64,000 nucleotides of DNA, taken from positions 1 through 64,000 of the forward strand of contig NZ_NTMG01000062.1 in NCBI RefSeq assembly GCF_002487355.1, in the 5' to 3' direction. The DNA is from Candidatus Methanoperedens sp. BLZ2 (GTDB lineage: Archaea; Halobacteriota; Methanosarcinia; Methanosarcinales; Methanoperedenaceae). Of this stretch, positions 1-64,000 are shown in pieces. Numbering within the stretch: position 1 is the first letter of the stretch; the number at the start of each line of letters is the position of its first letter. Under the pieces are notes generated by a model, which was not told where the DNA came from, ran no database searches, and saw nothing but the letters and a program-made list of their open reading frames with translations. Both the position numbers and the translations under genes were made by a program.

Positions 1-2406
1 TTACTACATTATTTCTCTATGTCATTGTTTTTCTACTTTTCGGATAGGTACTTAGTGCATCTCCATAAAAAATTAGATGAACTTGCTTATTGTCGTGGAC
101 ACTATATTATTTTACCTCATGTCGGAAAAGATGGGCAGGATTCAATTTTGCGACGAGGTTTTCAAGAACATTACAGAAAAATGCCTTGCGTTGGTGGCTA
201 TGTTGACAAAGCTATTTCACCTGAATCGGGTTATCAAAATAAAATCAATGGTGGTGATGTTCATTATGGAAACAAATCCATTGCTGTTATTTCAACATCT
301 GATAATCGTTTTGAAGATGGCAGAGAATTCGGACAACATTCAACATGGATTAAGTGGGCAGAACCAACAGCAGAAGCAATACGACAAGCTTGTTTGGCGA
401 AAGAATCCAGAATTTCACAGACAGAACCTGAATTACCTCAAATTTATATTAAATCAATTGATGTTACAACTTCCAAATTTTTAGGAACATTCAATATAGA
501 TTTCAACAAACAATATAATGCTCTAATAGGCGGAAGAGGAACCGGAAAATCAACAATACTGGAATATTTGAGATGGGGATTATGTGACCAAACAATTCAG
601 AATGCTGATTACGATGAGCTAACTGTTATTGAAAAAAGAAGGAATGCATTAATTCAAAAAACTTTGGTTGATGTAAATGGAGAAGTAAGAATAACAATGG
701 AGAAGAATGGAATTCTTCACGTTGTAAAGCGCAATTCTGGGCGAGAAATACTTTTGAAAATCGGAGAAGATGAATTTCAGCAGGTGAAAGAAGAAGATAT
801 TCGTAAGTTACTTCCAATTCAATCATATAGTCAAAAGCAGCTAAGTGATGTTGGTGTAAAGACAGAGGAATTGAAACGATTTATTGAACAACCTATTCTT
901 AGCCAATTAGATACATTGAAATTTCAACTTAGTGAAACTGGGACAAAACTTAAAAATTCATATAATCAGTTGATAAGAAAAAAAGAAATTGAACAGGAGA
1001 TTAAAAACTTCAATCTTCAATTCCAGTCATTAAATACACAAGTTGACAATATCAGAAAATCTCTGAAAGGAATTTCAGATGCTGACAAAGAGACCATTAA
1101 TAAAAAATCAAAATATGAAATAGAACAAACCATAATAAACAATTCTATAAAAGAATTAAGTGTGGTTGAAAATAAAGCAGATGAGCTTCTTAAACTTCTT
1201 GAATTATATCCTGAACCATTAAGAAAAGTTGATGAAACTGAAAACAAACAATTAATTCAAAATATTTCGGCAGAAGTTGAAGCAAAATTTGTTGAGATAA
1301 AGACAGCAGCAACAACATTAAAAAACATTTTTAGTGCTGAATATTTGAATAAATTCAATGCAATGTTGGATGAATGGAGATTGAAAAAAGAATCTTTTGA
1401 GGCTGCTTATGATATTGCAAAAAGCAAGTCTCAATCAAGCAAACAACAGCTTCATGAAATTCAGCAAATTGAAAAGGAAATAAGTGGAATTAATAAAGAA
1501 GTTTCAGACAAAAAATCACTTATTAAAGAAATTGGAAATTTTGAAAATGACTTTAATATTCAAAAGCAGAATTGGTTAAAATTTCATACAGATAAGGTTT
1601 TGTTATTAAATGAACAAGCAAAACAGTTTACACAATTATCAAATAATTTGATAAAAGCCGAAGTAACAAAGAGCATTAATTTCCAACCTTTCAAAACGCA
1701 ACTAAAAAATATTTTTGAAGGAACAAGAATTAGAGAAGAAAAAATTGATGCAATAATTGAGCATATCAAACAATCAAACGAACCAATTAAAGAATACATT
1801 TCAGTTTTAGAGGAATTTAGATTGTTAGTCGAACTAAAAGTTTCAGATGATAAAACATTGAAAATTCCTGAAACTCCAATTCTGACATCTTGTAAATTTA
1901 CCGAAGAACAGAAATCAAAACTATGTAGTAAAATTTCAACAGATGATTGGTTGAGGTTATCTACAAATGAGTTAGAATTTAATCCTGAATTTTATTACAA
2001 AACCAATAATAAACTTGGTGATGTTATTCCATTTGCGGCAGCATCGGCAGGACAACAAGCAACAGCACTTTTGACAGTTTTATTAAATCAGTCCGGAATT
2101 CCGCTTCTTATTGACCAGCCTGAAGATGATATTGACAACAGAGCAATTGACCAAATAATAAAAAACATTTGGGATGCAAAAAAGAAAAGGCAATTAGTGT
2201 TTACAAGTCATAATGCAAATCTTGTTGTTAATGGAGATGCTGAATTAGTAATTTGCTGTGATTACAAAGATTCAACAAGTCAAACAAGAGGAATATTAAA
2301 AGAAGAAGGTGCAATTGATAAGAAAACGGTCAGAAATGAAATCACTTCCGTAATGGAAGGAGGAGAGAAAGCATTCCGACTGAGAAAGGACAAATATGGA
2401 TTTTAG
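1..2406 (+). CDS. TrlF-type PHP/AAA ATPase, 5' truncated by window
   Basis: The frame is open from base 1, so the true start lies upstream of the window. About 800 residues are visible. The first ~130 look like the end of a PHP-type phosphoesterase domain (HVGKDG, then a conserved-looking ISTSDNR stretch). A P-loop (GGRGTGKST, near 531-557) follows, then a long coiled-coil middle of SMC type (about 900-1800), then an ABC-type Walker B (LLIDQPEDDID, near 2104) and a switch histidine (TSHNANL). This order is that of the TrlF family, large PHP-linked ATPases often found in accessory islands. A defence role is inference from the architecture. The gene is clearly more AT-rich than uvrB nearby, which suggests horizontal gain. 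Its upstream partners cannot be seen. Confidence 0.75.
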   Translation, partial: LLHYFSMSLFFYFSDRYLVHLHKKLDELAYCRGHYIILPHVGKDGQDSILRRGFQEHYRKMPCVGGYVDKAISPESGYQNKINGGDVHYGNKSIAVISTSDNRFEDGREFGQHSTWIKWAEPTAEAIRQACLAKESRISQTEPELPQIYIKSIDVTTSKFLGTFNIDFNKQYNALIGGRGTGKSTILEYLRWGLCDQTIQNADYDELTVIEKRRNALIQKTLVDVNGEVRITMEKNGILHVVKRNSGREILLKIGEDEFQQVKEEDIRKLLPIQSYSQKQLSDVGVKTEELKRFIEQPILSQLDTLKFQLSETGTKLKNSYNQLIRKKEIEQEIKNFNLQFQSLNTQVDNIRKSLKGISDADKETINKKSKYEIEQTIINNSIKELSVVENKADELLKLLELYPEPLRKVDETENKQLIQNISAEVEAKFVEIKTAATTLKNIFSAEYLNKFNAMLDEWRLKKESFEAAYDIAKSKSQSSKQQLHEIQQIEKEISGINKEVSDKKSLIKEIGNFENDFNIQKQNWLKFHTDKVLLLNEQAKQFTQLSNNLIKAEVTKSINFQPFKTQLKNIFEGTRIREEKIDAIIEHIKQSNEPIKEYISVLEEFRLLVELKVSDDKTLKIPETPILTSCKFTEEQKSKLCSKISTDDWLRLSTNELEFNPEFYYKTNNKLGDVIPFAAASAGQQATALLTVLLNQSGIPLLIDQPEDDIDNRAIDQIIKNIWDAKKKRQLVFTSHNANLVVNGDAELVICCDYKDSTSQTRGILKEEGAIDKKTVRNEITSVMEGGEKAFRLRKDKYGF

Positions 2407-2562
2407 AAGCCGCATCCGTACATCCTGTGCTCCGGCGAAAAGAGGGCGGGCTTAAGAAAATGAAACATGAAGAGGTACATATTTCTTAGAGCTTGTCTGA
2501 ATATTTGATCATTGTTTGAAAACCTGAATTTGTGACAACCGCCTATTAGATACCATCAAACG

Positions 2563-3995
2563 CTAAATTGCCCTGACTCTTCGATAGGTTTTACGCAACA
2601 ACCGTATAAAATTTGCTAAGAACCGCTCTTTCCTTTCCATTCTCCTTATAAAAATATTTTCTTCAGAAATAAACAACTCTTTTAGATGGAGGATATCTGT
2701 TTTTGGTGAAAAAAACACATACAGAAGGATACCGAAGAATATTAACGCCAAACCAACAACCTTATCGAACATAGATGTGGAATAAAGGAGATATAGACAT
2801 ACGCCGATACCAATCCAGGGCAAAATATTTTGCCCATATAAACCTTTTTCTGTACGTTTTTTTAGTATGATCAGGGCAAGACAGGTTAACAGGTATGAAA
2901 ATGCAAGATTAAAAACAGAAAATGAGATCAATCCACGTAATCCGGAAAAAATGGACAACGTAAATGCAATTATCCCATGGATCAATAATGCCATATATGG
3001 TGTGCCAAAGCTTGTGTGGATTTTAGAAAATATTCCGGGAAATAAGCCATCAATAGACATTGCATACGATAATCGTGCGGTGGTGAGGATATTTGCTTCA
3101 TCAGATCCTGATACTGATAATAAAGCCCCTATAGCCATAATTAAGGCTCCAACCGTCCCAAAAATTACTAATGCAACATCAACCAGGGGAGTTGAAGTCG
3201 TTGCTAAAGCAGACCATTTAATTGTCCCATAAATAACAAAATTAGTAAAAAGATAAAATGCTGTGACAATCATCATACCGGTTGCTATCGCTTTTGGTAT
3301 TGTTCTTTTTGGATCTTTAACTTCACTTGCAGGCAGTGTGCCCAGTTCAAATCCGGCATATGCCCAGAATATCAACACCAGGGCAGCCCCGAAATTATTC
3401 AAACCCAGCGGGGCTAATGGTGTATAATTTGTAACAAGAGTTTCTGGATTAAATACGAAAAAGAAAATCCCCCCGAAGATCAATAAAATTAGCGGGATCA
3501 GTTTAATGACAGTCAAAACGTCGTTGACTTTTCCTGCAGCTTTAACTCCAATTATATTTATAAAAGTTAAAGCAAATACGAACAATCCTTTTACGAGAAT
3601 TTGTTGAACAGAATCCAGGGGAAAAAATATTGCAGGTATTGTACAAAAGCTATAGCAAAAACCGGTAATGCAAGGATTTCTGCAACCCACATACTCCAGC
3701 CGGTAAGGAAACCAAAAAAATCATCAAAAGCATAAGAAACAAAAGCGAAAGGACCTCCCACCTTCGGAATGTAATAACTACAGTAAGCAAAAACCAATGC
3801 TAATATTGTGGCCATTATACCTGGAATAATCCAGACGATTATTGAAAAAGGTCCGATCATTCCTGCTGTCAATGCAGAAGCTATATAAATGTCAGCCCCA
3901 ACAATCGAACCCACAATAATATTGGTTAAATCGAAGAAAGTCAAATCTTCCCTGAACTTATCTTTAACTTGTTCAGTATTTTTATTTGAGCTCAA
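2563..3995 (-). pseudogene. APC-family amino acid permease, single frameshift
   Basis: Two overlapping minus-strand frames make one APC-superfamily amino acid/polyamine permease of about 477 residues. The upstream frame carries the family's first helices (NIIVGSIVGADIYIASAL, then KVGGPFAFVSYAF). It runs into an early stop just after QYFFP. The second frame takes up at FFPLDSVQQILVKG and continues through the remaining transmembrane helices. The break falls in a run of six A and four G on the plus strand at 3618-3627; one extra T on the coding strand would restore the frame. The likely start is TTG at 3995, preceded by GCAGGATC. This may be a true inactivating mutation, a homopolymer assembly error, or recoding. 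The substrate cannot be told from sequence. Confidence 0.75.
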
Positions 3996-4121
3996 GATCC
4001 TGCCACGCCGTTTTATGATGAATATTTTATGATAAATACTATGTAATAAAGAAGTATAAAATGTTATTGACCCAAGTTTCAAAGAATATACAGAAATCAA
4101 CAGGTAGAGCCTGACAAACAA

Positions 4122-4321
4122 AACCTAAGAAAGGGCTATATTCAAAAAATACAATAAGTAAATTTATATATTGGTGATCCCCGAGTTATTCTGTTCCAGT
4201 GTCCGAGGATGGATATGCGGCGCTGCTTTCAGATGGTGATCTGAAGGCTGTAGAGGACAGCGTCATGAAGCAGAAATGATACTGGAATATTCTTATATAC
4301 AAATAGATAATATGAAATATT
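4122..4321. other. Intergenic region with an unrecognised short frame
   Basis: No convincing gene lies here. A plus-strand frame at 4199-4279 encodes 26 codons (ending SVMKQK) and may be the tail of a lost gene, but I do not recognise it. AT-rich sequence just before 4322 could hold the promoter of the toxin-antitoxin pair. Confidence 0.3.
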
Positions 4322-4534
4322 ATGAATTTGGAAGTTGTCGAGAAAAGGCTTCTTGGAATGGATAATGAAATCCATATGCTATTACAATATATTTATAAGC
4401 AGAAAAAGCGGGATGTACAAGCCGAGATCAAGGAATATGAAAATCTAAAGAAAACAATCTCAAAGCACTTAAAAGAGCCGATTGATCCAACTGCCGAAAT
4501 AAGAATAATGAGAGAAAAGAAATATCTGATATAG
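4322..4534 (+). CDS. Putative antitoxin of a VapBC-like pair
   Basis: This is a 70-residue, charged, mostly helical protein (QYIYKQKKRDVQAEIKEYE). Its stop lies two bases before the start of a PIN-domain gene. I see no ribbon-helix-helix or AbrB signature, so the antitoxin role is inferred from position and size. Small helical proteins directly 5' of a PIN toxin are the usual VapB arrangement. It could instead be an unrelated small protein co-transcribed with the PIN gene. Confidence 0.55.
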   Translation: MNLEVVEKRLLGMDNEIHMLLQYIYKQKKRDVQAEIKEYENLKKTISKHLKEPIDPTAEIRIMREKKYLI

Positions 4535-4536
4535 TA

Positions 4537-5016
4537 ATGAAAGTCACAATCGATAGTGATGTTCTTGTTTATGCTTTTATAGAACCAACTAAAAAGATAT
4601 ACAAAGATAATTATGACGAATTTAAAGTCCTGCATACCAAGGCAGACAATATATTCAAAGATGTAATCAATGGTGATTACGAATTGATAATTCCCTCAAC
4701 AGTTTTGGTAGAAGTTGCTATCGTTATGAGCAGGGCAGTAGGAAGTAGAATTGCTAAAGATGTTTATGAAAGTATTAAGAAAAATGCTTCTTTGATATTA
4801 TATTTGAATGAGAACTTTACGGAATATTGTATGGAAAAAGGTGTAGAAACACATTTAAGTGGATTTGATACTGTTGTTTTTGCATGCGCTTATCGTGAAA
4901 ATTCTATTCTCATAACAGGCGACAGACGTTTTTTTCATAACGTACGGGAACATCATCCTGAATTAAAAGTGCATTTTCTACGGGAAATGAATATAGATGA
5001 TATAAGACAGCAATGA
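4537..5016 (+). CDS. PIN-domain ribonuclease, VapC-like toxin
   Basis: The 159-residue protein has the PIN acidic residues in order. They are Asp near residue 7 (TIDSDVLVYAF), Glu in the middle (PSTVLVEVAIV), Asp in SGFDTVVFACA and Asp in ITGDRRFF. PIN proteins of this size, sitting behind a small partner gene, are typically VapC toxins that cut tRNA or rRNA. The partner ends two bases upstream, so the two genes are almost certainly co-transcribed. The RNA target is unknown. Confidence 0.8.
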   Translation: MKVTIDSDVLVYAFIEPTKKIYKDNYDEFKVLHTKADNIFKDVINGDYELIIPSTVLVEVAIVMSRAVGSRIAKDVYESIKKNASLILYLNENFTEYCMEKGVETHLSGFDTVVFACAYRENSILITGDRRFFHNVREHHPELKVHFLREMNIDDIRQQ

Positions 5017-5103
5017 ATGATCTGAAATGCCTATCGGATATTTGTTTGCAGTAAGGATTCTTGATAGTTTCTGCCAGAGGTTATTCTGCCCGATACCATA
5101 AAT

Positions 5104-5199
5104 ATGACACTGACAGAGGCAAGGAAGTTTGTCGAAGAGCTTGGACGTGAACTACGAGTAATGGTTGTGAAAAGTTATGAAAATAAGAATAATCTGTGA
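5104..5199 (+). other. Short ORF before an HTH gene, possible remnant
   Basis: The frame encodes 31 residues (starting MTLTEARKFVEELGREL) and overlaps the next gene by 23 bases. The region from 5017 has no other gene. It may be the end of a degraded partner of the downstream HTH protein, since such regulators are often antitoxins. I do not recognise the family and the assignment is weak. Confidence 0.25.
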
Positions 5200-5518
5200 A
5201 AAAGAAATTGATGCAGAAATAAATGAAATCTTAGGCAATGCTGAAAAAGGTATTATAAAGGACGATAACACCCTCTTGCTGACACCACATCAGGCAGCAG
5301 GATTATTCACACCCAGAAGGCTTGAAATGCTTCATCATATCGCAAAAAATCCTCATATCAATGTAAGTGAAATTGCAGAAATTTTGCATAGGGATTGGAA
5401 ATCTGTATTAAGGGATTTAAAATACCTGGAAGGTTTTGGATTAGTAGAACTTGTTAAAGAAGGAAGACACAGGATGGTAGACATGGTTTCCACAGAACAG
5501 GTAATGGCGTTCACATAG
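5177..5518 (+). CDS. Small winged-HTH regulator, HVO_A0114-like
   Basis: The 113-residue protein carries a MarR/ArsR-like winged helix-turn-helix from about residue 43. It runs TPRRLEMLHHIAKNP, then a recognition part SEIAEILHRDWKSVLRDLK, then a wing FGLVELVKEG. This matches the archaeal HVO_A0114-type putative DNA-binding family, which is often linked to toxin-antitoxin loci. The gene overlaps a short upstream ORF. Its target and ligand cannot be deduced. Confidence 0.65.
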   Translation: MKIRIICEKEIDAEINEILGNAEKGIIKDDNTLLLTPHQAAGLFTPRRLEMLHHIAKNPHINVSEIAEILHRDWKSVLRDLKYLEGFGLVELVKEGRHRMVDMVSTEQVMAFT

Positions 5519-5631
5519 CCAGAAAATATAAGAAAGCACTTTTACCGTACTTTATGCATAACTGAAAAAAAAATAAATGAACAGGATTCCCTTTATTATC
5601 AATTGAATAAATCTAAACTAAAGGGATAACA

Positions 5632-7557
5632 TTGACATTTAAACTCACATCAGTATTTGAACCAAAAGGCGACCAGGTAAAAGCCATCGAGAAGCTGACC
5701 ATGGGTCTTAATCAGGACATGAAACACCAGACACTTCTTGGTGTGACAGGTTCCGGGAAAACCTTCACTGTCGCCAATGTTATCCAGAATACCCGGCGCC
5801 CGACTCTTGTCATTTCGCACAACAAGACCCTTGCAGCACAGCTTTATTCCGAATTCAAGGCTTTTTTCCCCGAAAATGCAGTTGAGTACTTTGTAAGCTA
5901 CTATGATTACTACCAGCCTGAAGCCTATATCCCCCAGACTGATACCTATATTGAAAAAGACGCTTCCATAAACGAGGAGATTAACAGGATGCGCCTTTCT
6001 GCAACACGGTCACTGTTCGAGCGGCGGGATGTTATTGTTGTAGCAAGCGTCTCCTGCATTTATGGCATCGGGTCGCCGCAGGAATGGCGTGATATGTCCA
6101 TTCTTCTTCGAAAAGGAGATGAAGCGCCGCGAAAGGTAATACTTTCAAGGTTTGTGGATATGCAATATGAACGAAATGACCTTGATTTCAGTACAGGGAA
6201 ATTCCGGGCGCGCGGTGATACGATCGAAATATTTCCTTCTTATGCATCAACCGGAATCAGGATCGAACTTTTCGGTGATGAGATTGAACGCATCTCGGAA
6301 TTTGACCCGCTGACAGGAAAAACTATTCTGGAAAAAGATGCCCTGGTCATCTATCCTGCCAAGCATTTTGTTATGCCGCAGGAAAAGATCGATCTTGCTA
6401 TTGAATCAATAGAGGAAGAACTCAAAGGAAGATTACAGGAACTAAAGCGAACTGGAAAAATACTGGAAGCGGCGCGCCTTGAACAGCGCACAAAATTCGA
6501 TATTGAGATGATGCATGAGATCGGGTACTGCCAGGGAATAGAAAATTACAGCCGCCACATGGACGGCCGAAGAGCGGGTGAGCCCGCATATACGCTTATG
6601 GATTATTTCCCGAAGGACTTTTTGATAGTGATCGATGAATCGCATGTTACCATTCCGCAAATACGCGGTATGCAGGCAGGAGACCATGCGCGAAAAGAAT
6701 CTCTGGTGAATTACGGTTTCAGGCTGCCGTCAGCATACGATAACCGCCCTCTCACGTTCGATGAATTCAGCGAAAGGGTGAACCAGACTCTGTATATTTC
6801 GGCAACGCCTGCTGATTATGAGGTTGCCATGAGCGCACAGGTCGTAGAGCAGATCATCCGCCCCACAGGGCTTGTTGATCCTGAGATCATAGTAAAACCC
6901 ATAACAGGACAGATTGATGACCTGATCGGGGAGATCCGCGCAAAGACCGCAAAAAAATTCAGGGTTCTTGTTACAACTCTTACAAAAAGAATGGCAGAAG
7001 ACCTTACAGAATATCTTCTTGGAGCCGGGATCAAAGCAAGATACATGCATTCTGAGATAGAGACGCTGGAGAGAATCGAGATAATCAGGGGGCTGCGTCT
7101 TGGTGAATTCGATGTACTCGTAGGGATCAACCTCCTTCGTGAAGGACTTGACCTGCCTGAAGTCGCGCTTGTTGCTATCCTCGATGCTGATAAGGAAGGT
7201 TTCCTGCGTTCTGACCGCTCTCTTTTGCAGACAATAGGAAGGACTTCAAGAAATGTTGAGGGGAAAGTGGTGATGTATGCAGACAGGATGACTGGTTCGA
7301 TGCAAAGGGCGATAGATGAGACAAACAGAAGGCGAACCATGCAGATAGAATATAATAAAGAGCATAACATCACGCCGCAGACTATACAAAAGGCTGTTGA
7401 ACCGCGTGCGGTAACCGAGGAGGCGCCGCCCAGAGAGGAGATTTTCAATTATATTGTGGAGCTTGAAGCTGAAATGCATCGGGCTGCCAGGAGCCAGGAG
7501 TTTGAGAAGGCTGCAAAGATAAGGGACAGGATAGCGAAGCTGAGGAAGGAGATGTGA
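5632..7557 (+). CDS. uvrB: Excinuclease ABC subunit B
   Basis: UvrB is the DNA helicase-like damage verifier of nucleotide excision repair. It is loaded by UvrA and recruits UvrC. The 641-residue product has Walker A (GVTGSGKT, residues 37-44) and the UvrB beta-hairpin region ([11 protein letters not shown], around 90-100). It also has helicase motifs such as IDESH and TIGRTSRN, and a C-terminal UVR motif that binds UvrC (about 605-641). The start is TTG at 5632, chosen because the N-terminus aligns with the family and no upstream start fits. Neither uvrA nor uvrC lies in this window. UvrABC is sporadic in archaea and is generally regarded as acquired from bacteria. Confidence 0.96.
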
Positions 7558-7626
7558 ATTTGTATCGATGTTTTATTATTTGAGGTTACAAAAATTTAAA
7601 TAGTATGCTCTTTAAATAATGCTTTG

Positions 7627-9015
7627 ATGGTGAAAGCGTCTCTAAAAAAGGTTTTTATTAAGAATTTCAAAAGCCTTCATGATTGTGAAATCGATATTGG
7701 GAAGATGAATGTAGTTGTGGGGGCTAATGCTTCAGGGAAATCGAATTTGATTGAAGCATTCAGGTTATTGAAAAAGATATATGTTGATAAAGATCCTTTT
7801 CCATTTTTAGAGTGGTGGGGTTATAACAATGTAGTATGGCAAAGAAAGGAAGAGCTGCCTATAATTATGGGGCTGCTTTTTGATATTGAAGAGTATGATG
7901 TCTATTTTGAGACTAGCTTTACTGGAACTGGGGGAAAATTCCAGATTTTTAAAGAAGTATTGGATATAAGAGGTTTTCTTAAATTTGAGAAAGAAGGTGA
8001 ATGGCTAACGATTAAGCATGATGTAAAAGCTTCAGAATATTTTATGAACAATCTTAATAAATATGAAACTTCCAAAGGGGCTAAAATCAAATTGAAAAAG
8101 ATAAAAGGCTCTTTTACAGAAGGAACAAAATTAAGAGTGGGCTCAGAGCTAAGACTTTTTGAATATGCATCCAGAAAACTTTCTTGGACAGGTGATATTT
8201 TTACAGACAAAAATACCTCACACAGTCTTATGTTATCTGTCTTTAAGGTTCCTAAAGAGAGTATTATTACGGGAGAAAGGTCTGAGGAAATTACAATTTT
8301 ATGTCCTGCTATAGAATGTGAAGAAGAATTGGGATTCAAAGAAGGAACCATTTTGCTTTTCAATGCGCTTTATACAATTGCAGCTAATATAATCTCCTTA
8401 ACTTTCGATAAGCAATTAATTTTATATCCGCTCAATATCCGTCTAATGAAAGTACCCCAACAATTCAGAAGGGAAGAAACAATAAAAGAAGATGGAACCA
8501 ATCTAGCAAGCGTATATCACACAATTTATCTTAAAGAAGGTAAAGTACCAGAAGAAATTTACAATCCACTTTCATTAGTTTTTCCAAAAATAGATGTGCG
8601 CCCGCATATTACTGACGATGGCAGGGTTATGATAAAATTCTTTGAGAACGGGTTTGACCTTTTACCACCTAATACCTCCGATGGAATTTATAAGATTTTG
8701 ACTGTTCTTATAGCGATTTACCTAAAACCGCCTCTACTCATAATCGATGAAATTGAGAATTCCCTGCATCCTGAAACCTTGGAACTTATTCTAGATACAA
8801 TAAAAGCAAGCGATATCCAGGCAATAATAACAACACACTCGCCAGTTGTAGTTGATATGACCGAGCCTGATGATATGATCCTTGTAGAAAAAGAACGGGG
8901 AGAATCGAGATTCAAGAGAATTAAAGATCCAGATAAAATAAGAGATTTCTTAAAGGAAAAGGGTATAACGTTTAGTACAGGCTGGCTTTATGGAGAGATA
9001 TCTCACATCGAATAA
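7627..9015 (+). CDS. AAA ATPase of an OLD-like ATPase/TOPRIM module
   Basis: This is a 462-residue ATPase of the AAA_21/RecF-OLD type. It has Walker A in GANASGKSN near residue 35, a long divergent middle, Walker B in LLIIDEIENSLHPE and a switch histidine in ITTHSPVVVD. The ATG at 7627 follows a TTG in the same frame and is the more likely start. A small TOPRIM-like gene begins six bases after the stop. ATPase plus TOPRIM pairs are known in anti-phage systems such as PARIS and OLD/Gabija, but this pair is not clearly one of them. A defence role is inferred. The GC content is lower than that of uvrB. Confidence 0.8.
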   Translation: MVKASLKKVFIKNFKSLHDCEIDIGKMNVVVGANASGKSNLIEAFRLLKKIYVDKDPFPFLEWWGYNNVVWQRKEELPIIMGLLFDIEEYDVYFETSFTGTGGKFQIFKEVLDIRGFLKFEKEGEWLTIKHDVKASEYFMNNLNKYETSKGAKIKLKKIKGSFTEGTKLRVGSELRLFEYASRKLSWTGDIFTDKNTSHSLMLSVFKVPKESIITGERSEEITILCPAIECEEELGFKEGTILLFNALYTIAANIISLTFDKQLILYPLNIRLMKVPQQFRREETIKEDGTNLASVYHTIYLKEGKVPEEIYNPLSLVFPKIDVRPHITDDGRVMIKFFENGFDLLPPNTSDGIYKILTVLIAIYLKPPLLIIDEIENSLHPETLELILDTIKASDIQAIITTHSPVVVDMTEPDDMILVEKERGESRFKRIKDPDKIRDFLKEKGITFSTGWLYGEISHIE

Positions 9016-9020
9016 AAAAC

Positions 9021-9520
9021 ATGAAAATAAAACTAATAGTCGAAGATTCCTGGGGTGTTCCTTTTTTTCCAATTGTAATTGAAAGACTTAAAACGGAGAA
9101 TCTCGTAAATAAAAATTTAATAATTCAAAAACCAAAACATTTACCAGCTGATTGTAATGGAAAGCTGGATGAAATTTTGAAAATGGTTGATAAGGATAAC
9201 ACATGTGACCTGATCATAATAGTTCTTGATGCTGATGGCCCTCAGAATTCATATAGATATGAAAAAGGGCAAAGGGCCATATACCGAATAATATGACAAC
9301 GCCTGTTAAAATTATACTTGCAGAATATGAGATCGAAGAGTGGATATGCATCAGCAAAGATCTAAATTGGAAGCACTCAAAACCTTCTGATGCGCTAAAA
9401 AAGAAAGATGGATATATAAAAAGTCGTCTTCCAAAGTATGCCGCTGAATTGGATTTTGATGTGCTTTCGAATAAATGCAAATCGTTTAAAGCTTTTCTTG
9501 CTGCATTAAATCCAAAGTAA
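9021..9520 (+). pseudogene. TOPRIM/DUF4276-like nuclease partner, frameshifted
   Basis: Two frames (9021-9296 and 9293-9520) join into one protein of about 166 residues. The first ends with a TOPRIM-like strand and acidic pair (IIIVLDADGP). The second holds the conserved KIILAEYEIEEWIC block. In DUF4276/OLD-type TOPRIM proteins these blocks lie in one chain. One missing A in the ATAATATGA at 9290-9298 explains the split. As it stands the frames overlap as ATGA, so translational coupling of two half-proteins is possible but less likely. The gene follows its ATPase by six bases and the two probably act together. Confidence 0.6.
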
Positions 9521-9704
9521 AATCCACTTTCAATGCGATCGCGACATACGAGTCATATCTCGATCCCGAACTGCCTTAACTTTCGTAATTTGTGGAATCT
9601 TTTCCTTCAGTGCTCCTTCCAGACTCGAACAGTTCCTTTCCCTTCTGATATCATTCAAGGAGTGCTTCCTGCCATCCGTAATCTATAAATAATATGAAAA
9701 ATAA
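9521..9704. other. Intergenic region before the TetR operon
   Basis: The region holds no gene I can support. A minus-strand stretch reads like broken coding sequence but matches nothing I recognise. A TATA-like CTATAAATAATA lies at about 9683-9694, some 40 bases before the tetR start. Confidence 0.3.
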
Positions 9705-9721
9705 TGTTTATTAAATTAACA
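9705..9721. promoter_or_regulatory. Near-palindrome, candidate TetR operator
   Basis: The 17-base TGTTTATTAAATTAACA is a dyad with seven of eight arm pairs matching. It lies about 27 bases after a TATA-like box and 10 bases before the ATG of the TetR-family gene. That is the right place to block initiation, so autoregulation is a reasonable inference. Confidence 0.45.
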
Positions 9722-9731
9722 ATGTTTAGTT

Positions 9732-10394
9732 ATGGGAATAAAAGAAAGAAAAGAAACTGAAAAATCTGAAATGAAAGAACTTATTCTAAAGACAGCAATG
9801 AAGTTGTTCCTGGATAAGGGGTTCAATAACATAACCATAAGAAATATTGCAGAAAAAATTGAATACAGCCCGGCGACTATTTATCTATACTTCAAAAATA
9901 AAGATGAAATTCTTTACACTCTCCGGGGAGAAGGATTTGAAAAGCTATACGAATGGCAGAAAACTTCACTCAATACAAATGATCCCCTTAAACGTCTGCT
10001 CAAACATGGGGAGGCATATATTTCATTTGCCCTTGAAAATCCTGAATATTATGACCTGATGTTTATGATGAGAGGTCCTGTAAAAAATATAAAGGAGACG
10101 AATTTCTGTGACATCGGTCTAAAGTCATATGAATTGCTCAAGAATAATGTGAAAGAATGTATGACACAGGGATTGTTCCCCCGGATGGACGTGGATATAG
10201 TCGCATTCTCATTATGGTCTTATGTCCATGGAATCGCATCATTAATAATTCGCAGTAGAGGCATTATATTCCCTGAGGAACAGGTAAATGATATGATTAA
10301 AGGATCTCTTGATTTTATGCTGAAGGTAAATTATGATAAAAATTGGGATACATACAATAAATCAATGAATCAGAAACCGGAGTTAAACATATGA
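9732..10394 (+). CDS. TetR/AcrR-family transcriptional regulator
   Basis: The 220-residue protein begins with a typical TetR helix-turn-helix at about residues 15-60 (ILKTAMKLFLDKGFNNITI, then YSPATIYLYFKNKDEIL). A helical ligand-binding domain follows. It overlaps the next gene by four bases and heads a four-gene operon encoding an exported protein, an ABC permease and an ABC ATPase. It probably represses this exporter until a ligand binds. The ligand is unknown. A candidate operator sits just upstream. Confidence 0.88.
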   Translation: MGIKERKETEKSEMKELILKTAMKLFLDKGFNNITIRNIAEKIEYSPATIYLYFKNKDEILYTLRGEGFEKLYEWQKTSLNTNDPLKRLLKHGEAYISFALENPEYYDLMFMMRGPVKNIKETNFCDIGLKSYELLKNNVKECMTQGLFPRMDVDIVAFSLWSYVHGIASLIIRSRGIIFPEEQVNDMIKGSLDFMLKVNYDKNWDTYNKSMNQKPELNI

Positions 10395-11590
10395 GAAAAT
10401 ATATAATTACATTATTTTTAATATTAGCATTTGTCATAAACGTACAGGCTGATCCTTTCAATGTAACAACTGTGCTTTCTGCTCCTCACCTGACGCCTGG
10501 TGACAGGAACATCGGGCTTGAATTCACGATACAAAATGATCAGGATACTTCCCTTAGTAATGTCAAAACATATCTTTTTTTAAGATATCCATTTTCTGCA
10601 TCCTACTCTCCGAATAACAAGCTCGGTGAAATAAATAACCCCGGATATCTTATCAGCGCAGGAGGATCAGGAGATGAATACACACCTTATTTTGACCTGA
10701 TGCCGCACATGTCTCGAAAAACATTTTTCAAGATAGATATTGACCGGGACGCAAAATATGGGGTTTATGATCTACCCTATACAATTTTTTATGATAATAA
10801 GGAATATAACGGCAAGATCACACTAACGATCAAAGGGGAGACACTGATAGAGATAAAAAATGTATCGGTAGCATCAAACAATAGCCAGGTCGAGCCAGGG
10901 GAAGTTTTTAAAATACAAATCTCTCTTGAAAATGTGGGCGATAACGAAATTAAATGGTTAAAAATCAGCCTGAACCCGGAAGATAAAGCCCTTATCCCCC
11001 TCTCTTCGGATTCGGAACTGATCTTTAAAGATATGCCTCAGGGGTCACAGAAAAATTCAGAAATATGGTTTTCCCTGGAAAAGGACGCAGCTATCAAAAA
11101 TTATCCTATCGATCTTGAGCTTAAGTATCTTGACGAAAGGGGCATAGAGTATAACGAGAGCAAACTTGTTGGCATAATTGCCTCAGGAAGAGCAAATATG
11201 GACATCGCCAAAAAGATCACAGAACCTGCAAGATTAATGGAGAACCAGCCTTTTACCCTTAATATAAAGATCGAAAATACAGGCACAGGAGATGCAAAAG
11301 GAGTTATGGCACGTCTTGAATCCGCACTCTCCGGGGATAATCTTGCTTATCTTGGGGAGATAAAAAAGGATGATTATTCAAATGCGCTCTTTACACTGGA
11401 TGCTGATAGCAGCGGTAAACAAAACGGTGTTTTGCATATAACCTTTGAAGATGACTTTGGAAAACATGAGATACAAAAAGACATGATCATTGTTGTGAAT
11501 CCAGCAGAAAGCCAAAACCTCCTGCCGATATTAATTGGAATAATAGCAATAGCTGCTATAATATTTTACCTGGTAAAAAGGAAACACTGA
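10391..11590 (+). CDS. Exported COG1361/NEW3-type protein, membrane anchored
   Basis: The 399-residue protein has an N-terminal signal peptide (LFLILAFVINVQA, cleavage near residue 20). Several Ig-like NEW3/CARDB-type beta domains follow, for example TPGDRNIGLEFTIQND and ENQPFTLNIKIENTGTGDAKG. A single C-terminal helix (NLLPILIGIIAIAAIIFYLV) ends in a basic tail. Proteins of the COG1361 S-layer-like class often sit beside MacB-type ABC exporters in archaea. It overlaps tetR by four bases and the permease gene begins three bases after it. It may act outside the membrane as an accessory of the transporter. Confidence 0.75.
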   Translation: MRKYIITLFLILAFVINVQADPFNVTTVLSAPHLTPGDRNIGLEFTIQNDQDTSLSNVKTYLFLRYPFSASYSPNNKLGEINNPGYLISAGGSGDEYTPYFDLMPHMSRKTFFKIDIDRDAKYGVYDLPYTIFYDNKEYNGKITLTIKGETLIEIKNVSVASNNSQVEPGEVFKIQISLENVGDNEIKWLKISLNPEDKALIPLSSDSELIFKDMPQGSQKNSEIWFSLEKDAAIKNYPIDLELKYLDERGIEYNESKLVGIIASGRANMDIAKKITEPARLMENQPFTLNIKIENTGTGDAKGVMARLESALSGDNLAYLGEIKKDDYSNALFTLDADSSGKQNGVLHITFEDDFGKHEIQKDMIIVVNPAESQNLLPILIGIIAIAAIIFYLVKRKH

Positions 11591-11592
11591 CC

Positions 11593-12762
11593 ATGAAAGC
11601 CTGGCTGTTCCTTGCCATAAAGGATATGTCAAAAAGAAGGCGTGAAACACTGATGGTCATCCTGGCCATAACGATAGGGGTCGTTGGACCGCTTTTTACG
11701 ACAGCGTTGAATAACGGGATGCAGGATGCTTTTGTAGGGAATACTGTTAATGTTTACACAGGGCATTTGCAGATCCAGCCAAATACTGGCGATAGCTTTA
11801 TTCCAAAATCAGAAAGCGTGCTTTCGAAGGTCACAGGGATAAAAGGCATTGTAGGTGCTGCTCCCCGGATTACAGGCAGTATAGATCTCGAATCAAGATC
11901 TGAAAAAATCGGAATTGCAATATTCGGGATAAAACCATCACTTGAAGAAAAAGCCTCCACACTTTCAAAAACATTGGAGAGGGGAGAATTCCTTGATGAT
12001 AAGGATAAAAATGAACTGCTGATTGGCACCTCTCTTGCAGAAGTAATGAAAGTGGATGTTGGTGATACTGTTATTCTCACATATCAGGATAGAAAACCCG
12101 TCGAATTCAGGGTAAAAGGTATCATCAGTACAGGTACATTTGAACTTGACAGGTATGCCATAATATCAACATACAGTACCGTAAAGGAACTCATCGAAAA
12201 AGATGAAGCCAGCAATATCATTATTCGGCTTGAGAATCCTGAAGAATCCACAAAATATAAATTAATTCTCCAGAAAGAGACCACACTTCCTAATGTCAAG
12301 ACCTGGCAGGAACTTTCAGCAGGAATGGCAGGAATGATCGAGACATTTGGGGCAATATCCTCGATGACATCAGGCATTTCCATATTTGTTGCCGCGATCG
12401 CAATCAGCCTTATAATTTACACGACCGTAAAAAACAAGATCCGTGAAATTGGTGTCCTTAAAGCAATAGGCGCAAGAGGCGAAATGATTTTGAAGATATA
12501 TCTTGCGCAGGCTTTATTCATAGGTATCATCGGGACAGTGCTTGGTACCTTGATAGGTTTATTCCTGATAAACGGAATGCAGCAGAATCCGCTTATCATG
12601 ACGCCTGAGTACGGTATGAAACTCATAATCATGCCCCGGATATCATTAGGTTCAATAATGGCAGCCGATCTATCAATACTTCTCACATGCATTATCGGAG
12701 GGATATATCCCGCAATTATCGCCTCAAGGACAAATATTATTAAAGCAATATGGAGCGGATAG
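11593..12762 (+). CDS. ABC transporter permease, MacB/FtsX type
   Basis: The 389-residue permease has the MacB/LolCE layout. One helix lies near the N-terminus (TLMVILAITIGVVGPLF), then a large extracytoplasmic domain (about residues 45-250), then three C-terminal helices. The cytoplasmic EIGVLKAIGARG motif typical of FtsX-fold permeases lies between the first two of these. Such permeases act mechanically on extracytoplasmic substrates or export amphiphiles. The ATPase gene that follows overlaps its stop or starts just after it. The substrate is unknown. Confidence 0.88.
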   Translation: MKAWLFLAIKDMSKRRRETLMVILAITIGVVGPLFTTALNNGMQDAFVGNTVNVYTGHLQIQPNTGDSFIPKSESVLSKVTGIKGIVGAAPRITGSIDLESRSEKIGIAIFGIKPSLEEKASTLSKTLERGEFLDDKDKNELLIGTSLAEVMKVDVGDTVILTYQDRKPVEFRVKGIISTGTFELDRYAIISTYSTVKELIEKDEASNIIIRLENPEESTKYKLILQKETTLPNVKTWQELSAGMAGMIETFGAISSMTSGISIFVAAIAISLIIYTTVKNKIREIGVLKAIGARGEMILKIYLAQALFIGIIGTVLGTLIGLFLINGMQQNPLIMTPEYGMKLIIMPRISLGSIMAADLSILLTCIIGGIYPAIIASRTNIIKAIWSG

Positions 12763-13415
12763 GTTTGATCGAGATCAATAACCTTAAGAAAATATATTAT
12801 ATGGGCAAAATTGAGGTTCATGCTCTCAGGGGGATAGACCTTGTGATCGAAAAGGGTGAATTCGTTGCGCTTATGGGTCCATCAGGTAGCGGAAAGTCAA
12901 CGCTTTTAAATATGATCGGCCTTCTTGATACTCCAACATCGGGGGGAATCGTTATCGATGGGATCGAGGTGTCTTCTCTTGATGATAATGAGAGAGCTGA
13001 TTTTCGGCTCAGGAAAATGGGGTTTGTTTTCCAGTTCTTCAGCTTGCTTAAGGAACTGAATTCGCTTGAAAATGTTGCACTCCCGATGATAATGGATGAT
13101 CGAAAATATACCAGAGCAAGTTCACTTCTGGAGCTTGTGGGAATAGGTGACAGGGCTGCGCATTATCCAAGTGAGCTTTCGGGTGGGCAGCAGCAGCGCA
13201 TAGCAATTGCCCGGGCACTTGCGAATGAGCCTGCAATCCTTCTTGCGGATGAACCGACGGCAAATCTTGATACAGAGTCCTCAAACCAGATAGTCGGACT
13301 ATTTCGCGAATTGAACGAAAAAGGACAGACTATTGTCATGGTGACGCATGAACCTGAACTTGGCGAGAGAGCAGACAGGATAATCAGGATAAAGGATGGG
13401 AGAGTGGTTTCGTGA
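12750..13415 (+). CDS. ABC transporter ATPase, LolD/MacB type (copy 1)
   Basis: This 221-residue ATPase has Walker [10 protein letters not shown]-loop FVFQFF, signature LSGGQQQR, Walker B ILLADEPT and switch VTHEPE. It powers the MacB-type permease encoded just upstream. Two starts are possible: ATG 12750, overlapping the permease stop, and TTG 12765, which matches the start of the second copy. The sequence from about 12764 to 13420 recurs at 14944-15600 with only five amino acid changes in 215. The shared tail extends a few bases beyond the stop. Confidence 0.93.
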
Positions 13416-13420
13416 ATGAC
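12764..13420 (+). repeat. Direct repeat unit A (ABC ATPase copy 1)
   Basis: This is the first of two direct repeats of about 657 bases, 2180 bases apart. The partner is 14944-15600. Differences are concentrated at the 5' end (around 12834-12855), and the rest is nearly identical. Weaker similarity continues some 25 bases past the stop. The pair points to a recent duplication or gene conversion, and the pair is a substrate for deletion of everything between. Confidence 0.85.
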
Positions 13421-13665
13421 GGGAAATGCCGGAGTTGCAAAGTATCTCTACGACATTAGCGACCTTCTGGAACTAAAAGGGGAGAAGTATATTCAAATTA
13501 AGGGCCTATGCAAAGGCAGCATGAGCTATTGAAGGATTAACGGAGGACATTGAAAATATCGCTTCAGAGAACAAATTGGAAGATATTCCAGATGTTGGGG
13601 AATCGATTGTCTGAAAAATAGCGAGGATTGTACTGAGAATGGCACCTGGATAGCTAACGTTCTCA
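13416..13665 (+). pseudogene. Remnant of PolX-family DNA polymerase (5' part)
   Basis: Pieces in different frames read like the N-terminal helix-hairpin-helix domain of PolX. Frame one is [19 protein letters not shown] (from 13416, stop 13530-13532). Frame two is AIEGLTEDIENIASENKLED followed by IPDVGESIV, then a stop. A last piece resembles KIARIVLRMGTW. The start codon abuts the stop of the ABC ATPase. The polymerase and PHP parts are missing. At least two frameshifts and a large deletion make it non-functional. Confidence 0.65.
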
Positions 13666-13698
13666 GCCTTACGAACAAATATGAATGATTAAAAAGTA

Positions 13699-13724
13699 AA
13701 AGAGCTTTTTTAACATAAGCTCTT
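13699..13724 (-). terminator. Hairpin terminator after the exported-protein pair
   Basis: AAGAGCTT and AAGCTCTT form an 8-bp stem at 13699-13706 and 13717-13724. On the minus strand it follows the stop at 13732 closely and is followed by a T-rich stretch. Confidence 0.5.
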
Positions 13725-13731
13725 ATTCCAT

Positions 13732-14301
13732 TTACCTTGGGATATATACTGGTTTATGTATTTCGCCATTTATGTTCAGATCAACCAGAATTACATTCGG
13801 CTCTACAGATAACTTATCGAGGTCGATCACGGATGCCTTGGCTGTAACATAGTAAACTTTCGAGAACCATTCAGGTTTTTCACCTAATTCTTCGACATTT
13901 ACCGCAACTGCTGTAGCATCTTTTCTAACCTCGCTTTGAAACGTCTCTGAGGCAGCTCCACTGATATCCATAAGCATTAGAGAGTATTTAGTTTTAAGTC
14001 TTTCAAGCTCACTTGGGCTGATGTCATTAAAGTTGATGGTTGCCCATACTATTGTCTTAGGATTTTTTTGTGCAGAATTCTTAAGGTCTGCTCCTCTCTC
14101 TGCTTTATATGCTTCGAACTGAGATGTGCCATATGTTGGTGGTTTAATGAAGATAACAGGCTTGCCATCTGTTCCCGTCACAGTCTCTACAAAAACATTA
14201 TTTTTGCCTAATCTTATAGAATCTGACGAGATAGCATACCCTGTTCCGATTAATAAACCAATTATTAAAGATATTAGGATAACTTTAGTTATTTTATTCA
14301 T
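13732..14301 (-). CDS. Exported protein of unknown function
   Basis: The 189-residue protein starts with a signal-anchor-like segment (ITKVILISLIIGLLIGTGYA) and then a soluble domain with no family I recognise. An AAGGAG ribosome binding site precedes the ATG. It lies 11 bases after a second exported protein and ends at a hairpin terminator, so the two form an operon. The pair sits between the two copies of the ABC ATPase. Confidence 0.6.
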   Translation of the reverse strand: MNKITKVILISLIIGLLIGTGYAISSDSIRLGKNNVFVETVTGTDGKPVIFIKPPTYGTSQFEAYKAERGADLKNSAQKNPKTIVWATINFNDISPSELERLKTKYSLMLMDISGAASETFQSEVRKDATAVAVNVEELGEKPEWFSKVYYVTAKASVIDLDKLSVEPNVILVDLNINGEIHKPVYIPR

Positions 14302-14312
14302 AATTTTGCTCC

Positions 14313-14807
14313 TTATACTGTCAAGCCAATGTTATCAAGTACGATATAATTGTAATCGCTCACACTGCTATCATATGCATAAAATCTCACTTGCATATTA
14401 TAGGGATTACCTGTAGTACCTACACCTTTTACCTGGACCTCTGTCTCGTAATTACTATTTGGAACTATGGAAGACCAAGTGTAACCATAATTTATCCACC
14501 CATTATATTTTGCAAGCGTATCTATCGTTCCTCCAGGAAGATTAGTCCAAGCAGATAAATAAGATGCATAGCCGGTACTCCATTTCATCTGAAAGTATGG
14601 CGGATATTGGTTGTTATGAGAATTACTCGGTGTTGTAGACCATTTTACATCGTCCCATGCAGTGTCTGTTAATCCATAACCTCTATTATCTATATTACCA
14701 GGCAGATGAGAACTTGGGGCATCGACAGGTGTTGCAGAAGCAACAGATGCAGCTACAAAACTCACCAGTAGAACTGATATGATGCATGTAGCTAACTTCT
14801 TTTTCAT
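14313..14807 (-). CDS. Secreted protein of unknown function
   Basis: The 164-residue protein has a clear signal peptide (LATCIISVLLVSFVAASVA, cleavage near ASA-TPV). The mature part is rich in Tyr, Trp, Asn and Ser (WSTTPSNSHNNQYPPYFQMK), a composition typical of secreted beta-rich proteins. A strong TAGGAGGT site lies just before the ATG, and an AT-rich promoter region lies near 14834-14872. It is the first gene of a two-gene minus-strand operon. I recognise no family. Confidence 0.6.
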   Translation of the reverse strand: MKKKLATCIISVLLVSFVAASVASATPVDAPSSHLPGNIDNRGYGLTDTAWDDVKWSTTPSNSHNNQYPPYFQMKWSTGYASYLSAWTNLPGGTIDTLAKYNGWINYGYTWSSIVPNSNYETEVQVKGVGTTGNPYNMQVRFYAYDSSVSDYNYIVLDNIGLTV

Positions 14808-14943
14808 TTTAACCTCCTAATTATTACTATGATAATCAACATACTATATATATTAAATGGTTCCTAATAACGATGACGATTTGATTAGAAAATATCAAGC
14901 TGCGATTTCTTTTTTATCACTGCACTTGCCTACTTCGGGATAT

Positions 14944-15600
14944 TTTGATCGAGATCGATAACCTTAAGAAGATATATTATATGGGCAAAATTGAGGTTCA
15001 TGCTCTAAGGGGAATTGATATTAAGATCGAAAAAGGTGAATTCGTTGCGCTTATGGGTCCATCAGGCAGCGGGAAATCAACGCTTTTAAATATGATTGGC
15101 CTTCTTGATACTCCAACATCGGGGGGAATCGTTATCGATGGGATCGAGGTGTCTTCTCTTGATGATAATGAGAGAGCTGATTTTCGGCTCAGGAAAATGG
15201 GGTTTGTTTTCCAGTTCTTCAGCTTGCTTAAGGAATTGAATTCACTTGAAAATGTTGCACTCCCGATGATAATGGATGATCGAAAATATACCAGAGCAAG
15301 TTCACTTCTGGAGCTTGTGGGAATAGGTGACAGGGCGGCGCATTATCCAAGTGAGCTTTCGGGTGGGCAGCAGCAGCGCATAGCAATTGCCCGGACACTT
15401 GCGAATGAGCCTGCAATCCTTCTTGCGGATGAACCGACGGCAAATCTTGATACGGAATCCTCAAACCAGATAGTCGGGCTATTTCGCGAATTGAACGAAA
15501 AAGGACAGACTATTGTCATGGTGACGCATGAACCTGAACTTGGAGAGAAAGCAGACAGGATAATACGGATAAAGGATGGGAGAGTGGTTTCGTGAATGAC
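14944..15600 (+). repeat. Direct repeat unit B (ABC ATPase copy 2)
   Basis: This is the second copy of the repeat at 12764-13420, in the same orientation. It begins within TTTGATCGAGATC and ends at the shared GTGAATGAC after the stop. Confidence 0.85.
14945..15595 (+). CDS. ABC transporter ATPase, LolD/MacB type (copy 2, orphan)
   Basis: The 216-residue ATPase is identical to copy 1 except for five substitutions. The first three are near the N-terminus (N to D, then LV to IK in the GID segment); the others are A to T after IAIAR and R to K in ELGE-ADR. All nucleotide-binding motifs are intact. The start is TTG. No permease or accessory gene adjoins it, unlike copy 1. It may be a functional spare, or a by-product of the duplication still too young to have decayed. 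Confidence 0.85.
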   Translation: MIEIDNLKKIYYMGKIEVHALRGIDIKIEKGEFVALMGPSGSGKSTLLNMIGLLDTPTSGGIVIDGIEVSSLDDNERADFRLRKMGFVFQFFSLLKELNSLENVALPMIMDDRKYTRASSLLELVGIGDRAAHYPSELSGGQQQRIAIARTLANEPAILLADEPTANLDTESSNQIVGLFRELNEKGQTIVMVTHEPELGEKADRIIRIKDGRVVS

Positions 15601-15735
15601 AAGAAATGTGGATGTGACAAGGCGGGGCTGGCTTGAAAAAAGGATTTGATGAATACAAGGTCAGCGAAAGACTTGACTTTCGTGGGGTCAAGGGGCTAGA
15701 GTAAAGAAGAGGTCTTAACAACCTCCCCCTCCTCA

Positions 15736-15948
15736 TCAAACTGCACGTACAGATTCCCCGTATGCAGCTTTCGTTTGGCTTTTCCCTTTGCAGGAGATGT
15801 GTTCATTCAGCAACGAAGAAAGTGAAACCAGCCCCATTTTTCTCAATTCAGGCTCAGGAAGCGTGTATAAAATAGTGTTCCAGTTACGCTTTTTAGCTTT
15901 AAAGCTCCTCAAGCGTCCCCTTATATAACTATCTAATTCACCGAACAA
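15736..15948 (-). pseudogene. Group II intron maturase C-terminal fragment
   Basis: The frame carries the family's terminal motif (LDSYIRGRLRSFKAKKRNW). Sequence just upstream on the same strand reads EYFKDGTVKTLFGE, confirming a group II intron-encoded protein. It is separated by a frame change from the RT piece. Confidence 0.6.
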
Positions 15949-16022
15949 TGTCTTTACTGTACCATCTTTGAAATAGTTCCCTCAACCCCTTGAACTTCTT
16001 CTTTGCCTTATCCCTGGGACTT

Positions 16023-16313
16023 CTATAGCGTCCATTGAAATGGAAGCATCTCCTTTGCTCGTATGAGTGCATCCTGCGCATCTGATTCAAACTTGCAGAA
16101 AATAACGATGTCATCGGCGTATCTGATATTTCCTCCCTGTGGAGTACCTTCTATACTCTCCTCGAATTCGCCATCGTTCATTATTCCACTTTTAAGGACA
16201 GATTCTTCTCGCGCAAGATAGCGTTTTATTGCCATTTTGACAGTGCTTACTTTTCTGGCGTTTTCTTTGAATCCGATTGATGTTATCGTGCTGTTCACCT
16301 CTACTCTTTCCAA
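16023..16313 (-). pseudogene. Group II intron reverse transcriptase fragment
   Basis: The 96-codon frame holds EGTPQGG directly joined to IRYADDIVIFC. In intact group II RTs about 30-40 residues lie between GTPQGG and YADD, so an internal deletion has removed part of the palm, and most of the upstream RT blocks are also gone. The YADD catalytic residues remain, but the protein cannot be functional. Confidence 0.7.
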
Positions 16314-16639
16314 ATCTGGAACCCCTTTGCTGGGTCAGGTTTTGTCCTCTTACAGTCGCCTCCTGTACCCTGCGGCACAGGTTCTATATGTTCTTGGCCT
16401 GACCTTCATTGCTACTATGAGTTCGTCGGACTTCTCATAACGCATTGCTTGGTTTTCCCATTAGGTTATGCCTATACTACCTGTTCTCTCTTGGTGGAAT
16501 CCAGTGACCCAGAAACTTGTAGGGTCTGTATCCATCTTCGAGGAGGACGTTATGAGACCTTCCTCGGTCACACAAGATAGCGTTCTCAGCCATCCTTACC
16601 GTAACCACCCCAGCGTTCACTTACTGCTCAAGCTTCCAT

Positions 16640-16930
16640 TATTACAACGATGTACCTCTTGTATTTGAATTATTACGAAATTATAATAAAGTTTACCAGG
16701 TAAACGTCTCTCAGGCCGAAGGGAAATATTATCTTGGAATTGTTCATGAAGTTCCTGAAAAACCATATGTTGACAAGAGATCATTGTAAAAAAGGAAGTA
16801 ATCACTGGAAGAGACTCAACCGGGTAAAAAACAAGCTTACCCGGAAATGCAGTAATCAGATAATGCGGGAACTTAATTGATAGGGATAGGAATAGTTCTA
16901 TCAATATCATGTTGCGGTTTCTATCACAGA
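16640..16930 (+). pseudogene. TnpB (IS605 OrfB) remnant
   Basis: Three plus-strand pieces read like TnpB. The first includes VYQVNVSQAEGKYYLG and VHEVPEKPYVDKRSL. The second, in another frame, reads GSNHWKRLNRVKNKLTRK. The third is the C-terminal RuvC III part LIDRDRNSSINIM, ending LRFLSQNS and a stop near 16938. The zinc finger and most of the RuvC domain are deleted. It ends just before a hairpin typical of IS605 right ends. Confidence 0.6.
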
Positions 16931-16939
16931 ACTCGTAGG

Positions 16940-16972
16940 AAACCCCAGCCCGAAAGGGCGGGGTAGTTCACG
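16940..16972. repeat. IS605-type right-end hairpin
   Basis: CCCAGCCCGAAAGGGCGGGG folds as a GC-rich hairpin immediately after the TnpB remnant and is followed by TAGTTCAC. The placement and shape match the subterminal hairpins of IS200/IS605 elements. Confidence 0.5.
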
Positions 16973-17104
16973 TAATGTACCTGAGGGTTCCAACAACAAT
17001 TTTATTTGACTGCTCAGTTCCAGGTGAAAGATGTCAGCTATTGCAATCCTTACACAAGGTTTATTAATTCCCAGACCAAAGTTTGTTTGTGGAGGTGAGT
17101 AACT

Positions 17105-17257
17105 ATGGTTAAGGAAATAAGCTGCAAAAGATGTAATTTTATGATCAGGAGCGAGAACGATGATGAGTTAGTTTCGTTCGTGCAACAGCATAACAAGAAA
17201 ATGCATAACTGGGATACGTCAAAAGAAGAACTACTCAGAGCTGCAAAAGAGGTGTAG
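17105..17257 (+). CDS. DUF1059-like small protein
   Basis: The 50-residue protein begins with KEISCKRCNFMIRSENDDEL and contains VQQHNKKMH, matching the DUF1059 pattern of two cysteines followed by a helical part with conserved His. A perfect GGAGGTGA ribosome binding site lies eight bases before the ATG, which is good evidence that it is translated. The function of DUF1059 is unknown. It converges on thrS across a hairpin terminator. Confidence 0.7.
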   Translation: MVKEISCKRCNFMIRSENDDELVSFVQQHNKKMHNWDTSKEELLRAAKEV

Positions 17258-17323
17258 GCAATCCCGGTTCATAATTTCCTGAGTAAGGGTTCTTACTATT
17301 ATATAAACTCAATATAATAAATA

Positions 17324-17370
17324 AAATTCGCTAAAGATGTCTTATTTTTAAACTTCTTTAGCGATTTTTG
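17324..17370. terminator. Bidirectional hairpin terminator
   Basis: TCGCTAAAGA (17328-17337) and TCTTTAGCGA (17355-17364) form a perfect 10-bp stem flanked by AAAAT and TTTTT. It lies between convergent genes (the DUF1059 gene and thrS). Confidence 0.7.
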
Positions 17371-17394
17371 TATTTTTAGGTAAAATTTTCTATA

Positions 17395-19299
17395 CTACAC
17401 GAACCTCGGCCTTTCCGTCAGTTTTACAGCAAGCGGATGTCTCTTGAAGGGGAAATCAGATATTTCTTTTGAAATCCGTTCATTAAGTTCACCAACACTC
17501 ATCTTTATATTTGAGGGCTTATTCGGCAAAGATTCACTTCTCACAGTGACAGTAATATTCCCGCTATTTATTTCCTCGTCCCCGACAACGGCTACGTACG
17601 GTATCCACTCCTTTCCAGCATCGCGGATCTTCTTGCCAACGGTCTCCTCACGGTCATCAATGTCAACCCTGCCGTTCAATTCTCCCGCTACTTTTTTTGC
17701 ATACTCCATGTGCTTTCCCGCAACCGGGATCACACGCACCTGCGTGGGTGAAAGCCAGACAGGAAACATCGGGACAATTCCTTTCTCCGAGTTCATGTTA
17801 GCTTTTTCAAGGAGCGCATAGATGCATCTTTCAATAGCTCCGCTGGGTGAGCAATGAAGGATAAAAGGTCTTTTTTCCGCACCTGTTGAATCGATATACT
17901 TTATGCCGTAGCGTTCTGCATTCTCAACATCGATCTGCACGGTTGATAAGGCGCTTGCCTTGTCCATGGCATCTATGTAATTGAATTCGAACTTGAGTAC
18001 GAAATAGAAGAACCTCTGGTCCCAGAGTTCTATCAATACTGGTTTATTGACTGTTTTAACAAGCCCTACAATGAAATCCCTGTTCTCTTCATAAAAATCC
18101 CTGGTAAAGCGAATCGCTACTTCAAAATCCGAAAGATTAATGCCGATCTTTGAGAGAACATTTATGCACATATTGTACTGTTCGTTGAACTGCTCTACCG
18201 CCTCATCCATATCCTTGCACAGCGAGTGCATATCAGGCATGGTGAATGCTCGAAGGCGGCGCAGTCCTACAAGTTCTCCGCTTTGCTCTTTCCTGAAACT
18301 GTAGCGTGTGAGTTCCACCATCCGCAGAGGCAGGTTCCTGTAAGAAATGGTCATGTCGTGGTTCATAAGGAACTGCCCGAAACATGCAGCAAAGCGCAGG
18401 AATAACTGCTTTTTGTCAGCTTCAATGGAATACTGCCGCGCAGGGAAGCGGTCAAGATATTTCTTCAATGTGGGATGGTTCATATCATACATCAAAGGCG
18501 TCTCAACTTCCATTGCACCCATTTTTGCAGTCTCCTCCAGGACATAATTTTCAATAAGGCTCTTCATGAGCCTGCCCTTGGGATAAAAGCGCATATTTCC
18601 GGAGTCAGAGCCAGGTTCGTAATCAGCAAGCTCAAGCCTTCTCATGAGTTCAACATGCGGCGGGATCTTGTCTACTGCCCGGCTCTTGTGAATCTCATAA
18701 TTCACGAACTTTTTAAGATTATCATGACCCTTAAAATCAAATTCCTCCGGTTTTAGCAATTCACCTTCAGGAGTTAGAATATGCCAGTAAGAAGTGGCTT
18801 TTGCTTCTGATTTCAGGGCTTCGGAAACAACCTCTTCTTTCTCTTTTTCCTTTAATACCATAACGCATTTTTCTTCCCCGATCCTTATCGTTCTTGAAAG
18901 TTCAGAAAGAGGATGCCCTTTGCATTTTATTGTGAAGGATTTATACCAGCCAAATGGAGCACGTTTGACTTCAAACTGCGCTTCTTTAAGTAATTCTTCG
19001 ATCTTTTTCAGTGTTTCAATCGCAGTTTTTGGTGATGAAAGACTTGAACTCAGGTGTGCATACGGGTATAACATTACACGATTTGTTTTTACCTGTTCAG
19101 TGACCTTTTTTATTTCAGCAACAGTCTGTGAAGCAGCATATTCAGGTTTATCTTCATCGCTTTTCTCAACAGCTACAAAAACAGCAAGGACTTCTTCCAT
19201 CCTTCCTTTCTTGAGGTCATCATCTATTTTCTCAGCAACAGGCGTGCTTTTTTTGGTTTCATATTCAATAAAATCCGAATGAATAAGTAGTATCTGCAT
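17395..19299 (-). CDS. thrS: Threonyl-tRNA synthetase, archaeal type
   Basis: The 634-residue enzyme charges tRNA-Thr. The N-terminal ~140 residues are the archaeal editing domain, related to D-aminoacyl-tRNA deacylase ([17 protein letters not shown]). The class II core follows: motif 1 near VETPLMYD, motif 2 near [19 protein letters not shown] and motif 3 as [13 protein letters not shown]. Zinc ligands are expected in the [15 protein letters not shown] region. The C-terminal part is the anticodon-binding domain ([11 protein letters not shown]). Length and order match euryarchaeal ThrRS. It is a single-gene unit with a terminator on its 3' side. Confidence 0.97.
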
Positions 19300-19384
19300 T
19301 TTATCACTTTAACGCATCTACACAGCAATTAAGCTTAAAGTTTTGTCGGTTTTTCGGTTGGGCGACAGTGCTAACCGCGGATAG

Positions 19385-19435
19385 AAACTTTTTTACCGCA
19401 AAGTTCGCAAAGGTTTTGCTGCTATGCTTTGCGTT
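19385..19435. repeat. TTTGCG-type spaced repeat
   Basis: ACCGCAAAGTTCGCAAAGG carries CGCAAA twice at 9-base spacing, and CTTTGCG follows in inverted orientation. Related arrays occur at 23100-23165 and 26092-26120. Confidence 0.5.
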
Positions 19436-19456
19436 CTGTCATGAAGTAACAATCGC

Positions 19457-20566
19457 TTATTCCAATAATTGTATAACCCGCATAAGATCAGTCCTTGATA
19501 CTATTCCTGAAATTTTTTCGCCTTTTTTAACTATTATACGGCCGATGTTATTCAGTGACATTAGTTTTAATGCGTTTACTGCATCATCATCTTCCTGGAG
19601 ACTTATAATATTTTTAGTCATTACCTGTGATACTTTGACGGCTTTTCTTTCTTCCCTGGGGACTTTTTGTATGTCTGTAAATGTGACTATGCCCTTTAAC
19701 TGCCCATCATCCACGACCGGATACCCCATATGTTTGAACCTGAATATATATTCCACAAGCTCTTCAATAGACATTCCTGAAGTTACGGTTTGAACTTCTT
19801 TAGACATAATTTCTTTTATCTTAACGCCCTCAAGTATCAGATTTATCTCTGTGGATTTTTCTTCTTCCGAAGCACCTATATAAATAAAGAATGCGATGAG
19901 TATAAACCAGAAGTTGTAGAATAATCCGAAAATCCCCATAAAGATGGCAAACATCTTTCCTATTCCTGCTGCTTCCCGCGTCGCCTTGATATAAGACATC
20001 CTCTGTGCAAGCCATGCCCTGAGCACCCTGCCGCCATCCATAGGAAATGCCGGAATAAGGTTAAAGATGCCAAGCATGATATTTATGATTGATATCATCC
20101 AGACAAGACGAAGATATGGATCGTTTATTGGATTTAAAAAGAAATAATCTACAAACGATTCACCGGGAGGTTTGAAAAAGAGATCTATAATTATCAATAT
20201 TAAAGCAATCGAAAAACTGACACCAGGGCCTGCAAGAGCCATTTTCAATTCAGTCTTTGGATCTCGTGGGATTTCTTCTAATGATGAAACGCCGCCAAAA
20301 AGAAAAAGTGTTATACTCTGGATGTTGGTTCCGTGTTTTTTGGCTATGTAAGAATGTCCGAGTTCATGCAATAATACGCAGACAAAAAGCGATATTGCCG
20401 CAGCCAGCGAAAGTACATATCGAAACGGTACTTCCTGGTCGCTGAAACCAAACGGTGAAGGGGTTGCTGCAAAACTCCATGCAAAAAATGGCAGGATCAG
20501 AAGAAATGTTATATGCAATTTTATCGGTATACCCATTATTTTCCCTAATTGGAACGAAGTTTTCAT
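19457..20566 (-). CDS. Site-2-type M50 metalloprotease with CBS domains
   Basis: The 369-residue protein is a membrane zinc protease of the S2P/SpoIVFB class. The catalytic HELGH lies in a transmembrane segment near residue 64 (LLHELGHSYIAKKHG). The third zinc ligand is in the NLIPAFPMDGGRVLRAWL block. Five or six helices are visible. Two CBS domains occupy about 245-369 and probably bind adenosyl ligands, as in known archaeal members. GGAGGAA precedes the ATG. Thirty-eight bases upstream is an HtrA-like protease gene on the same strand, suggesting one proteolytic unit. Confidence 0.9.
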   Translation of the reverse strand: MKTSFQLGKIMGIPIKLHITFLLILPFFAWSFAATPSPFGFSDQEVPFRYVLSLAAAISLFVCVLLHELGHSYIAKKHGTNIQSITLFLFGGVSSLEEIPRDPKTELKMALAGPGVSFSIALILIIIDLFFKPPGESFVDYFFLNPINDPYLRLVWMISIINIMLGIFNLIPAFPMDGGRVLRAWLAQRMSYIKATREAAGIGKMFAIFMGIFGLFYNFWFILIAFFIYIGASEEEKSTEINLILEGVKIKEIMSKEVQTVTSGMSIEELVEYIFRFKHMGYPVVDDGQLKGIVTFTDIQKVPREERKAVKVSQVMTKNIISLQEDDDAVNALKLMSLNNIGRIIVKKGEKISGIVSRTDLMRVIQLLE

Positions 20567-20604
20567 AAAATTCCTCCAGGTAATTAAAGCATCTGAATAA
20601 TTTA

Positions 20605-21561
20605 TTATCGAATCCGTGGACTCTGCAAAGATGGCGCCTTTTCAAGCATTGTCTTGAGTTTCACTATCTCCTGGCCTCTGAAGAATTCCATCGTGACAAT
20701 ATCGCCCACTTTATGCTTATTGAGCACTTTGATAAGATCCCTGACGTTATTTATCTCTGTTCCATCCATCCGGATTAAGATATCCGCTACCTCTATACCA
20801 GACCTATCGGCTTCGCTTCCTCTCACTACATCAGTAACAACTACACCTTTTGTAGTGGGCAGGTTATAATAAGCCACCAGTTTGGGATTGACATCTATGG
20901 CATTCATGCTGATCCACGGCCTGATGATCTCGCCATACTCTATCAACTCGCCTGCTATTTCCATGGCAGCCTCTATTGGTATAGCAAATCCGATGCCCTG
21001 GGCAAAAGGTATGATGGCGCTGTTGATCCCTATCACCTCACCGCTGCTGTTAACCAGGGGACCTCCGCTGTTTCCGGGATTAATGGCAGCATCGGTCTGC
21101 ATCAGTCCTTCCATGAATGTCACTTCAGTCTGGATAGACCGGTTCAATGCGCTTATGACACCTGCTGTTACAGTGGGGCCTCCAACAAGGCCAAGCGGGC
21201 TTCCTATGGCAATAGCCATCTGCCCGATTTTAAGATTGTTATCTTTTGCCATTCTGGGAACTGGCAGACCCCTGGCGTTGATCTTTATTACAGCAAGGTC
21301 TTTCATGGTATCAAGACCTCTTATTTGCGCCGGGAATACCCTTCCGTCTTCCAGGGCAACTTTTATCTCCTGTGAACCCAGAACCACATGGGCATTGGTA
21401 AGTATAAGGCCATCCTCATCTAATATAAAACCGGAACCCACTCCCGGAACAGGATGCACCTGAAGATATGCATTTTTCATGAGCCTTACTTCACTGATGT
21501 TCACAACACTCGGTATTACTTTTTCTACAGCACTAATAACCATCTCATCAAAGCTTGTCAT
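20605..21561 (-). CDS. HtrA/DegP-like S1C serine protease with PDZ domain
   Basis: The catalytic triad is visible as LTNAHVV (His), MKDLAVIKI (Asp) and NPGNSGGP (Ser), followed by a C-terminal PDZ domain (about residues 215-310). I chose the Met at 21561 because GGGGTA lies upstream. The upstream ATG at 21588 would add nine residues. Neither start gives a signal peptide or anchor, so the enzyme appears cytoplasmic, unlike bacterial DegP. The S2P-CBS protease follows 38 bases later. Together they may handle damaged or signalling proteins at the membrane. Confidence 0.9.
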   Translation of the reverse strand: MTSFDEMVISAVEKVIPSVVNISEVRLMKNAYLQVHPVPGVGSGFILDEDGLILTNAHVVLGSQEIKVALEDGRVFPAQIRGLDTMKDLAVIKINARGLPVPRMAKDNNLKIGQMAIAIGSPLGLVGGPTVTAGVISALNRSIQTEVTFMEGLMQTDAAINPGNSGGPLVNSSGEVIGINSAIIPFAQGIGFAIPIEAAMEIAGELIEYGEIIRPWISMNAIDVNPKLVAYYNLPTTKGVVVTDVVRGSEADRSGIEVADILIRMDGTEINNVRDLIKVLNKHKVGDIVTMEFFRGQEIVKLKTMLEKAPSLQSPRIR

Positions 21562-21588
21562 ACATATTACCCCATAAATTAAATTCAT

Positions 21589-22024
21589 TCTCTTTCTATT
21601 TGAAGATATTTATTGCGTTGCTGTGCTGGATAAAAGGAAAATGTTTGTTCGTTATTTAACGAACCGTATTTATGATCATCTGGACTTATACTGGCAGTTA
21701 AAATTCAATGCAAAATCGATGTCAATAATATTGTTCCACCGACTATTAATAATGCCAGCATTATGAATTCAACTGCAATTCCGAATGTGTATATTCTTAA
21801 AATATTATTTGACAATATTTTCTCTACCACAATTATCACCTTACCTGCCCTTTATTCCACTATTACTGTAAATAGTGGTTTACTTTACCTATCCATTTCT
21901 TTATCAAGAAGATGTATGATTATTATAGTAATAACCGTGATATATAGTCTGTGGTTATTAGAGAATAGTATTGACATTAAATTATTTATATATTTATAAA
22001 TTAGTTTCACGTTTATTCTATTTT
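21589..22024. other. Intergenic region, no supported gene
   Basis: About 430 AT-rich bases separate the HtrA-like gene from nop5. The left part must hold the HtrA promoter. The one sizeable plus-strand open frame (21763-21999) lacks a ribosome binding site and has low-complexity hydrophobic content, so I do not call it. Confidence 0.4.
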
Positions 22025-22945
22025 TTACCTGGATTTTTTCTTCGGCCTGGTAGAGTTTTTCCTGATAGCCTCAACCTTTAATCTTAATTCCCGCTGTAAA
22101 TCTTCTTTTACCTCGCCTGAATAAAGGTCATACCTGGAAGCAAGCGATATTTTCGCTGCAAGGACTCGTGCGATCTTCCCGCGCTGCCATTTTGGGGCTG
22201 TATTAATGAGGGGATGCCTGAAAATAACACCATGTTTCGGTGATGGGGCTTTACCTTTTAAGTGTTTGAAAAGCGCATTGTTCGCACCTATTACCTGTAT
22301 CGTGCTTGAGGGCATGAAAGCAAGCTTTTCAAGGCCCCCCGCAATACTCAAAAGGCGCGCACCGAGAATGTGTCCTGTGATACATGTAATATTTGGCGCT
22401 ATCAGCGGCATGTTTTTTTTCAGGTATTCTTCGATACGGTCTCGCGTTTCATACGATGCCACAAGACTTGAAGAAAAGCTTTGCATTATTTCCAGGTCAG
22501 AGGCTTTTCCAGGGTCGTCCATCCCAATGCCAATGATCTTTCGGGCAAGTTCTTCACCTTTCAAAATTGTATCCTCAAAATTCATGATATACCATTCCCT
22601 GAGCCTTTCCGAAAGGACATTACCTGTCTCATTGAGGTCATCGATAGCTTCCACAGCAGCGATTATTCTCCTGTCTGGTGTCACGGTTTGCGCGACCTGT
22701 TCTTTTGCAAGCATGATTTCGAGTTCATGGAGCAATTTGTCATATTCATCATTCGAACCTGCAAAACCATATTTTACCGCCAGGTTGCGAAGGTCTGAAC
22801 CTGCGACATTTCCTCTTAATAACAATGGTTCATGGAGGAGTCGTTTGGTGATTGAAGAAAGGTCGTTCGGGAATATTTCGGCATTTATGATTGTATTATT
22901 TTCTACATCTACATTGAAGATCCCGAACCATGTTCGAATTTGCAT
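22025..22945 (-). CDS. nop5: NOP5 C/D box ribonucleoprotein
   Basis: NOP5 is the scaffold of box C/D RNPs. It binds L7Ae-loaded guide RNA through its NOP domain and fibrillarin through its N-terminal domain, to direct 2'-O-methylation. The 306-residue product has the N-terminal domain, a central coiled coil (about 115-185) and the NOP domain signature (TGHILGARLLSIAGGLEKLA, then FKHLKGKAPSPKHGVIF). It ends in a lysine-rich tail. It is shorter than many archaeal NOP5 proteins. The fibrillarin gene, usually adjacent, is 30 kb away at 52766. Confidence 0.93.
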   Translation of the reverse strand: MQIRTWFGIFNVDVENNTIINAEIFPNDLSSITKRLLHEPLLLRGNVAGSDLRNLAVKYGFAGSNDEYDKLLHELEIMLAKEQVAQTVTPDRRIIAAVEAIDDLNETGNVLSERLREWYIMNFEDTILKGEELARKIIGIGMDDPGKASDLEIMQSFSSSLVASYETRDRIEEYLKKNMPLIAPNITCITGHILGARLLSIAGGLEKLAFMPSSTIQVIGANNALFKHLKGKAPSPKHGVIFRHPLINTAPKWQRGKIARVLAAKISLASRYDLYSGEVKEDLQRELRLKVEAIRKNSTRPKKKSR

Positions 22946-23099
22946 GGGCTTGTATTTTACCTGAAAGTACTAAAACTTTCATGATTATGAAATTACGTTT
23001 GGAATAAACACAACATTTACATATATTATATATAATAAATATAGTTATTATGGACAATGAATAAAGGAACCGCAGATGAATGCGGTTATAATTCCTTCT

Positions 23100-23165
23100 T
23101 GCGGCGCAAAAATATATCACAAAAAACGCTCCTGCTTTGCGTTATTTGCGTATTTTGCGATGTCA
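23100..23165. repeat. TTTGCG array, 9-base period
   Basis: CTTTGCGTTATTTGCGTATT is followed by TTGCGATG, giving three TTTGCG units exactly nine bases apart. CTTGCGGCGCAAAA lies just upstream of the array. Confidence 0.5.
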
Positions 23166-23176
23166 AAATTTTGTTT

Positions 23177-23506
23177 CTACGCATTAGTTTTGTACTGATT
23201 ATCAGTTATTTCTAAAGCAGCTCCAAGTGTGTTTAAAGACTGTTTAATTTCAGTTCTAAGCTCACTTAGCATTATATCGTATCTCGTTGAGCATGCTTTT
23301 ATTTTTGGACTTTCATCTTTAATAAATAATCCTTGAATTAAAATTTTAGAGGTGTGGTATATATTCACTATAGTTCTTTCTTTTATATTAGAAATTTCAA
23401 GTCTTATATCGTTTGAATCTTCAGATTTTTTAACATGATAATTTTTGTCCTTGCAGTAGTCTGAGAACACTTTTGCTATTTTTTCAGCATTTGAATCTTT
23501 TATCAT
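23177..23506 (-). CDS. Hypothetical protein with a possible TBP-like domain
   Basis: The 109-residue protein is unfamiliar as a whole. The stretch TIVNIYHTSKILIQGLF resembles the TBP-like strand motif of the RNase HIII N-terminal domain (hydrophobics, Tyr, Lys, then QG). A helical C-terminal part follows. It stands alone between nop5 and the UbiE/MenG gene. A nucleic-acid-binding role is only a guess from that short motif. Base composition is AT-rich. Confidence 0.5.
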   Translation of the reverse strand: MIKDSNAEKIAKVFSDYCKDKNYHVKKSEDSNDIRLEISNIKERTIVNIYHTSKILIQGLFIKDESPKIKACSTRYDIMLSELRTEIKQSLNTLGAALEITDNQYKTNA

Positions 23507-23621
23507 TTAATAACCACCACTTAGTGTTTATTTTAGGAATTATAGCGATTTGTAACAGCTATATATAATACTCCCAATATATATAAAAATATGTGTTTAT
23601 GATTTTAAACGCTGATTGCTT

Positions 23622-24341
23622 TTAGAAGACACATTCCTTACCCACACTATTTTCACCATTGCAATGTCCCACATAAACCGTGACTATCCCGAAAGTCAGG
23701 TCAAAATATTCAACATGCGAAATACCTGCATCTTTCATAAGTTCAACAAACTCATTCCTTTTTGGGAATGCCATTACTGAAGCAGGAAGATAATTGTAAG
23801 GATCATCCCTTTTGGATATAATCGCCCCCACTAATGGTAAGATCTTCTTGAAATAAAAATAATAAAAAGATCTGAAAACCTTGTTCTCAGGTAAAGAGAA
23901 TTCCAGGATAACTATGTTGCCCCCTTTTCTGACCACACGGTTCATCTCGGATAAGGCTTTCTTTATATCTGCGACATTACGTATCCCAAAAGCTACAATT
24001 GCGCCATCAAATGTCCCATCCTTAAAAGAAAGGTTCTCTGCATCGTTCTGGATGCAACTTACATTTTTTATATCCTTTTTCTCCAGCTTGGGCCTGCATA
24101 ATTGCAGCATCTCATAACAAAAATCCGAGGCTATTACCCGGTTGTTTTTTGAAGCTTCTATTGCGACATCCCCCGTACCTGAACAGACATCAATAATATA
24201 TCCTCGTGGAAGTTTTGACACAGCAAAGCGACGCCAGTATTTATCCTTTTCAAGGCTCAAGAGATGATTTAAAAAATCATACCTTTTGGAAATACCTGCG
24301 AACATATTCCGGACATATTCTTTTTTTTGCAATTGAGACAT
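23622..24341 (-). CDS. UbiE/MenG-type quinone C-methyltransferase
   Basis: The 239-residue protein has the UbiE/COQ5 layout: VRNMFAGISKRYDFLNHLLS at the N-terminus, SAM-binding motif I VCSGTGDVAIEA, IQNDAENLSF, and the family mark FGIRNVADIKKALSEMNRV. The usual reaction is the last step of menaquinone synthesis, methylation of demethylmenaquinone. In an archaeon with F420 and methanopterin genes this hints at a menaquinone-based respiratory chain. No other men genes are nearby, and related methyltransferases with other substrates exist. Confidence 0.82.
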   Translation of the reverse strand: MSQLQKKEYVRNMFAGISKRYDFLNHLLSLEKDKYWRRFAVSKLPRGYIIDVCSGTGDVAIEASKNNRVIASDFCYEMLQLCRPKLEKKDIKNVSCIQNDAENLSFKDGTFDGAIVAFGIRNVADIKKALSEMNRVVRKGGNIVILEFSLPENKVFRSFYYFYFKKILPLVGAIISKRDDPYNYLPASVMAFPKRNEFVELMKDAGISHVEYFDLTFGIVTVYVGHCNGENSVGKECVF

Positions 24342-24420
24342 TATTACCTGCTGCTTCTATAGTCCAATCGAAATCAATTTACCAAAACATATAACTTATC
24401 TTAAAAGTAAGTAGGCTCTT

Positions 24421-25053
24421 ATGATACAGACAGATAAAAACCCTGATAAGAAATCTGAAGTAATGCGCAACATCCTCAATATCTCAAAGAGGCTTGCAAA
24501 GGATAATCAGGGAGCTCTTTTCGTAATTTCGGATGGGAAGCAAATTGAAGGAAATTACCGCCTTCATTATCCCCAGATCCAGTTCGCGGGAAATTTACTC
24601 AGTAAGGGCATGGATGCTGTTGTCGAAAAACTTGCTACGCTTGACGGGGCCATGATATTTACCCCTGACGGGGAAATGGTTGCATACGGAGCAAGGATCT
24701 TAAAATCCGAAACACTTCTTGGTTTCGGGACAAAACATGCAGCAGCCAGAGGGATTACGTTGTATGACGAGACGATCACAGCCGTTTTAGTCTCTGAAGA
24801 AACCGGATGGATAAAAATATTCCAGAAAGGGGAGATAGTACTTGAGACAGATGCAATAGATATCGAACCTTCCATACTTGATAAAGTCTCACGTTTCCTC
24901 ACTAACCAGGATACTGCGCTTCTTGCAAGCGCGGGTATTGCAGCAGCGGCTCTTGGCACCGCCGGGCCTGTATTGATAATTGGCGGCGCATATATGATGA
25001 TAAAGACCGCAGGCCAGATGATCTCCTCTGCATTAAAGAAAGAGAAAAAATAA
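24421..25053 (+). CDS. DisA_N/DAC-like diadenylate cyclase, membrane tail
   Basis: The 210-residue protein matches the diadenylate cyclase fold in order: GALFVIS, LDGAMIFTPDGEMVAYGARI, GFGTKHAAARGI and VLVSEETGWIKIF. The catalytic DGA motif is intact. The RHR motif of GTRHRAA is GTKHAAA here, so activity is uncertain. Two hydrophobic segments close the protein (about 165-200), which would tether it to the membrane. Diadenylate cyclases make c-di-AMP, involved in osmotic and potassium control in euryarchaea. dapF begins two bases after the stop, so they are co-transcribed. Confidence 0.75.
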   Translation: MIQTDKNPDKKSEVMRNILNISKRLAKDNQGALFVISDGKQIEGNYRLHYPQIQFAGNLLSKGMDAVVEKLATLDGAMIFTPDGEMVAYGARILKSETLLGFGTKHAAARGITLYDETITAVLVSEETGWIKIFQKGEIVLETDAIDIEPSILDKVSRFLTNQDTALLASAGIAAAALGTAGPVLIIGGAYMMIKTAGQMISSALKKEKK

Positions 25054-25054
25054 T

Positions 25055-25879
25055 ATGTTGCATTTTACAAAACTTCACGGGAATGGAAATGATTTCATCC
25101 TGATCGATGAATATAATGAAAAAATCATCGGGGATAATAAAAAAGCCGGTTTTGCGTTAAAATACTGCGACCGCCGCTTCGGAATAGGAGCAGACGGTGT
25201 GCTTTTTCTCGGAAGATCCGAATCCGATATAGCGGATATCAGGATGCAGATCTTCAATTCTGATGGCACACAAGCCGAGATGTGCGGTAATGGCGTGCGC
25301 TGTCTTGTGAAATATGCACTGGATAAAGGATATATACAGGATAAAGCGAGTGTCCAAACGCTTGCGGGTGTTCTACCCGTAACTTCGCGGCAAGAGGAGA
25401 AAACGTGGATTTCGGTCAATATGGGAAAACCGCAATTCCAGAGGACACAAATACCAGCTAAAGGGTCAGGGGAATTTCTCAATGTGGCTTTGCATGGATA
25501 TGAAGTATCTGCGGTCAACACAGGAGTTCCACATGCAGTGATTTTTGTAGATTCACCTGATAATACCGAATTAATGTGCATAGCGCCGGATATCCGCTAT
25601 GACCCGATCTTTCCGAAAGGAACTAATGTGAATTTCGTGCATGTTGATTCCAGGAATGAAATAACTATTCGCACTTATGAGCGGGGAGTTGAGGGTGAAA
25701 CATTAAGCTGCGGCACTGGTTCAGTAGCCTGTGCAGCAGTAGCACATCGCCTTGGAAAGACCGGAAAATCAGTTAAAGTGAATACGAGAGGCGGGGAATT
25801 GAGAATTACGCTGGATGATACCGCCTATATGGAAGGAACCGCCGAGCGTGTATTTGAAGGAATGTTGGAATTGCATTAA
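25055..25879 (+). CDS. dapF: Diaminopimelate epimerase
   Basis: DapF converts LL- to meso-diaminopimelate in lysine synthesis. The 274-residue protein has both catalytic cysteines, in EMCGNGVRCLVKY and in GETLSCGTGSVACA. The N-terminal FTKLHGNGNDFILID is the usual family start. It follows the DAC-like gene by two bases. The archaeon has no need of DAP for a wall, so lysine supply is the likely role. Confidence 0.96.
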   Translation: MLHFTKLHGNGNDFILIDEYNEKIIGDNKKAGFALKYCDRRFGIGADGVLFLGRSESDIADIRMQIFNSDGTQAEMCGNGVRCLVKYALDKGYIQDKASVQTLAGVLPVTSRQEEKTWISVNMGKPQFQRTQIPAKGSGEFLNVALHGYEVSAVNTGVPHAVIFVDSPDNTELMCIAPDIRYDPIFPKGTNVNFVHVDSRNEITIRTYERGVEGETLSCGTGSVACAAVAHRLGKTGKSVKVNTRGGELRITLDDTAYMEGTAERVFEGMLELH

Positions 25880-25948
25880 AGACAAATAATAGCTACATTA
25901 AAGTATTTTGGGACCTCCTATTGATATTTAAACACCTAAAGTCGGCTA

Positions 25949-25962
25949 TGAACCATGGTTCA
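25949..25962. repeat. 14-base perfect palindrome
   Basis: TGAACCATGGTTCA is perfectly self-complementary and lies 70 bases after the dapF stop. It may be a protein site or part of the repeat cluster that follows. Confidence 0.35.
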
Positions 25963-25983
25963 AAAATGAACATGAAAAAAACA

Positions 25984-26050
25984 GCGAACTAATACGAACT
26001 GTTACGAACTCCGGTAGCGTGAGTTCGTAACAGTTCGTAAGAGTTAGTTG
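25984..26050. repeat. Phased ACGAAC palindrome, copy 1
   Basis: The left arm has GCGAAC, ACGAAC and ACGAAC exactly 10 bases apart. The right arm mirrors it as GTTCGT units. The core arms at 25994-26011 and 26021-26038 match over 18 bases without a mismatch, around a short loop (GGTAGCGT region). A related element lies at 52621-52696. Confidence 0.75.
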
Positions 26051-26091
26051 TTTATTTTTTTTATACCGGTATGCAAAGAACAATTATCCTG

Positions 26092-26120
26092 AACTTTGCG
26101 CTCTTTGCGTCCTCTGCGGT
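26092..26120. repeat. TTTGCG array, 9-base period
   Basis: CTTTGCGCTCTTTGCGTCCT continues as CTGCGGTG, giving two TTTGCG units and a variant at nine-base spacing. It is the third example of this repeat in the window. Confidence 0.5.
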
Positions 26121-26138
26121 GAGCCATTCGGAAATACT

Positions 26139-28082
26139 TCACACCATAGAACTGAAAATCAATCTTGATACAATAGTCGTAACCGTGAACACCATGATCG
26201 ATATGGGCAGGGTCTGTCCCAGATCGTACATGAATTGAGGCCTGTCATCGCCATACTCGATTCCGCCTGCAAACCTTGTAAGGATCATCACCAGTAAGAT
26301 CATATATATTCCCACGACAAGCACGAAAATATCAGGAGGGACTGTCTGGGTCATCCCCGTTCCTGCTTCTTTCATAAAATCCCCGATATTGTATTCGTCT
26401 GGCAAATTGCTGGTCTCTTTTGAAATATTTTGCAATATCTTCTGGATCACTTCGGAAAGAGCAAGCGTAACTCCTGCTATGAGCGGGGCAAATATAATAG
26501 CCGTTGACCTCATAGTGGAAGTAACATCATACAGCCCCCTCTTGATATTAGCCTCCACCTCCTGTAATTCCTTCAGGTGGTCTGCTAACTTTATGATCGC
26601 CATGCCTGCTGCCTCATGGCTTCTATGTACACTCTCGGTCAGGAGTTTCATCATAGTATGCACCCTGTCCGAATAAATATCCTTGAATGCCCCATATTCT
26701 TCATTGAAAATAGCGCCATGTAATGTGGTCCGCATGCATGTGAGATTTTTTGCAATATCTGCAAAGGATTCGCCGATTTTCGCCCCTTTCATCGTTTCTG
26801 ATGTGTGCGCGAAGGCTTCTTCTGCTGACCGTCCTTCTGAGATCCTTCGGCCAAGGATGAACATGGCATCAGCAAACTCATTCTCGATCTGTTTTATCCC
26901 ATCTCGTATTTTTTTGTAAGGTGTATATAGTCCGAGGCAATATATCGTGATCATCGCAGTTATTGCCCAGATGATCGGGAAAGTGGCTAAAACCAATCCA
27001 GCCATGGCTTCTGTTGATATGATATTGAAAGGATTGCCAAAATAAAGAAGAATATATCCTGAAAAACCCACTGTTGTTCCGATCAGCAACGTAACAGTAA
27101 TTATGATTTTCCTTGTTGATTTGATATTTGAAAGGTCAGGATGTTTATCTGAAATATTCGGAGGTGAAAAAGTGGCAGGCCGCTGGAGTAAAATAAATTC
27201 CGAATATATAAAAGTAAGAAGGGGCAGTCCGATATTGTAGATCAATACAAGGGTTACCGTATCCATCCTTACGCCAACGATGCTTACAGCGGGTATCAAT
27301 GCCACAAGGGCAAGAGGGATCAATATGAAAATAGAGTACAGGACATAAGTCGGGGTTTTAAGTTTAGCCGCAAATGCATCCATCATGGTTTTTGTCCCCT
27401 CAAGAACTATGTCAAGTGATTTGTTAAGGGTCATAATTCTCTGGGCTTCATCCGGTTCGCTTGTAGAACTTTTTACAAGGTGAAGCGAACGTTTGAAATA
27501 TTCGCTGTTCTTACCCCACTGGTTTGCAAAATCGATAAGCGCTTCATCGATATTGCTATATACGCGAATATGGATGTCCCAGATAAGTTTCTTTAAGTCC
27601 CTTGCAAGGGGCCTGAATGAATTGTCAGCTGCAAAAATTATAGCTCTTTCCATGTTGGGAACAAGCTTCATTGACATAACAATATAACTCTGGATTTCCG
27701 GGATATCTCCAAGCGTATGGATTTTTAAGAATTTTGCATGTATCTTGGGATATTCACTCAGGTAAATCATTACAATTATGGGAACAAGCGAGGTAAAAAC
27801 CGCCGCAAAAATTATTGAATTTCGTTCATATGTGGAAATGCTAAATAAAATAATATCAAGGCCAACTAACGAAATGAATAACAAAAGGCCGCCAGTATAG
27901 GAAAGTATGTGGGTTTCCCACGGCTCAAGTTCAAATCCGGAAAAATCTAATGCAGCAAAGAACTCATTACTTGCGGTTTTTTCGCTTTTTTTCCTGTATT
28001 CATCAAGATCCTTCACAAGCCAGCTAAAATGTTTCACGGAAAAACGGCAGGCACGGCAATACAGATTCTGGTTATCATCCAT
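26139..28082 (-). CDS. Archaeal type IV pilus/T2SS membrane platform (FlaJ/TadC-like)
   Basis: The 647-residue protein has two T2SF (GspF-type) cytoplasmic domains, around 150-260 and 400-520, each followed by hydrophobic helices. This is the layout of archaeal FlaJ/PilC-like platform proteins. An N-terminal CRAC motif precedes a long cytoplasmic stretch. It probably anchors the ATPase encoded eight bases upstream and helps assemble pilin-like filaments. No pilin gene or prepilin peptidase is seen nearby, so the filament type (adhesion pilus rather than archaellum) is an inference from the absence of other fla genes. Confidence 0.85.
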   Translation of the reverse strand: MDDNQNLYCRACRFSVKHFSWLVKDLDEYRKKSEKTASNEFFAALDFSGFELEPWETHILSYTGGLLLFISLVGLDIILFSISTYERNSIIFAAVFTSLVPIIVMIYLSEYPKIHAKFLKIHTLGDIPEIQSYIVMSMKLVPNMERAIIFAADNSFRPLARDLKKLIWDIHIRVYSNIDEALIDFANQWGKNSEYFKRSLHLVKSSTSEPDEAQRIMTLNKSLDIVLEGTKTMMDAFAAKLKTPTYVLYSIFILIPLALVALIPAVSIVGVRMDTVTLVLIYNIGLPLLTFIYSEFILLQRPATFSPPNISDKHPDLSNIKSTRKIIITVTLLIGTTVGFSGYILLYFGNPFNIISTEAMAGLVLATFPIIWAITAMITIYCLGLYTPYKKIRDGIKQIENEFADAMFILGRRISEGRSAEEAFAHTSETMKGAKIGESFADIAKNLTCMRTTLHGAIFNEEYGAFKDIYSDRVHTMMKLLTESVHRSHEAAGMAIIKLADHLKELQEVEANIKRGLYDVTSTMRSTAIIFAPLIAGVTLALSEVIQKILQNISKETSNLPDEYNIGDFMKEAGTGMTQTVPPDIFVLVVGIYMILLVMILTRFAGGIEYGDDRPQFMYDLGQTLPISIMVFTVTTIVSRLIFSSMV

Positions 28083-28090
28083 AAATTATC

Positions 28091-30382
28091 TTACCTGTTT
28101 TTCTCCACGAAATCATGGTACCATGCCATCCACCTGTCATAAACACCATGGAAATCCACTTTTCCTTTATCATCCTGCATCTGTTCGAGGTAAAGGCAAA
28201 AAGCATTGTTTGCCTTCATTACCATGTCCGATTCCACAAATTTGGGATGCAGTTCGCCAACTTTTGCGATCGTTTCTTTGATCCTTGCCCGCACCTTTAT
28301 ATTAAGAGAGGCTTCATCAATGCCCATACCCCATTTATGGGCGATCTTACTGACAAGTTCCGAACCTCCCCTGTCAAGCAGATCAGTCGCTATAAGCTTA
28401 TCCCGGGCTGCATCGAATACCATTATATCATTAAAAATATCATCTGCATCCGGATGTTCTTCCCATTCTCCCCCTGTTACTTCAGCTATTTCCACAACTC
28501 TTTTTTTCTTCTTCATTGTGCCGCTGATCCTCACATTCTGTGCTACAATGACAGCATCCGTCGATCTGAATGATGGCGCAGGTACTCCAAGGCTATTGAC
28601 AATGCGTTCATATACTGCCCTTGTGGATGCCCCATGGATTGTGCCTATAACTGAATTTCCGGAGGCTCCTACCTGCATTGCCTCATACAATACTTTTACT
28701 TCAGGACCTCTCACTTCACCAAGTACCAGGGTGGCATTTCCCATCCGCAGGGCTGCGCGAAGCGCTGTTTCGGGATTGACCTCGATGTTCGTTCCACCTA
28801 CCGCAGACTTTGTATTCATTGCCTGTATCTTGCAGCCAAGTTTTTGCAGATTCTCAATAGGAAGCTCAGGGGTATCTTCAATAGTCAGGATCCTGTATTT
28901 CTGGGGTATTTCAAGAAGCAAAGCGCAAAGGAGGGATGTTTTTCCTGAACCGACACCACCGGCTACAAGGACAGAAGACTGGCCATCCATAAGGAAACTC
29001 AATAAACCAGCAGCAAGCGGAGTGATAGAGCCTGTGTTTATCAGTTTCGGAAGTGTCCATGGATTTCGTGCATGTTTCCGGAATGCATATGCCAATCCGC
29101 CCGATGACAGCGGGTCTCCGATCACCGACACTCTTGTTTTGAACTCAGGCAGGTCCATATCAAGAACCGGATTTGCTTCCCCGAATGGTCTTCCGCTTAT
29201 CGCCCTGAACCGCGTTATCATGGAATCGATATCATCCTGGGATAAATAGATATTTGAAAAACATTCTTCGCCATCAACTACGACATGGATGGGATTTATG
29301 TCAGCAGGTGAATTTACATACACATCAGTAACGCGCTCATCAGAAAGCACATCTTCCAGTATGCCTAAACCGGTTGTGTATTTTGCAAGTATATCTGATA
29401 AAACGTTTATTTCATCCGGGGTGAGTTTTAAGTCCTTCTCTCTGGCTTCCTCTGAAATCATCTGTGTTCCAAGGCGTGCAAAATAATCCCTTGAATTAGC
29501 GGATTCTGAAAAATTGATATCCTTTGGTCTATGCCTCATTAGTTTTTTCCGCACCGATTCAATAATTTCCAGTTCTACCGGGCGCATGTTATCATATTCC
29601 GGTGGAATCGTAAAATACAGGCTCTCCGGTCGGTCAGTAAGCGTGTAGATAGTTATTGGCAGGATCCTTCCGCAGGATCTTTGCACTTCATACCTTTCAA
29701 GAAATTCAGTATTTGATGGCGGGGCTGTGTATATCCTTGTGGTGGAAAAACCCGGCCTGACAAGTGATTTAATAATATTCCTGTAATATTCCGGACTTTC
29801 CACTTCACCTTTTATCCGGTCTGCAAGCATTGGTACACTGGATATCATTTTTTCCAGTAATGATATAAAATCGGATTCGATAGTGGCTTGCGTATTTGAT
29901 TTTTGAAGGGTCTTGATTTTTTCCCTTATTTCCGAATATGCTTTTACAGGGTCGGAAGTACTTGCATTTATAATTGAAAGGAACCATTCTTTGCGGGCTT
30001 TATATTGTTCGCCCTGCATCCCGAATTCTGAATTTTTATATTCGTGGATATTATTAATGAACCGGGCCAGTAAGTATAGGAAATCCAGGTTTTCCATTTC
30101 ATAGTCCCTGTCAAAAAGATGGGAGAGTACAAGGCGATTTGCTGCGGGTTCGCAGTTCAAGATCTGGAAAATATACTCCCTGCATGCTGGATCTGTGATG
30201 GATGATGAACCCGACTTACAGTTCTTGCAGTCAAGAATAATTATACGCTGGTGTTTATATTTTCTAACCTTATAAGAACAAATTCTCTCTTCATCTTTCT
30301 TTTTACCGGTCAATGACTTTAGCGCATCAACTATTGACGCAGTATGCAGAGCCATTTTCCTGTTGATTTGTTTTGTGTCCAT
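28091..30382 (-). CDS. Type II/IV secretion system ATPase (GspE/PilB family)
   Basis: The 763-residue ATPase powers pilin assembly. It has Walker A VAGGVGSGKTSLL, the Asp-box acidic stretch, a Walker B region LVLGEVRGPEVKVL and the His box GNSVIGTIHG. The N-terminal part has a cysteine cluster (DCKNCK with a later PAC) that may bind zinc, as in other archaeal members. It is longer than archaellum FlaI (about 550 residues), which fits the non-archaellum pilus class. The platform gene follows after eight bases, forming a minimal two-gene motor operon. Confidence 0.9.
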   Translation of the reverse strand: MDTKQINRKMALHTASIVDALKSLTGKKKDEERICSYKVRKYKHQRIIILDCKNCKSGSSSITDPACREYIFQILNCEPAANRLVLSHLFDRDYEMENLDFLYLLARFINNIHEYKNSEFGMQGEQYKARKEWFLSIINASTSDPVKAYSEIREKIKTLQKSNTQATIESDFISLLEKMISSVPMLADRIKGEVESPEYYRNIIKSLVRPGFSTTRIYTAPPSNTEFLERYEVQRSCGRILPITIYTLTDRPESLYFTIPPEYDNMRPVELEIIESVRKKLMRHRPKDINFSESANSRDYFARLGTQMISEEAREKDLKLTPDEINVLSDILAKYTTGLGILEDVLSDERVTDVYVNSPADINPIHVVVDGEECFSNIYLSQDDIDSMITRFRAISGRPFGEANPVLDMDLPEFKTRVSVIGDPLSSGGLAYAFRKHARNPWTLPKLINTGSITPLAAGLLSFLMDGQSSVLVAGGVGSGKTSLLCALLLEIPQKYRILTIEDTPELPIENLQKLGCKIQAMNTKSAVGGTNIEVNPETALRAALRMGNATLVLGEVRGPEVKVLYEAMQVGASGNSVIGTIHGASTRAVYERIVNSLGVPAPSFRSTDAVIVAQNVRISGTMKKKKRVVEIAEVTGGEWEEHPDADDIFNDIMVFDAARDKLIATDLLDRGGSELVSKIAHKWGMGIDEASLNIKVRARIKETIAKVGELHPKFVESDMVMKANNAFCLYLEQMQDDKGKVDFHGVYDRWMAWYHDFVEKNR

Positions 30383-30590
30383 TTTTAATTAAATATAATA
30401 TTTTATTCCACCCAACCGGGAATAATCACTGTAAATCCCATGATTATTTAAATTTATCCGAACTCCAGTATAATAATAATTACTATTATAATAATATAAA
30501 TTAGAATTATTATGATTATAATAAGTATTTGTTATATAAAATAATAACATAAATATTAAATAGTTTGTGCAACGTTTACCAATTTCTTTA
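30383..30590. promoter_or_regulatory. Divergent AT-rich promoter region
   Basis: About 200 bases separate the divergent secretion ATPase and HerA-like genes. It is almost entirely A and T, with many ATAATAAT and ATTATGATTATAATAA runs at 30468-30530. A TATA-like AAATATTAAATAG at 30551-30563 probably serves the plus-strand gene. Confidence 0.45.
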
Positions 30591-31895
30591 ATGGACTTAA
30601 AAATGAATTCAGAAGACAAAATAATCTCACAGGATCTTCGAAACTCAGGTGTCACCCATAAACAATACGTGATCGGAAGGAGAGATACGGACACTGACAC
30701 AGGCACTCTGAACGTGGGAAGATACCTGGCTCTTGATAAGTCCATGGGATCAAAAGTCCAGATGGATGCATTAAGACCACATGCTATTCTTATCTGCGGT
30801 AAACGCGGATATGGAAAATCCTATACAATGGGAACATTGATAGAAGAACTTGCAGCACTACCGGAGAATGTGAATATTGCTTCTCTTGTTATTGATACGA
30901 TGGGAATTTTCTGGACAATGCGCCACCCAAATACCAAGGAAAAGGATATTTTATCAAAATGGGGTCTTTCTCCTGTAAGTACCGACATAGAATTGTATGT
31001 CCCGGAAGGAAGCATCGGACATTATGAAAAAATGCATATTGATGTAAAGCCATTTTCTATTCCTCCATCAGAACTCTCAGGGTATGACTGGTGTTCTTTA
31101 TTTGGTCTTGATCCGATAAGCCCGATGGGTGTTTTCATAATGAAAACAATTGAAGATATCAAGGAAAATACGCGGGAAATCTCTTTGAAAACGATCATGG
31201 ATTTTGTAAAAAAGGATAAAGAACAGGATACGACTTTGCGAAATGCCGCTAATAACTATTTTCGCTCGGCAATTTCGTGGGGAATATTTCATGAAAAAGG
31301 GATTATTTTTTCCGATATTATCCGGAAAGGAAAGGTAATCGTTCTTGACCTTAGCTCGATTGACAACCAGAATATCAAGGCCATTGCTGTTAAGATCCTT
31401 GGTTCTAAAATTTATCATGAAAGTATAAGATCAAGGCGGATTTATGAACAAAGGAAAATGGGAGAAAGTCCGGATGAAGAAGGCATTCCCATGGTCTGGA
31501 TGTTCGTAGATGAAGCACATTTATTTTTACCCCGTGCTGCCAGAACGCCTGCAACAGATATACTTGTGACTGAATGGCTGAGGCAGGGAAGGCAGCCCGG
31601 TCTTTCTATAATTTTTGCAACACAGAGGCCGGCTGCGCTTCACCCCGATGTCATGTCACAAAGTGATATTATAATCTGCCATCGCCTTACAGCACAGGAT
31701 GACATAACTGCTCTTGAAGCTGTTCGTCCTACATATATGCGAGAAGGAATAGGTGATTCCCTGAGAAAGATGGGGACTGAAAAAGGAGTGGCATTCATAG
31801 TTGATGATAATTCCGAGTCAGCTCATGTTGTCCGTATGCGCCCCAGGAAAAGCTGGCACGGTGGTGACGAGCCAAGCGCGCTTCTGAAATTTTAG
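30591..31895 (+). CDS. HerA/FtsK-like DUF87 ATPase
   Basis: The protein (434 residues from ATG 30591) has Walker A ICGKRGYGKSYTM, Walker B MVWMFVDEAHLF and a sensor-like IIFATQRPAALHP. This is the HerA-type hexameric translocase core. Starts at GTG 30567 and ATG 30603 are also possible; none has a strong ribosome binding site, so the transcript may be leaderless. HerA proper works with NurA, Mre11 and Rad50, none of which is near. It may instead be one of the paralogous archaeal HerA-like ATPases of unknown role. Confidence 0.85.
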   Translation: MDLKMNSEDKIISQDLRNSGVTHKQYVIGRRDTDTDTGTLNVGRYLALDKSMGSKVQMDALRPHAILICGKRGYGKSYTMGTLIEELAALPENVNIASLVIDTMGIFWTMRHPNTKEKDILSKWGLSPVSTDIELYVPEGSIGHYEKMHIDVKPFSIPPSELSGYDWCSLFGLDPISPMGVFIMKTIEDIKENTREISLKTIMDFVKKDKEQDTTLRNAANNYFRSAISWGIFHEKGIIFSDIIRKGKVIVLDLSSIDNQNIKAIAVKILGSKIYHESIRSRRIYEQRKMGESPDEEGIPMVWMFVDEAHLFLPRAARTPATDILVTEWLRQGRQPGLSIIFATQRPAALHPDVMSQSDIIICHRLTAQDDITALEAVRPTYMREGIGDSLRKMGTEKGVAFIVDDNSESAHVVRMRPRKSWHGGDEPSALLKF

Positions 31896-32044
31896 ATTTC
31901 ACGGTAAATACTATAATCCAGATGTGGCGCGGTTTTCATACATATATGCTCAATAAACCGCTCAGCTTCTTGTTTTGATGCGAACCCTGTTGCCATTCCT
32001 CTATCCCATTCAACGATGATTCCTGCTTTAGAATTTTTTGACAT
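31892..32044 (-). CDS. Small conserved-looking protein, 50 aa
   Basis: The 50-codon frame starts at an ATG with GAGGAAGGGTT upstream, a good ribosome binding site. It encodes a compact protein (SKAGIIVEWDRGMATGFAS, then QEAERFIEHI). Its 3' end overlaps the stop of the convergent HerA-like gene by four bases. I recognise no family. The strong start signal is the main support. Confidence 0.5.
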   Translation of the reverse strand: MSKNSKAGIIVEWDRGMATGFASKQEAERFIEHICMKTAPHLDYSIYREI

Positions 32045-32119
32045 ATAACCCTTCCTCACAATTGTTATTTAATAGAGTATAATCCATCAAGATATTTAAA
32101 TTTATCTAAACGAAATTAT

Positions 32120-32188
32120 AATAATGGTAATGATTATTATCGGATTGTTATTATAATAATAGTAATGATTAGTATCGGATTGTTTTTA
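32120..32188. repeat. Tandem duplication, 35-base unit
   Basis: Two copies of GTAATGATTAnTATCGGATTGTT, broken by a few substitutions, are offset by 35 bases. The unit shares CGGATTGTTATTATAATAAT with a site at 41895. Confidence 0.6.
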
Positions 32189-32196
32189 GACATTTA

Positions 32197-32270
32197 CGGG
32201 CTCGCTGGGATTTGAACCCAGGTCCTAGGCTCCGGAGGCCCAAGTACTATCCGGACTATACTACGAGCCC
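32197..32270 (-). tRNA. tRNA-Arg (CCG)
   Basis: The 74-base minus-strand sequence folds as a cloverleaf. The acceptor GGGCTCG pairs with CGAGCCC, and the anticodon loop CTCCGGA gives anticodon CCG. The T arm is CTGGGTTCAAATCCCAG. The discriminator is G and no CCA is encoded. Confidence 0.93.
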
Positions 32271-32417
32271 AATATGGTTTTATGCCTCAACATGGAAAAA
32301 CCACATCAATAATAAGTTTGAAATGTTTTCCTTGTCCAGCACTAATAAGGTTATACCACTATAAATAAACCCGGCCAGATACATTATGGTTTTAAGCTTG
32401 CAGGACAATAAAAACCC

Positions 32418-33818
32418 GTGAATTTCAGGACAAAGCAATTTTTGAGAAAAAAGTTTGCAGATTATTACATGAACTCCCAACTTGACTTGCCCCATGATTT
32501 CATAAGGCGCGAATGGGGTTTTATATTCTTTGATGAACTTCCCGAAGTCGTGATGCGCCGCCACAAAGCTTTTTCCAGGGAAAACGAAGCGCTTGATTAT
32601 ATTCGCGGGATGGTTCCGGCGCATGCGTACCATTCTGCTGCGTATTATGAATTCCCAGGCGCTGGCACCATGAAAGAGAAAAAATGGCAGGGAGCTGACC
32701 TGATATTTGATCTTGATGCAGACCATTTACCCGGGAAGGCAAGATCGTATGCGGAAATGCTTTCCAATGTGAAATCAGAAACCGGGAAGCTCCTTGACTT
32801 TCTCCTTGAGGACTTTGGCTTTTCCGAAAATTATATAAGCATAGTATTTTCAGGAGGTCGCGGGTATCATATCCATGTGCGTGACCCGAAAGTTCTGGCA
32901 CTTGAAAGCGCCGAGAGGAGGGAAATCGTGGATTATGTGAGCGGAACCGGATTGAGTGTCGATTTTTTGTTCAGGCCTGCGAAGCATAAGGTCTATGACG
33001 ATGGGAAATTTAAGAAAAAAGAACTGGATACATCAAGGAAGATAGCCTCTTTTGAAGAAGGATCTGGTGGATTCGGCTGGGGAAAACGGATCAGCAAATA
33101 CCTTGTTCAATTCCTGAAGGATATTTCAATTAAAGATGAAATTGAGGCTCAGGATCAAATTGCACAGTTGATGAGGAATTATTATTTGAATAAACCGAAT
33201 TATGATACGATCCCGGAAGATATTGCCGATCAAATAATTTATATGAAGAAGGAAAATCCCAGAATCGGAGTAGAAAAAATAGCGCAGGAAGCTGGGATCC
33301 ATAAAAATAAGGTCAAGAACTTCTTAATGAAGAGTGATCTATTGGATTATAAACGAGAGGCAACAATAATATTCAAGAACATAAGAAATATATCAAATAG
33401 CCCCGAAACATTAGAACGGATCGAAAATCAGGGGATAATAAATGATTCTTTTATATTTGACGCAATTGTCCAGAAGGCGATCGAAGAAAATAGTATCAGT
33501 CTTGGAAGCGCACACACAGACGAACCCGTTACAGCCGATATCAGGCGCCTCATACGACTTCCTTCCTCTCTTCACGGCGGCTCGGGGATGCGGGTCGTGC
33601 CATTGACTCTGTCTGAATTCAAAAATTTTGAGCCTCTTAATGATGCCGTGGTATTCAGTGAAAAGATGATAGACATTGATGTAATTCCGCCTCTTCGCCC
33701 CCAGAATTCAAAAGTTGAAATGAAAGGAAAAAGCTTTACAGTTACAGAAGGTAAGAACACCCTGCCAGAATATGCGGCAATATATCTAATGTGCCGTGGA
33801 GCTGCTGAATATGCCTGA
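32418..33818 (+). CDS. priS: DNA primase small (catalytic) subunit
   Basis: PriS makes the RNA primers for replication with PriL. The catalytic carboxylates are in DLIFDLDADH (near residues 94-103), followed by VFSGGRGYHIHV and, near the C-terminus, a third Asp region with RRLIRLPSSLHGGSG. At 466 residues it is longer than many archaeal PriS. The extra length lies between these blocks (about 225-350) and includes an HTH-like piece (GVEKIAQEAGIHKNKVKNFL). The start is GTG. The next gene, Gins51, overlaps its 3' end by eight bases. Confidence 0.95.
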   Translation: MNFRTKQFLRKKFADYYMNSQLDLPHDFIRREWGFIFFDELPEVVMRRHKAFSRENEALDYIRGMVPAHAYHSAAYYEFPGAGTMKEKKWQGADLIFDLDADHLPGKARSYAEMLSNVKSETGKLLDFLLEDFGFSENYISIVFSGGRGYHIHVRDPKVLALESAERREIVDYVSGTGLSVDFLFRPAKHKVYDDGKFKKKELDTSRKIASFEEGSGGFGWGKRISKYLVQFLKDISIKDEIEAQDQIAQLMRNYYLNKPNYDTIPEDIADQIIYMKKENPRIGVEKIAQEAGIHKNKVKNFLMKSDLLDYKREATIIFKNIRNISNSPETLERIENQGIINDSFIFDAIVQKAIEENSISLGSAHTDEPVTADIRRLIRLPSSLHGGSGMRVVPLTLSEFKNFEPLNDAVVFSEKMIDIDVIPPLRPQNSKVEMKGKSFTVTEGKNTLPEYAAIYLMCRGAAEYA

Positions 33819-34542
33819 AAAAACTGAAAAATCCCGGATAAATCTTGAGAACATACTGAAAGTAGAAAGAGAGGAGCGAAAGAAACTTGTTCCCCTTGAG
33901 CATGATTTTTACGGGAATATCGTCCAGCAGATCCAGAGCCTTGAAGATGAAAAACGCAGGATCAATGATCAGTACAGTACAAAGCATGCCATTATCGAGG
34001 ATGAACAAAAAACGGTCAAAAACGCTATCGAAAGCATAATATATAAGCGGACGACCAAAATTATCAATGAAGCAAGGTATAATGCAGAAATGTCCCTTCA
34101 TGAGACTTCAAGACAGAAGGAAAAACAAAACCTTGATTCCATGACCGGTGAAGAAAGGATATTCTATAACAGGCTTCTTGAAGTGATGACGCAATGGAGA
34201 AGTGAAATAGTAAACAGTATATTCAAACGGGAGAAGCCTGTCTATCATAAGCCTGAAGTGCTGCAGCAGGAAGATAAGTTACCCGAAATACTTTCCGCAG
34301 AAAAAAGCGATATAAGTAAACAATCCCCGGAAAAAAATGATATAAGTAAAGAGCTTCCAGACAAAAAGGATATAAGTAAAGAATACATTGTGGTGCGTCT
34401 GCTAAAAGACATTCCAACATTTGTAGGAGTCGATGGACGCAATTATACCCTGGCAAAGGAAGATGTTGCTGTGTTATCGACGGTGAATGCTAAAGCATTG
34501 ATCAATCGCAAAGCAGCCATTCAGATCATGGTTAAAAGGTGA
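33811..34542 (+). CDS. GINS complex subunit Gins51
   Basis: GINS joins MCM and Cdc45/GAN in the archaeal replicative helicase complex. The 243-residue protein has the helical A domain first ([15 protein letters not shown], then [16 protein letters not shown]). A small C-terminal B domain follows ([19 protein letters not shown], then [11 protein letters not shown]). That A-then-B order defines the Gins51 class. The linker holds three 10-residue repeats of the DISKE type. The ATG at 33811 overlaps priS by eight bases and is preferred to an upstream GTG. Replication and translation genes run on without a gap. Confidence 0.88.
34301..34384 (+). repeat. 30-base tandem repeat inside the Gins51 linker
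   Basis: GATATAAGTAAA recurs at 34309, 34339 and 34369, exactly 30 bases apart, each within a similar lysine-rich unit. It codes for an in-frame 10-residue repeat. Confidence 0.75.
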
Positions 34543-34547
34543 TTCTC

Positions 34548-34832
34548 ATGAAAATACCCAAAAACTTCAATACATATTGTCCGTCATGCAAGACCCATAC
34601 ACCGCACGTGGTGGAAAGAGTAAAAAAGGGGCAGGCATCGACATTGACAAGAATAGTCAGGCAAAAGGCCAGGCATACAGGGATCGGAAATTCAGGCAAA
34701 TTCTCAAAAGTACCCGGAGGAGACAAGCCCACAAAGCGTATTAACCTGAGATACAGATGCAAAACCTGTAAGAAAGCACATCAGAAACCCAAATGTTTCA
34801 GGTCAGGGAAATTCGAGATCGTGGAGTCTTAA
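34548..34832 (+). CDS. rpl44e: 50S ribosomal protein L44e
   Basis: The 94-residue protein begins [14 protein letters not shown] and has the two zinc CxxC pairs (CPSC and CKTC), as in archaeal L44e near the tRNA exit site. The ATG at 34548 is preferred to a GTG nine bases upstream, since L44e proteins start with MKIPK. It follows Gins51 by five bases and precedes S27e by two. Confidence 0.97.
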
Positions 34833-34834
34833 TT

Positions 34835-35008
34835 ATGGAACCAAAGAGCAGATTTTTAAAAGTAAAATGTAACGACTGTGAGAATGAGCAGGTCATTTTC
34901 GGATGCGCAAGCACTCCCGTGACCTGTCTTGTATGCAACAGGACGCTTTCCGAACCAACAGGTGGTAAAGCATTCGTAAAAACACAGATCATAGAGGTTC
35001 TTGAGTGA
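34835..35008 (+). CDS. rps27e: 30S ribosomal protein S27e
   Basis: The 57-residue protein carries a zinc-binding set CNDC and CLVC, and ends [15 protein letters not shown]. This is standard for archaeal S27e. Its stop overlaps the ATG of the aIF2alpha gene by one base. Confidence 0.97.
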
Positions 35009-35808
35009 TGGAAAGAAGCGGATGGCCCGATGAAGGTGACAATGTTGTATGCAGTGTTAAGAGGGTTACCGATTTTGGGGCTTTCGTAGAACTTGATGAA
35101 TACGGACATAAAGAAGGATTGATCCATATCTCGGATGTGGCTTCCGGCTGGGTCAAGTACATAAGGGACCATGTGAGGGAAGGCCAGAAGATAGTCTGCA
35201 AAGTACTCTATGTTGATACTGCAAAACATCATATCGACCTTTCGCTCAAGGATGTAAATGAGCACCAGCGCCGTGAAAAGATCCAGCAATGGAAGAATGA
35301 ACAGAAAGCGGAAAAATGGATCGAATATGTTGCCAAGACCGCTAAAATAAGCAAAGATGATCTTCCTAAATTAACAGACCTTTTCTATTCCAAATTTGGC
35401 AGTGTATATGCAGCATTTGAAAATTCAAGATCGGAAGGTGCATCGATCCTTGTAAAAATTGGAGTGGGAAAAGAAATTGCTGATGCGATCACAAAAGTCG
35501 CGAATGATAACCTGAAAAAACCGCAGGTTGACATATCAGGTTATATAGACCTGACATGCTATCTCCCTGATGGGATAGAATATATACGCAAAGCCCTTAT
35601 CGCCGCAAATAAAGCCGACGGTAATGATATAAAGGTAGATATTAGTTACGTGGGCGCACCCAGGTACAGGATCCATGTTATAGCGCCTGATTATAAGAAG
35701 GCTGAAGGCGTACTTAAGAATGCAGCGCAATCGGCTATCAAGATAATAGAAAAAGCAGGTGGAAACGGTGAGTTCCACAGGCATAGTGAACAAAAGGCCG
35801 GCTCGTAG
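35008..35808 (+). CDS. Translation initiation factor aIF2 alpha subunit
   Basis: This 266-residue subunit helps aIF2 deliver initiator tRNA to the ribosome. The N-terminal S1 domain (about residues 8-85, DFGAFVELDEYGHKEGLIHI) is followed by a helical domain and a C-terminal alpha-beta domain (ISYVGAPRYRIHV). The ATG at 35008 overlaps the S27e stop. It lies in the conserved archaeal L44e-S27e-aIF2alpha-Nop10-PAC2 operon. Confidence 0.97.
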   Translation: MERSGWPDEGDNVVCSVKRVTDFGAFVELDEYGHKEGLIHISDVASGWVKYIRDHVREGQKIVCKVLYVDTAKHHIDLSLKDVNEHQRREKIQQWKNEQKAEKWIEYVAKTAKISKDDLPKLTDLFYSKFGSVYAAFENSRSEGASILVKIGVGKEIADAITKVANDNLKKPQVDISGYIDLTCYLPDGIEYIRKALIAANKADGNDIKVDISYVGAPRYRIHVIAPDYKKAEGVLKNAAQSAIKIIEKAGGNGEFHRHSEQKAGS

Positions 35809-35825
35809 TATCAAAAACTGCACAT

Positions 35826-35984
35826 ATGGTATCAAAGATCAGAAAATGCAAATGCGGGAGATACACGCTCAAGGAAATTTGTCCCGTGTGCGGCTCCCCG
35901 ACAACATATTCTCGCCCTGCTCGATTTTCTCTTGAAGACAGATACGGGAAATACAGACGGATAACCAAGAAGACAGAATCATGA
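35826..35984 (+). CDS. nop10: H/ACA RNP protein Nop10
   Basis: This 52-residue protein is a core part of the box H/ACA pseudouridylation RNP. It has the zinc ribbon (CKCGRYTLKEICPVCG) and the downstream PARFSLEDRYGKYRR signature. It is too short for common ORF cut-offs. It overlaps the PAC2 gene by four bases (ATGA). Confidence 0.96.
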   Translation: MVSKIRKCKCGRYTLKEICPVCGSPTTYSRPARFSLEDRYGKYRRITKKTES

Positions 35985-36742
35985 TCAAGACAACAATTTT
36001 ACGGACAAAAAAACCCAGACTTAAAGACCCTATACTTATCGAAGGGCTTCCCGGGGTCGGGCATGTGGGGAAACTTGTGGCAGAACATATGATCGAGGAA
36101 CTGGGCGCTAAAAAAATAATGGAAATTTACTCACCGCATCTGCCCCCCCAGGTCATTGTCGAAGACGATGGTACCATCAGGCTTGTAAAAAATGAATTAT
36201 ACGCATATAAATCAAAAGGTAAAAATGATATATTAATACTCATTGGGGACCACCAGAGCGCTACGAACGAAGGACATTATGAATTGACCGGTGTATTCCT
36301 TGATATAGCAGAAGAATTCAAGGTAAAGCGAATTTATGCCCTTGGAGGATATGGTGTTGGCCAGCTCGTTGAGACTGAAACAGTTCTCGGGGCAGCTAAC
36401 AATATTAAACTTGTTAAGGAATTGAAAGGATACGGTGTTGAATTCAAGCCCAATGAACCCGGCGGCGGTATTGTGGGAGCATCAGGATTACTTCTCGGTC
36501 TTGGGGAATTGCGCGGTATTGATGCGGCCTGCCTCATGGGTGTAACATCAGGATATCTTGTTGATCCTAAAAGCGCCCAGGCCGTTCTTAAAGTTCTTTG
36601 CAAGGTCCTTGAAATAGAAGTTGATATGGCAGCCCTGGAAGAAAGGGCATCGGAAATGGAAAAGATAGTCGCAAAACTGCGGGAAATGGAGCAGGGACAA
36701 ATGCCTGCTTCAACCGATGAGGATTTAAGATATATAGGTTAA
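35981..36742 (+). CDS. PAC2-family protein, proteasome assembly chaperone-like
   Basis: The 253-residue protein has the family N-terminus (LIEGLPGVGHVGKLVAEHM) and IGDHQSATNEGHYELTG. GGYGVG, EPGGGIVGASGLLLGLG and a C-terminal helix follow. PAC2-fold proteins include eukaryotic proteasome assembly chaperones; archaeal members (COG2047) are likewise proposed to assist proteasome assembly. It ends the translation operon and converges on hsp20. Confidence 0.93.
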   Translation: MIKTTILRTKKPRLKDPILIEGLPGVGHVGKLVAEHMIEELGAKKIMEIYSPHLPPQVIVEDDGTIRLVKNELYAYKSKGKNDILILIGDHQSATNEGHYELTGVFLDIAEEFKVKRIYALGGYGVGQLVETETVLGAANNIKLVKELKGYGVEFKPNEPGGGIVGASGLLLGLGELRGIDAACLMGVTSGYLVDPKSAQAVLKVLCKVLEIEVDMAALEERASEMEKIVAKLREMEQGQMPASTDEDLRYIG

Positions 36743-36760
36743 ATTTTTTTAAAATAGTAT

Positions 36761-36779
36761 TGATGGCTTAAAGCCATCA
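36761..36779. terminator. Palindromic hairpin between convergent genes
   Basis: TGATGGCTTAAAGCCATCA has two 9-base complementary arms. It lies between the PAC2 stop and the hsp20 stop and may end transcription from both sides, though there is no long T run on the plus strand after it. Confidence 0.4.
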
Positions 36780-36787
36780 TCATTGAT

Positions 36788-37246
36788 CTATTCAATCTGA
36801 AGGGGTGTTTTCTTCTTGATCTCGGTCCTGGGCATTTTGATCTCAAGAATCCCATTCTTATAAGTTGCTTTTGAGTTCTCAGGATCCACCGGCGACGGCA
36901 GGGAAATTGCCCTATAATAACTGCCACTTCGTCTTTCCCTGTAAATATAACCCTTTTCTTCCTTCTTTTCTTCCTGTTTTGTCTCGGCCGATATCTCAAG
37001 CCTGTCCTCTGTGACATTGATTTTGATATTCTCTTTTTCAAGACCTGGCATTTCTGCTGTTGCAGTTATCTCTTTATCATTCTCCGCCAGATCTATGAAA
37101 GGTTCACGATTTTCGGCAGGAACAATAGCGCCGCTTTCTCCAGATGACAATAAATGTCTTGATGCCGGTCTTCCCCAGAAATTTTCAAACATCCTGTTCA
37201 TAGTTTCTTCAAATCTTCTGAAATCACTCCATGATGATTCTACCAT
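36788..37246 (-). CDS. Hsp20 small heat shock protein
   Basis: The 152-residue chaperone has an alpha-crystallin domain from about residue 45 to 140 (FIDLAENDKEITATAEMPGL, then YKNGILEIKMPR). The usual short N-terminal arm is FRRFEETMNRMFENFWGRP. It binds unfolding proteins as an oligomer. It is a single gene divergent from a flavoprotein gene. Confidence 0.95.
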   Translation of the reverse strand: MVESSWSDFRRFEETMNRMFENFWGRPASRHLLSSGESGAIVPAENREPFIDLAENDKEITATAEMPGLEKENIKINVTEDRLEISAETKQEEKKEEKGYIYRERRSGSYYRAISLPSPVDPENSKATYKNGILEIKMPRTEIKKKTPLQIE

Positions 37247-37337
37247 TACTAACTACCTCCAATACCATTTCTGTAAATGATAATACTTAAGTTTAACGCC
37301 GTCATCTATTTGAAGTATACCTGCCAATTCAAAATAT

Positions 37338-37970
37338 GTGAACGCCGAACACAGGATAAAACTTTTTGGTATTTGCGGAAGCCCGAAAAAAGGCGCAACC
37401 GATTACATTGTGCAGGAAGCCTTAAAATACGCAAAAGAAAAATATAACGTTGAGACCGAATATTTTTCTGCTATGGGTAAAAAAATGAACTTCTGCATCC
37501 ATTGCGATTACTGCATACGCGAGAAAAAAGGATGTATCCATAAAGATGATATGCCGGAAGTTTATGAAAAACTCAAATGGGCTGATGCTATCATAATAGG
37601 GACACCGGTATATCAGGGATCGGTCAGCGGACAAACCAAAGTCATAATGGACAGGTGCAGGGCGCTTGCAGCCCAGGATATACATTTTATCCTTAACAAA
37701 CCCGGGGCAGCTTTTGCTGTTGGAGGCGACCGCATTGGAGGGCAGGAACCATCGATCCGGACGATACTGGACTTCTACATGATCAATGAGGCAATTCCAG
37801 TCGGAGGCGGCTCGTTCGGGGCAAATCTTGGCGGAACTTTCTGGTCAAAGGACAAAGGAGCAGAAGGCGCAAAAAAAGACGAGGAAGGATTAAAGAGCAT
37901 GCATAAAACTATAAACAGGTTGATCAAATTAGCTTCAATTTTGAATAATAAAAAACCCAAAGTAATATAA
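37338..37970 (+). CDS. Iron-sulfur flavoprotein (Isf family)
   Basis: The 210-residue protein has a flavodoxin-like FMN site (GICGSPKKGATDYIV) and a compact cysteine cluster CIHCDYCIREKKGC. This Cx2Cx2Cx6C spacing is the 4Fe-4S ligand set of the Isf family of methanogens. Isf proteins reduce oxygen or hydrogen peroxide with electrons from ferredoxin. The start is GTG at 37338. A C-terminal helix ends the protein. A role in oxidative defence is inferred from the family. Confidence 0.9.
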   Translation: MNAEHRIKLFGICGSPKKGATDYIVQEALKYAKEKYNVETEYFSAMGKKMNFCIHCDYCIREKKGCIHKDDMPEVYEKLKWADAIIIGTPVYQGSVSGQTKVIMDRCRALAAQDIHFILNKPGAAFAVGGDRIGGQEPSIRTILDFYMINEAIPVGGGSFGANLGGTFWSKDKGAEGAKKDEEGLKSMHKTINRLIKLASILNNKKPKVI

Positions 37971-38109
37971 TTTAAAATAATATTGGGATATATTAAAGTA
38001 TAAAAAGAACAATATCCACCCGAACGTATGGGTATGAAGAGTCTATTAGACTTGAAAACTATATTGAAAATGGATAATCTGCGGCAAGAAAAGTAGGGGT
38101 ACCATTAAC

Positions 38110-39669
38110 ATGGTAACTAAAGACATCTCGGAAAAGAAGAAACTTGAAATCAGCCTGAAAGATTCAGAAGCAAAATACCGCGACCTTTTTGAGAATGCCC
38201 AGGATGCTATGTACACCCTGGATATGAATGGTACTTTCCTTGCAATGAACAATGTGGGGATTGATGCACTTGGCGCAACAAAAGATGAAATAATCGGAAG
38301 CAACTTATCAGAATGGCTCACGCCTGAAAGCATGGAGATTGCCAGGAAGAGGCTGAAGGAATATTCTAACGGTATCCATAAAGGGCCGATGGTCTATGAA
38401 ATGGTCCGGAAAGACGGAGAACACATATGGGTTGAGGTTAAGAATAGATTTATCAGGGACGGGGAAAGGATAACGGGAACTCACGGCATTGCAAGGGATA
38501 TTACTGAAAAAATAAGACTGGAGCATCAGCTCAAAGAATCAGAAGCAAGATACCGCGACCTTTTTGAGAATGCAGATTACCCTATGTACACAATTGATAT
38601 GAATGGTATATTCCAATCAATTAATAACGCTGGCTGCAGGATACTTGAAGCCGGGAAAGAAAAGATAATAGGTACCCATATTGTCAATTGGCTCACTCCT
38701 GAAAGTCTCGAATCAGCAAAGCAAAGGATTAAAAAACATTTGTCAAGTGTATCTATTGAAGAACCGGTAATATATGAACTGGTCTGCAATAATGGAGAGC
38801 ACCGATGGGCCGAGATAAGAACACGTCCCATCAAAGAAGGAAACAGGATCACTGGAATTCATGGCATAGGACGCGATATAACTGAGAAAATAAAATTGGA
38901 ACAAAAGCTCAAGGATTATCGTGTAAAACTGGAAAGATCCTATGAGGAATTGTTAGAAGCAGACAATGTCAAAACTGAATTCATATCAAATATCACTCAT
39001 GAATTACTGACACCTCTTACCTCCATAAGGGGTTTTGTGGAATTGCTTGATGATGAAACAATGGGCAAGGTCAATGTAGAGCAAAAAAAGAGCCTTGAAA
39101 TAATACTTCGTAATTCTGACCGGTTGATAAAGCTTATAAAAGAATTACTGGATACTTCAAATCTGGAAAATAATAAACTTGGATTGCAGTTCGGGCTTGT
39201 TTCCTTAAACAGTATTCTTTCAAAAACTATCCAGGATATCCATCCACAGGCTAATGATAAACAAATTATTATCATCAAGGATATTCAACAACTTCCTGAA
39301 ATCTGGGGAGATGAAGAAAGACTGTTACAGGTTATAATGAATTTACTTATAAATGCAATAAAATTTACACCTCATACGGGAAAAATCACAATTAAAGCAA
39401 AAGAAGATAGTGAACATGTCAAAATCAGTATTTCAGATACTGGTATTGGTATTCCTGCTGATAAATTAAATAGCATATTTGAAAGATTCTACCAGGTGGA
39501 CGGGTCAGCAAAAAGAAAATACGGCGGCGCGGGACTCGGGCTTTCCATTTGCAAAAGCATAATAGATAAACACTATGGAAAAATATGGGCTCAAAGTGAC
39601 GGTAAAGGAAGTACTTTTCATATACTCCTGCCAAAATTAAAGAATAAGGAAGGTGAAAATAATGTCTGA
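38110..39669 (+). CDS. PAS-PAS sensor histidine kinase
   Basis: The 519-residue protein opens in the middle of a PAS/PAC unit (TKDISEKKKLEISLKDSEAKY), which suggests a lost or truncated N-terminal sensor domain. Two PAS-PAC units follow (about 22-140 and 145-265). The kinase core then has H-box ISNITHELLTPLTSIRGF, N-box QVIMNLLINAIKF, DTGIGIP and GGAGLGLSIC. No transmembrane helix is seen, so it senses inside the cell. No response regulator is adjacent. It overlaps the next gene by eight bases. Confidence 0.9.
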   Translation: MVTKDISEKKKLEISLKDSEAKYRDLFENAQDAMYTLDMNGTFLAMNNVGIDALGATKDEIIGSNLSEWLTPESMEIARKRLKEYSNGIHKGPMVYEMVRKDGEHIWVEVKNRFIRDGERITGTHGIARDITEKIRLEHQLKESEARYRDLFENADYPMYTIDMNGIFQSINNAGCRILEAGKEKIIGTHIVNWLTPESLESAKQRIKKHLSSVSIEEPVIYELVCNNGEHRWAEIRTRPIKEGNRITGIHGIGRDITEKIKLEQKLKDYRVKLERSYEELLEADNVKTEFISNITHELLTPLTSIRGFVELLDDETMGKVNVEQKKSLEIILRNSDRLIKLIKELLDTSNLENNKLGLQFGLVSLNSILSKTIQDIHPQANDKQIIIIKDIQQLPEIWGDEERLLQVIMNLLINAIKFTPHTGKITIKAKEDSEHVKISISDTGIGIPADKLNSIFERFYQVDGSAKRKYGGAGLGLSICKSIIDKHYGKIWAQSDGKGSTFHILLPKLKNKEGENNV

Positions 39670-40450
39670 TCCGGGGATCGAAGCCGGGAGGATATGGGCT
39701 TCGTTTTATAAAAGCTGGATAATAGCAAAACGGAATTTCTTCACCATTTTTGAGGTGATATTCTGGCCATTTATCGGTCTTATGTCTATTGGTCTTATGG
39801 CAACATTTTTTTCAATGGCACAAACCACTATATCTTTTCTCCTGATAGGTGCGATCGCTCTATCCATCATCCAGGTATGCCAGATAGATATCGCATATGT
39901 AATGCTTTTTGATATGTGGAGCAAAAGTGTGAAACACACGTTCATGGCGCCGGTCAGGGGCTTTCACCTCATAATCGGCTCGCTTCTATTTGGCATTCTT
40001 CGAAGCACGCTTGTCTTTATTATCCTTATGGTACTGTCCTTCTATTTTTTCAGCTTTGATTTCCTTGTTGCCGGAATCTGGCCGACTCTGGTTTTTTTGG
40101 GCGGGCTTTTCCTGACCTCAGCCTCGATTGGAATTCTTGTTTGTATTTCAATTCTCAGGTTCGGACAGCGCGCTGAGGTGGTAGCCTGGACATTAACAGG
40201 GATAATGATGTTCATTTGCGGGATCTATTATCCGGTTTCTATGCTTCCGCCGGCCATACAGCTAATAGCAAAAGCGATTCCTCTTACTTATTTTCTTGAA
40301 TATATGAGATCTTTTTATGGATATGGGGAAGCAAATGTAATGTTTGGTTTCGGTCTGGGATTTTTTTATTTCGTTATCGGCATGATAGTTCTTGATGCGG
40401 CCATTATTAATGCAAGACGTTCCGGAATGCTTCTGAGATTATCGGAATGA
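39662..40450 (+). CDS. ABC-2 type transporter permease
   Basis: The 262-residue protein has six predicted helices and the ABC-2 pattern, with a C-terminal block YYPVSMLPPAIQLIAKAIPL followed by TYFLEYMRSF. ATG 39662 has AAGGAAGGTGA before it and is preferred to an ATG nine bases upstream. It overlaps the histidine kinase gene by eight bases. No ATPase gene adjoins it here, so its partner is encoded elsewhere. The substrate is unknown. Confidence 0.88.
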   Translation: MSDPGIEAGRIWASFYKSWIIAKRNFFTIFEVIFWPFIGLMSIGLMATFFSMAQTTISFLLIGAIALSIIQVCQIDIAYVMLFDMWSKSVKHTFMAPVRGFHLIIGSLLFGILRSTLVFIILMVLSFYFFSFDFLVAGIWPTLVFLGGLFLTSASIGILVCISILRFGQRAEVVAWTLTGIMMFICGIYYPVSMLPPAIQLIAKAIPLTYFLEYMRSFYGYGEANVMFGFGLGFFYFVIGMIVLDAAIINARRSGMLLRLSE

Positions 40451-40568
40451 ACACTTGAAATCCCGTAGTTCTTACTATTTGATCTTGATATTACAATTAC
40501 AAAGGTATGATTCATCTAAAGCTCCAAGGGCTAAGTGTTCTTTACTTTAACCCAACGTTATAATGATT

Positions 40569-40835
40569 TTATTTATGACTCAGTATCTTTTTATTGTAAT
40601 ATTTTTCATATTCGCTGATCAAAACATCTGCATATTCATTCCATGACCCGTCTGGCACGAAATTATAATCTGAAAGTTCCCTGACAAGCTCAATTCTTTC
40701 GATCTCTTCGGGTTTTTTCTTTCCCTGGTATATTCTTTCAAATACCTCACCTACAGACATAAGACCGATCTGCGCATCCCCTATGCTTACCAGGGTTATT
40801 CTGTCATTATTTGATTGACGATTTATCTTTCCCAT
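40569..40835 (-). CDS. Small protein of unknown function, 88 aa
   Basis: The protein has a basic start, a short beta-like part (RITLVSIGDAQIGLMSVGEV) and a helical end with YNFVPDGSWNEYADVLISEY. I recognise no named family. It is preceded by GGAGGTAA, which lies inside the end of a SufC-like fragment, so the two are translated from one transcript. It may be a partner of an iron-sulfur or redox system, but this rests only on the neighbour. Confidence 0.55.
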   Translation of the reverse strand: MGKINRQSNNDRITLVSIGDAQIGLMSVGEVFERIYQGKKKPEEIERIELVRELSDYNFVPDGSWNEYADVLISEYEKYYNKKILSHK

Positions 40836-40840
40836 ATAGA

Positions 40841-40966
40841 TTACCTCCTTTCATTTTTTCCAAGAATTGCATGGACTTCACCAGGATGAACTAAAAGTGA
40901 GAGTCCTGAAAAAATATCTTTTTCTTTCACCCCGCAGGTAATTTCTTTGATCTCAAGTAAAGGCAT
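40841..40966 (-). pseudogene. SufC-like ABC ATPase, N-terminal fragment
   Basis: A 41-codon frame (MPLLEIKEITCGV, then FSGLSLLVHPGEVHAILGKN) matches the first strands of SufC-type ABC ATPases. It stops within what should be the Walker A motif (GKN followed by ERR and a stop). All later motifs are missing. The stop lies five bases before the next ATG, and the AGGAGGTAA there serves as its ribosome binding site. Confidence 0.6.
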
Positions 40967-41092
40967 AGCATTCTCCCACGTCAGCTAATTTTTTTGTTCC
41001 TTTCATATTCTATATTATTGACCTCATATATACTAACTTTTCGGTATAATACTGCTATCTTATTATTGATTAACCCCTGAGAGTATAAATAA

Positions 41093-41815
41093 ATGTCAAA
41101 AAACCTCGAACAGGATAGAATACAGGCAATTGATTTTGTAAGAGGTATTGATATCATATTTATGGTTTTATTTAATTATTCTATCACTCTGGATTATTTC
41201 AATTTGATAAGGATCCCCTCAAGTAGTTTATACCGCTACATCCTTCCTGTTTCTATCGCTTCTATTTTTATTTTCATATCAGGTGTTACATCTTATATAA
41301 GCTATCAAAAACAAAAGGAAAAAGTAACAAGGAAGTATTTAATACGGGGAATAAAGCTTCTTTTTTATGCAATATTAATAACCTTATTCACTTATGTTTT
41401 TGTACCCCGGAATGCGATATTTTTCGGGATACTGCATTTCTTTGCAGTTACCTCTTTTCTCATACCTGTTTTTATAAAGTATAACAAGCTGAACCTGATT
41501 GCCGGTTTATTGTTTATTCTGTCTGGCGTTTATTTGCAGCAACAAACATTCGGTTTTTCATACTTCTTTTGGCTTGGTTTCATTCCTGAAAACTTTTCCA
41601 CATTCGATTATTTTCCTATGATACCATGGATGGGCGTCATTTTACTGGGTATTTATTACGGGAAATATATAGCTGAAAAAACGCAAAAAATCAAGTTTAA
41701 TAGCAATTTTTCAAATATATTTAAATTTTTGGGTAAACATTCGTTAACTGTTTATTTAATTCACCAGCCCCTGCTTATTCTCTTCTTAATCGTTTTTGGG
41801 TTCAAATTATTTTAA
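41093..41815 (+). CDS. DUF1624 family membrane protein
   Basis: The 240-residue protein has about seven helices and the DUF1624 opening (RIQAIDFVRGIDIIFMVLFN). It ends FLGKHSLTVYLIHQPLLILF, typical of acyltransferase-like membrane proteins related to heparan-alpha-glucosaminide N-acetyltransferase. It may acylate an envelope sugar or lipid, but the substrate is unknown. It is a single gene followed by a hairpin. Confidence 0.85.
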   Translation: MSKNLEQDRIQAIDFVRGIDIIFMVLFNYSITLDYFNLIRIPSSSLYRYILPVSIASIFIFISGVTSYISYQKQKEKVTRKYLIRGIKLLFYAILITLFTYVFVPRNAIFFGILHFFAVTSFLIPVFIKYNKLNLIAGLLFILSGVYLQQQTFGFSYFFWLGFIPENFSTFDYFPMIPWMGVILLGIYYGKYIAEKTQKIKFNSNFSNIFKFLGKHSLTVYLIHQPLLILFLIVFGFKLF

Positions 41816-41832
41816 CTCGTATTGTAGCAATT

Positions 41833-41854
41833 GATGCAGCTTTACTGCTGCATC
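41833..41854 (+). terminator. Hairpin after the DUF1624 gene
   Basis: GATGCAGC and GCTGCATC form an 8-bp stem with a six-base loop, 18 bases after the stop. There is no strong T run downstream. Confidence 0.4.
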
Positions 41855-41894
41855 CTTATAGAAGAAATTGGGTTTCTCATGCTTTTTATGCGGC

Positions 41895-41918
41895 CGGATT
41901 GTCATTATAATAATCATT
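41895..41918. repeat. CGGATTGT AT-rich motif, copy 2
   Basis: CGGATTGTCATTATAATAAT differs by one base from 32141-32160. In both places a small ORF begins about 100 bases away. Confidence 0.4.
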
Positions 41919-42001
41919 TTATTAACCAAATATGTATATAAATAATTATGATTATACTTATTATTGATAAGTCCGAGAAAAAGATAGTATCCAGAGGAAT
42001 T

Positions 42002-42118
42002 ATGACCCAGAACAACAACGAAAAGATGATAGAGAAGGCTGAAAGAATGACTGAAGAGCAGGAACACAATAAAGAAAGAACAGGAAGATTTTTACCTATC
42101 TTTTTCTGGACAGACTGA
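42002..42118 (+). CDS. Small ORF, 38 aa
   Basis: The frame codes for a charged helical peptide with a hydrophobic end (TGRFLPIFFWTD). AGAGGAAT lies just before the ATG. A second small ORF follows after 23 bases. Both are unfamiliar and the call rests on the ribosome binding sites. Confidence 0.35.
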   Translation: MTQNNNEKMIEKAERMTEEQEHNKERTGRFLPIFFWTD

Positions 42119-42141
42119 GTTGATAAACGAAGGAGATTCAT

Positions 42142-42279
42142 ATGAATGAAAACACAATACAAAAAGCCGATAAACAAGATATGAATCTGAGGATTGCCCC
42201 GAAATCACTTGACACGGGTTCGAATGGACAGTTCCAGCAATACATGACGTTTTTCGGAATATACCAAATTTCAAAATAA
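42142..42279 (+). CDS. Small ORF, 45 aa
   Basis: GAAGGAGATTCAT precedes the ATG, a good Shine-Dalgarno spacing. The peptide has a charged N-terminal half and ends QQYMTFFGIYQISK. It converges on the radical SAM gene and stops nine bases from its end. I recognise no family. Confidence 0.35.
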   Translation: MNENTIQKADKQDMNLRIAPKSLDTGSNGQFQQYMTFFGIYQISK

Positions 42280-42287
42280 TTTTGCAT

Positions 42288-43637
42288 CTACCGAAGCATT
42301 TTGAACATATTATCAGTGACAGCCTCAAATCCGTCAGCCAGCCTGGCGTACCCGTTTTTCCTGAGCTTGTGCTGCACTATGCCCTTAAAGATCGCAAACC
42401 GCAGTTTTACCTGCGAGAAATCTCCCCTGAACATCAGGAGATTATGCCCCGCCATTTTCCACTCATCGCGTGTTAGCCTGTCTTCAAGCTTCTTGTAAAG
42501 CCCTGTGCCGGGAAGGGGATATGGTAATGTGTAGGACAGGTAATCCGAGGGCAGGCGCGTGGAGAAACGAATCGTCCTGAGTATGGTTTCTTCGGTCTCG
42601 CCAGGGTAGCCTACCATGAAAAATGTTCCCACTTCAATTCCCGCTTTCTTTGCCATCATTACCGCATTTTGCGCTTCTGTGACCGTAAATCTTTTGTTAA
42701 GCATACTTAAGACCCCGTTGTCACCGGATTCTATTCCAAATAAAACTCTGGCACATCCTGCCTCGCGCATATTCTTGAAAAGCTCGAAGTCTACATTATC
42801 CACCCTGCAGAGACAGTCCCATGTGAACACAAGCCTGCGCCTTTTTATCTCATTACAGAGTTTCATAATCCTTTCCTTATTGAGCGTAAAAACGTCATCC
42901 GAGAACCACACCCGGCCGTAGCCCAGCTCCAGCACTTCCTCTACCTCCCCGATAACATCCTGGAAACTCCTTTCCCTGTAGTGGTTCCCGAACACGGGAC
43001 GTGCGCAGTAGTCGCAGTTATATGGGCATCCTCTTGTCGTAATAACAGGCGTGCAGGAATAGCCAAACTTTTTTTCCCAGTATTTCATGTATTTCCGGTT
43101 CTCAAACAAGTCACGGGCAGGATGGGGGATTGAATCGATGTTCTCTATATACTCCCTCAAGTCCATTTTCATTATTCCGCTGTCATCCATTAGCGCAATG
43201 CCCTTTATTCCGGCAAGTTCCTTCCCGGCAAGATGCCTCTTTACAAGCTCAAGCATGGTTTGCTCTCCCTCCCTCAAAACCACCACGTCAAAGTCTTCAA
43301 GGAATTTCCCGGGCTCTGATGTCGGGAATGGCCCTCCAGCGACAAGAAGAGGCTTATCCGGGCGATTTCCAAGAGCCCTTGCTACCTTGAGTGCATTATC
43401 TCTCATTGTGACCATGCAGTATATGCCCACCACGCCTGGCGAAAGCTCCTGGGCGCGTTTAATTAGTTCCTCAGGCAGCATGAAAGTCCCATCAAGTATG
43501 CTGACGCTTATCCCGCTCTCCCGAAGAACAGAAGCCAGGTATCCAAGTCCAAGCGGTGGGAAAAGCCAGAGCTTTCTCCACCCCGGCTCTCTGTGAAAGT
43601 AGGGATATATTAGAAGTACGTCAGTTCTTGAGCTCAT
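42288..43637 (-). CDS. B12-binding domain radical SAM protein
   Basis: The 449-residue protein has an N-terminal cobalamin-binding domain (about 1-150, VLLIYPYFHREPGWRKLWLF, then VVGIYCMVTMRD). A radical SAM core follows with its 4Fe-4S cysteines in TTRGCPYNCDYC (near residue 207). Proteins of this class often methylate unactivated carbons or remodel lipids and glycans. It is the last gene of an operon and overlaps the glycosyltransferase fusion gene by 17 bases, so its substrate is probably the product of that pathway. This is inference. Confidence 0.88.
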   Translation of the reverse strand: MSSRTDVLLIYPYFHREPGWRKLWLFPPLGLGYLASVLRESGISVSILDGTFMLPEELIKRAQELSPGVVGIYCMVTMRDNALKVARALGNRPDKPLLVAGGPFPTSEPGKFLEDFDVVVLREGEQTMLELVKRHLAGKELAGIKGIALMDDSGIMKMDLREYIENIDSIPHPARDLFENRKYMKYWEKKFGYSCTPVITTRGCPYNCDYCARPVFGNHYRERSFQDVIGEVEEVLELGYGRVWFSDDVFTLNKERIMKLCNEIKRRRLVFTWDCLCRVDNVDFELFKNMREAGCARVLFGIESGDNGVLSMLNKRFTVTEAQNAVMMAKKAGIEVGTFFMVGYPGETEETILRTIRFSTRLPSDYLSYTLPYPLPGTGLYKKLEDRLTRDEWKMAGHNLLMFRGDFSQVKLRFAIFKGIVQHKLRKNGYARLADGFEAVTDNMFKMLR

Positions 43638-46600
43638 AATAGTTCACCTCAGGGAAGCGGTATGATTGGTTACTATTCTCAAGACTGATATAATATTTCA
43701 ATATTCCCTGCATCTGCGGCGCTATCATGCCAACATACATTCCTTGTGATAGTACCATTGGAGATGGGTGCCAGACGCCATCGTCCCCATAATAGTTGAG
43801 CTTTGGCCGTTCCGCCAAACCTGAAAAATTAGCAGCTAAAAATAAAACCCCGTATTCTTTTGAAACAGATATTCCGTAAAAGACCGGAGGGCCTTCTTCG
43901 ATTTTTGGCGGCTTCATATGCTTTTTACGGTAAGAGCTTATGCCATCCACGCTCCAGGTATAGATGTTCTTGTCCCATGAACCTGCAACCACTTCCCCAT
44001 TCCCGTTGTTATTCAGATGACCTATAGCAGCAGAGGCAAATATCTTCCCTCCTGTGTGTTTGGGAAATCCTGAAAGCACAGTCCCGTCTGCCTTGAATGA
44101 ATAGACACTGCCGCTCCAGTCGCCCACAATTATCTCAAGCTGCCCGTCATTATCAAAATCTCCTGCTGATGGAGATGCCCAGAAATAATATCCGGTATAT
44201 ATCGGCCAGCCCTCCTTCAGAGCGCCGGTTGTATTGTATACATAGAGGGCATCTCCTGCAACAATGATCTCTGGTTTTCCATCGTGATCGATATCTGCCA
44301 CCAGAGGCGAAGCCACTATATAGCTTCCGGTTTTGGCGGGAAACCCGGGAAGGGGCTCACCTCTATTGTTCCATGCATATACCATGTCTGAAGCCACTAC
44401 TATATCCTGGCTTCCATCTCCGTCGATATCAATTATTCGCGGAGTTGCCCATATTGCATCCCCGGTCTTCAGGGGAAAGCCGGAAAGTTTGCTGCCATTG
44501 GTATGCCATGCATAAAGCTTTTCATCCCACGAGCCTGCTATTATCTCCGGATTCCCATCCCCGTCGAGGTCAGCAGCTACAGGAGAAGAGGAAACGAATC
44601 CCAGTGTCTCCTGAGGCCAGCCCGGTACCGTGGAGCCATTTAAATAAAAGGCGTAAACCATGCCGTCATCTGATCCGGTAACGACCTCAATCTCCCCATT
44701 TCCATCCATATCCACAATAAGTGGCTTTGAGAACACATCGCCATTCGTTGTCACGGGGAAACCGGATAAAGATGAACCGTTATACCACCAGGCATAGAGC
44801 CTGTTATCATCTGAGCCCACAAATATTATGGCTCCGCTCTTCGTGTAAGCGACGCTGGGGCTTGAGGCTATCAATCCCCAGGTCTTTGCCGGGAAACCTG
44901 GTAGTGGACTCCCATCTCTTTTCCAGACATAGAGCTTATCAGAGGCCGCTATGATCTCATTGTATCCATCCCCGTCGATATCAGCGAGAAGAGGCGAAGA
45001 AGTAATATAGCTTCCTGTACTTTTGAAAAATCCGTTAGAGAGCCTGTACACATAGACTTTTTTTGCCCCGTATCTTTGCTCCCAGCTATTCGGGTCAAGG
45101 ACCATTTCAAGCCCGGAAGCATTCGCTCCATTTTCCATTCCCGGGAATAACCTTTCAAGCTCTCCAGGCGGTGATTCCACATATATTATGTACTCCACAC
45201 CGTATTTCTCAAGGAACTTTATCCCATCATTCCTGCTTACATTTTTAAGAATTGAAGGACCGAAAAGATGAGAGGTTGCAAGCCCTGTGAAGTAAAGAGG
45301 AACCGGGGAATTGGAAATGACGCCATCGGCGCCAGTGCTGCCGACGAACTCGCCTGCCCTGATCATGGGCTGGTAAAGCGTATCCAGATTCGAGTAGAGG
45401 CTGAAATAAAAAGGAAGTGCTATGATCAGGGAGATCAGTGCAATGACTTGGAGATATTTGGTCTTTGAGAACTGTACTCCAGCAAAAATGCAAATAAGCG
45501 GTAATAAGAGGCTAAAATACCTGAAAGAACCTGTGATAAATCCTGAGGCTGTGGCAAAAAATAACAGCAAAATATAAACGAGTACAAAGGCGTAAAGACC
45601 GGCTTTTCTTATGTTTTTCCCTGCAAAGTAAAGACCCGCTGCATAGACAAGAGGCGATGAAATAAAAGAATACTCAAATATGCGTATGATGCGCCCTGTT
45701 ATGTCTGCGTTAACCGCCCCCTTTCCAATTTCGAAACTCAGTACCTCTTGACTTTGCCCAATTATGCTTTCAGGAAAAAAACCATGAAATGCGATTGAGT
45801 AGGCCGACCACACAAGGATAAAAATTAACGACGGCGCGATAAGATACCACCTCTTTTCCCTTTTTCCATAGAACAGGAAAGGCAGGGATAACCAGACCTC
45901 GTATCTTGTCGCCGCGCTCAGAAGAAAGGTTAAGCCAGCTTTTTTTTCCTTATTCTGCTGCAGGAGATACACTGTCAGGAGAAAAAAGAAAACCGCCATC
46001 GGCTCTGCATAGGATGTGGAGGAAGTGATGATCTCAAAAGGGTTAAGGGCTAAAAAAGCGGCAGCAAGAAGACCAGCCTTCTCTGAGTGCCTCTTCGCTA
46101 TCTTATATATAAGGTAGATCCCTCCAAGGGATAGCAGTATATTCATAAGCTTGAGCCAGAGTATATCCCTCCCTAACAGGAATATGACCCCTGAAGCCAT
46201 GATATGGTATCCTGGCGGCCATTTTTCCAGGGCACCCGAAATCGGGTCGGTATTGACCCCGCTTGAAGCCAGGTTTGCAGAGATAAGCCAGTGCTGATAG
46301 GGATCTTCGGAAAGGTCGCCCATTGTTGCCCTGTAGAGCCTCAAAGCCAGCGCTGTAATAAGAATTAAGGCAATGGCTAATTTTGGATACAACGAGCGTG
46401 GAATGGAGTGTAGTACAGTAAGTCCGCTGACATAGAAGTAACCAATAACATAGAGAGCAAGAAAGGGGGCCAGGAAATAACTTCCATTTTTTAATGAAAA
46501 ATAAAGCGCAATTAGAGCGTAGATACCAAGTCCTGCTTCTATGAACGTGATTATCGGAAAATTCACCCTGTATTTTTTCCCTTCCCATTCATCTGTATTT

Positions 46601-47829
46601 TTTTCGATCCCGAACTTTGGCGTGCGTTCAAATGTACTTTCACGCTTTAGCAGCGCTTCCACCACCGCCTTCGTATTGTTGGCAGAAATACCTGTTCCAA
46701 GGAATGTGAGGACAGGCAGATACTTCAAACGGCTTTTCCATCCTCCATATAAATCGCGCTGGGAGAGCGCATACATGGTTACCTGGCCAAGAGTGCCGAT
46801 TGATAAAAAATTCAAATAAAAAAATGTCGTGAAGGTTGAACTTGCAAGAAAAATCAGGGGTAAGATAAGAAGCAAGAGAATTACCATCATTGGATGGACT
46901 GCATAGTAGGTGAGGTGCACTGATGCCTGGAATTTCTTAAAAACAGGGATATTTGCAGACCACACTTCAGGCAGTAATTTTTTTGCACACTGGATCGAGC
47001 CCTTAGCCCACCTGAACTGCTGGCGCTTGAATGCATTTATCTGCACAGGCACTTCTGCGGGGCAGACCACACCGTCCAGAAAGACAAGCCTCCATCCCCG
47101 GAGCTGCGCCCTGTAACTGAGATCAAGGTCTTCGGTGAGAGTATCGTCCTGCCATCCGCCCGCGTCTTTAATTGTAGTGTTGCGCCAGATGCCGGCCGTG
47201 CCGTTGAAGTTCAGGAAAAGCCCTGAACTGTACCTTGAATTCTGCTCTATCTGGAAATGCCCGTCAATTCCGATAGCTATCGCTTTTGTGAGAAGGGAAT
47301 AGTCCTCATTGATATGCCCCCAGCGGGTTTGCACCATCCCGACTTTAGTATCTGAAAAATAGTGGATGGATTTCTTGAGAAAATCATTGTCAGGAAGGAA
47401 ATCGGAATCAAAAACAGCGATGAACTCACCAGATGCGTAATTCAGGCCATTCCTGAGCGCTCCGGCCTTATACCCATCTCTGTTCGTTCGATGTATATGA
47501 TTGATGTTACATCCCTTATTACGAAGTTCGCCAATGCATCGCTGTATAATGGCTGTAGTACCATCTGTGGAGTCGTCCAGTACCTGTATCTCAAGATTCC
47601 CCGCAGGGTAGTCCATCTGTGCAACTTTCCTGATGAGGCGCTCCACAACATAAAGTTCATTATAAACCGGAAGCTGGACAGTGACCATGGGGTAAAAGGG
47701 CAAGTTGGCTGGTTTTTCTCTCTTTTTTTTCCTGTTAAGATAAGTCAGGACAAAACAATTGCTCCCATATATGAAAAGAGTGAAAAGGACAATGATATAC
47801 ATAGCAATTATTATATCCAGCAATCTCAT
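43621..47829 (-). CDS. Giant GT2 + GT-C + FG-GAP fusion glycosyltransferase
   Basis: This 1402-residue protein joins three modules. Residues ~1-380 are a processive GT2 domain like cellulose synthase, after one helix: QVLDDSTDG, AVFDSDFLP, TEDLDLSYR and QQFRWAKGS are the D, DxD, D and QxxRW motifs. Residues ~400-880 are a polytopic GT-C domain of the ArnT/PMT kind, with the acidic loop DLSEDPYQHW near 505. Residues ~940-1285 are eight FG-GAP/VCBS repeats (ADIDGDGYNEI, VDMDGNGEIEV, ADLDGDGNPEI and others) that should form an extracellular calcium-binding propeller. It may make and transfer a surface glycan. It overlaps the genes on both sides. Confidence 0.88.
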   Translation of the reverse strand: MRLLDIIIAMYIIVLFTLFIYGSNCFVLTYLNRKKKREKPANLPFYPMVTVQLPVYNELYVVERLIRKVAQMDYPAGNLEIQVLDDSTDGTTAIIQRCIGELRNKGCNINHIHRTNRDGYKAGALRNGLNYASGEFIAVFDSDFLPDNDFLKKSIHYFSDTKVGMVQTRWGHINEDYSLLTKAIAIGIDGHFQIEQNSRYSSGLFLNFNGTAGIWRNTTIKDAGGWQDDTLTEDLDLSYRAQLRGWRLVFLDGVVCPAEVPVQINAFKRQQFRWAKGSIQCAKKLLPEVWSANIPVFKKFQASVHLTYYAVHPMMVILLLLILPLIFLASSTFTTFFYLNFLSIGTLGQVTMYALSQRDLYGGWKSRLKYLPVLTFLGTGISANNTKAVVEALLKRESTFERTPKFGIEKNTDEWEGKKYRVNFPIITFIEAGLGIYALIALYFSLKNGSYFLAPFLALYVIGYFYVSGLTVLHSIPRSLYPKLAIALILITALALRLYRATMGDLSEDPYQHWLISANLASSGVNTDPISGALEKWPPGYHIMASGVIFLLGRDILWLKLMNILLSLGGIYLIYKIAKRHSEKAGLLAAAFLALNPFEIITSSTSYAEPMAVFFFLLTVYLLQQNKEKKAGLTFLLSAATRYEVWLSLPFLFYGKREKRWYLIAPSLIFILVWSAYSIAFHGFFPESIIGQSQEVLSFEIGKGAVNADITGRIIRIFEYSFISSPLVYAAGLYFAGKNIRKAGLYAFVLVYILLLFFATASGFITGSFRYFSLLLPLICIFAGVQFSKTKYLQVIALISLIIALPFYFSLYSNLDTLYQPMIRAGEFVGSTGADGVISNSPVPLYFTGLATSHLFGPSILKNVSRNDGIKFLEKYGVEYIIYVESPPGELERLFPGMENGANASGLEMVLDPNSWEQRYGAKKVYVYRLSNGFFKSTGSYITSSPLLADIDGDGYNEIIAASDKLYVWKRDGSPLPGFPAKTWGLIASSPSVAYTKSGAIIFVGSDDNRLYAWWYNGSSLSGFPVTTNGDVFSKPLIVDMDGNGEIEVVTGSDDGMVYAFYLNGSTVPGWPQETLGFVSSSPVAADLDGDGNPEIIAGSWDEKLYAWHTNGSKLSGFPLKTGDAIWATPRIIDIDGDGSQDIVVASDMVYAWNNRGEPLPGFPAKTGSYIVASPLVADIDHDGKPEIIVAGDALYVYNTTGALKEGWPIYTGYYFWASPSAGDFDNDGQLEIIVGDWSGSVYSFKADGTVLSGFPKHTGGKIFASAAIGHLNNNGNGEVVAGSWDKNIYTWSVDGISSYRKKHMKPPKIEEGPPVFYGISVSKEYGVLFLAANFSGLAERPKLNYYGDDGVWHPSPMVLSQGMYVGMIAPQMQGILKYYISLENSNQSYRFPEVNYYELKN

Positions 47830-48764
47830 ATCCTGTCACCAAATAGAGCATAAGGCTTTTGCATTTCTGTGACCCACCTGACGCGAGAAAGTGCTTCAGG
47901 GTTGTTCCTGCGTGAGAATTGCACATATCTCCAGAGGAGATAAGAAATTTCCCTGCACATTCTTTCTCCCAGATGCGAAAGAACCCGGTTTGAATAAATA
48001 AGCCGCAATACTCTTGCGATGGATGTTCTTCTTGTCTCTACTTCCTGTGATTTTTTATTGCATATCTGAGGGAAGAAGGTCTCCAGCCAGCTGTTCTTTT
48101 CCAGTATTTTCTTGTAGAAATCAAGGCCCATAATGGGCTTTTGCCTCAGGAGTTCATAGGCCATGTATTTGTCCTGACGCACAAAGGGAAAAGCTTCCTC
48201 ATCCTCCCAGATGACGTTGATGCAGATGAGCTTGGGAAGAAAAGGAGTCCTTGATTTTCGCGCCAGGGATTTTTTCCTGTGTTTGACCGAATACTTAATG
48301 GAAAGAAGGATCCCCAGAAGATACGTTGTATACTTGCATCCATGCTCTGTGAAGATGTTAAAGTCGATGTCGTCCTCTTCGGAAAAACCCCCGGAAGCCA
48401 TAGAACCGGTTATAGCAATGCACTTGATGAAAGGGCATAGCGAAGCATATTCAGTGGAAAAGAGCATAGCTTCTGCTTCGTATCTCTCCCTTATCACTCC
48501 ATTGGAGAGAAGCTTCCTTCTGGTTTCAGAAAGAAGACCCTCACTTCCTTTCAAGCAATAGATGCCGTTCTGGTGCGATACCAAATGCATAGAAGAGAGA
48601 GTTTGCCTGACCTGCTCTTCATTTGACTCCCCATATATTAGCATCTTTGAGATATGATCCGGACACATTCCATACCCTCTCCTGTCAGCAAGATGCAGTG
48701 TAAGAAGAATTCTATCCGCAAGATTGCATTCTTTAAAATTTTCAGGAATGATTTTCCCACTCAT
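47826..48764 (-). CDS. Nucleotidyltransferase-domain protein
   Basis: The 312-residue protein has a nucleotidyltransferase site ITGSMASGGFSEEDDIDFNIF (GS followed by DxD, near residues 118-140). A winged-helix-like part precedes it and a helical C-terminal half follows. It overlaps the fusion glycosyltransferase by four bases (ATGA) and heads the three-gene operon. It may activate a sugar or modify a protein or lipid by nucleotidyl transfer, but the substrate is unknown. Confidence 0.75.
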   Translation of the reverse strand: MSGKIIPENFKECNLADRILLTLHLADRRGYGMCPDHISKMLIYGESNEEQVRQTLSSMHLVSHQNGIYCLKGSEGLLSETRRKLLSNGVIRERYEAEAMLFSTEYASLCPFIKCIAITGSMASGGFSEEDDIDFNIFTEHGCKYTTYLLGILLSIKYSVKHRKKSLARKSRTPFLPKLICINVIWEDEEAFPFVRQDKYMAYELLRQKPIMGLDFYKKILEKNSWLETFFPQICNKKSQEVETRRTSIARVLRLIYSNRVLSHLGERMCREISYLLWRYVQFSRRNNPEALSRVRWVTEMQKPYALFGDRI

Positions 48765-48855
48765 AAAACCACATTTTATTGAATTAACAATTATCCTTTA
48801 AATGTTTTGTGTTGTGTGAGCTACTCCCCGGCTAAAAGCCGGGAGCTTCCTGATT
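48765..48855 (-). repeat. IS605 right end with hairpin
   Basis: On the plus strand CTCCCCGGCTAAAAGCCGGGAG is a perfect GC hairpin at about 48822-48845, overlapping the last codons of tnpB. This is the usual RE structure from which a TnpB guide RNA (omega RNA) derives. The insertion border lies just beyond it, towards 48765. Confidence 0.5.
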
Positions 48856-50125
48856 CATAAACCGAACTTGCTCTGATGTATGGGATATTGTTCAAATATC
48901 TCAGGAACATCGAAGTATTGGCTTCAATTTCCACAGGCGTTAATTCGGTACGCACCGTACCTACTTGTTTTAATCCTTCATTTTCCATATTATCTGCTGA
49001 ATTGTGATCTCTATCCAGGATATTATTACAATTCTTATTTTTGCAAATATAAACTCGTTCATCCAGAGCTATTTCCTGAATGTTTCCGCATTTCGAGCAT
49101 GTTTTGGTTGATGGGAAATTCTTTGGTACTTCAATCAGAGTATGTACCTTTTTCTTAAGTGTGCTTATTATCCCTCCGATTGAAGTAGATAAGATTTTTC
49201 TTCCCCATATCCGTTGCCATGCTTTTAAACTCTCATCCTGAACGCATACAGTTTCATAATTGTTTTTCAGGAAGCTAACGACTTTGTTTTTAATATCTTC
49301 TTTGATATTGGTTGTTTTATCATATTCCTTATTGAGTTTGATTCTGGTCTTATTCCAATTCTTGCTATGGAGTTTCTGCTTGCTGAGTGTTCTTGCAATT
49401 CTCCGAAGTTTCGGACTGATCGGGATGGAATACTGGATTGCTATTCCCGTTCTTGAAAGCATTAATTGTCTATTAAGACCGAAATCTATTCCTACTGATT
49501 TGTTTGCATGTACTTGTTTTGTCTTTCCTTTTTCCTGATATGTCGTGATTGATAAATAATAATCACCATTTTTGTGAATCAAAGTACCATTAGCAATATC
49601 TGAATCAACAGGGATTTGCTTTAATCCAATTACTTTTAATTTCTGTTTGATTCCCTGTACACGAATATATTTTGTATTCAATATTTTATAGGTATTTCCA
49701 TATTGTTTTAGCGGGATTGATTGAATCAAACTTTTATATTTCAATTTCCCGATTTTATATCCTTTCTTTTTTCGTTCTGCTAATCCTCTGATATTGTCCT
49801 GTGTCCTGCTGAGAATACTTTGCCTCATCTGTGCTGAAAGGCATTGCAAGTCACGGATTTCAAATATATCTTTGACTTTTACTGGAACTTGATGAACATT
49901 ATCATCCATTCCAAAAATCTTATGTTGAGCTAGAATGTGATTATAGAACCATTTTGCTTCGATGAATAATCTGTTAAGGTGTGTTTTTGTTGCATTGTTG
50001 AGATGTGATTTGTCTAATTTGATTTCATAGACTTTGCAAGTCTGATTCTTTCGTTTTGCTCTTGTTGCTTTAAGGGTGGCTTTGATGGTTTCATTTTTAT
50101 TCATATTCATGTCGAACCTTAACAA
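48821..50125 (-). CDS. tnpB: TnpB RNA-guided nuclease (IS605/IS1341 type)
   Basis: The 434-residue protein has RuvC I VGIDFGLNRQL, the RuvC II region VCVQDESLKAW and a zinc finger with CSKCGN and CKNKNC. RuvC III is ILDRDHNSADNM. The C-terminus has TPVEIEANTS, common in archaeal TnpB. All catalytic acidic residues (D, E, D) are present. TnpB is an RNA-guided DNA nuclease of transposons. No tnpA is adjacent, so the element is of the IS1341 (solo tnpB) kind. It appears intact, in contrast to the remnant at 16.7 kb. Confidence 0.93.
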   Translation of the reverse strand: MLRFDMNMNKNETIKATLKATRAKRKNQTCKVYEIKLDKSHLNNATKTHLNRLFIEAKWFYNHILAQHKIFGMDDNVHQVPVKVKDIFEIRDLQCLSAQMRQSILSRTQDNIRGLAERKKKGYKIGKLKYKSLIQSIPLKQYGNTYKILNTKYIRVQGIKQKLKVIGLKQIPVDSDIANGTLIHKNGDYYLSITTYQEKGKTKQVHANKSVGIDFGLNRQLMLSRTGIAIQYSIPISPKLRRIARTLSKQKLHSKNWNKTRIKLNKEYDKTTNIKEDIKNKVVSFLKNNYETVCVQDESLKAWQRIWGRKILSTSIGGIISTLKKKVHTLIEVPKNFPSTKTCSKCGNIQEIALDERVYICKNKNCNNILDRDHNSADNMENEGLKQVGTVRTELTPVEIEANTSMFLRYLNNIPYIRASSVYESGSSRLLAGE

Positions 50126-50160
50126 TCTATATATGTGTTTAATCCTATATATTCGTTATG

Positions 50161-50206
50161 CCTAACCCTTAAAATCGAACCTTAACAATTCTTTTTTCGG
50201 GTTAGG
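50161..50206. repeat. IS605 left-end-like hairpin
   Basis: CCTAACCC (50161-50168) pairs with GGGTTAGG (50199-50206). TCGAACCTTAACAAT occurs twice nearby (50112 and 50174), the first copy overlapping the tnpB start. This fits the subterminal structure of an IS200/605 element. Confidence 0.45.
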
Positions 50207-50217
50207 TATCACACTTG

Positions 50218-50270
50218 CAAAGGGGCAATTCCTCTCCACGACTGAAGTCGGGAGCTTTCTTGCCCCTTTG
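50218..50270. repeat. Nested hairpin, IS605 end-like
   Basis: Outer arms CAAAGGGGCAA and TTGCCCCTTTG are perfect over 11 bases. An inner CTCCACGAC/GTCGGGAG stem resembles the TnpB right-end hairpin at 48822. It may be a relic of another IS605 copy or the true outer end. Confidence 0.45.
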
Positions 50271-50418
50271 AACCCTGATTGTAAGCTTTGCAGGTATAAT
50301 CACAGAAGCGCAAGGCTCGATGGCAACTTTTCTTAAAGTTGCATTTATACTGCTAATTATCCGGGCTGTGGCCTATCTGGTTTTATACTTAAATAAAAAA
50401 AGAGAACAAAAGCTGTAA
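50271..50418 (+). pseudogene. Membrane protein fragment, possibly cut by the IS
   Basis: A plus-strand frame open from 50272 encodes TLIVSFAGIITEAQGS and then, from ATG 50320, a hydrophobic helix (VAFILLIIRAVAYLVLYL) with a basic tail. It begins just where the IS-like hairpin ends, so it may be the tail of a membrane protein gene disrupted there. A 32-residue single-helix protein from ATG 50320 is the alternative. Confidence 0.35.
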
Positions 50419-50419
50419 T

Positions 50420-50848
50420 CTATTTTTTCTTCCGGTTCTCGATCTCTTTTTTAAGCCACGGACTTACATCAAGTCCATGAACAAGACTTTTCAGGTCATC
50501 CTTCAGGTTGCTGGGCTTTAATTTAATCAACCAGCCTTCTCCATATGGGTCTCCTTTTAAGAGATCAAGTTCATCCTCGATATTTTCATTTACTTCTATT
50601 ACAGTACCGGAAACAGGCGTTAATAAGCCGCCCACCCATTTTGCTGATTCAAGCGATCCGAATGCTTCTCCTGCTTCGAATTCGTCATCATCAAGGGGAA
50701 GGTCAATAAATTCTATATTTCCTGCTGCTTTTGTTCCGAAGGCATCAAGACCAACTGTAACAGTACCATTGTCTTCAATCCTTGCCCATGTGTGATCTTT
50801 AGTATAATACAATTCTTCCGGAAGATTATGTCCCTCTATTTCAACCAT
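50420..50848 (-). CDS. GcvH-like lipoyl-carrier protein (copy 1)
   Basis: The 142-residue protein has the glycine cleavage H-protein fold: YYTKDHTWARIEDNGTVTVG, LDAFG and the lipoyl site SLESAKWVGGLLTPVSG with the lysine present. The C-terminal ~25 residues are an added helical tail. No gcvP or gcvT genes are nearby. A second GcvH-like gene lies 44 bases upstream on the same strand. It may carry lipoate for glycine cleavage or for another lipoate-dependent process. Confidence 0.85.
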   Translation of the reverse strand: MVEIEGHNLPEELYYTKDHTWARIEDNGTVTVGLDAFGTKAAGNIEFIDLPLDDDEFEAGEAFGSLESAKWVGGLLTPVSGTVIEVNENIEDELDLLKGDPYGEGWLIKLKPSNLKDDLKSLVHGLDVSPWLKKEIENRKKK

Positions 50849-50892
50849 TATTTTTCCTCTTTTGTTAGGTTATTACATTGTAATATATAAAG

Positions 50893-51315
50893 TTAATTAC
50901 CAGCATATCGTTCTCGTTCTTTAGCGATCAGCCTGACATAATATCCTGTTGCTTCTTCAACTTTCATTACTTTGCTTTCATCAAATTTCCCTTTTACTTT
51001 CACGATCCACTCATTGTAAGGGTCACTATTGATAACATTCGGGTCATCCCAGAGCTTTTCATTTACTGATGTTATTTTCGTATCAAATGGAACTGATATC
51101 TGGGATACTGCCTTTATCGTTTCATATGCCACAAGCATGTCTCCTTTTTTGATTGATTCTCCTATTTCAGGAAGATCAATGTGTACGATTCCTTTGGATA
51201 ATGATTGGCCGAGTTCGGTTATTCCTATGAGTATTTCCCCATTTTCAGGCTTCAGCCATACGTGATTTTTCATGTAGTACCGATCCTCCGGGAAATCAAA
51301 CTCATATGCCTTCAT
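50893..51315 (-). CDS. GcvH-like lipoyl-carrier protein (copy 2, divergent)
   Basis: The 140-residue protein shares YMKNHVWLKPENGEILIGIT, LGQSLSKGIVHIDLP and the lipoyl region YETIKAVSQISVP with the lysine in place. It is clearly diverged from copy 1. It has a C-terminal extension that differs from copy 1. Paired GcvH-like proteins also occur as lipoate-binding proteins of sulfur metabolism, so an alternative role should be kept in mind. Confidence 0.8.
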   Translation of the reverse strand: MKAYEFDFPEDRYYMKNHVWLKPENGEILIGITELGQSLSKGIVHIDLPEIGESIKKGDMLVAYETIKAVSQISVPFDTKITSVNEKLWDDPNVINSDPYNEWIVKVKGKFDESKVMKVEEATGYYVRLIAKERERYAGN

Positions 51316-51470
51316 ATTGCCTAGAATCGAAAGAGATGTATAAAATACTTTTGCATGGATTTTTTATGATTCTTTAATGCTTCCGAAAGTCCGGTAGTTA
51401 ATTTAATTACCTGACAGGGAATTCAGAGGGGAAAAATAAAATGAAATAAAATGAAATTTGAGGACAATAA

Positions 51471-52598
51471 ATGACACAATACAAAATCCCTGTAATCCCC
51501 GGTGATGGTATCGGCCCGGAAATAATAAGAGAAGGACGAAAAGTCCTTGAAACTGCGGGTGAAAAATTCGGCTTTGATATTGAATGGATCGAATATCCGC
51601 ATGGAGCCGACCATTATCTTGAAACAGGTGAGCTGATATCCGAAGATACGCTAAAAGATCTTTCAAAATACCAGGCGATCTATTTCGGGTCAATCGGAGA
51701 TGAAAGGGTAAAGCCTGGAATACTTGAAAAAGGAATTCTCCTGAATATCAGGTTCTATTTTGATGAGTATGTAAACCTCCGTCCTGTGAAACTTCTTGAA
51801 GGAGTCTGGACCCCGTTGAAAGATAAAACTGCAAAGGATATTGACTTTGTAGTAGTGCGGGAAAATACCGAAGACTTCTATATCGGAATTGGCGGGCGTG
51901 CCAAAAAAGGGAAGAGCAAGAAAACACTTGAAGTTATAAGGAACATGTATAATGTAAAATTCGGCCTTGATATCACTTCAGATAGTGAAGAAATAGGCTA
52001 CCAGCTTGGTCTTATCAGTAAAGAAGGCACACGCAGGGTGATCCGTTATGCATTTGAGATTGCAAAGAACAGGAATAAACATCTGTCTTCAGTGGATAAG
52101 GCGAATGTATTATCTGATATCTACGGTTTCTGGCGGGAAGAATTCACGTCAATAGCTTCCGGATACCCGCAGGTAAAAACGGATTTCAATTATGTGGATG
52201 CTGTAACCATGTGGTTTGTCAAGAATCCTGAGTTTTTCGATGTAGTTGTTTCACCAAATATGTTCGGTGACATAATAACAGATCTTGGCGCAATGATCCA
52301 GGGAGGTCTTGGACTTGCTCCAGGCGGGAACATTAATCCTGAAGGCACAAGCATGTTCGAACCCATCCATGGCAGCGCGCCAAAATACAAGGGACTGAAC
52401 AAGGTTAATCCAATAGCGACCATCTGGGCAGGGGCGCTGCTTCTTGACCATCTGGGTGAAAAAGAGGCTTCCAGACAGATCGTGCAGGCTATCGAGAAAA
52501 ATATTGTTAACAATAAAATAAAAACATACGATATGGGCGGCTCAAACACGACAACTGATGTCGGGGACGATATTGCGCGATTGCTTAAGGAAATATAA
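51471..52598 (+). CDS. Isocitrate/isopropylmalate dehydrogenase family
   Basis: The 375-residue protein has the beta-decarboxylating dehydrogenase pattern: [43 protein letters not shown] and [29 protein letters not shown] follows. The substrate loop fits 3-isopropylmalate dehydrogenase or a close relative (tartrate or homoisocitrate type) rather than a standard isocitrate dehydrogenase. Leucine synthesis is the most likely pathway, but no other leu genes adjoin it. Confidence 0.85.
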
Positions 52599-52620
52599 GT
52601 ATAAGGTTTTGATATATGAT

Positions 52621-52696
52621 AAAAACAACGAACTGAAACGAACACGAACGAACTCTGGCGCGTGAGTTCGTATCAGTTCGTATTTGTTCGTTGTTT
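52621..52696. repeat. Phased ACGAAC palindrome, copy 2
   Basis: AAAACAACGAAC at the left end is matched exactly by GTTCGTTGTTTT at the right end. Between them ACGAAC/GTTCGT units recur at about 10 bases on each arm, with GAACTC and GAGTTC at the tip around TGGCGCGT. It lies between the IPMDH-family gene and flpA, and resembles 25984-26050. Confidence 0.75.
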
Positions 52697-52765
52697 TAAA
52701 TTATCAGATGTTCTTTCAAAAGACTTAATGATCGATAAATTTTAAATCAAAAACAACCGCGATAA

Positions 52766-53452
52766 ATGGAAACAATCGAATTAATCGGAACCGGGCTTGA
52801 TAATTCTTTTATTGTTATTTCAGATGGTTCTAAAAGATTAATTACAAAAAATCTTGTTCCCGGAATAAGAGTTTATGATGAAAAACTCATCGATATTGAA
52901 AATGAAGAATATCGCATCTGGGACCCGTTTCGAAGCAAGCTTGCAGCCCTGGTATTAAAAGGTTCACCGATATCGTTAAGGAAAAATAACAGTGTTCTTT
53001 ACCTTGGAGCGGCAAATGGAACGACTGTGAGCCATGTTTCAGATATCGTTTCCGGTGGCATTGTTTTTGCCGTAGAATTCTCGCCACGGGCAATGAAAGA
53101 TCTCATTAATATCAGTGCTTCAAGGATGAACCTTGCACCCATACTGGCAGATGCAAAAAATCCGAAATCATATCAAAATATGGTTCCTGAAGTGGATATT
53201 ATTTATCAGGATGTGGCTCAGAAAGATCAGGCCATGATCGCTATCAGGAATGCCCGGATGTATCTCAAAAAAGATGGTATCCTTGTTTTAATGATAAAGG
53301 CAAGAAGCATTGATTCAACAAGAGATCCAGGGGATGTGGCCGATCTGGAAGTGAAAAAACTGGAAGGAAAGTTTAAAGTAAAAGAATTGATGAATCTTGA
53401 ACCGTATCATTCAGATCATTTTGCGGTAGTGGCGCAAAAAATGAAAGTTTAA
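52766..53452 (+). CDS. flpA: Fibrillarin-like rRNA/tRNA 2'-O-methyltransferase
   Basis: FlpA is the methyltransferase of box C/D RNPs. The 228-residue protein has RIWDPFRSKLAALVLKG, the SAM site LYLGAANGTTVSHVSDIV, VFAVEFSPRAMKDL and the C-terminal region EPYHSDHFAVV. It works with NOP5 (22025) and L7Ae. It precedes serS by 75 bases. Its separation from nop5 is unusual for archaea. Confidence 0.96.
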   Translation: METIELIGTGLDNSFIVISDGSKRLITKNLVPGIRVYDEKLIDIENEEYRIWDPFRSKLAALVLKGSPISLRKNNSVLYLGAANGTTVSHVSDIVSGGIVFAVEFSPRAMKDLINISASRMNLAPILADAKNPKSYQNMVPEVDIIYQDVAQKDQAMIAIRNARMYLKKDGILVLMIKARSIDSTRDPGDVADLEVKKLEGKFKVKELMNLEPYHSDHFAVVAQKMKV

Positions 53453-53527
53453 ATAACATCTAAATCGTATAAGAACCGATAAATCGTAATCAATATCTTC
53501 ATATCAATAATTTATGGGACTGAAACT

Positions 53528-55036
53528 ATGGAACCTTACTTTCACTTAAAAGGAAGCTATAAAACAAGTGCGGATGTGACAGCTGCCAGGGCAGAAGTTG
53601 AAAAATTCATTGAAGAGTCAAAAGCGACCATCCTCCAGAAGGGCGTTCCGGCCGGAAGGGGTGCTAAGATCATAAACTGGGAAATCCGTGATAACAGTAT
53701 ATTCTTTGATATCGAATCAGACAGGTACCTGCGCGCACATGACGCATTCATAAGGCTCAGGAAGCCTCTTGCTGGCGTTATTGGCAAGGCATATAAGATT
53801 GGCGTTAGAGGTGTTGATGTTGAAGAGTTCATTGTAAAAATGCCATCAAAGGAACCGCTGCACCAGCAAAAGATACCTTTTGTAAAATCAATTGAGTTTG
53901 AGGACGGGATGATCACTCTTTCACTTGAGGTAGGTGAAACGCAGCTTGAGAATAAGATCCCGGACAGGATAATTTCACTCATTGAAGATAAGATCGCAGC
54001 GCAAAGCTTTGGTGGAAAAACGGAGCACTGGAGCCTTCTCTGGGAAGGTCCGAAAAAGGAAATGACATTCAACGGTGATCCCACGGTTGAAGCGGAAAAG
54101 CGCGGCTGGATAAAGCGTGCCGCAGGCCGCGGGCAGTGGATACATGGCCCCCAGATGACACGGATTTTCAGGACTTTTGAACAAATTGTGCTTGAAGAAG
54201 TCATAAAACCCCTTGGCTATGTTGAAATGATCTTCCCCAAGCTTGTTCCATGGGACGTTTGGAAACATTCGGGGCATGCAAAGGGCGTATATCCGGAAAT
54301 CTACTATGTTTGCCCTCCCAAAACAAGAGACCCTGCATTCTGGGAAGAAGTTATAGATAATTACAAAGTCACATTAGAAGTCCCCATTGATATGATCGCA
54401 GAGAAGATCGATAAACCCCTGGGCGGATTGTGTTATGCACAGTGCCCATCGTTCTGGCCTTTCATGCAGGGAAAAACGGTTTCGGATGAATCATTCCCTG
54501 TAAAGGTGTTTGACCGCTCAGGCACATCACACAGGTACGAGAGCGGCGGCATACACGGCATGGAAAGAGTGGATGAATTCCACAGGATCGAACTCCTGTT
54601 CATTGGCACTCCAGAACAGGTGCTTGAACATTCAAAGCAGATGCAGGAGTGCTATAAACATGTTTTTAATGATATCCTTGACCTTGAATGGAGAATGGCA
54701 TGGGTAACACCATGGTTCATGGCACAGGAAGGACTCACAGGTCTTGCCGGACAAACAGGTGTAGGGACCATTGACTTTGAGGCGCCGCTTCCTTACCGGG
54801 GAAAGGATGGTGAATGGCTTGAGTTCCAGAACCTTAGCGTCAACGGAGATAAGTATACCAAAGGATTCAATGTAAAGCTGCAATCGGGAAAAGACGTATG
54901 GAGCGGCTGTTCAGGAATCGGGCTTGAGAGATGGGCAAGCACGTTCTTTGCCCAGAAAGGGTATGATGAAAAGAATTGGCCTGAGGTTTTCAGGGAAAAG
55001 GTAGGAGAGATGCCGAAGGGCATCAAGTTCATGTAA
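53528..55036 (+). CDS. serS: Seryl-tRNA synthetase, methanogen (type II) form
   Basis: The 502-residue enzyme is the rare zinc-dependent SerRS found in some methanogens, not the common form. The N-terminal domain (about 1-165) is unlike the usual coiled coil. In the core, [12 protein letters not shown]-like and [12 protein letters not shown] regions hold the zinc site cysteine (LCYAQC). Motif 2 lies near [19 protein letters not shown], and motif 3 near [11 protein letters not shown]. This form is a marker of a methanogen-related lineage. Confidence 0.95.
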
Positions 55037-55322
55037 ATGGTTAAAAATGCAAAAATAGAATCTGCGGGGATGAGTGTTTATCGCAGCAAAGAACTGACCT
55101 ATATTTTGCTGGTCATTCGATAAGTTTTAATCGGAACTTTGCTTAGTTTCGTAATTGCGATATTGGTTGGCTTGATTGCGAGCTTGTTTTTATAGACTTT
55201 TTATTTTCAATAAAATCGAATACCTCAGATAATGTTTCTCCTTTCATGTCCTGGAAGGCTCTGGATCAAGGGATAGACAGAACAAGATTGAAAACAAGCA
55301 TGTCTACGCTTATCGGAAAGGT

Positions 55323-55952
55323 CTACCTTTTAACCCCTACACGACCACCGTTCGCTAATATATCTATGCCGATCTTCTTTAAGTATTCCTGCGAATACCC
55401 TTTTCCGTGAAGAAGGACTTCTATAATGTCAGGAACTTCATCTATGTCTGTACTGAGATTAAAAGAGTCAAAGACCTCTGTATGAAGGTCTGAAGCGATT
55501 TTAAGATGTTTAAGATAACTTGCACCATAATAATCCACATGGAAACTTGCCGGGTCGCGGATAAATATTGCATTCGTGCCTCCCATCCTGCCGGGTGCGA
55601 TCACGATATCTGCATTGGTTGAAACAATGTCCAATATGTTCTTTGTTGAGACAAGCGGGATATCCGCCATAATTATAAGGACTGGCTCATTTATTTTATG
55701 TGAGGACATCTTGCCAAGATATTCATTCAGGGCTTCATTTAAACCCAGCTCGGTCAGAACGATATTTACACCTTCGATTTCGATCATTGATGTGGATAAA
55801 ATATCGATCACGTCAAAACATCCTGAACTCACAAGTGTTCCAGACACGTCATTCAGCATAGCCATCGCAAGCTCCTCGCGCTCTTTTTCAGATAGCAATG
55901 AGCTTAATCTTGACTTTGCATTACTTTTCCTGAATGGAATAACGGCTCGCAT
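55323..55952 (-). CDS. cofC: 2-phospho-L-lactate guanylyltransferase
   Basis: CofC activates 2-phospholactate (or phosphoenolpyruvate) with GTP for coenzyme F420 synthesis. The 209-residue protein starts MRAVIPFRKSNAKSRLSSLL, the family nucleotide-binding start. It then has IIMADIPLVS and VIAPGRMGGTNAIF. It stands alone. F420 is a central electron carrier in methanogens and their methane-oxidising relatives. Confidence 0.94.
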   Translation of the reverse strand: MRAVIPFRKSNAKSRLSSLLSEKEREELAMAMLNDVSGTLVSSGCFDVIDILSTSMIEIEGVNIVLTELGLNEALNEYLGKMSSHKINEPVLIIMADIPLVSTKNILDIVSTNADIVIAPGRMGGTNAIFIRDPASFHVDYYGASYLKHLKIASDLHTEVFDSFNLSTDIDEVPDIIEVLLHGKGYSQEYLKKIGIDILANGGRVGVKR

Positions 55953-56101
55953 ATTCCCTCAAAAGACAAGGTATACCAATAAAAAGCTTTGGAATATTTT
56001 GCTCTGTTGAATAAAACTTCATTTTCAATTGGATAAATGTCTTATGATAATAACGATTATAATTATATAATCAATTAGATATATTTAAATAGATAAAGGT
56101 G

Positions 56102-56524
56102 ATGTTTAGAATTGGTGTGTATGAGATGACCTACGCAAAAGATCATGTGAATAATCTGGAAAATCAGGAGGTAAAAAGTGAGGTAAAATATAATTTTCTT
56201 TATAGATTTAAATCTTTGATCGGTGGTAATTCCGGATACATACGATTTATAATATTATTTGGAATATTATTCACAATACTGCAAATATCTGACCTGACGA
56301 TCACGTATTTTGCACTTCAAAACCCGCAAAACAAAGAACTAAATCCCCTGTATAACCAGGAATGGTTCGTCCCGTTCAAATTGACAATAGTCTTTCTCAT
56401 AATGTCAGTAATGCATCGGATTCCCGTTCAAAACAGAAGGATGGCAAAAGGCGCAATGTTAGGAATGATATACATGTATTTGTTTATTAATTTTAACAAT
56501 CTTTACTTCTTGTTTAATTCTTAA
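56102..56524 (+). CDS. DUF5658 family membrane protein
   Basis: The 140-residue protein has three hydrophobic helices, with the block QISDLTITYFALQ and ELNPLYNQEWFVPFKLT between the first two. This matches DUF5658, of unknown function. Starts at ATG 56102 and ATG 56126 are possible. An AT-rich dyad, GATTATAATTATATAATC at about 56048-56065, lies upstream. Confidence 0.75.
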   Translation: MFRIGVYEMTYAKDHVNNLENQEVKSEVKYNFLYRFKSLIGGNSGYIRFIILFGILFTILQISDLTITYFALQNPQNKELNPLYNQEWFVPFKLTIVFLIMSVMHRIPVQNRRMAKGAMLGMIYMYLFINFNNLYFLFNS

Positions 56525-56541
56525 GAAAAAGGAAAAATTAG

Positions 56542-57012
56542 TTATAAATATGTCCATCTGCTAAAAGTCGCTGCCTGCCCCGCATATTTGTTATTCTCAT
56601 CAATGATATTCCAGACCGTGCCCCTCTCTATCAAGAATCTCCGACTTTTTCCAGATATGCGTACTCCGCGGTATGTGTCGATATAACCATTGCGTCTGAC
56701 CTCTTCAAGGAATCTTTCACGATCTTCCCGATTAACAGGCTCCGCAGTAAGGCGAGATGGCATTTTAATGAATTCTTCCCACGTCATCTCCCACAGGTCA
56801 AGTGCTGCCTGATTACCGTAGTTCAAAACAGGATCTTCCTGTGTCCCATGCGAGAGAACTACGAACGGCTGATAAAATAGTGCCCTGGCACGTTCTTGCA
56901 GTCCACAAGGAGGAATAAGCTCTCGTCCTGTCCAGCGCAAATAGCTTTGCAGCAGTTGGTCAACTTGTTTGATCAATAGAGTGTCATCAAATGGATGAGA
57001 CATGAATATCAA
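56542..57012 (-). CDS. MEKHLA-domain protein
   Basis: The 156-residue protein matches the MEKHLA family, PAS-related domains also found in plants: VLSHGTQEDPVLNYGNQAAL, LWEMTWEEFIKMPSRLTAEP, GVRISGKSRRFLIERGTVW and GQAATF. It probably binds a small ligand. It overlaps the Pcc1 gene by four bases, at the 3' end of the S15 operon. Confidence 0.9.
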   Translation of the reverse strand: MIFMSHPFDDTLLIKQVDQLLQSYLRWTGRELIPPCGLQERARALFYQPFVVLSHGTQEDPVLNYGNQAALDLWEMTWEEFIKMPSRLTAEPVNREDRERFLEEVRRNGYIDTYRGVRISGKSRRFLIERGTVWNIIDENNKYAGQAATFSRWTYL

Positions 57013-57287
57013 TTTGTCTTTTTAGTACATGACCCGGGGATCATATTATTTAAATTTATCATTTCATACGCAATTTTTGCATTCATCAAGTAATCATCAA
57101 CCGAAGCAAGGATCGTACCTACCTTTTCTCCTTCGAATAAAACCATCGCAGAACCATCTTCAATAATTGTCTTTATTCCAGGAACATTATCCGGCGCCAG
57201 GGACCGGGCAATAATATTAACCGCAATAATATTAACCAGTTCTCCTGCTCTTTCGCTTTTGAATGTTAATTTTCCTTCTATCTTCAT
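57009..57287 (-). CDS. pcc1: KEOPS complex subunit Pcc1
   Basis: The 92-residue protein has LTFKSERAGELVNIIA and RSLAPDNVPGIKTIIEDG, the Pcc1 pattern. It acts in t6A modification of tRNA with Kae1, Bud32 and Cgi121. It overlaps the neighbours on both sides by four bases. The S15-RecJ-Pcc1 order is common in archaea. Confidence 0.9.
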   Translation of the reverse strand: MKIEGKLTFKSERAGELVNIIAVNIIARSLAPDNVPGIKTIIEDGSAMVLFEGEKVGTILASVDDYLMNAKIAYEMINLNNMIPGSCTKKTN

Positions 57288-58603
57288 GCTTTTGGTTTTA
57301 ACTGTTTTTCAATAATTGAATCGATCAGATCTATGAACTTCATTGCCGTTCCAGTGGGTATCGTGGCACCGGATGCGACATCATGTCCCCCTCCCATGCC
57401 TCCGACAGCTGCTGATGCTTCCCTCATAGCCGCTGCAAGATCAAGTCCTTTGCCCACCAATTTCCTTGTCCCGCGGCCTGAAACACGGATCTTTCCCTCA
57501 ATTTCGTTAAATGTGAGGAAAGGCTTATCCGGATATAAGTATCGCGTCATTGTTCCTGCAATTATTCCAGTGCCGCTTGAATCCTCCAGAAGCACATACC
57601 TGAAACTCCGGGCTGACTTGATCCGGGCTTGTGCTTTTTTAATTACGCTGATCAAAGCGCGCTGGTTCTCTCGTGTTATGACCTTTGCCTCATCAATGAC
57701 CGATTCATCCCGCATACACAGCGAAAGTGCAATTCCTGCCTTTTCATCTTTACCGCAGGCGTTCAGGATATTTACAAAATCATAAATATTTTGTACAACT
57801 TCCCTGTTCAGGTTATAGTTGTCACCTATAAGAGAATCAACAGCCGGAAGGCTTCCCTGCTTTACAAGTTTCAATATGATTACAGAAGAAAGTTTCATCA
57901 ATTGTTCTTCTGAAAGATTTCGCAATTCACCTTTTATTCCAAGACTATCCAGAAAGACCTTGATCTTATCCTTATCACCGGTTATATCAAGATAAGGGTC
58001 TACACTATTTTCAAAAATTTCTGCGAGTGACCCATCCCCCATTCGAAGCCCTCTACTGGAAGTTACTGTCTTCCTGGCAATGGCTTCATCGAGGATAAAT
58101 TTATTAGCGCCTTTCATTGGCTGTTTATCCCCTGTCGCCCCTGCAATAGCAAGTCCTGCAAGGTCGGTATTATCACCCATCTGGCGGGCCACCATATAAG
58201 CGCCGCATGAAGCACATAATTCAGTTGAGCCGTCAATACCCACAAGATGCGGATTGAACTGGATATGTTCCAGTTTCCCTGTTGGTTTATGATGGTCAAT
58301 TATAATGGCTTCTTTTATCCTGGAAGTCAGTTCGACCTGGCCGCTTCCCATGTCGCAAAGAATAACGGGTCCATTGGATGTTTTTTCAATTAAGTCTAAA
58401 GTTGATTGGTCAAACTGGCTGACTATCGCAGCATGAAAAAGTATGCCCTTCCTATGAAGGGCATTACACATGATACCGGCAGCAGATAATCCATCAGCAT
58501 CGTTATGCGAGATAAGCCGAACTATATCATGTTCCAATATGGCTTCTGCTACCTGCCTGCTTAAAGCCTCAATTTCAACGAGGCTTTCCTGTCCATCAGT
58601 CAT
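57284..58603 (-). CDS. RecJ-like DHH single-strand exonuclease
   Basis: The 439-residue protein has DHH-family motifs: VRLISHNDADGLSAAGI, CDMGSGQV, IIIDHHKPTG and, near the end, GMGGGHDVASGA. Archaeal RecJ-like proteins (GAN and relatives) are nucleases that may work with GINS. The GINS gene is 23 kb away. It follows rps15 by six bases and overlaps pcc1 by four. Confidence 0.93.
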   Translation of the reverse strand: MTDGQESLVEIEALSRQVAEAILEHDIVRLISHNDADGLSAAGIMCNALHRKGILFHAAIVSQFDQSTLDLIEKTSNGPVILCDMGSGQVELTSRIKEAIIIDHHKPTGKLEHIQFNPHLVGIDGSTELCASCGAYMVARQMGDNTDLAGLAIAGATGDKQPMKGANKFILDEAIARKTVTSSRGLRMGDGSLAEIFENSVDPYLDITGDKDKIKVFLDSLGIKGELRNLSEEQLMKLSSVIILKLVKQGSLPAVDSLIGDNYNLNREVVQNIYDFVNILNACGKDEKAGIALSLCMRDESVIDEAKVITRENQRALISVIKKAQARIKSARSFRYVLLEDSSGTGIIAGTMTRYLYPDKPFLTFNEIEGKIRVSGRGTRKLVGKGLDLAAAMREASAAVGGMGGGHDVASGATIPTGTAMKFIDLIDSIIEKQLKPKA

Positions 58604-58609
58604 CGGGAC

Positions 58610-59065
58610 TTATGAAATGAGCATTTCTGCTCTCTGAATAGAGAATTTCCAGTCTGCTGGAAGTACACCTTCACGGCGATAATATTTTTCAAGTCTCCTT
58701 ATTTTTGATATCTTATTATTAAGCGCGCGCTTATTATGCATATCTTTAGGATTCTTTAAAATGTGTTTATTGAGATCAAGTACATCGATTATAATATTAT
58801 GAATGTCCTCCGGGACTTTTGAAGAAACATTCTTTTCCTTCATTATGGTCCCTATCTTCTTACCGGTCACAAGTGTGACATCAGGGACGCCATAACGGTC
58901 TCTTAAGATCATGCCGATCTTGCTTGAGGATGTTCCGCTCGTTGCAAGCTGCTGTATAGTACTCTCGATCTCATCCTTGTTCGTGTTCGACCACTTTGGG
59001 GGCTCCGTCCTGATTGGTTTTGTGGACCCTGCCTGACCTTTTTTGCGTGTATGCATTCTTGCCAT
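58610..59065 (-). CDS. rps15: 30S ribosomal protein S15
   Basis: The 151-residue protein has an archaeal/eukaryotic S15 (S13e) N-terminus (RMHTRKKGQAGSTKP, then EPPKWSNTNKDEIES) and a C-terminal LEKYYRREGVLPADWKF. It is the first gene of the S15-RecJ-Pcc1-MEKHLA unit. Confidence 0.97.
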   Translation of the reverse strand: MARMHTRKKGQAGSTKPIRTEPPKWSNTNKDEIESTIQQLATSGTSSSKIGMILRDRYGVPDVTLVTGKKIGTIMKEKNVSSKVPEDIHNIIIDVLDLNKHILKNPKDMHNKRALNNKISKIRRLEKYYRREGVLPADWKFSIQRAEMLIS

Positions 59066-59209
59066 TTAATTTTCTCCAATAATTATTATTTTCAATTGAT
59101 TTTCAAATTCTTATAAGCGAAGGCAACCCATTATGGTGGTAGGATATTAAATACCTTTCCAAAAACACAAAATAATTTTTTGCCTGTGAAGCTGTAGTTT
59201 TTCAAAGCA

Positions 59210-59983
59210 TTATACGGCATCTTTTTCTATTATGACAAGGTGATAATAACCCAGGCTATTGAATGGGTAATACCATCGGGCTGCATCCTCAAAACGAATG
59301 AATATTTTTTCATGCAATAATAATTTTTTTGAATAAAACGGGTACACAAACAATAACAAACTTCCAATTCTTACTTTGAATCCGACACCCTTAAGTCTTT
59401 TTATCAGGTCCCCTCTTGAAAAATAATACGTCCACAATCCATTCACTACATACTCTTTACTTCTCAGGGAAGATATTATCCAGCTTACTTTACATCTTAT
59501 AAAAGCATTGACCCACCAGGTCAGGTTCCACCTGTTAACAATTGTAAAGATGGCCTGTCCGCCGGTTTTTAAAACCCTGGATGTCTCCTGGAAGGCATTA
59601 TCGACTTTCTGGATATGATTAAATATTCCAAAGATGGAAATTATGCCTTCAAAACTTTTATCGCGAAATGGAAGAAATTCAGCTGATGCAATAACAAAAG
59701 ACAAATTGTCTTTGAATCTGGCATCTTTTATCCTCTCTTTTGCTATTTTTATCATCTCTTTAGATATATCTAAACCCAGTACGCGATATCCTTTTTCAGC
59801 CAGGAACAAAGATTGCTCTCCGGTTCCGCAACCAATATCAAGTATTGATCCCATCTTCAGGCTACTCAGGAGAACTATTTTCTCTACTGACCTCATATAA
59901 TTGATGCGGGGATTGTCAAATCTATGATCATAGTCCCTGGAGAGACTTTCATAATGTTTCAATATACTAATTCTTATTGACAT
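59210..59983 (-). CDS. Class I SAM-dependent methyltransferase
   Basis: The 257-residue protein has motif I GSILDIGCGTGEQSLFLAE, VLGLDISKEMIKIAKER and EGIISIFGIFNHIQ. This is a generic small-molecule methyltransferase fold; the substrate is unknown. It overlaps the beta-RFAP synthase gene by 10 bases, so a role near methanopterin synthesis is possible. Confidence 0.85.
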   Translation of the reverse strand: MSIRISILKHYESLSRDYDHRFDNPRINYMRSVEKIVLLSSLKMGSILDIGCGTGEQSLFLAEKGYRVLGLDISKEMIKIAKERIKDARFKDNLSFVIASAEFLPFRDKSFEGIISIFGIFNHIQKVDNAFQETSRVLKTGGQAIFTIVNRWNLTWWVNAFIRCKVSWIISSLRSKEYVVNGLWTYYFSRGDLIKRLKGVGFKVRIGSLLLFVYPFYSKKLLLHEKIFIRFEDAARWYYPFNSLGYYHLVIIEKDAV

Positions 59984-60918
59984 CTATCAATAATCGCTCC
60001 CATGTTCCTCGCTCTGGTACTAAATACCAGCCCTTTGCCACCAAGGAGTTCACTTGCGATTTTCTTGAGGTTTTCCATATCCTCCCCGAAAGCATACACG
60101 GTTGGCCCGAATGAACTCATCCCTGCGCCATTGGCGCCGCCATCTCTTAAAGCCTGTATCAAATCAAATGAAGCTGGCTGCAATTCAACTTCCCGTTTCT
60201 TAAAACCCAGTTCCTGGACTGCATAAATACTTTTCCCGAATGTAACGATGTCATTCTCAAAAAGTGCAGGAAGAAGCTGCATCAGGATCACATGGGATAG
60301 TGCCTCAACTTCTTTGAGTGGAACCGGACATTCTTTCCGGAATATATCCACTTCACTTTGCTGTGACGCACCTTTCTGTTCTGGCACAATTACAACAATA
60401 TCCCAATCAGGGAACTCTTTTCTTAATAAAACTGGCGCTGGCGGAAGCTTGCTTGCAGCTGAGGGAAGAAATGCCCTCTTCTGGCTGAATTTGTGACCCC
60501 CGTCAAGTATGAATCCGCCATTTTCAAATGCAGCGACTCCAATTCCGCTTGTGCCTCCCCTTCCCACTTTTACTGCGATCTCATGAACAGACAGGCCAAG
60601 GCCATATAATTCACTTACAGCCATGCCAGCCGCAAGAGCTGCCTGGGTGCCTGAACCAAGACCGATATGTGATGGGTAATCTTCTTCGATTGAGATCTGT
60701 ATTCCCTCGCCATCAGGAAGCAGAGCTTTTGCGCTATTCCTTATGCGTTCAATATGCTCGCTCTTACCTGTTATTTCAATAATATCCGATTTTCGGGCTT
60801 TAACTTTTATTACGGGATTATCAAGAGTCAGGCCAATGCTTCCATCAACGCGCCCAATGCTTGCATTCATATCGATCAGTGTCAGATGCAGACGGGAGGG
60901 AGTTATTATTTCGAGCAT
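59974..60918 (-). CDS. Beta-ribofuranosylaminobenzene 5'-phosphate synthase
   Basis: This GHMP-kinase-fold enzyme makes the first committed intermediate of (tetrahydro)methanopterin from PRPP and 4-hydroxybenzoate or pABA. The 314-residue protein has SRLHLTLIDMNASIGRVDGS, HIGLGSGTQAALAAGMA and RGGTSGIGVAAFENGGFIL, then GANGAGMSSFGP. It supports C1 metabolism by methanopterin in this organism. The methyltransferase gene follows with an overlap. Confidence 0.93.
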   Translation of the reverse strand: MLEIITPSRLHLTLIDMNASIGRVDGSIGLTLDNPVIKVKARKSDIIEITGKSEHIERIRNSAKALLPDGEGIQISIEEDYPSHIGLGSGTQAALAAGMAVSELYGLGLSVHEIAVKVGRGGTSGIGVAAFENGGFILDGGHKFSQKRAFLPSAASKLPPAPVLLRKEFPDWDIVVIVPEQKGASQQSEVDIFRKECPVPLKEVEALSHVILMQLLPALFENDIVTFGKSIYAVQELGFKKREVELQPASFDLIQALRDGGANGAGMSSFGPTVYAFGEDMENLKKIASELLGGKGLVFSTRARNMGAIIDRCQ

Positions 60919-61046
60919 ATTTTTCGGGTTAGACGTATCTATTTCAATACGATATAAACTTGTTTAAAAGAGCTTTTTTCTCAAAAGCAAAAAGTACGAA
61001 AGCAAAAAAATCTACGGAAAAATCAAAGAATCTCTTTTTGTGCTGC

Positions 61047-61130
61047 TCATAAAGGAACAAGCAGCATCGCTGGTAAGATAGATATTAACATACAGAATAA
61101 TATCCTGTTCCATAATTTCTCATGTATCAT
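61047..61130 (-). CDS. Small hydrophobic peptide, 27 aa
   Basis: A GGAGG six bases before an ATG leads a 27-codon frame (LWNRILFCMLISILPAML) with one membrane helix. It lies alone in a 370-base gap between the beta-RFAP synthase and ftsZ-like genes. The ribosome binding site is the only support; the rest of the gap shows nothing I can name. Confidence 0.3.
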   Translation of the reverse strand: MIHEKLWNRILFCMLISILPAMLLVPL

Positions 61131-61290
61131 TTTCTTCCTCCATATTCTGGTTCACTCAATAAATCGTCAATGATCGTCTTGAATGATTATTTTCATATTG
61201 GATTACTGTCTACTTATAATTATTGCAGTTTAAAGATTTAAAAAATGATTGTAATAATTATGATTATAACAAAAAAACAACCCTTTACAC

Positions 61291-62256
61291 TTACTCAAAA
61301 GGGTTGCCAACACTTGCGAACAATGCCATAATGCGGATTCGCCCTGTCATGGTCTCATCCACATTTGCACCCCAGATTATCCTTTTTGTACCTGGAACCT
61401 GTTGCGCCATCAATTCATCCACATGCGCCACTTCTTCAAGGGTCAGGTCCTGCCCGCCACTGATATGGATCAGCAGACCATGTGCAGACCCAAGATCAGG
61501 AATATCAAGAAGAGGAGCAGATACTGCCTTTAATACTGCTTTTTTCACGCGGTCCGGACCTTCTGATTCCCCTATCCCGAATGAGGAAATACCTTTATTT
61601 TCAAGCACAGCTTTTAAGTCTGCAAAATCAAGGTTCATAAGGCTCGGGAGGGTGATGGTTTCCGTAATACTTTTAATGAATGCTCCGATTAATGAATTCG
61701 CTACAGCAAAAGCCGTCTTAAGAGGCAGGTTTCCTGCGACCTGCCTGAGTTTTGTGTTATCTATCAAAACGACGGAATCACATGTTTGCGAAAGAGCACG
61801 TATTGCTTTTTTGGCATTTTCACGCCTCAAGGATTCGATTTCAAAAGGCATTGTCAAGCAGGCTATTGTGAGTGCGCCCATTGAGCGTGAAATTTCTGCA
61901 ACAACAGGGGCTGAGCCTGTTCCAGTCCCTCCCCCAAGACCTGCGACGATAAATACAATATTTGCTCCTTCAAGTTCTTTTTGGATATCCTCCTTACTTT
62001 CCCATGCGCATTCTGCGCCAACTTCCGGGAATCCACCGCATCCTTTGCCTTTACCTCTATCTTTTCCAAGCAGCAATAATTTATCCGCCCGCTGGAGGAT
62101 AAGATGGCTGATATCTGAATTTGCCGCAATGATCTTTGCGCCAGCAATGTTTTTTTCAGAAAGGAAGGTTATTATGTTGCTTCCGGCACCCCCAAGTCCG
62201 ATTACAGTCACAGATGGTCGTGATGCTTCGATTATTTCCGTAAATTCTCCGTTCAT
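61291..62256 (-). CDS. FtsZ-family tubulin-like GTPase
   Basis: The 321-residue protein has the FtsZ start VTVIGLGGAGSNIITFL, AANSDISHL and the tubulin signature AGLGGGTGTGSAPVVAEI. The rest of the GTPase and a C-terminal domain follow. It lacks the usual C-terminal linker and tail that bind partner proteins. It may be a short FtsZ or a divergent paralogue. It probably acts in cell division or shape. Confidence 0.9.
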   Translation of the reverse strand: MNGEFTEIIEASRPSVTVIGLGGAGSNIITFLSEKNIAGAKIIAANSDISHLILQRADKLLLLGKDRGKGKGCGGFPEVGAECAWESKEDIQKELEGANIVFIVAGLGGGTGTGSAPVVAEISRSMGALTIACLTMPFEIESLRRENAKKAIRALSQTCDSVVLIDNTKLRQVAGNLPLKTAFAVANSLIGAFIKSITETITLPSLMNLDFADLKAVLENKGISSFGIGESEGPDRVKKAVLKAVSAPLLDIPDLGSAHGLLIHISGGQDLTLEEVAHVDELMAQQVPGTKRIIWGANVDETMTGRIRIMALFASVGNPFE

Positions 62257-62358
62257 TATAGACGTTTAATATGGTCTATTTGATATAAATATATTTTCAA
62301 TATAATGATTGAACTTGATTGCAATCATATTAAATATGTTCAAGAAAGATACAATATT

Positions 62359-62706
62359 ATGAAACGATTAATGGTCCTGTTTTTAATATCAATTTATTTC
62401 ACGGGTTGCGTGGAACAAAGTCAAAATGAGCCGATTTATAATAATTCTGTCACCCCTGAATATTCTCCGGTGGTGGATCTGGCCAAAAAAGATCTTTCTG
62501 AACGATTAAAAATTCCCATTGAAAATATTCAGCTGGTTAAACAAGAAGCGGTTGAGTGGCCGGACACCAGCCTTGGCTATCCTGAAAAAGGCATGGTGTA
62601 TGCACAGGTAATTACACCCGGGTTCAAGATCATCTTAAAAGCTGGAGATAAATCATACGAATACCATAGCGATTATAAAAGAATAGCAGGACCCGGAGAA
62701 ATATAA
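62359..62706 (+). CDS. Small lipoprotein
   Basis: The 115-residue protein has a lipobox (FLISIYFTGC, Cys near residue 18). The mature domain includes WPDTSLGYPEKGMVYAQVI and PGFKIILKAG with YEYHSDYKRI. That pattern is common in small bacterial and archaeal lipoproteins of unknown function. ATG 62359 is preferred because it starts the signal peptide; an upstream ATG at 62305 would add 18 residues. Confidence 0.7.
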   Translation: MKRLMVLFLISIYFTGCVEQSQNEPIYNNSVTPEYSPVVDLAKKDLSERLKIPIENIQLVKQEAVEWPDTSLGYPEKGMVYAQVITPGFKIILKAGDKSYEYHSDYKRIAGPGEI

Positions 62707-62713
62707 TATCTTA

Positions 62714-63520
62714 TTAACGAAGATAATTTCCTTTCTTTTTTAAGTATTTTCCAAAAGCCAGACCCGCTACCACCCCGCTTAAGTGTGCACTTCTTGCTAC
62801 CAGGTCACCGCTTGAGCCTATGAACAAAAGGTCCAGAAGAGCAAAAAATATCAATGCATATGTTATCTTCATGCGAATAAAAAAAAACAAGCCAACCTCA
62901 ATATCTGGCGCAAGAATAGCAAGACATGCAAATATCCCGAACAAAGCGCCACTCGCACCAACGGCTGTCGAATATTGTTTCAAAATGAAAACCGACCACA
63001 ATGAATAGCCGATCGCAGCGATAATTCCGGAAATGAAAAATACAAAGAGGAATCTTTTTCCCCCTATCCGTCGCTCAAGCTCAGGTCCGAAAAAGAATAA
63101 AAACATCATATTGAAGAGAAGATGTACAGGCCCGGAATGCAGGAACATGTGTGTGATAAGTGTCCATGGCCTGGAGAAAATATAATAGGGTGAAAGAGCC
63201 AGATAAGAAAAATATCCGGGAATAATATACTGCAACACAAAAGAAATGAGAACGATCAAAAGAATCATCAGAGAATAATTACTTTTAACAGCAGAAATAA
63301 TATTATTTAGTGAGTTCAAGAAATGGTTTTGTTTCCGTCTAACTACAGAGTCCTTCTTATAAAAGATCCCGGTATCTCTTGCCCTCGATTTATATTCTAA
63401 CAGCCCTGGACAATTGTGTGATTCAGGAAGCCGGTGGTTATAACAATAGGAATTACCGCAAAATTTGCATGTGAACGGCATAGGATCCCTAAAACCGCAA
63501 TAATAACATTCTTTTGTCAT
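62714..63520 (-). CDS. Rhomboid protease with N-terminal AN1 zinc finger
   Basis: The 268-residue protein opens with an AN1-type zinc finger (CYYCGFRDPMPFTCKFCGNS, then YCYNHRLPESHNC). Its rhomboid part has six helices, with catalytic Ser in VGASGALFGIF and His in ARSAHLSGVVAGL. Rhomboids cut transmembrane substrates. The AN1 finger, which in eukaryotes links to ubiquitin or proteasome systems, may bind proteins in the cytoplasm. It is a single gene. Confidence 0.92.
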   Translation of the reverse strand: MTKECYYCGFRDPMPFTCKFCGNSYCYNHRLPESHNCPGLLEYKSRARDTGIFYKKDSVVRRKQNHFLNSLNNIISAVKSNYSLMILLIVLISFVLQYIIPGYFSYLALSPYYIFSRPWTLITHMFLHSGPVHLLFNMMFLFFFGPELERRIGGKRFLFVFFISGIIAAIGYSLWSVFILKQYSTAVGASGALFGIFACLAILAPDIEVGLFFFIRMKITYALIFFALLDLLFIGSSGDLVARSAHLSGVVAGLAFGKYLKKKGNYLR

Positions 63521-63568
63521 AAATATCTATTATATCTGTTATATTTATTCGAATTTGATTACTCAATA

Positions 63569-64000
63569 TCACTCAGGGTTAATAATTTGTTTGGCTATTA
63601 TTTCTTTTTTAAATATTCCCTGGAAGAATACATATATCTCTATTTCTTTACCTTTCTCATACTGCCTCATCATCCGGTCATACATCTGCTTGCTGTTTCT
63701 TAAATTATTTTCTTTGAAATATCTTTCGATTTCTTTGATAAATCCAAGTTTTTGCCTGAGAAATCCGGATTCATAATCCTTTACTGATTTTATTATCTCT
63801 TCGCATATCTTATCACTTATTTCATTGTGATACAATCCATGCATATCCAGGCCGCTTATTTGCCTGAATTCAATATTTCCTTCTTCATCAGGCTCCCTGT
63901 GAAGCATATATGGATATATTTTGCATATCCAGGGACGAGCTTCATAATGTTCGCATCCTGTGCCGGTATAGAATATGCAGTCCCCATCGGGTTTGGTTTT
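63569..64000 (-). CDS. YkgJ-family cysteine-cluster protein, 5' truncated by window
   Basis: The frame is open to the window end, so the N-terminus is outside. The visible 143 residues have GDCIFYTGTGCEHYEARPWI followed by CKIYPYM. This is the YkgJ (UPF0153) pattern, thought to bind zinc or an Fe-S cluster. A helical C-terminal half follows. The function is not known. Confidence 0.8.
   Translation of the reverse strand, partial: KTKPDGDCIFYTGTGCEHYEARPWICKIYPYMLHREPDEEGNIEFRQISGLDMHGLYHNEISDKICEEIIKSVKDYESGFLRQKLGFIKEIERYFKENNLRNSKQMYDRMMRQYEKGKEIEIYVFFQGIFKKEIIAKQIINPE

Follow-up and report, generated by a model that had tools for sequence, protein, structure and literature searches.

In REPIN/RAYT systems, intergenic palindromes with two arms are dispersed over the genome, several types occur per genome, each type is found beside its own enzyme gene, and copies without a gene outnumber the genes (PMC3116915). 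The palindromes found in Candidatus Methanoperedens sp. BLZ2 and its relatives resemble these, as they are also dispersed, consist of two inverted arms, comprise several types that each lie next to an enzyme gene of their own, and occur more often without such a gene than with it. The parts, however, are different. While RAYT is a Y1 transposase of the HUH type, the enzyme here is a predicted PD-(D/E)XK nuclease, and while a REPIN is a single tagged hairpin, the arms here comprise two to four helically phased 6-7-mers. In the listed copies, the palindrome ends (AACAACGAAC / GTTCGTTGTT) carry neither a GTAG nor a CGTC tag. Furthermore, repeats linked to the nuclease family GxxExxY span archaea and many bacterial phyla, and no phased inverted flanks were found at the 24 Y1 (PF01797) loci of Methanoperedens. 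The best reading is that the element would work like REPIN/RAYT with unrelated parts, and it would represent a second, unrelated solution to the same lifestyle.

Other known systems share single features with these elements. The partner gene encodes a full member of the GxxExxY family (TIGR04256/PF13366), but this family is annotated as uncharacterised, and a search of the open-access literature found no link between it and flanking repeats. Like MITEs, the palindromes are short, gene-less, multi-copy inverted repeats, but no DDE-type transposase partner was found for the unit bounded by the arms, the arms are internally periodic, and a target site duplication (TSD) was not seen at orthologous sites, which are rearranged or occupied by a different palindrome. 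The PD-(D/E)XK superfamily serves mobility elsewhere, namely in TnsA and in homing endonucleases such as I-Ssp6803I. In contrast to these, GxxExxY has no DDE partner and no intron or intein host, and its fold is closest to Cas4 and lambda exonuclease. To our knowledge, a lone PD-(D/E)XK domain is no known transposase. A search of the open-access literature, with the repeat sequences included as text, gave no description of an element combining these repeats with GxxExxY. Within this literature, GxxExxY is mentioned in two papers only, in one of them in a passage on CRISPR reverse transcriptases, while the other deals with an algal virus genome.

The window, i.e. the whole analysed stretch of 64,000 nucleotides, contains copy 1 and copy 2 of an ACGAAC-family palindrome. 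Copy 1 is an inverted repeat at 25975-26057 with 37-nt arms, which are 86% complementary and separated by 9 nt (left arm 25975-26011, loop 26012-26020, right arm 26021-26057). Its perfect inner stem, given as 18 bases in the earlier note, was measured as 19 bp (25993-26011 with 26021-26039). The left arm carries the units GCGAAC-TAAT-ACGAAC-TGTT-ACGAAC in a 10-bp phase on the plus strand (25984-26009, unit starts 25984, 25994 and 26004), and the right arm, read on the minus strand, the units ACTAAC-TCTT-ACGAAC-TGTT-ACGAAC (26023-26048). The spacing of exactly 10, described before for three GAAC units per arm, was confirmed, whereas GAAC itself is present in only five of the six units, one being mutated to ACTAAC; the first unit reads GCGAAC. 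For GAAC-N6-GAAC-N6-GAAC, three matches were determined in the window compared to 0.00 expected from shuffles.

Copy 1 is located between convergent genes, dapF (PF01678, 25055-25879) and an ORF at 26139-28082. The "secretion platform gene" named for the other side is a plausible but putative assignment: a Pfam search of this ORF gave no match, and the ORF adjoins the gene of a T2SSE-family ATPase. The flank at 25938-25970 (plus strand, ..TAAAGTCGGCTATGAACC..GGTTC..) is common to other copies. Since its outer end is ACCGCAAAG in these copies, copy 1 appears to be nested inside a GCAAAG-type element or repeat; the GCAAAG family is also represented by a half arm (CTTTGCGCTCTTTGCGTCCTCTGCGGTGAG) at 26094-26123 on the minus strand. 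Copy 2 (52622-52697) lies between the gene of an Iso_dh-family dehydrogenase, ending at 52598, and the fibrillarin gene, starting at 52766.

A search of the window's genome (G000) for (ACGAACN4)3, allowing at most 2 mismatches, resulted in 20 matches at about 14 loci, compared to none for the pattern read backwards. The pattern was present in 33 of 34 genomes of Methanoperedens and two neighbouring genera, the window's own genome counted, but in only 3 of 26 genomes from other families of the same order. Further copies, whose absence from this and related genomes was to speak against the earlier note, are therefore present in both. Genomes that lack an intact gene of the ACGAAC nuclease clade described below have ACGAAC palindromes, too (27 vs 13 arms, p=0.08). 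G000, G020 and G019 each contain numerous palindromes of the CACAGAG type (about 70 bp), and G000 has no intact GxxExxY gene. In Ferrovibrio and Hydrogenedentes (L030, L034, L058, L076), one-sided tandem arrays of 80-115 bp with ACGAAC-type 10-bp units were observed; as tandem arrays on one side, these pattern matches were rejected as palindromes.

ACGAAC half-arms were found beside a gene of 126 aa in G006 and G015. With 127-131 bits compared to cut-offs of 35 and 22, its product is a full member of GxxExxY (TIGR04256/PF13366 PDDEXK_3). ACGAAC arms on both sides of GxxExxY genes were determined in G003, G005, G006, G013 and G015. In a sample of 53 loci from the genus Methanoperedens and several bacterial phyla, most GxxExxY genes are located between phased repeats on both sides, with the unit types ACGAAC, GCAAAG, CACAGAG, CGCAGAT, CGCGGAT, ACAGGAT, CACGAAG and CACAAAAG. 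These repeats have a phase of 9-11 bp, and their autocorrelation shows peaks at 9, 10 and 18. The arms lie about 10-60 nt from the start codon of many of the genes, and their orientation relative to the gene is variable. The only GxxExxY gene in the window's own genome is broken (C19:8144-8406) and resembles another clade; a search of this genome for an intact nuclease of the ACGAAC clade found none. In G006, G009 and G015, type I restriction-modification genes are grouped with half-arms of the ACGAAC family (L231, L233, L234), and in G006 and G015 a GxxExxY gene lies alongside.

Nine residues are invariant in GxxExxY, including E29, D68, E78-x-K80 and Q92-xxx-Y96, the active-site pattern of Cas4/RecB-type nucleases; the predicted active-site residues are intact. 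An AlphaFold model (pLDDT 93.8) showed SSO0001 (a Cas4), LHK-Exo and lambda exonuclease as the nearest solved folds, and the fold of this PD-(D/E)XK nuclease is accordingly of the Cas4/lambda-exonuclease type. PADLOC gave weak matches to Cas4 and PDC-M36A. A PHROGs search with GxxExxY and a viral-contig search with two single GxxExxY proteins resulted in no match.

The association of the gene with phased repeats was compared to control genes. A strict test required a 6-mer with 8-12-bp phasing in one flank and its phased reverse complement in the opposite flank. This test (Fisher p=1e-10) was passed by 26 of 51 GxxExxY loci, by none of 29 PIN and none of 24 Y1-transposase loci, and by 94 of 2502 mismatched pairings, where the genomes of other phyla had been reached via the ACGAAC pattern and the PIN and Y1 genes all came from Methanoperedens. 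About half of the GxxExxY loci fail the strict test. An inverted alignment of the flanks above the 99% shuffle level was obtained for 22 of 52 GxxExxY loci compared to 0 of 29 PIN-domain loci (p=7e-9) and 5 of 607 mismatched pairs. As an independent sample, eight PLSDB plasmid records with GxxExxY were used (Bacteroides, Gemmatirosa, Bernardetia, Sphingomonas, Prevotella, Persicobacter, Fusobacteria and Treponema). Judged by eye, repeats of some kind flank most of these genes, and three records passed the strict test.

In a tree of the 53 GxxExxY proteins, the unit types, whose labels had been assigned by eye before the tree was made, required 18 changes compared to 38 after shuffling. All six ACGAAC-armed loci from Methanoperedens form a single clade (99/99 support), which is joined on long branches by loci of Treponema and Phenylobacterium whose units read CACGAAC (97/83). 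Pairs from different genomes with 60-80% protein identity have phased 6-mers in common beyond permutation (p=0.0015); below about 60% identity, no k-mer similarity of the arms was detectable. The unit type (ACGAAC, GCAAAG, CACAGAG, CGCAGAT, CGCGGAT, ACAGGAT) follows the clade of the nuclease. This match of clade and unit makes the question of recognition directly testable.

Several observations concern mobility. Homology between GxxExxY copies at unrelated sites ends at the arms or within tens of bases of them (L277/L296, L365/L378, L287/L386, L275/L276), and these pairs have no common outer IS. In G015, about 20 near-identical palindrome copies lie inside a MITE-like repeat of about 190 bp (ACGTATAGG...GCCCCCGCAGGGGCTTTCTTGA, e.g. 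L212-L229), which carries the ACGAAC palindrome, has unrelated outer flanks and is possibly IS200/IS605-like. The palindrome loop was found there in both orientations (CTCCAAGAG / CTCTTGGAG). A repeat in G004:C17 contains an ACAGGAT palindrome with a short loop, and the same repeat in G021 and G004:C5 has a GxxExxY gene in this loop. The site of copy 2 is occupied by a CGCGGAT palindrome in G021 and by remnants in G003 and G020. Upstream of a gene that we take to be glyS from its translated start, G000 has a GCAAAG palindrome and G021 a CACAGAG element with a GxxExxY gene. These dispersed copies, the copies inside other mobile elements and the recurrence of the same arms around a nuclease gene at unrelated sites support the mobile repeat that had been offered as one of three options.

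The outer repeat that G004 and G021 share around the ACAGGAT palindrome is a TIR element (CATATTTCGCAC.., L381 1028-1723), which in G021 carries an ACAGGAT GxxExxY element. The window's own genome holds a clean empty site of this outer repeat (G000:C36 near 16016, L419). The apparent TGAC duplication at this site belongs to the outer TIR element and not to the arms. For the arm-bounded element itself, neither a TSD nor a clean empty site was found at the sites of copy 1, copy 2, L386 and L277. The orthologous sites are rearranged or occupied by another palindrome; the region of copy 1 is absent or rearranged in G020, G003 and G019.

Altogether, we consider it likely that the palindrome is the non-autonomous version of a mobile element, reduced to the repeats. 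Complete copies of this element would contain a gene for the PD-(D/E)XK nuclease GxxExxY, accompanied by the same arms with their 10-bp phase. Points that speak against this reading are the failure to find a TSD or clean empty site for the arm-bounded element, the GxxExxY loci that fail the strict test, the variable orientation of the arms, the way in which the genomes of other phyla and the control genes were chosen, the ACGAAC palindromes in genomes lacking an intact gene of that clade, the loss of k-mer similarity of the arms below about 60% protein identity, and the lone nuclease domain. Repeats of the same build on both sides of GxxExxY genes in archaea and many bacteria point to an unrecognised kind of mobile element, in which we infer a role of the nuclease in mobility. 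The nuclease would bind neighbouring phased units next to one another, all on the same DNA face, and would cut the arms, perhaps where these are extruded as hairpins in the course of replication. Repair of the break could then copy the element into new intergenic places and so spread it, and the gene-less palindromes would have been moved in trans or would be relics. Since an intact ACGAAC-clade nuclease was not found in the window's own genome, the copies there have probably become relics. A wider claim, whose chances are judged to be about even, concerns a whole class of mobile element in archaea and many bacterial phyla. In this class, GxxExxY as a single small PD-(D/E)XK nuclease would recognise helically phased 6-7-mer units and in this way spread its own gene as well as palindromes that lack it. 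If true, the common dispersed repeats CTTTGCG.., CTCTGTG.., ATCTGCG.., ATCCGCG.. and ATCCTG.. would be its non-autonomous relics, with one nuclease clade corresponding to each type. A conserved, uncharacterised nuclease family would in this way be tied to the origin of dispersed phased repeats across prokaryotes, whereby GxxExxY gains a testable function, the reading of phased units, and the repeats gain a possible source.

Other explanations share part of this evidence. The palindromes and GxxExxY genes could be passengers, either hitchhiking in ordinary IS or MITEs or, in the case of the gene, inserted into pre-existing palindromes without moving them. The G015 copies within the MITE-like repeat and the ACAGGAT gene element of G021 within a TIR element are in line with this, but most copies lie outside such elements, and the homology ending near the arms without a common outer IS also argues against it, so that this explanation is unlikely. 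Another of the earlier options, cooperative binding of a protein along a single DNA face, fits the conservation of units at a 9-11-bp phase with varying spacers, and the palindrome remains a putative site of this kind. That the protein is a host regulator or nucleoid protein, with the site used by GxxExxY genes as an operator and its spread being secondary, would agree with the conserved units, free spacers and helical phase as well as with the proximity of the arms to many start codons. Since the intergenic copies show no consistent orientation to their neighbours, arm sequence follows nuclease clade across genomes, and palindrome families replace each other at the same site, a host protein is nevertheless rather improbable. 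Mobilisation as REP/REPIN elements by a Y1 (HUH) RAYT transposase is very improbable. Although the palindromes are dispersed, intergenic and built of two inverted arms, 29 of the 31 genomes in the genus carry Y1 genes and the logic of REPINs is the same (PMC3116915), phased inverted flanks were found at none of the 24 Y1 loci and ACGAAC units near only one (L438); in addition, the ends have no GTAG or CGTC tag, and the arms are tandem phased units instead of one hairpin.

A further explanation is a transcribed hairpin that lies between convergent genes and serves as a bidirectional terminator or as a small RNA. The convergent neighbours of copy 1 and its predicted RNA fold of -45 kcal/mol (z -10.5) are consistent with this possibility. 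However, copy 2 and others are located between co-directional genes or directly before a gene, and the orientation of the copies in the window's own genome to neighbouring genes is not fixed. For 27 non-redundant palindromes, the 4-nt spacers in one arm were matched with those in the other, and shuffled pairings served as the reference. With 50 of 108 matches compared to 42 shuffled (p 0.11) and 44 of 108 compared to 40 (p 0.24), the spacers match no better than chance, i.e. no compensatory pairing between the arms was found. The units are conserved across these palindromes while the spacers vary, a conservation that is partly due to how the palindromes were found. A terminator scan of the palindrome gave 0 calls, and an Rfam gathering search matched no family. 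Although the strand folds well, a maintained RNA hairpin, the remaining option of the earlier note, is not supported, and a transcribed hairpin is hardly probable at all. Elsewhere in the window, at 15695-15772 on the minus strand, a group II intron domain (Rfam RF00029, 42.6 bits) was observed.
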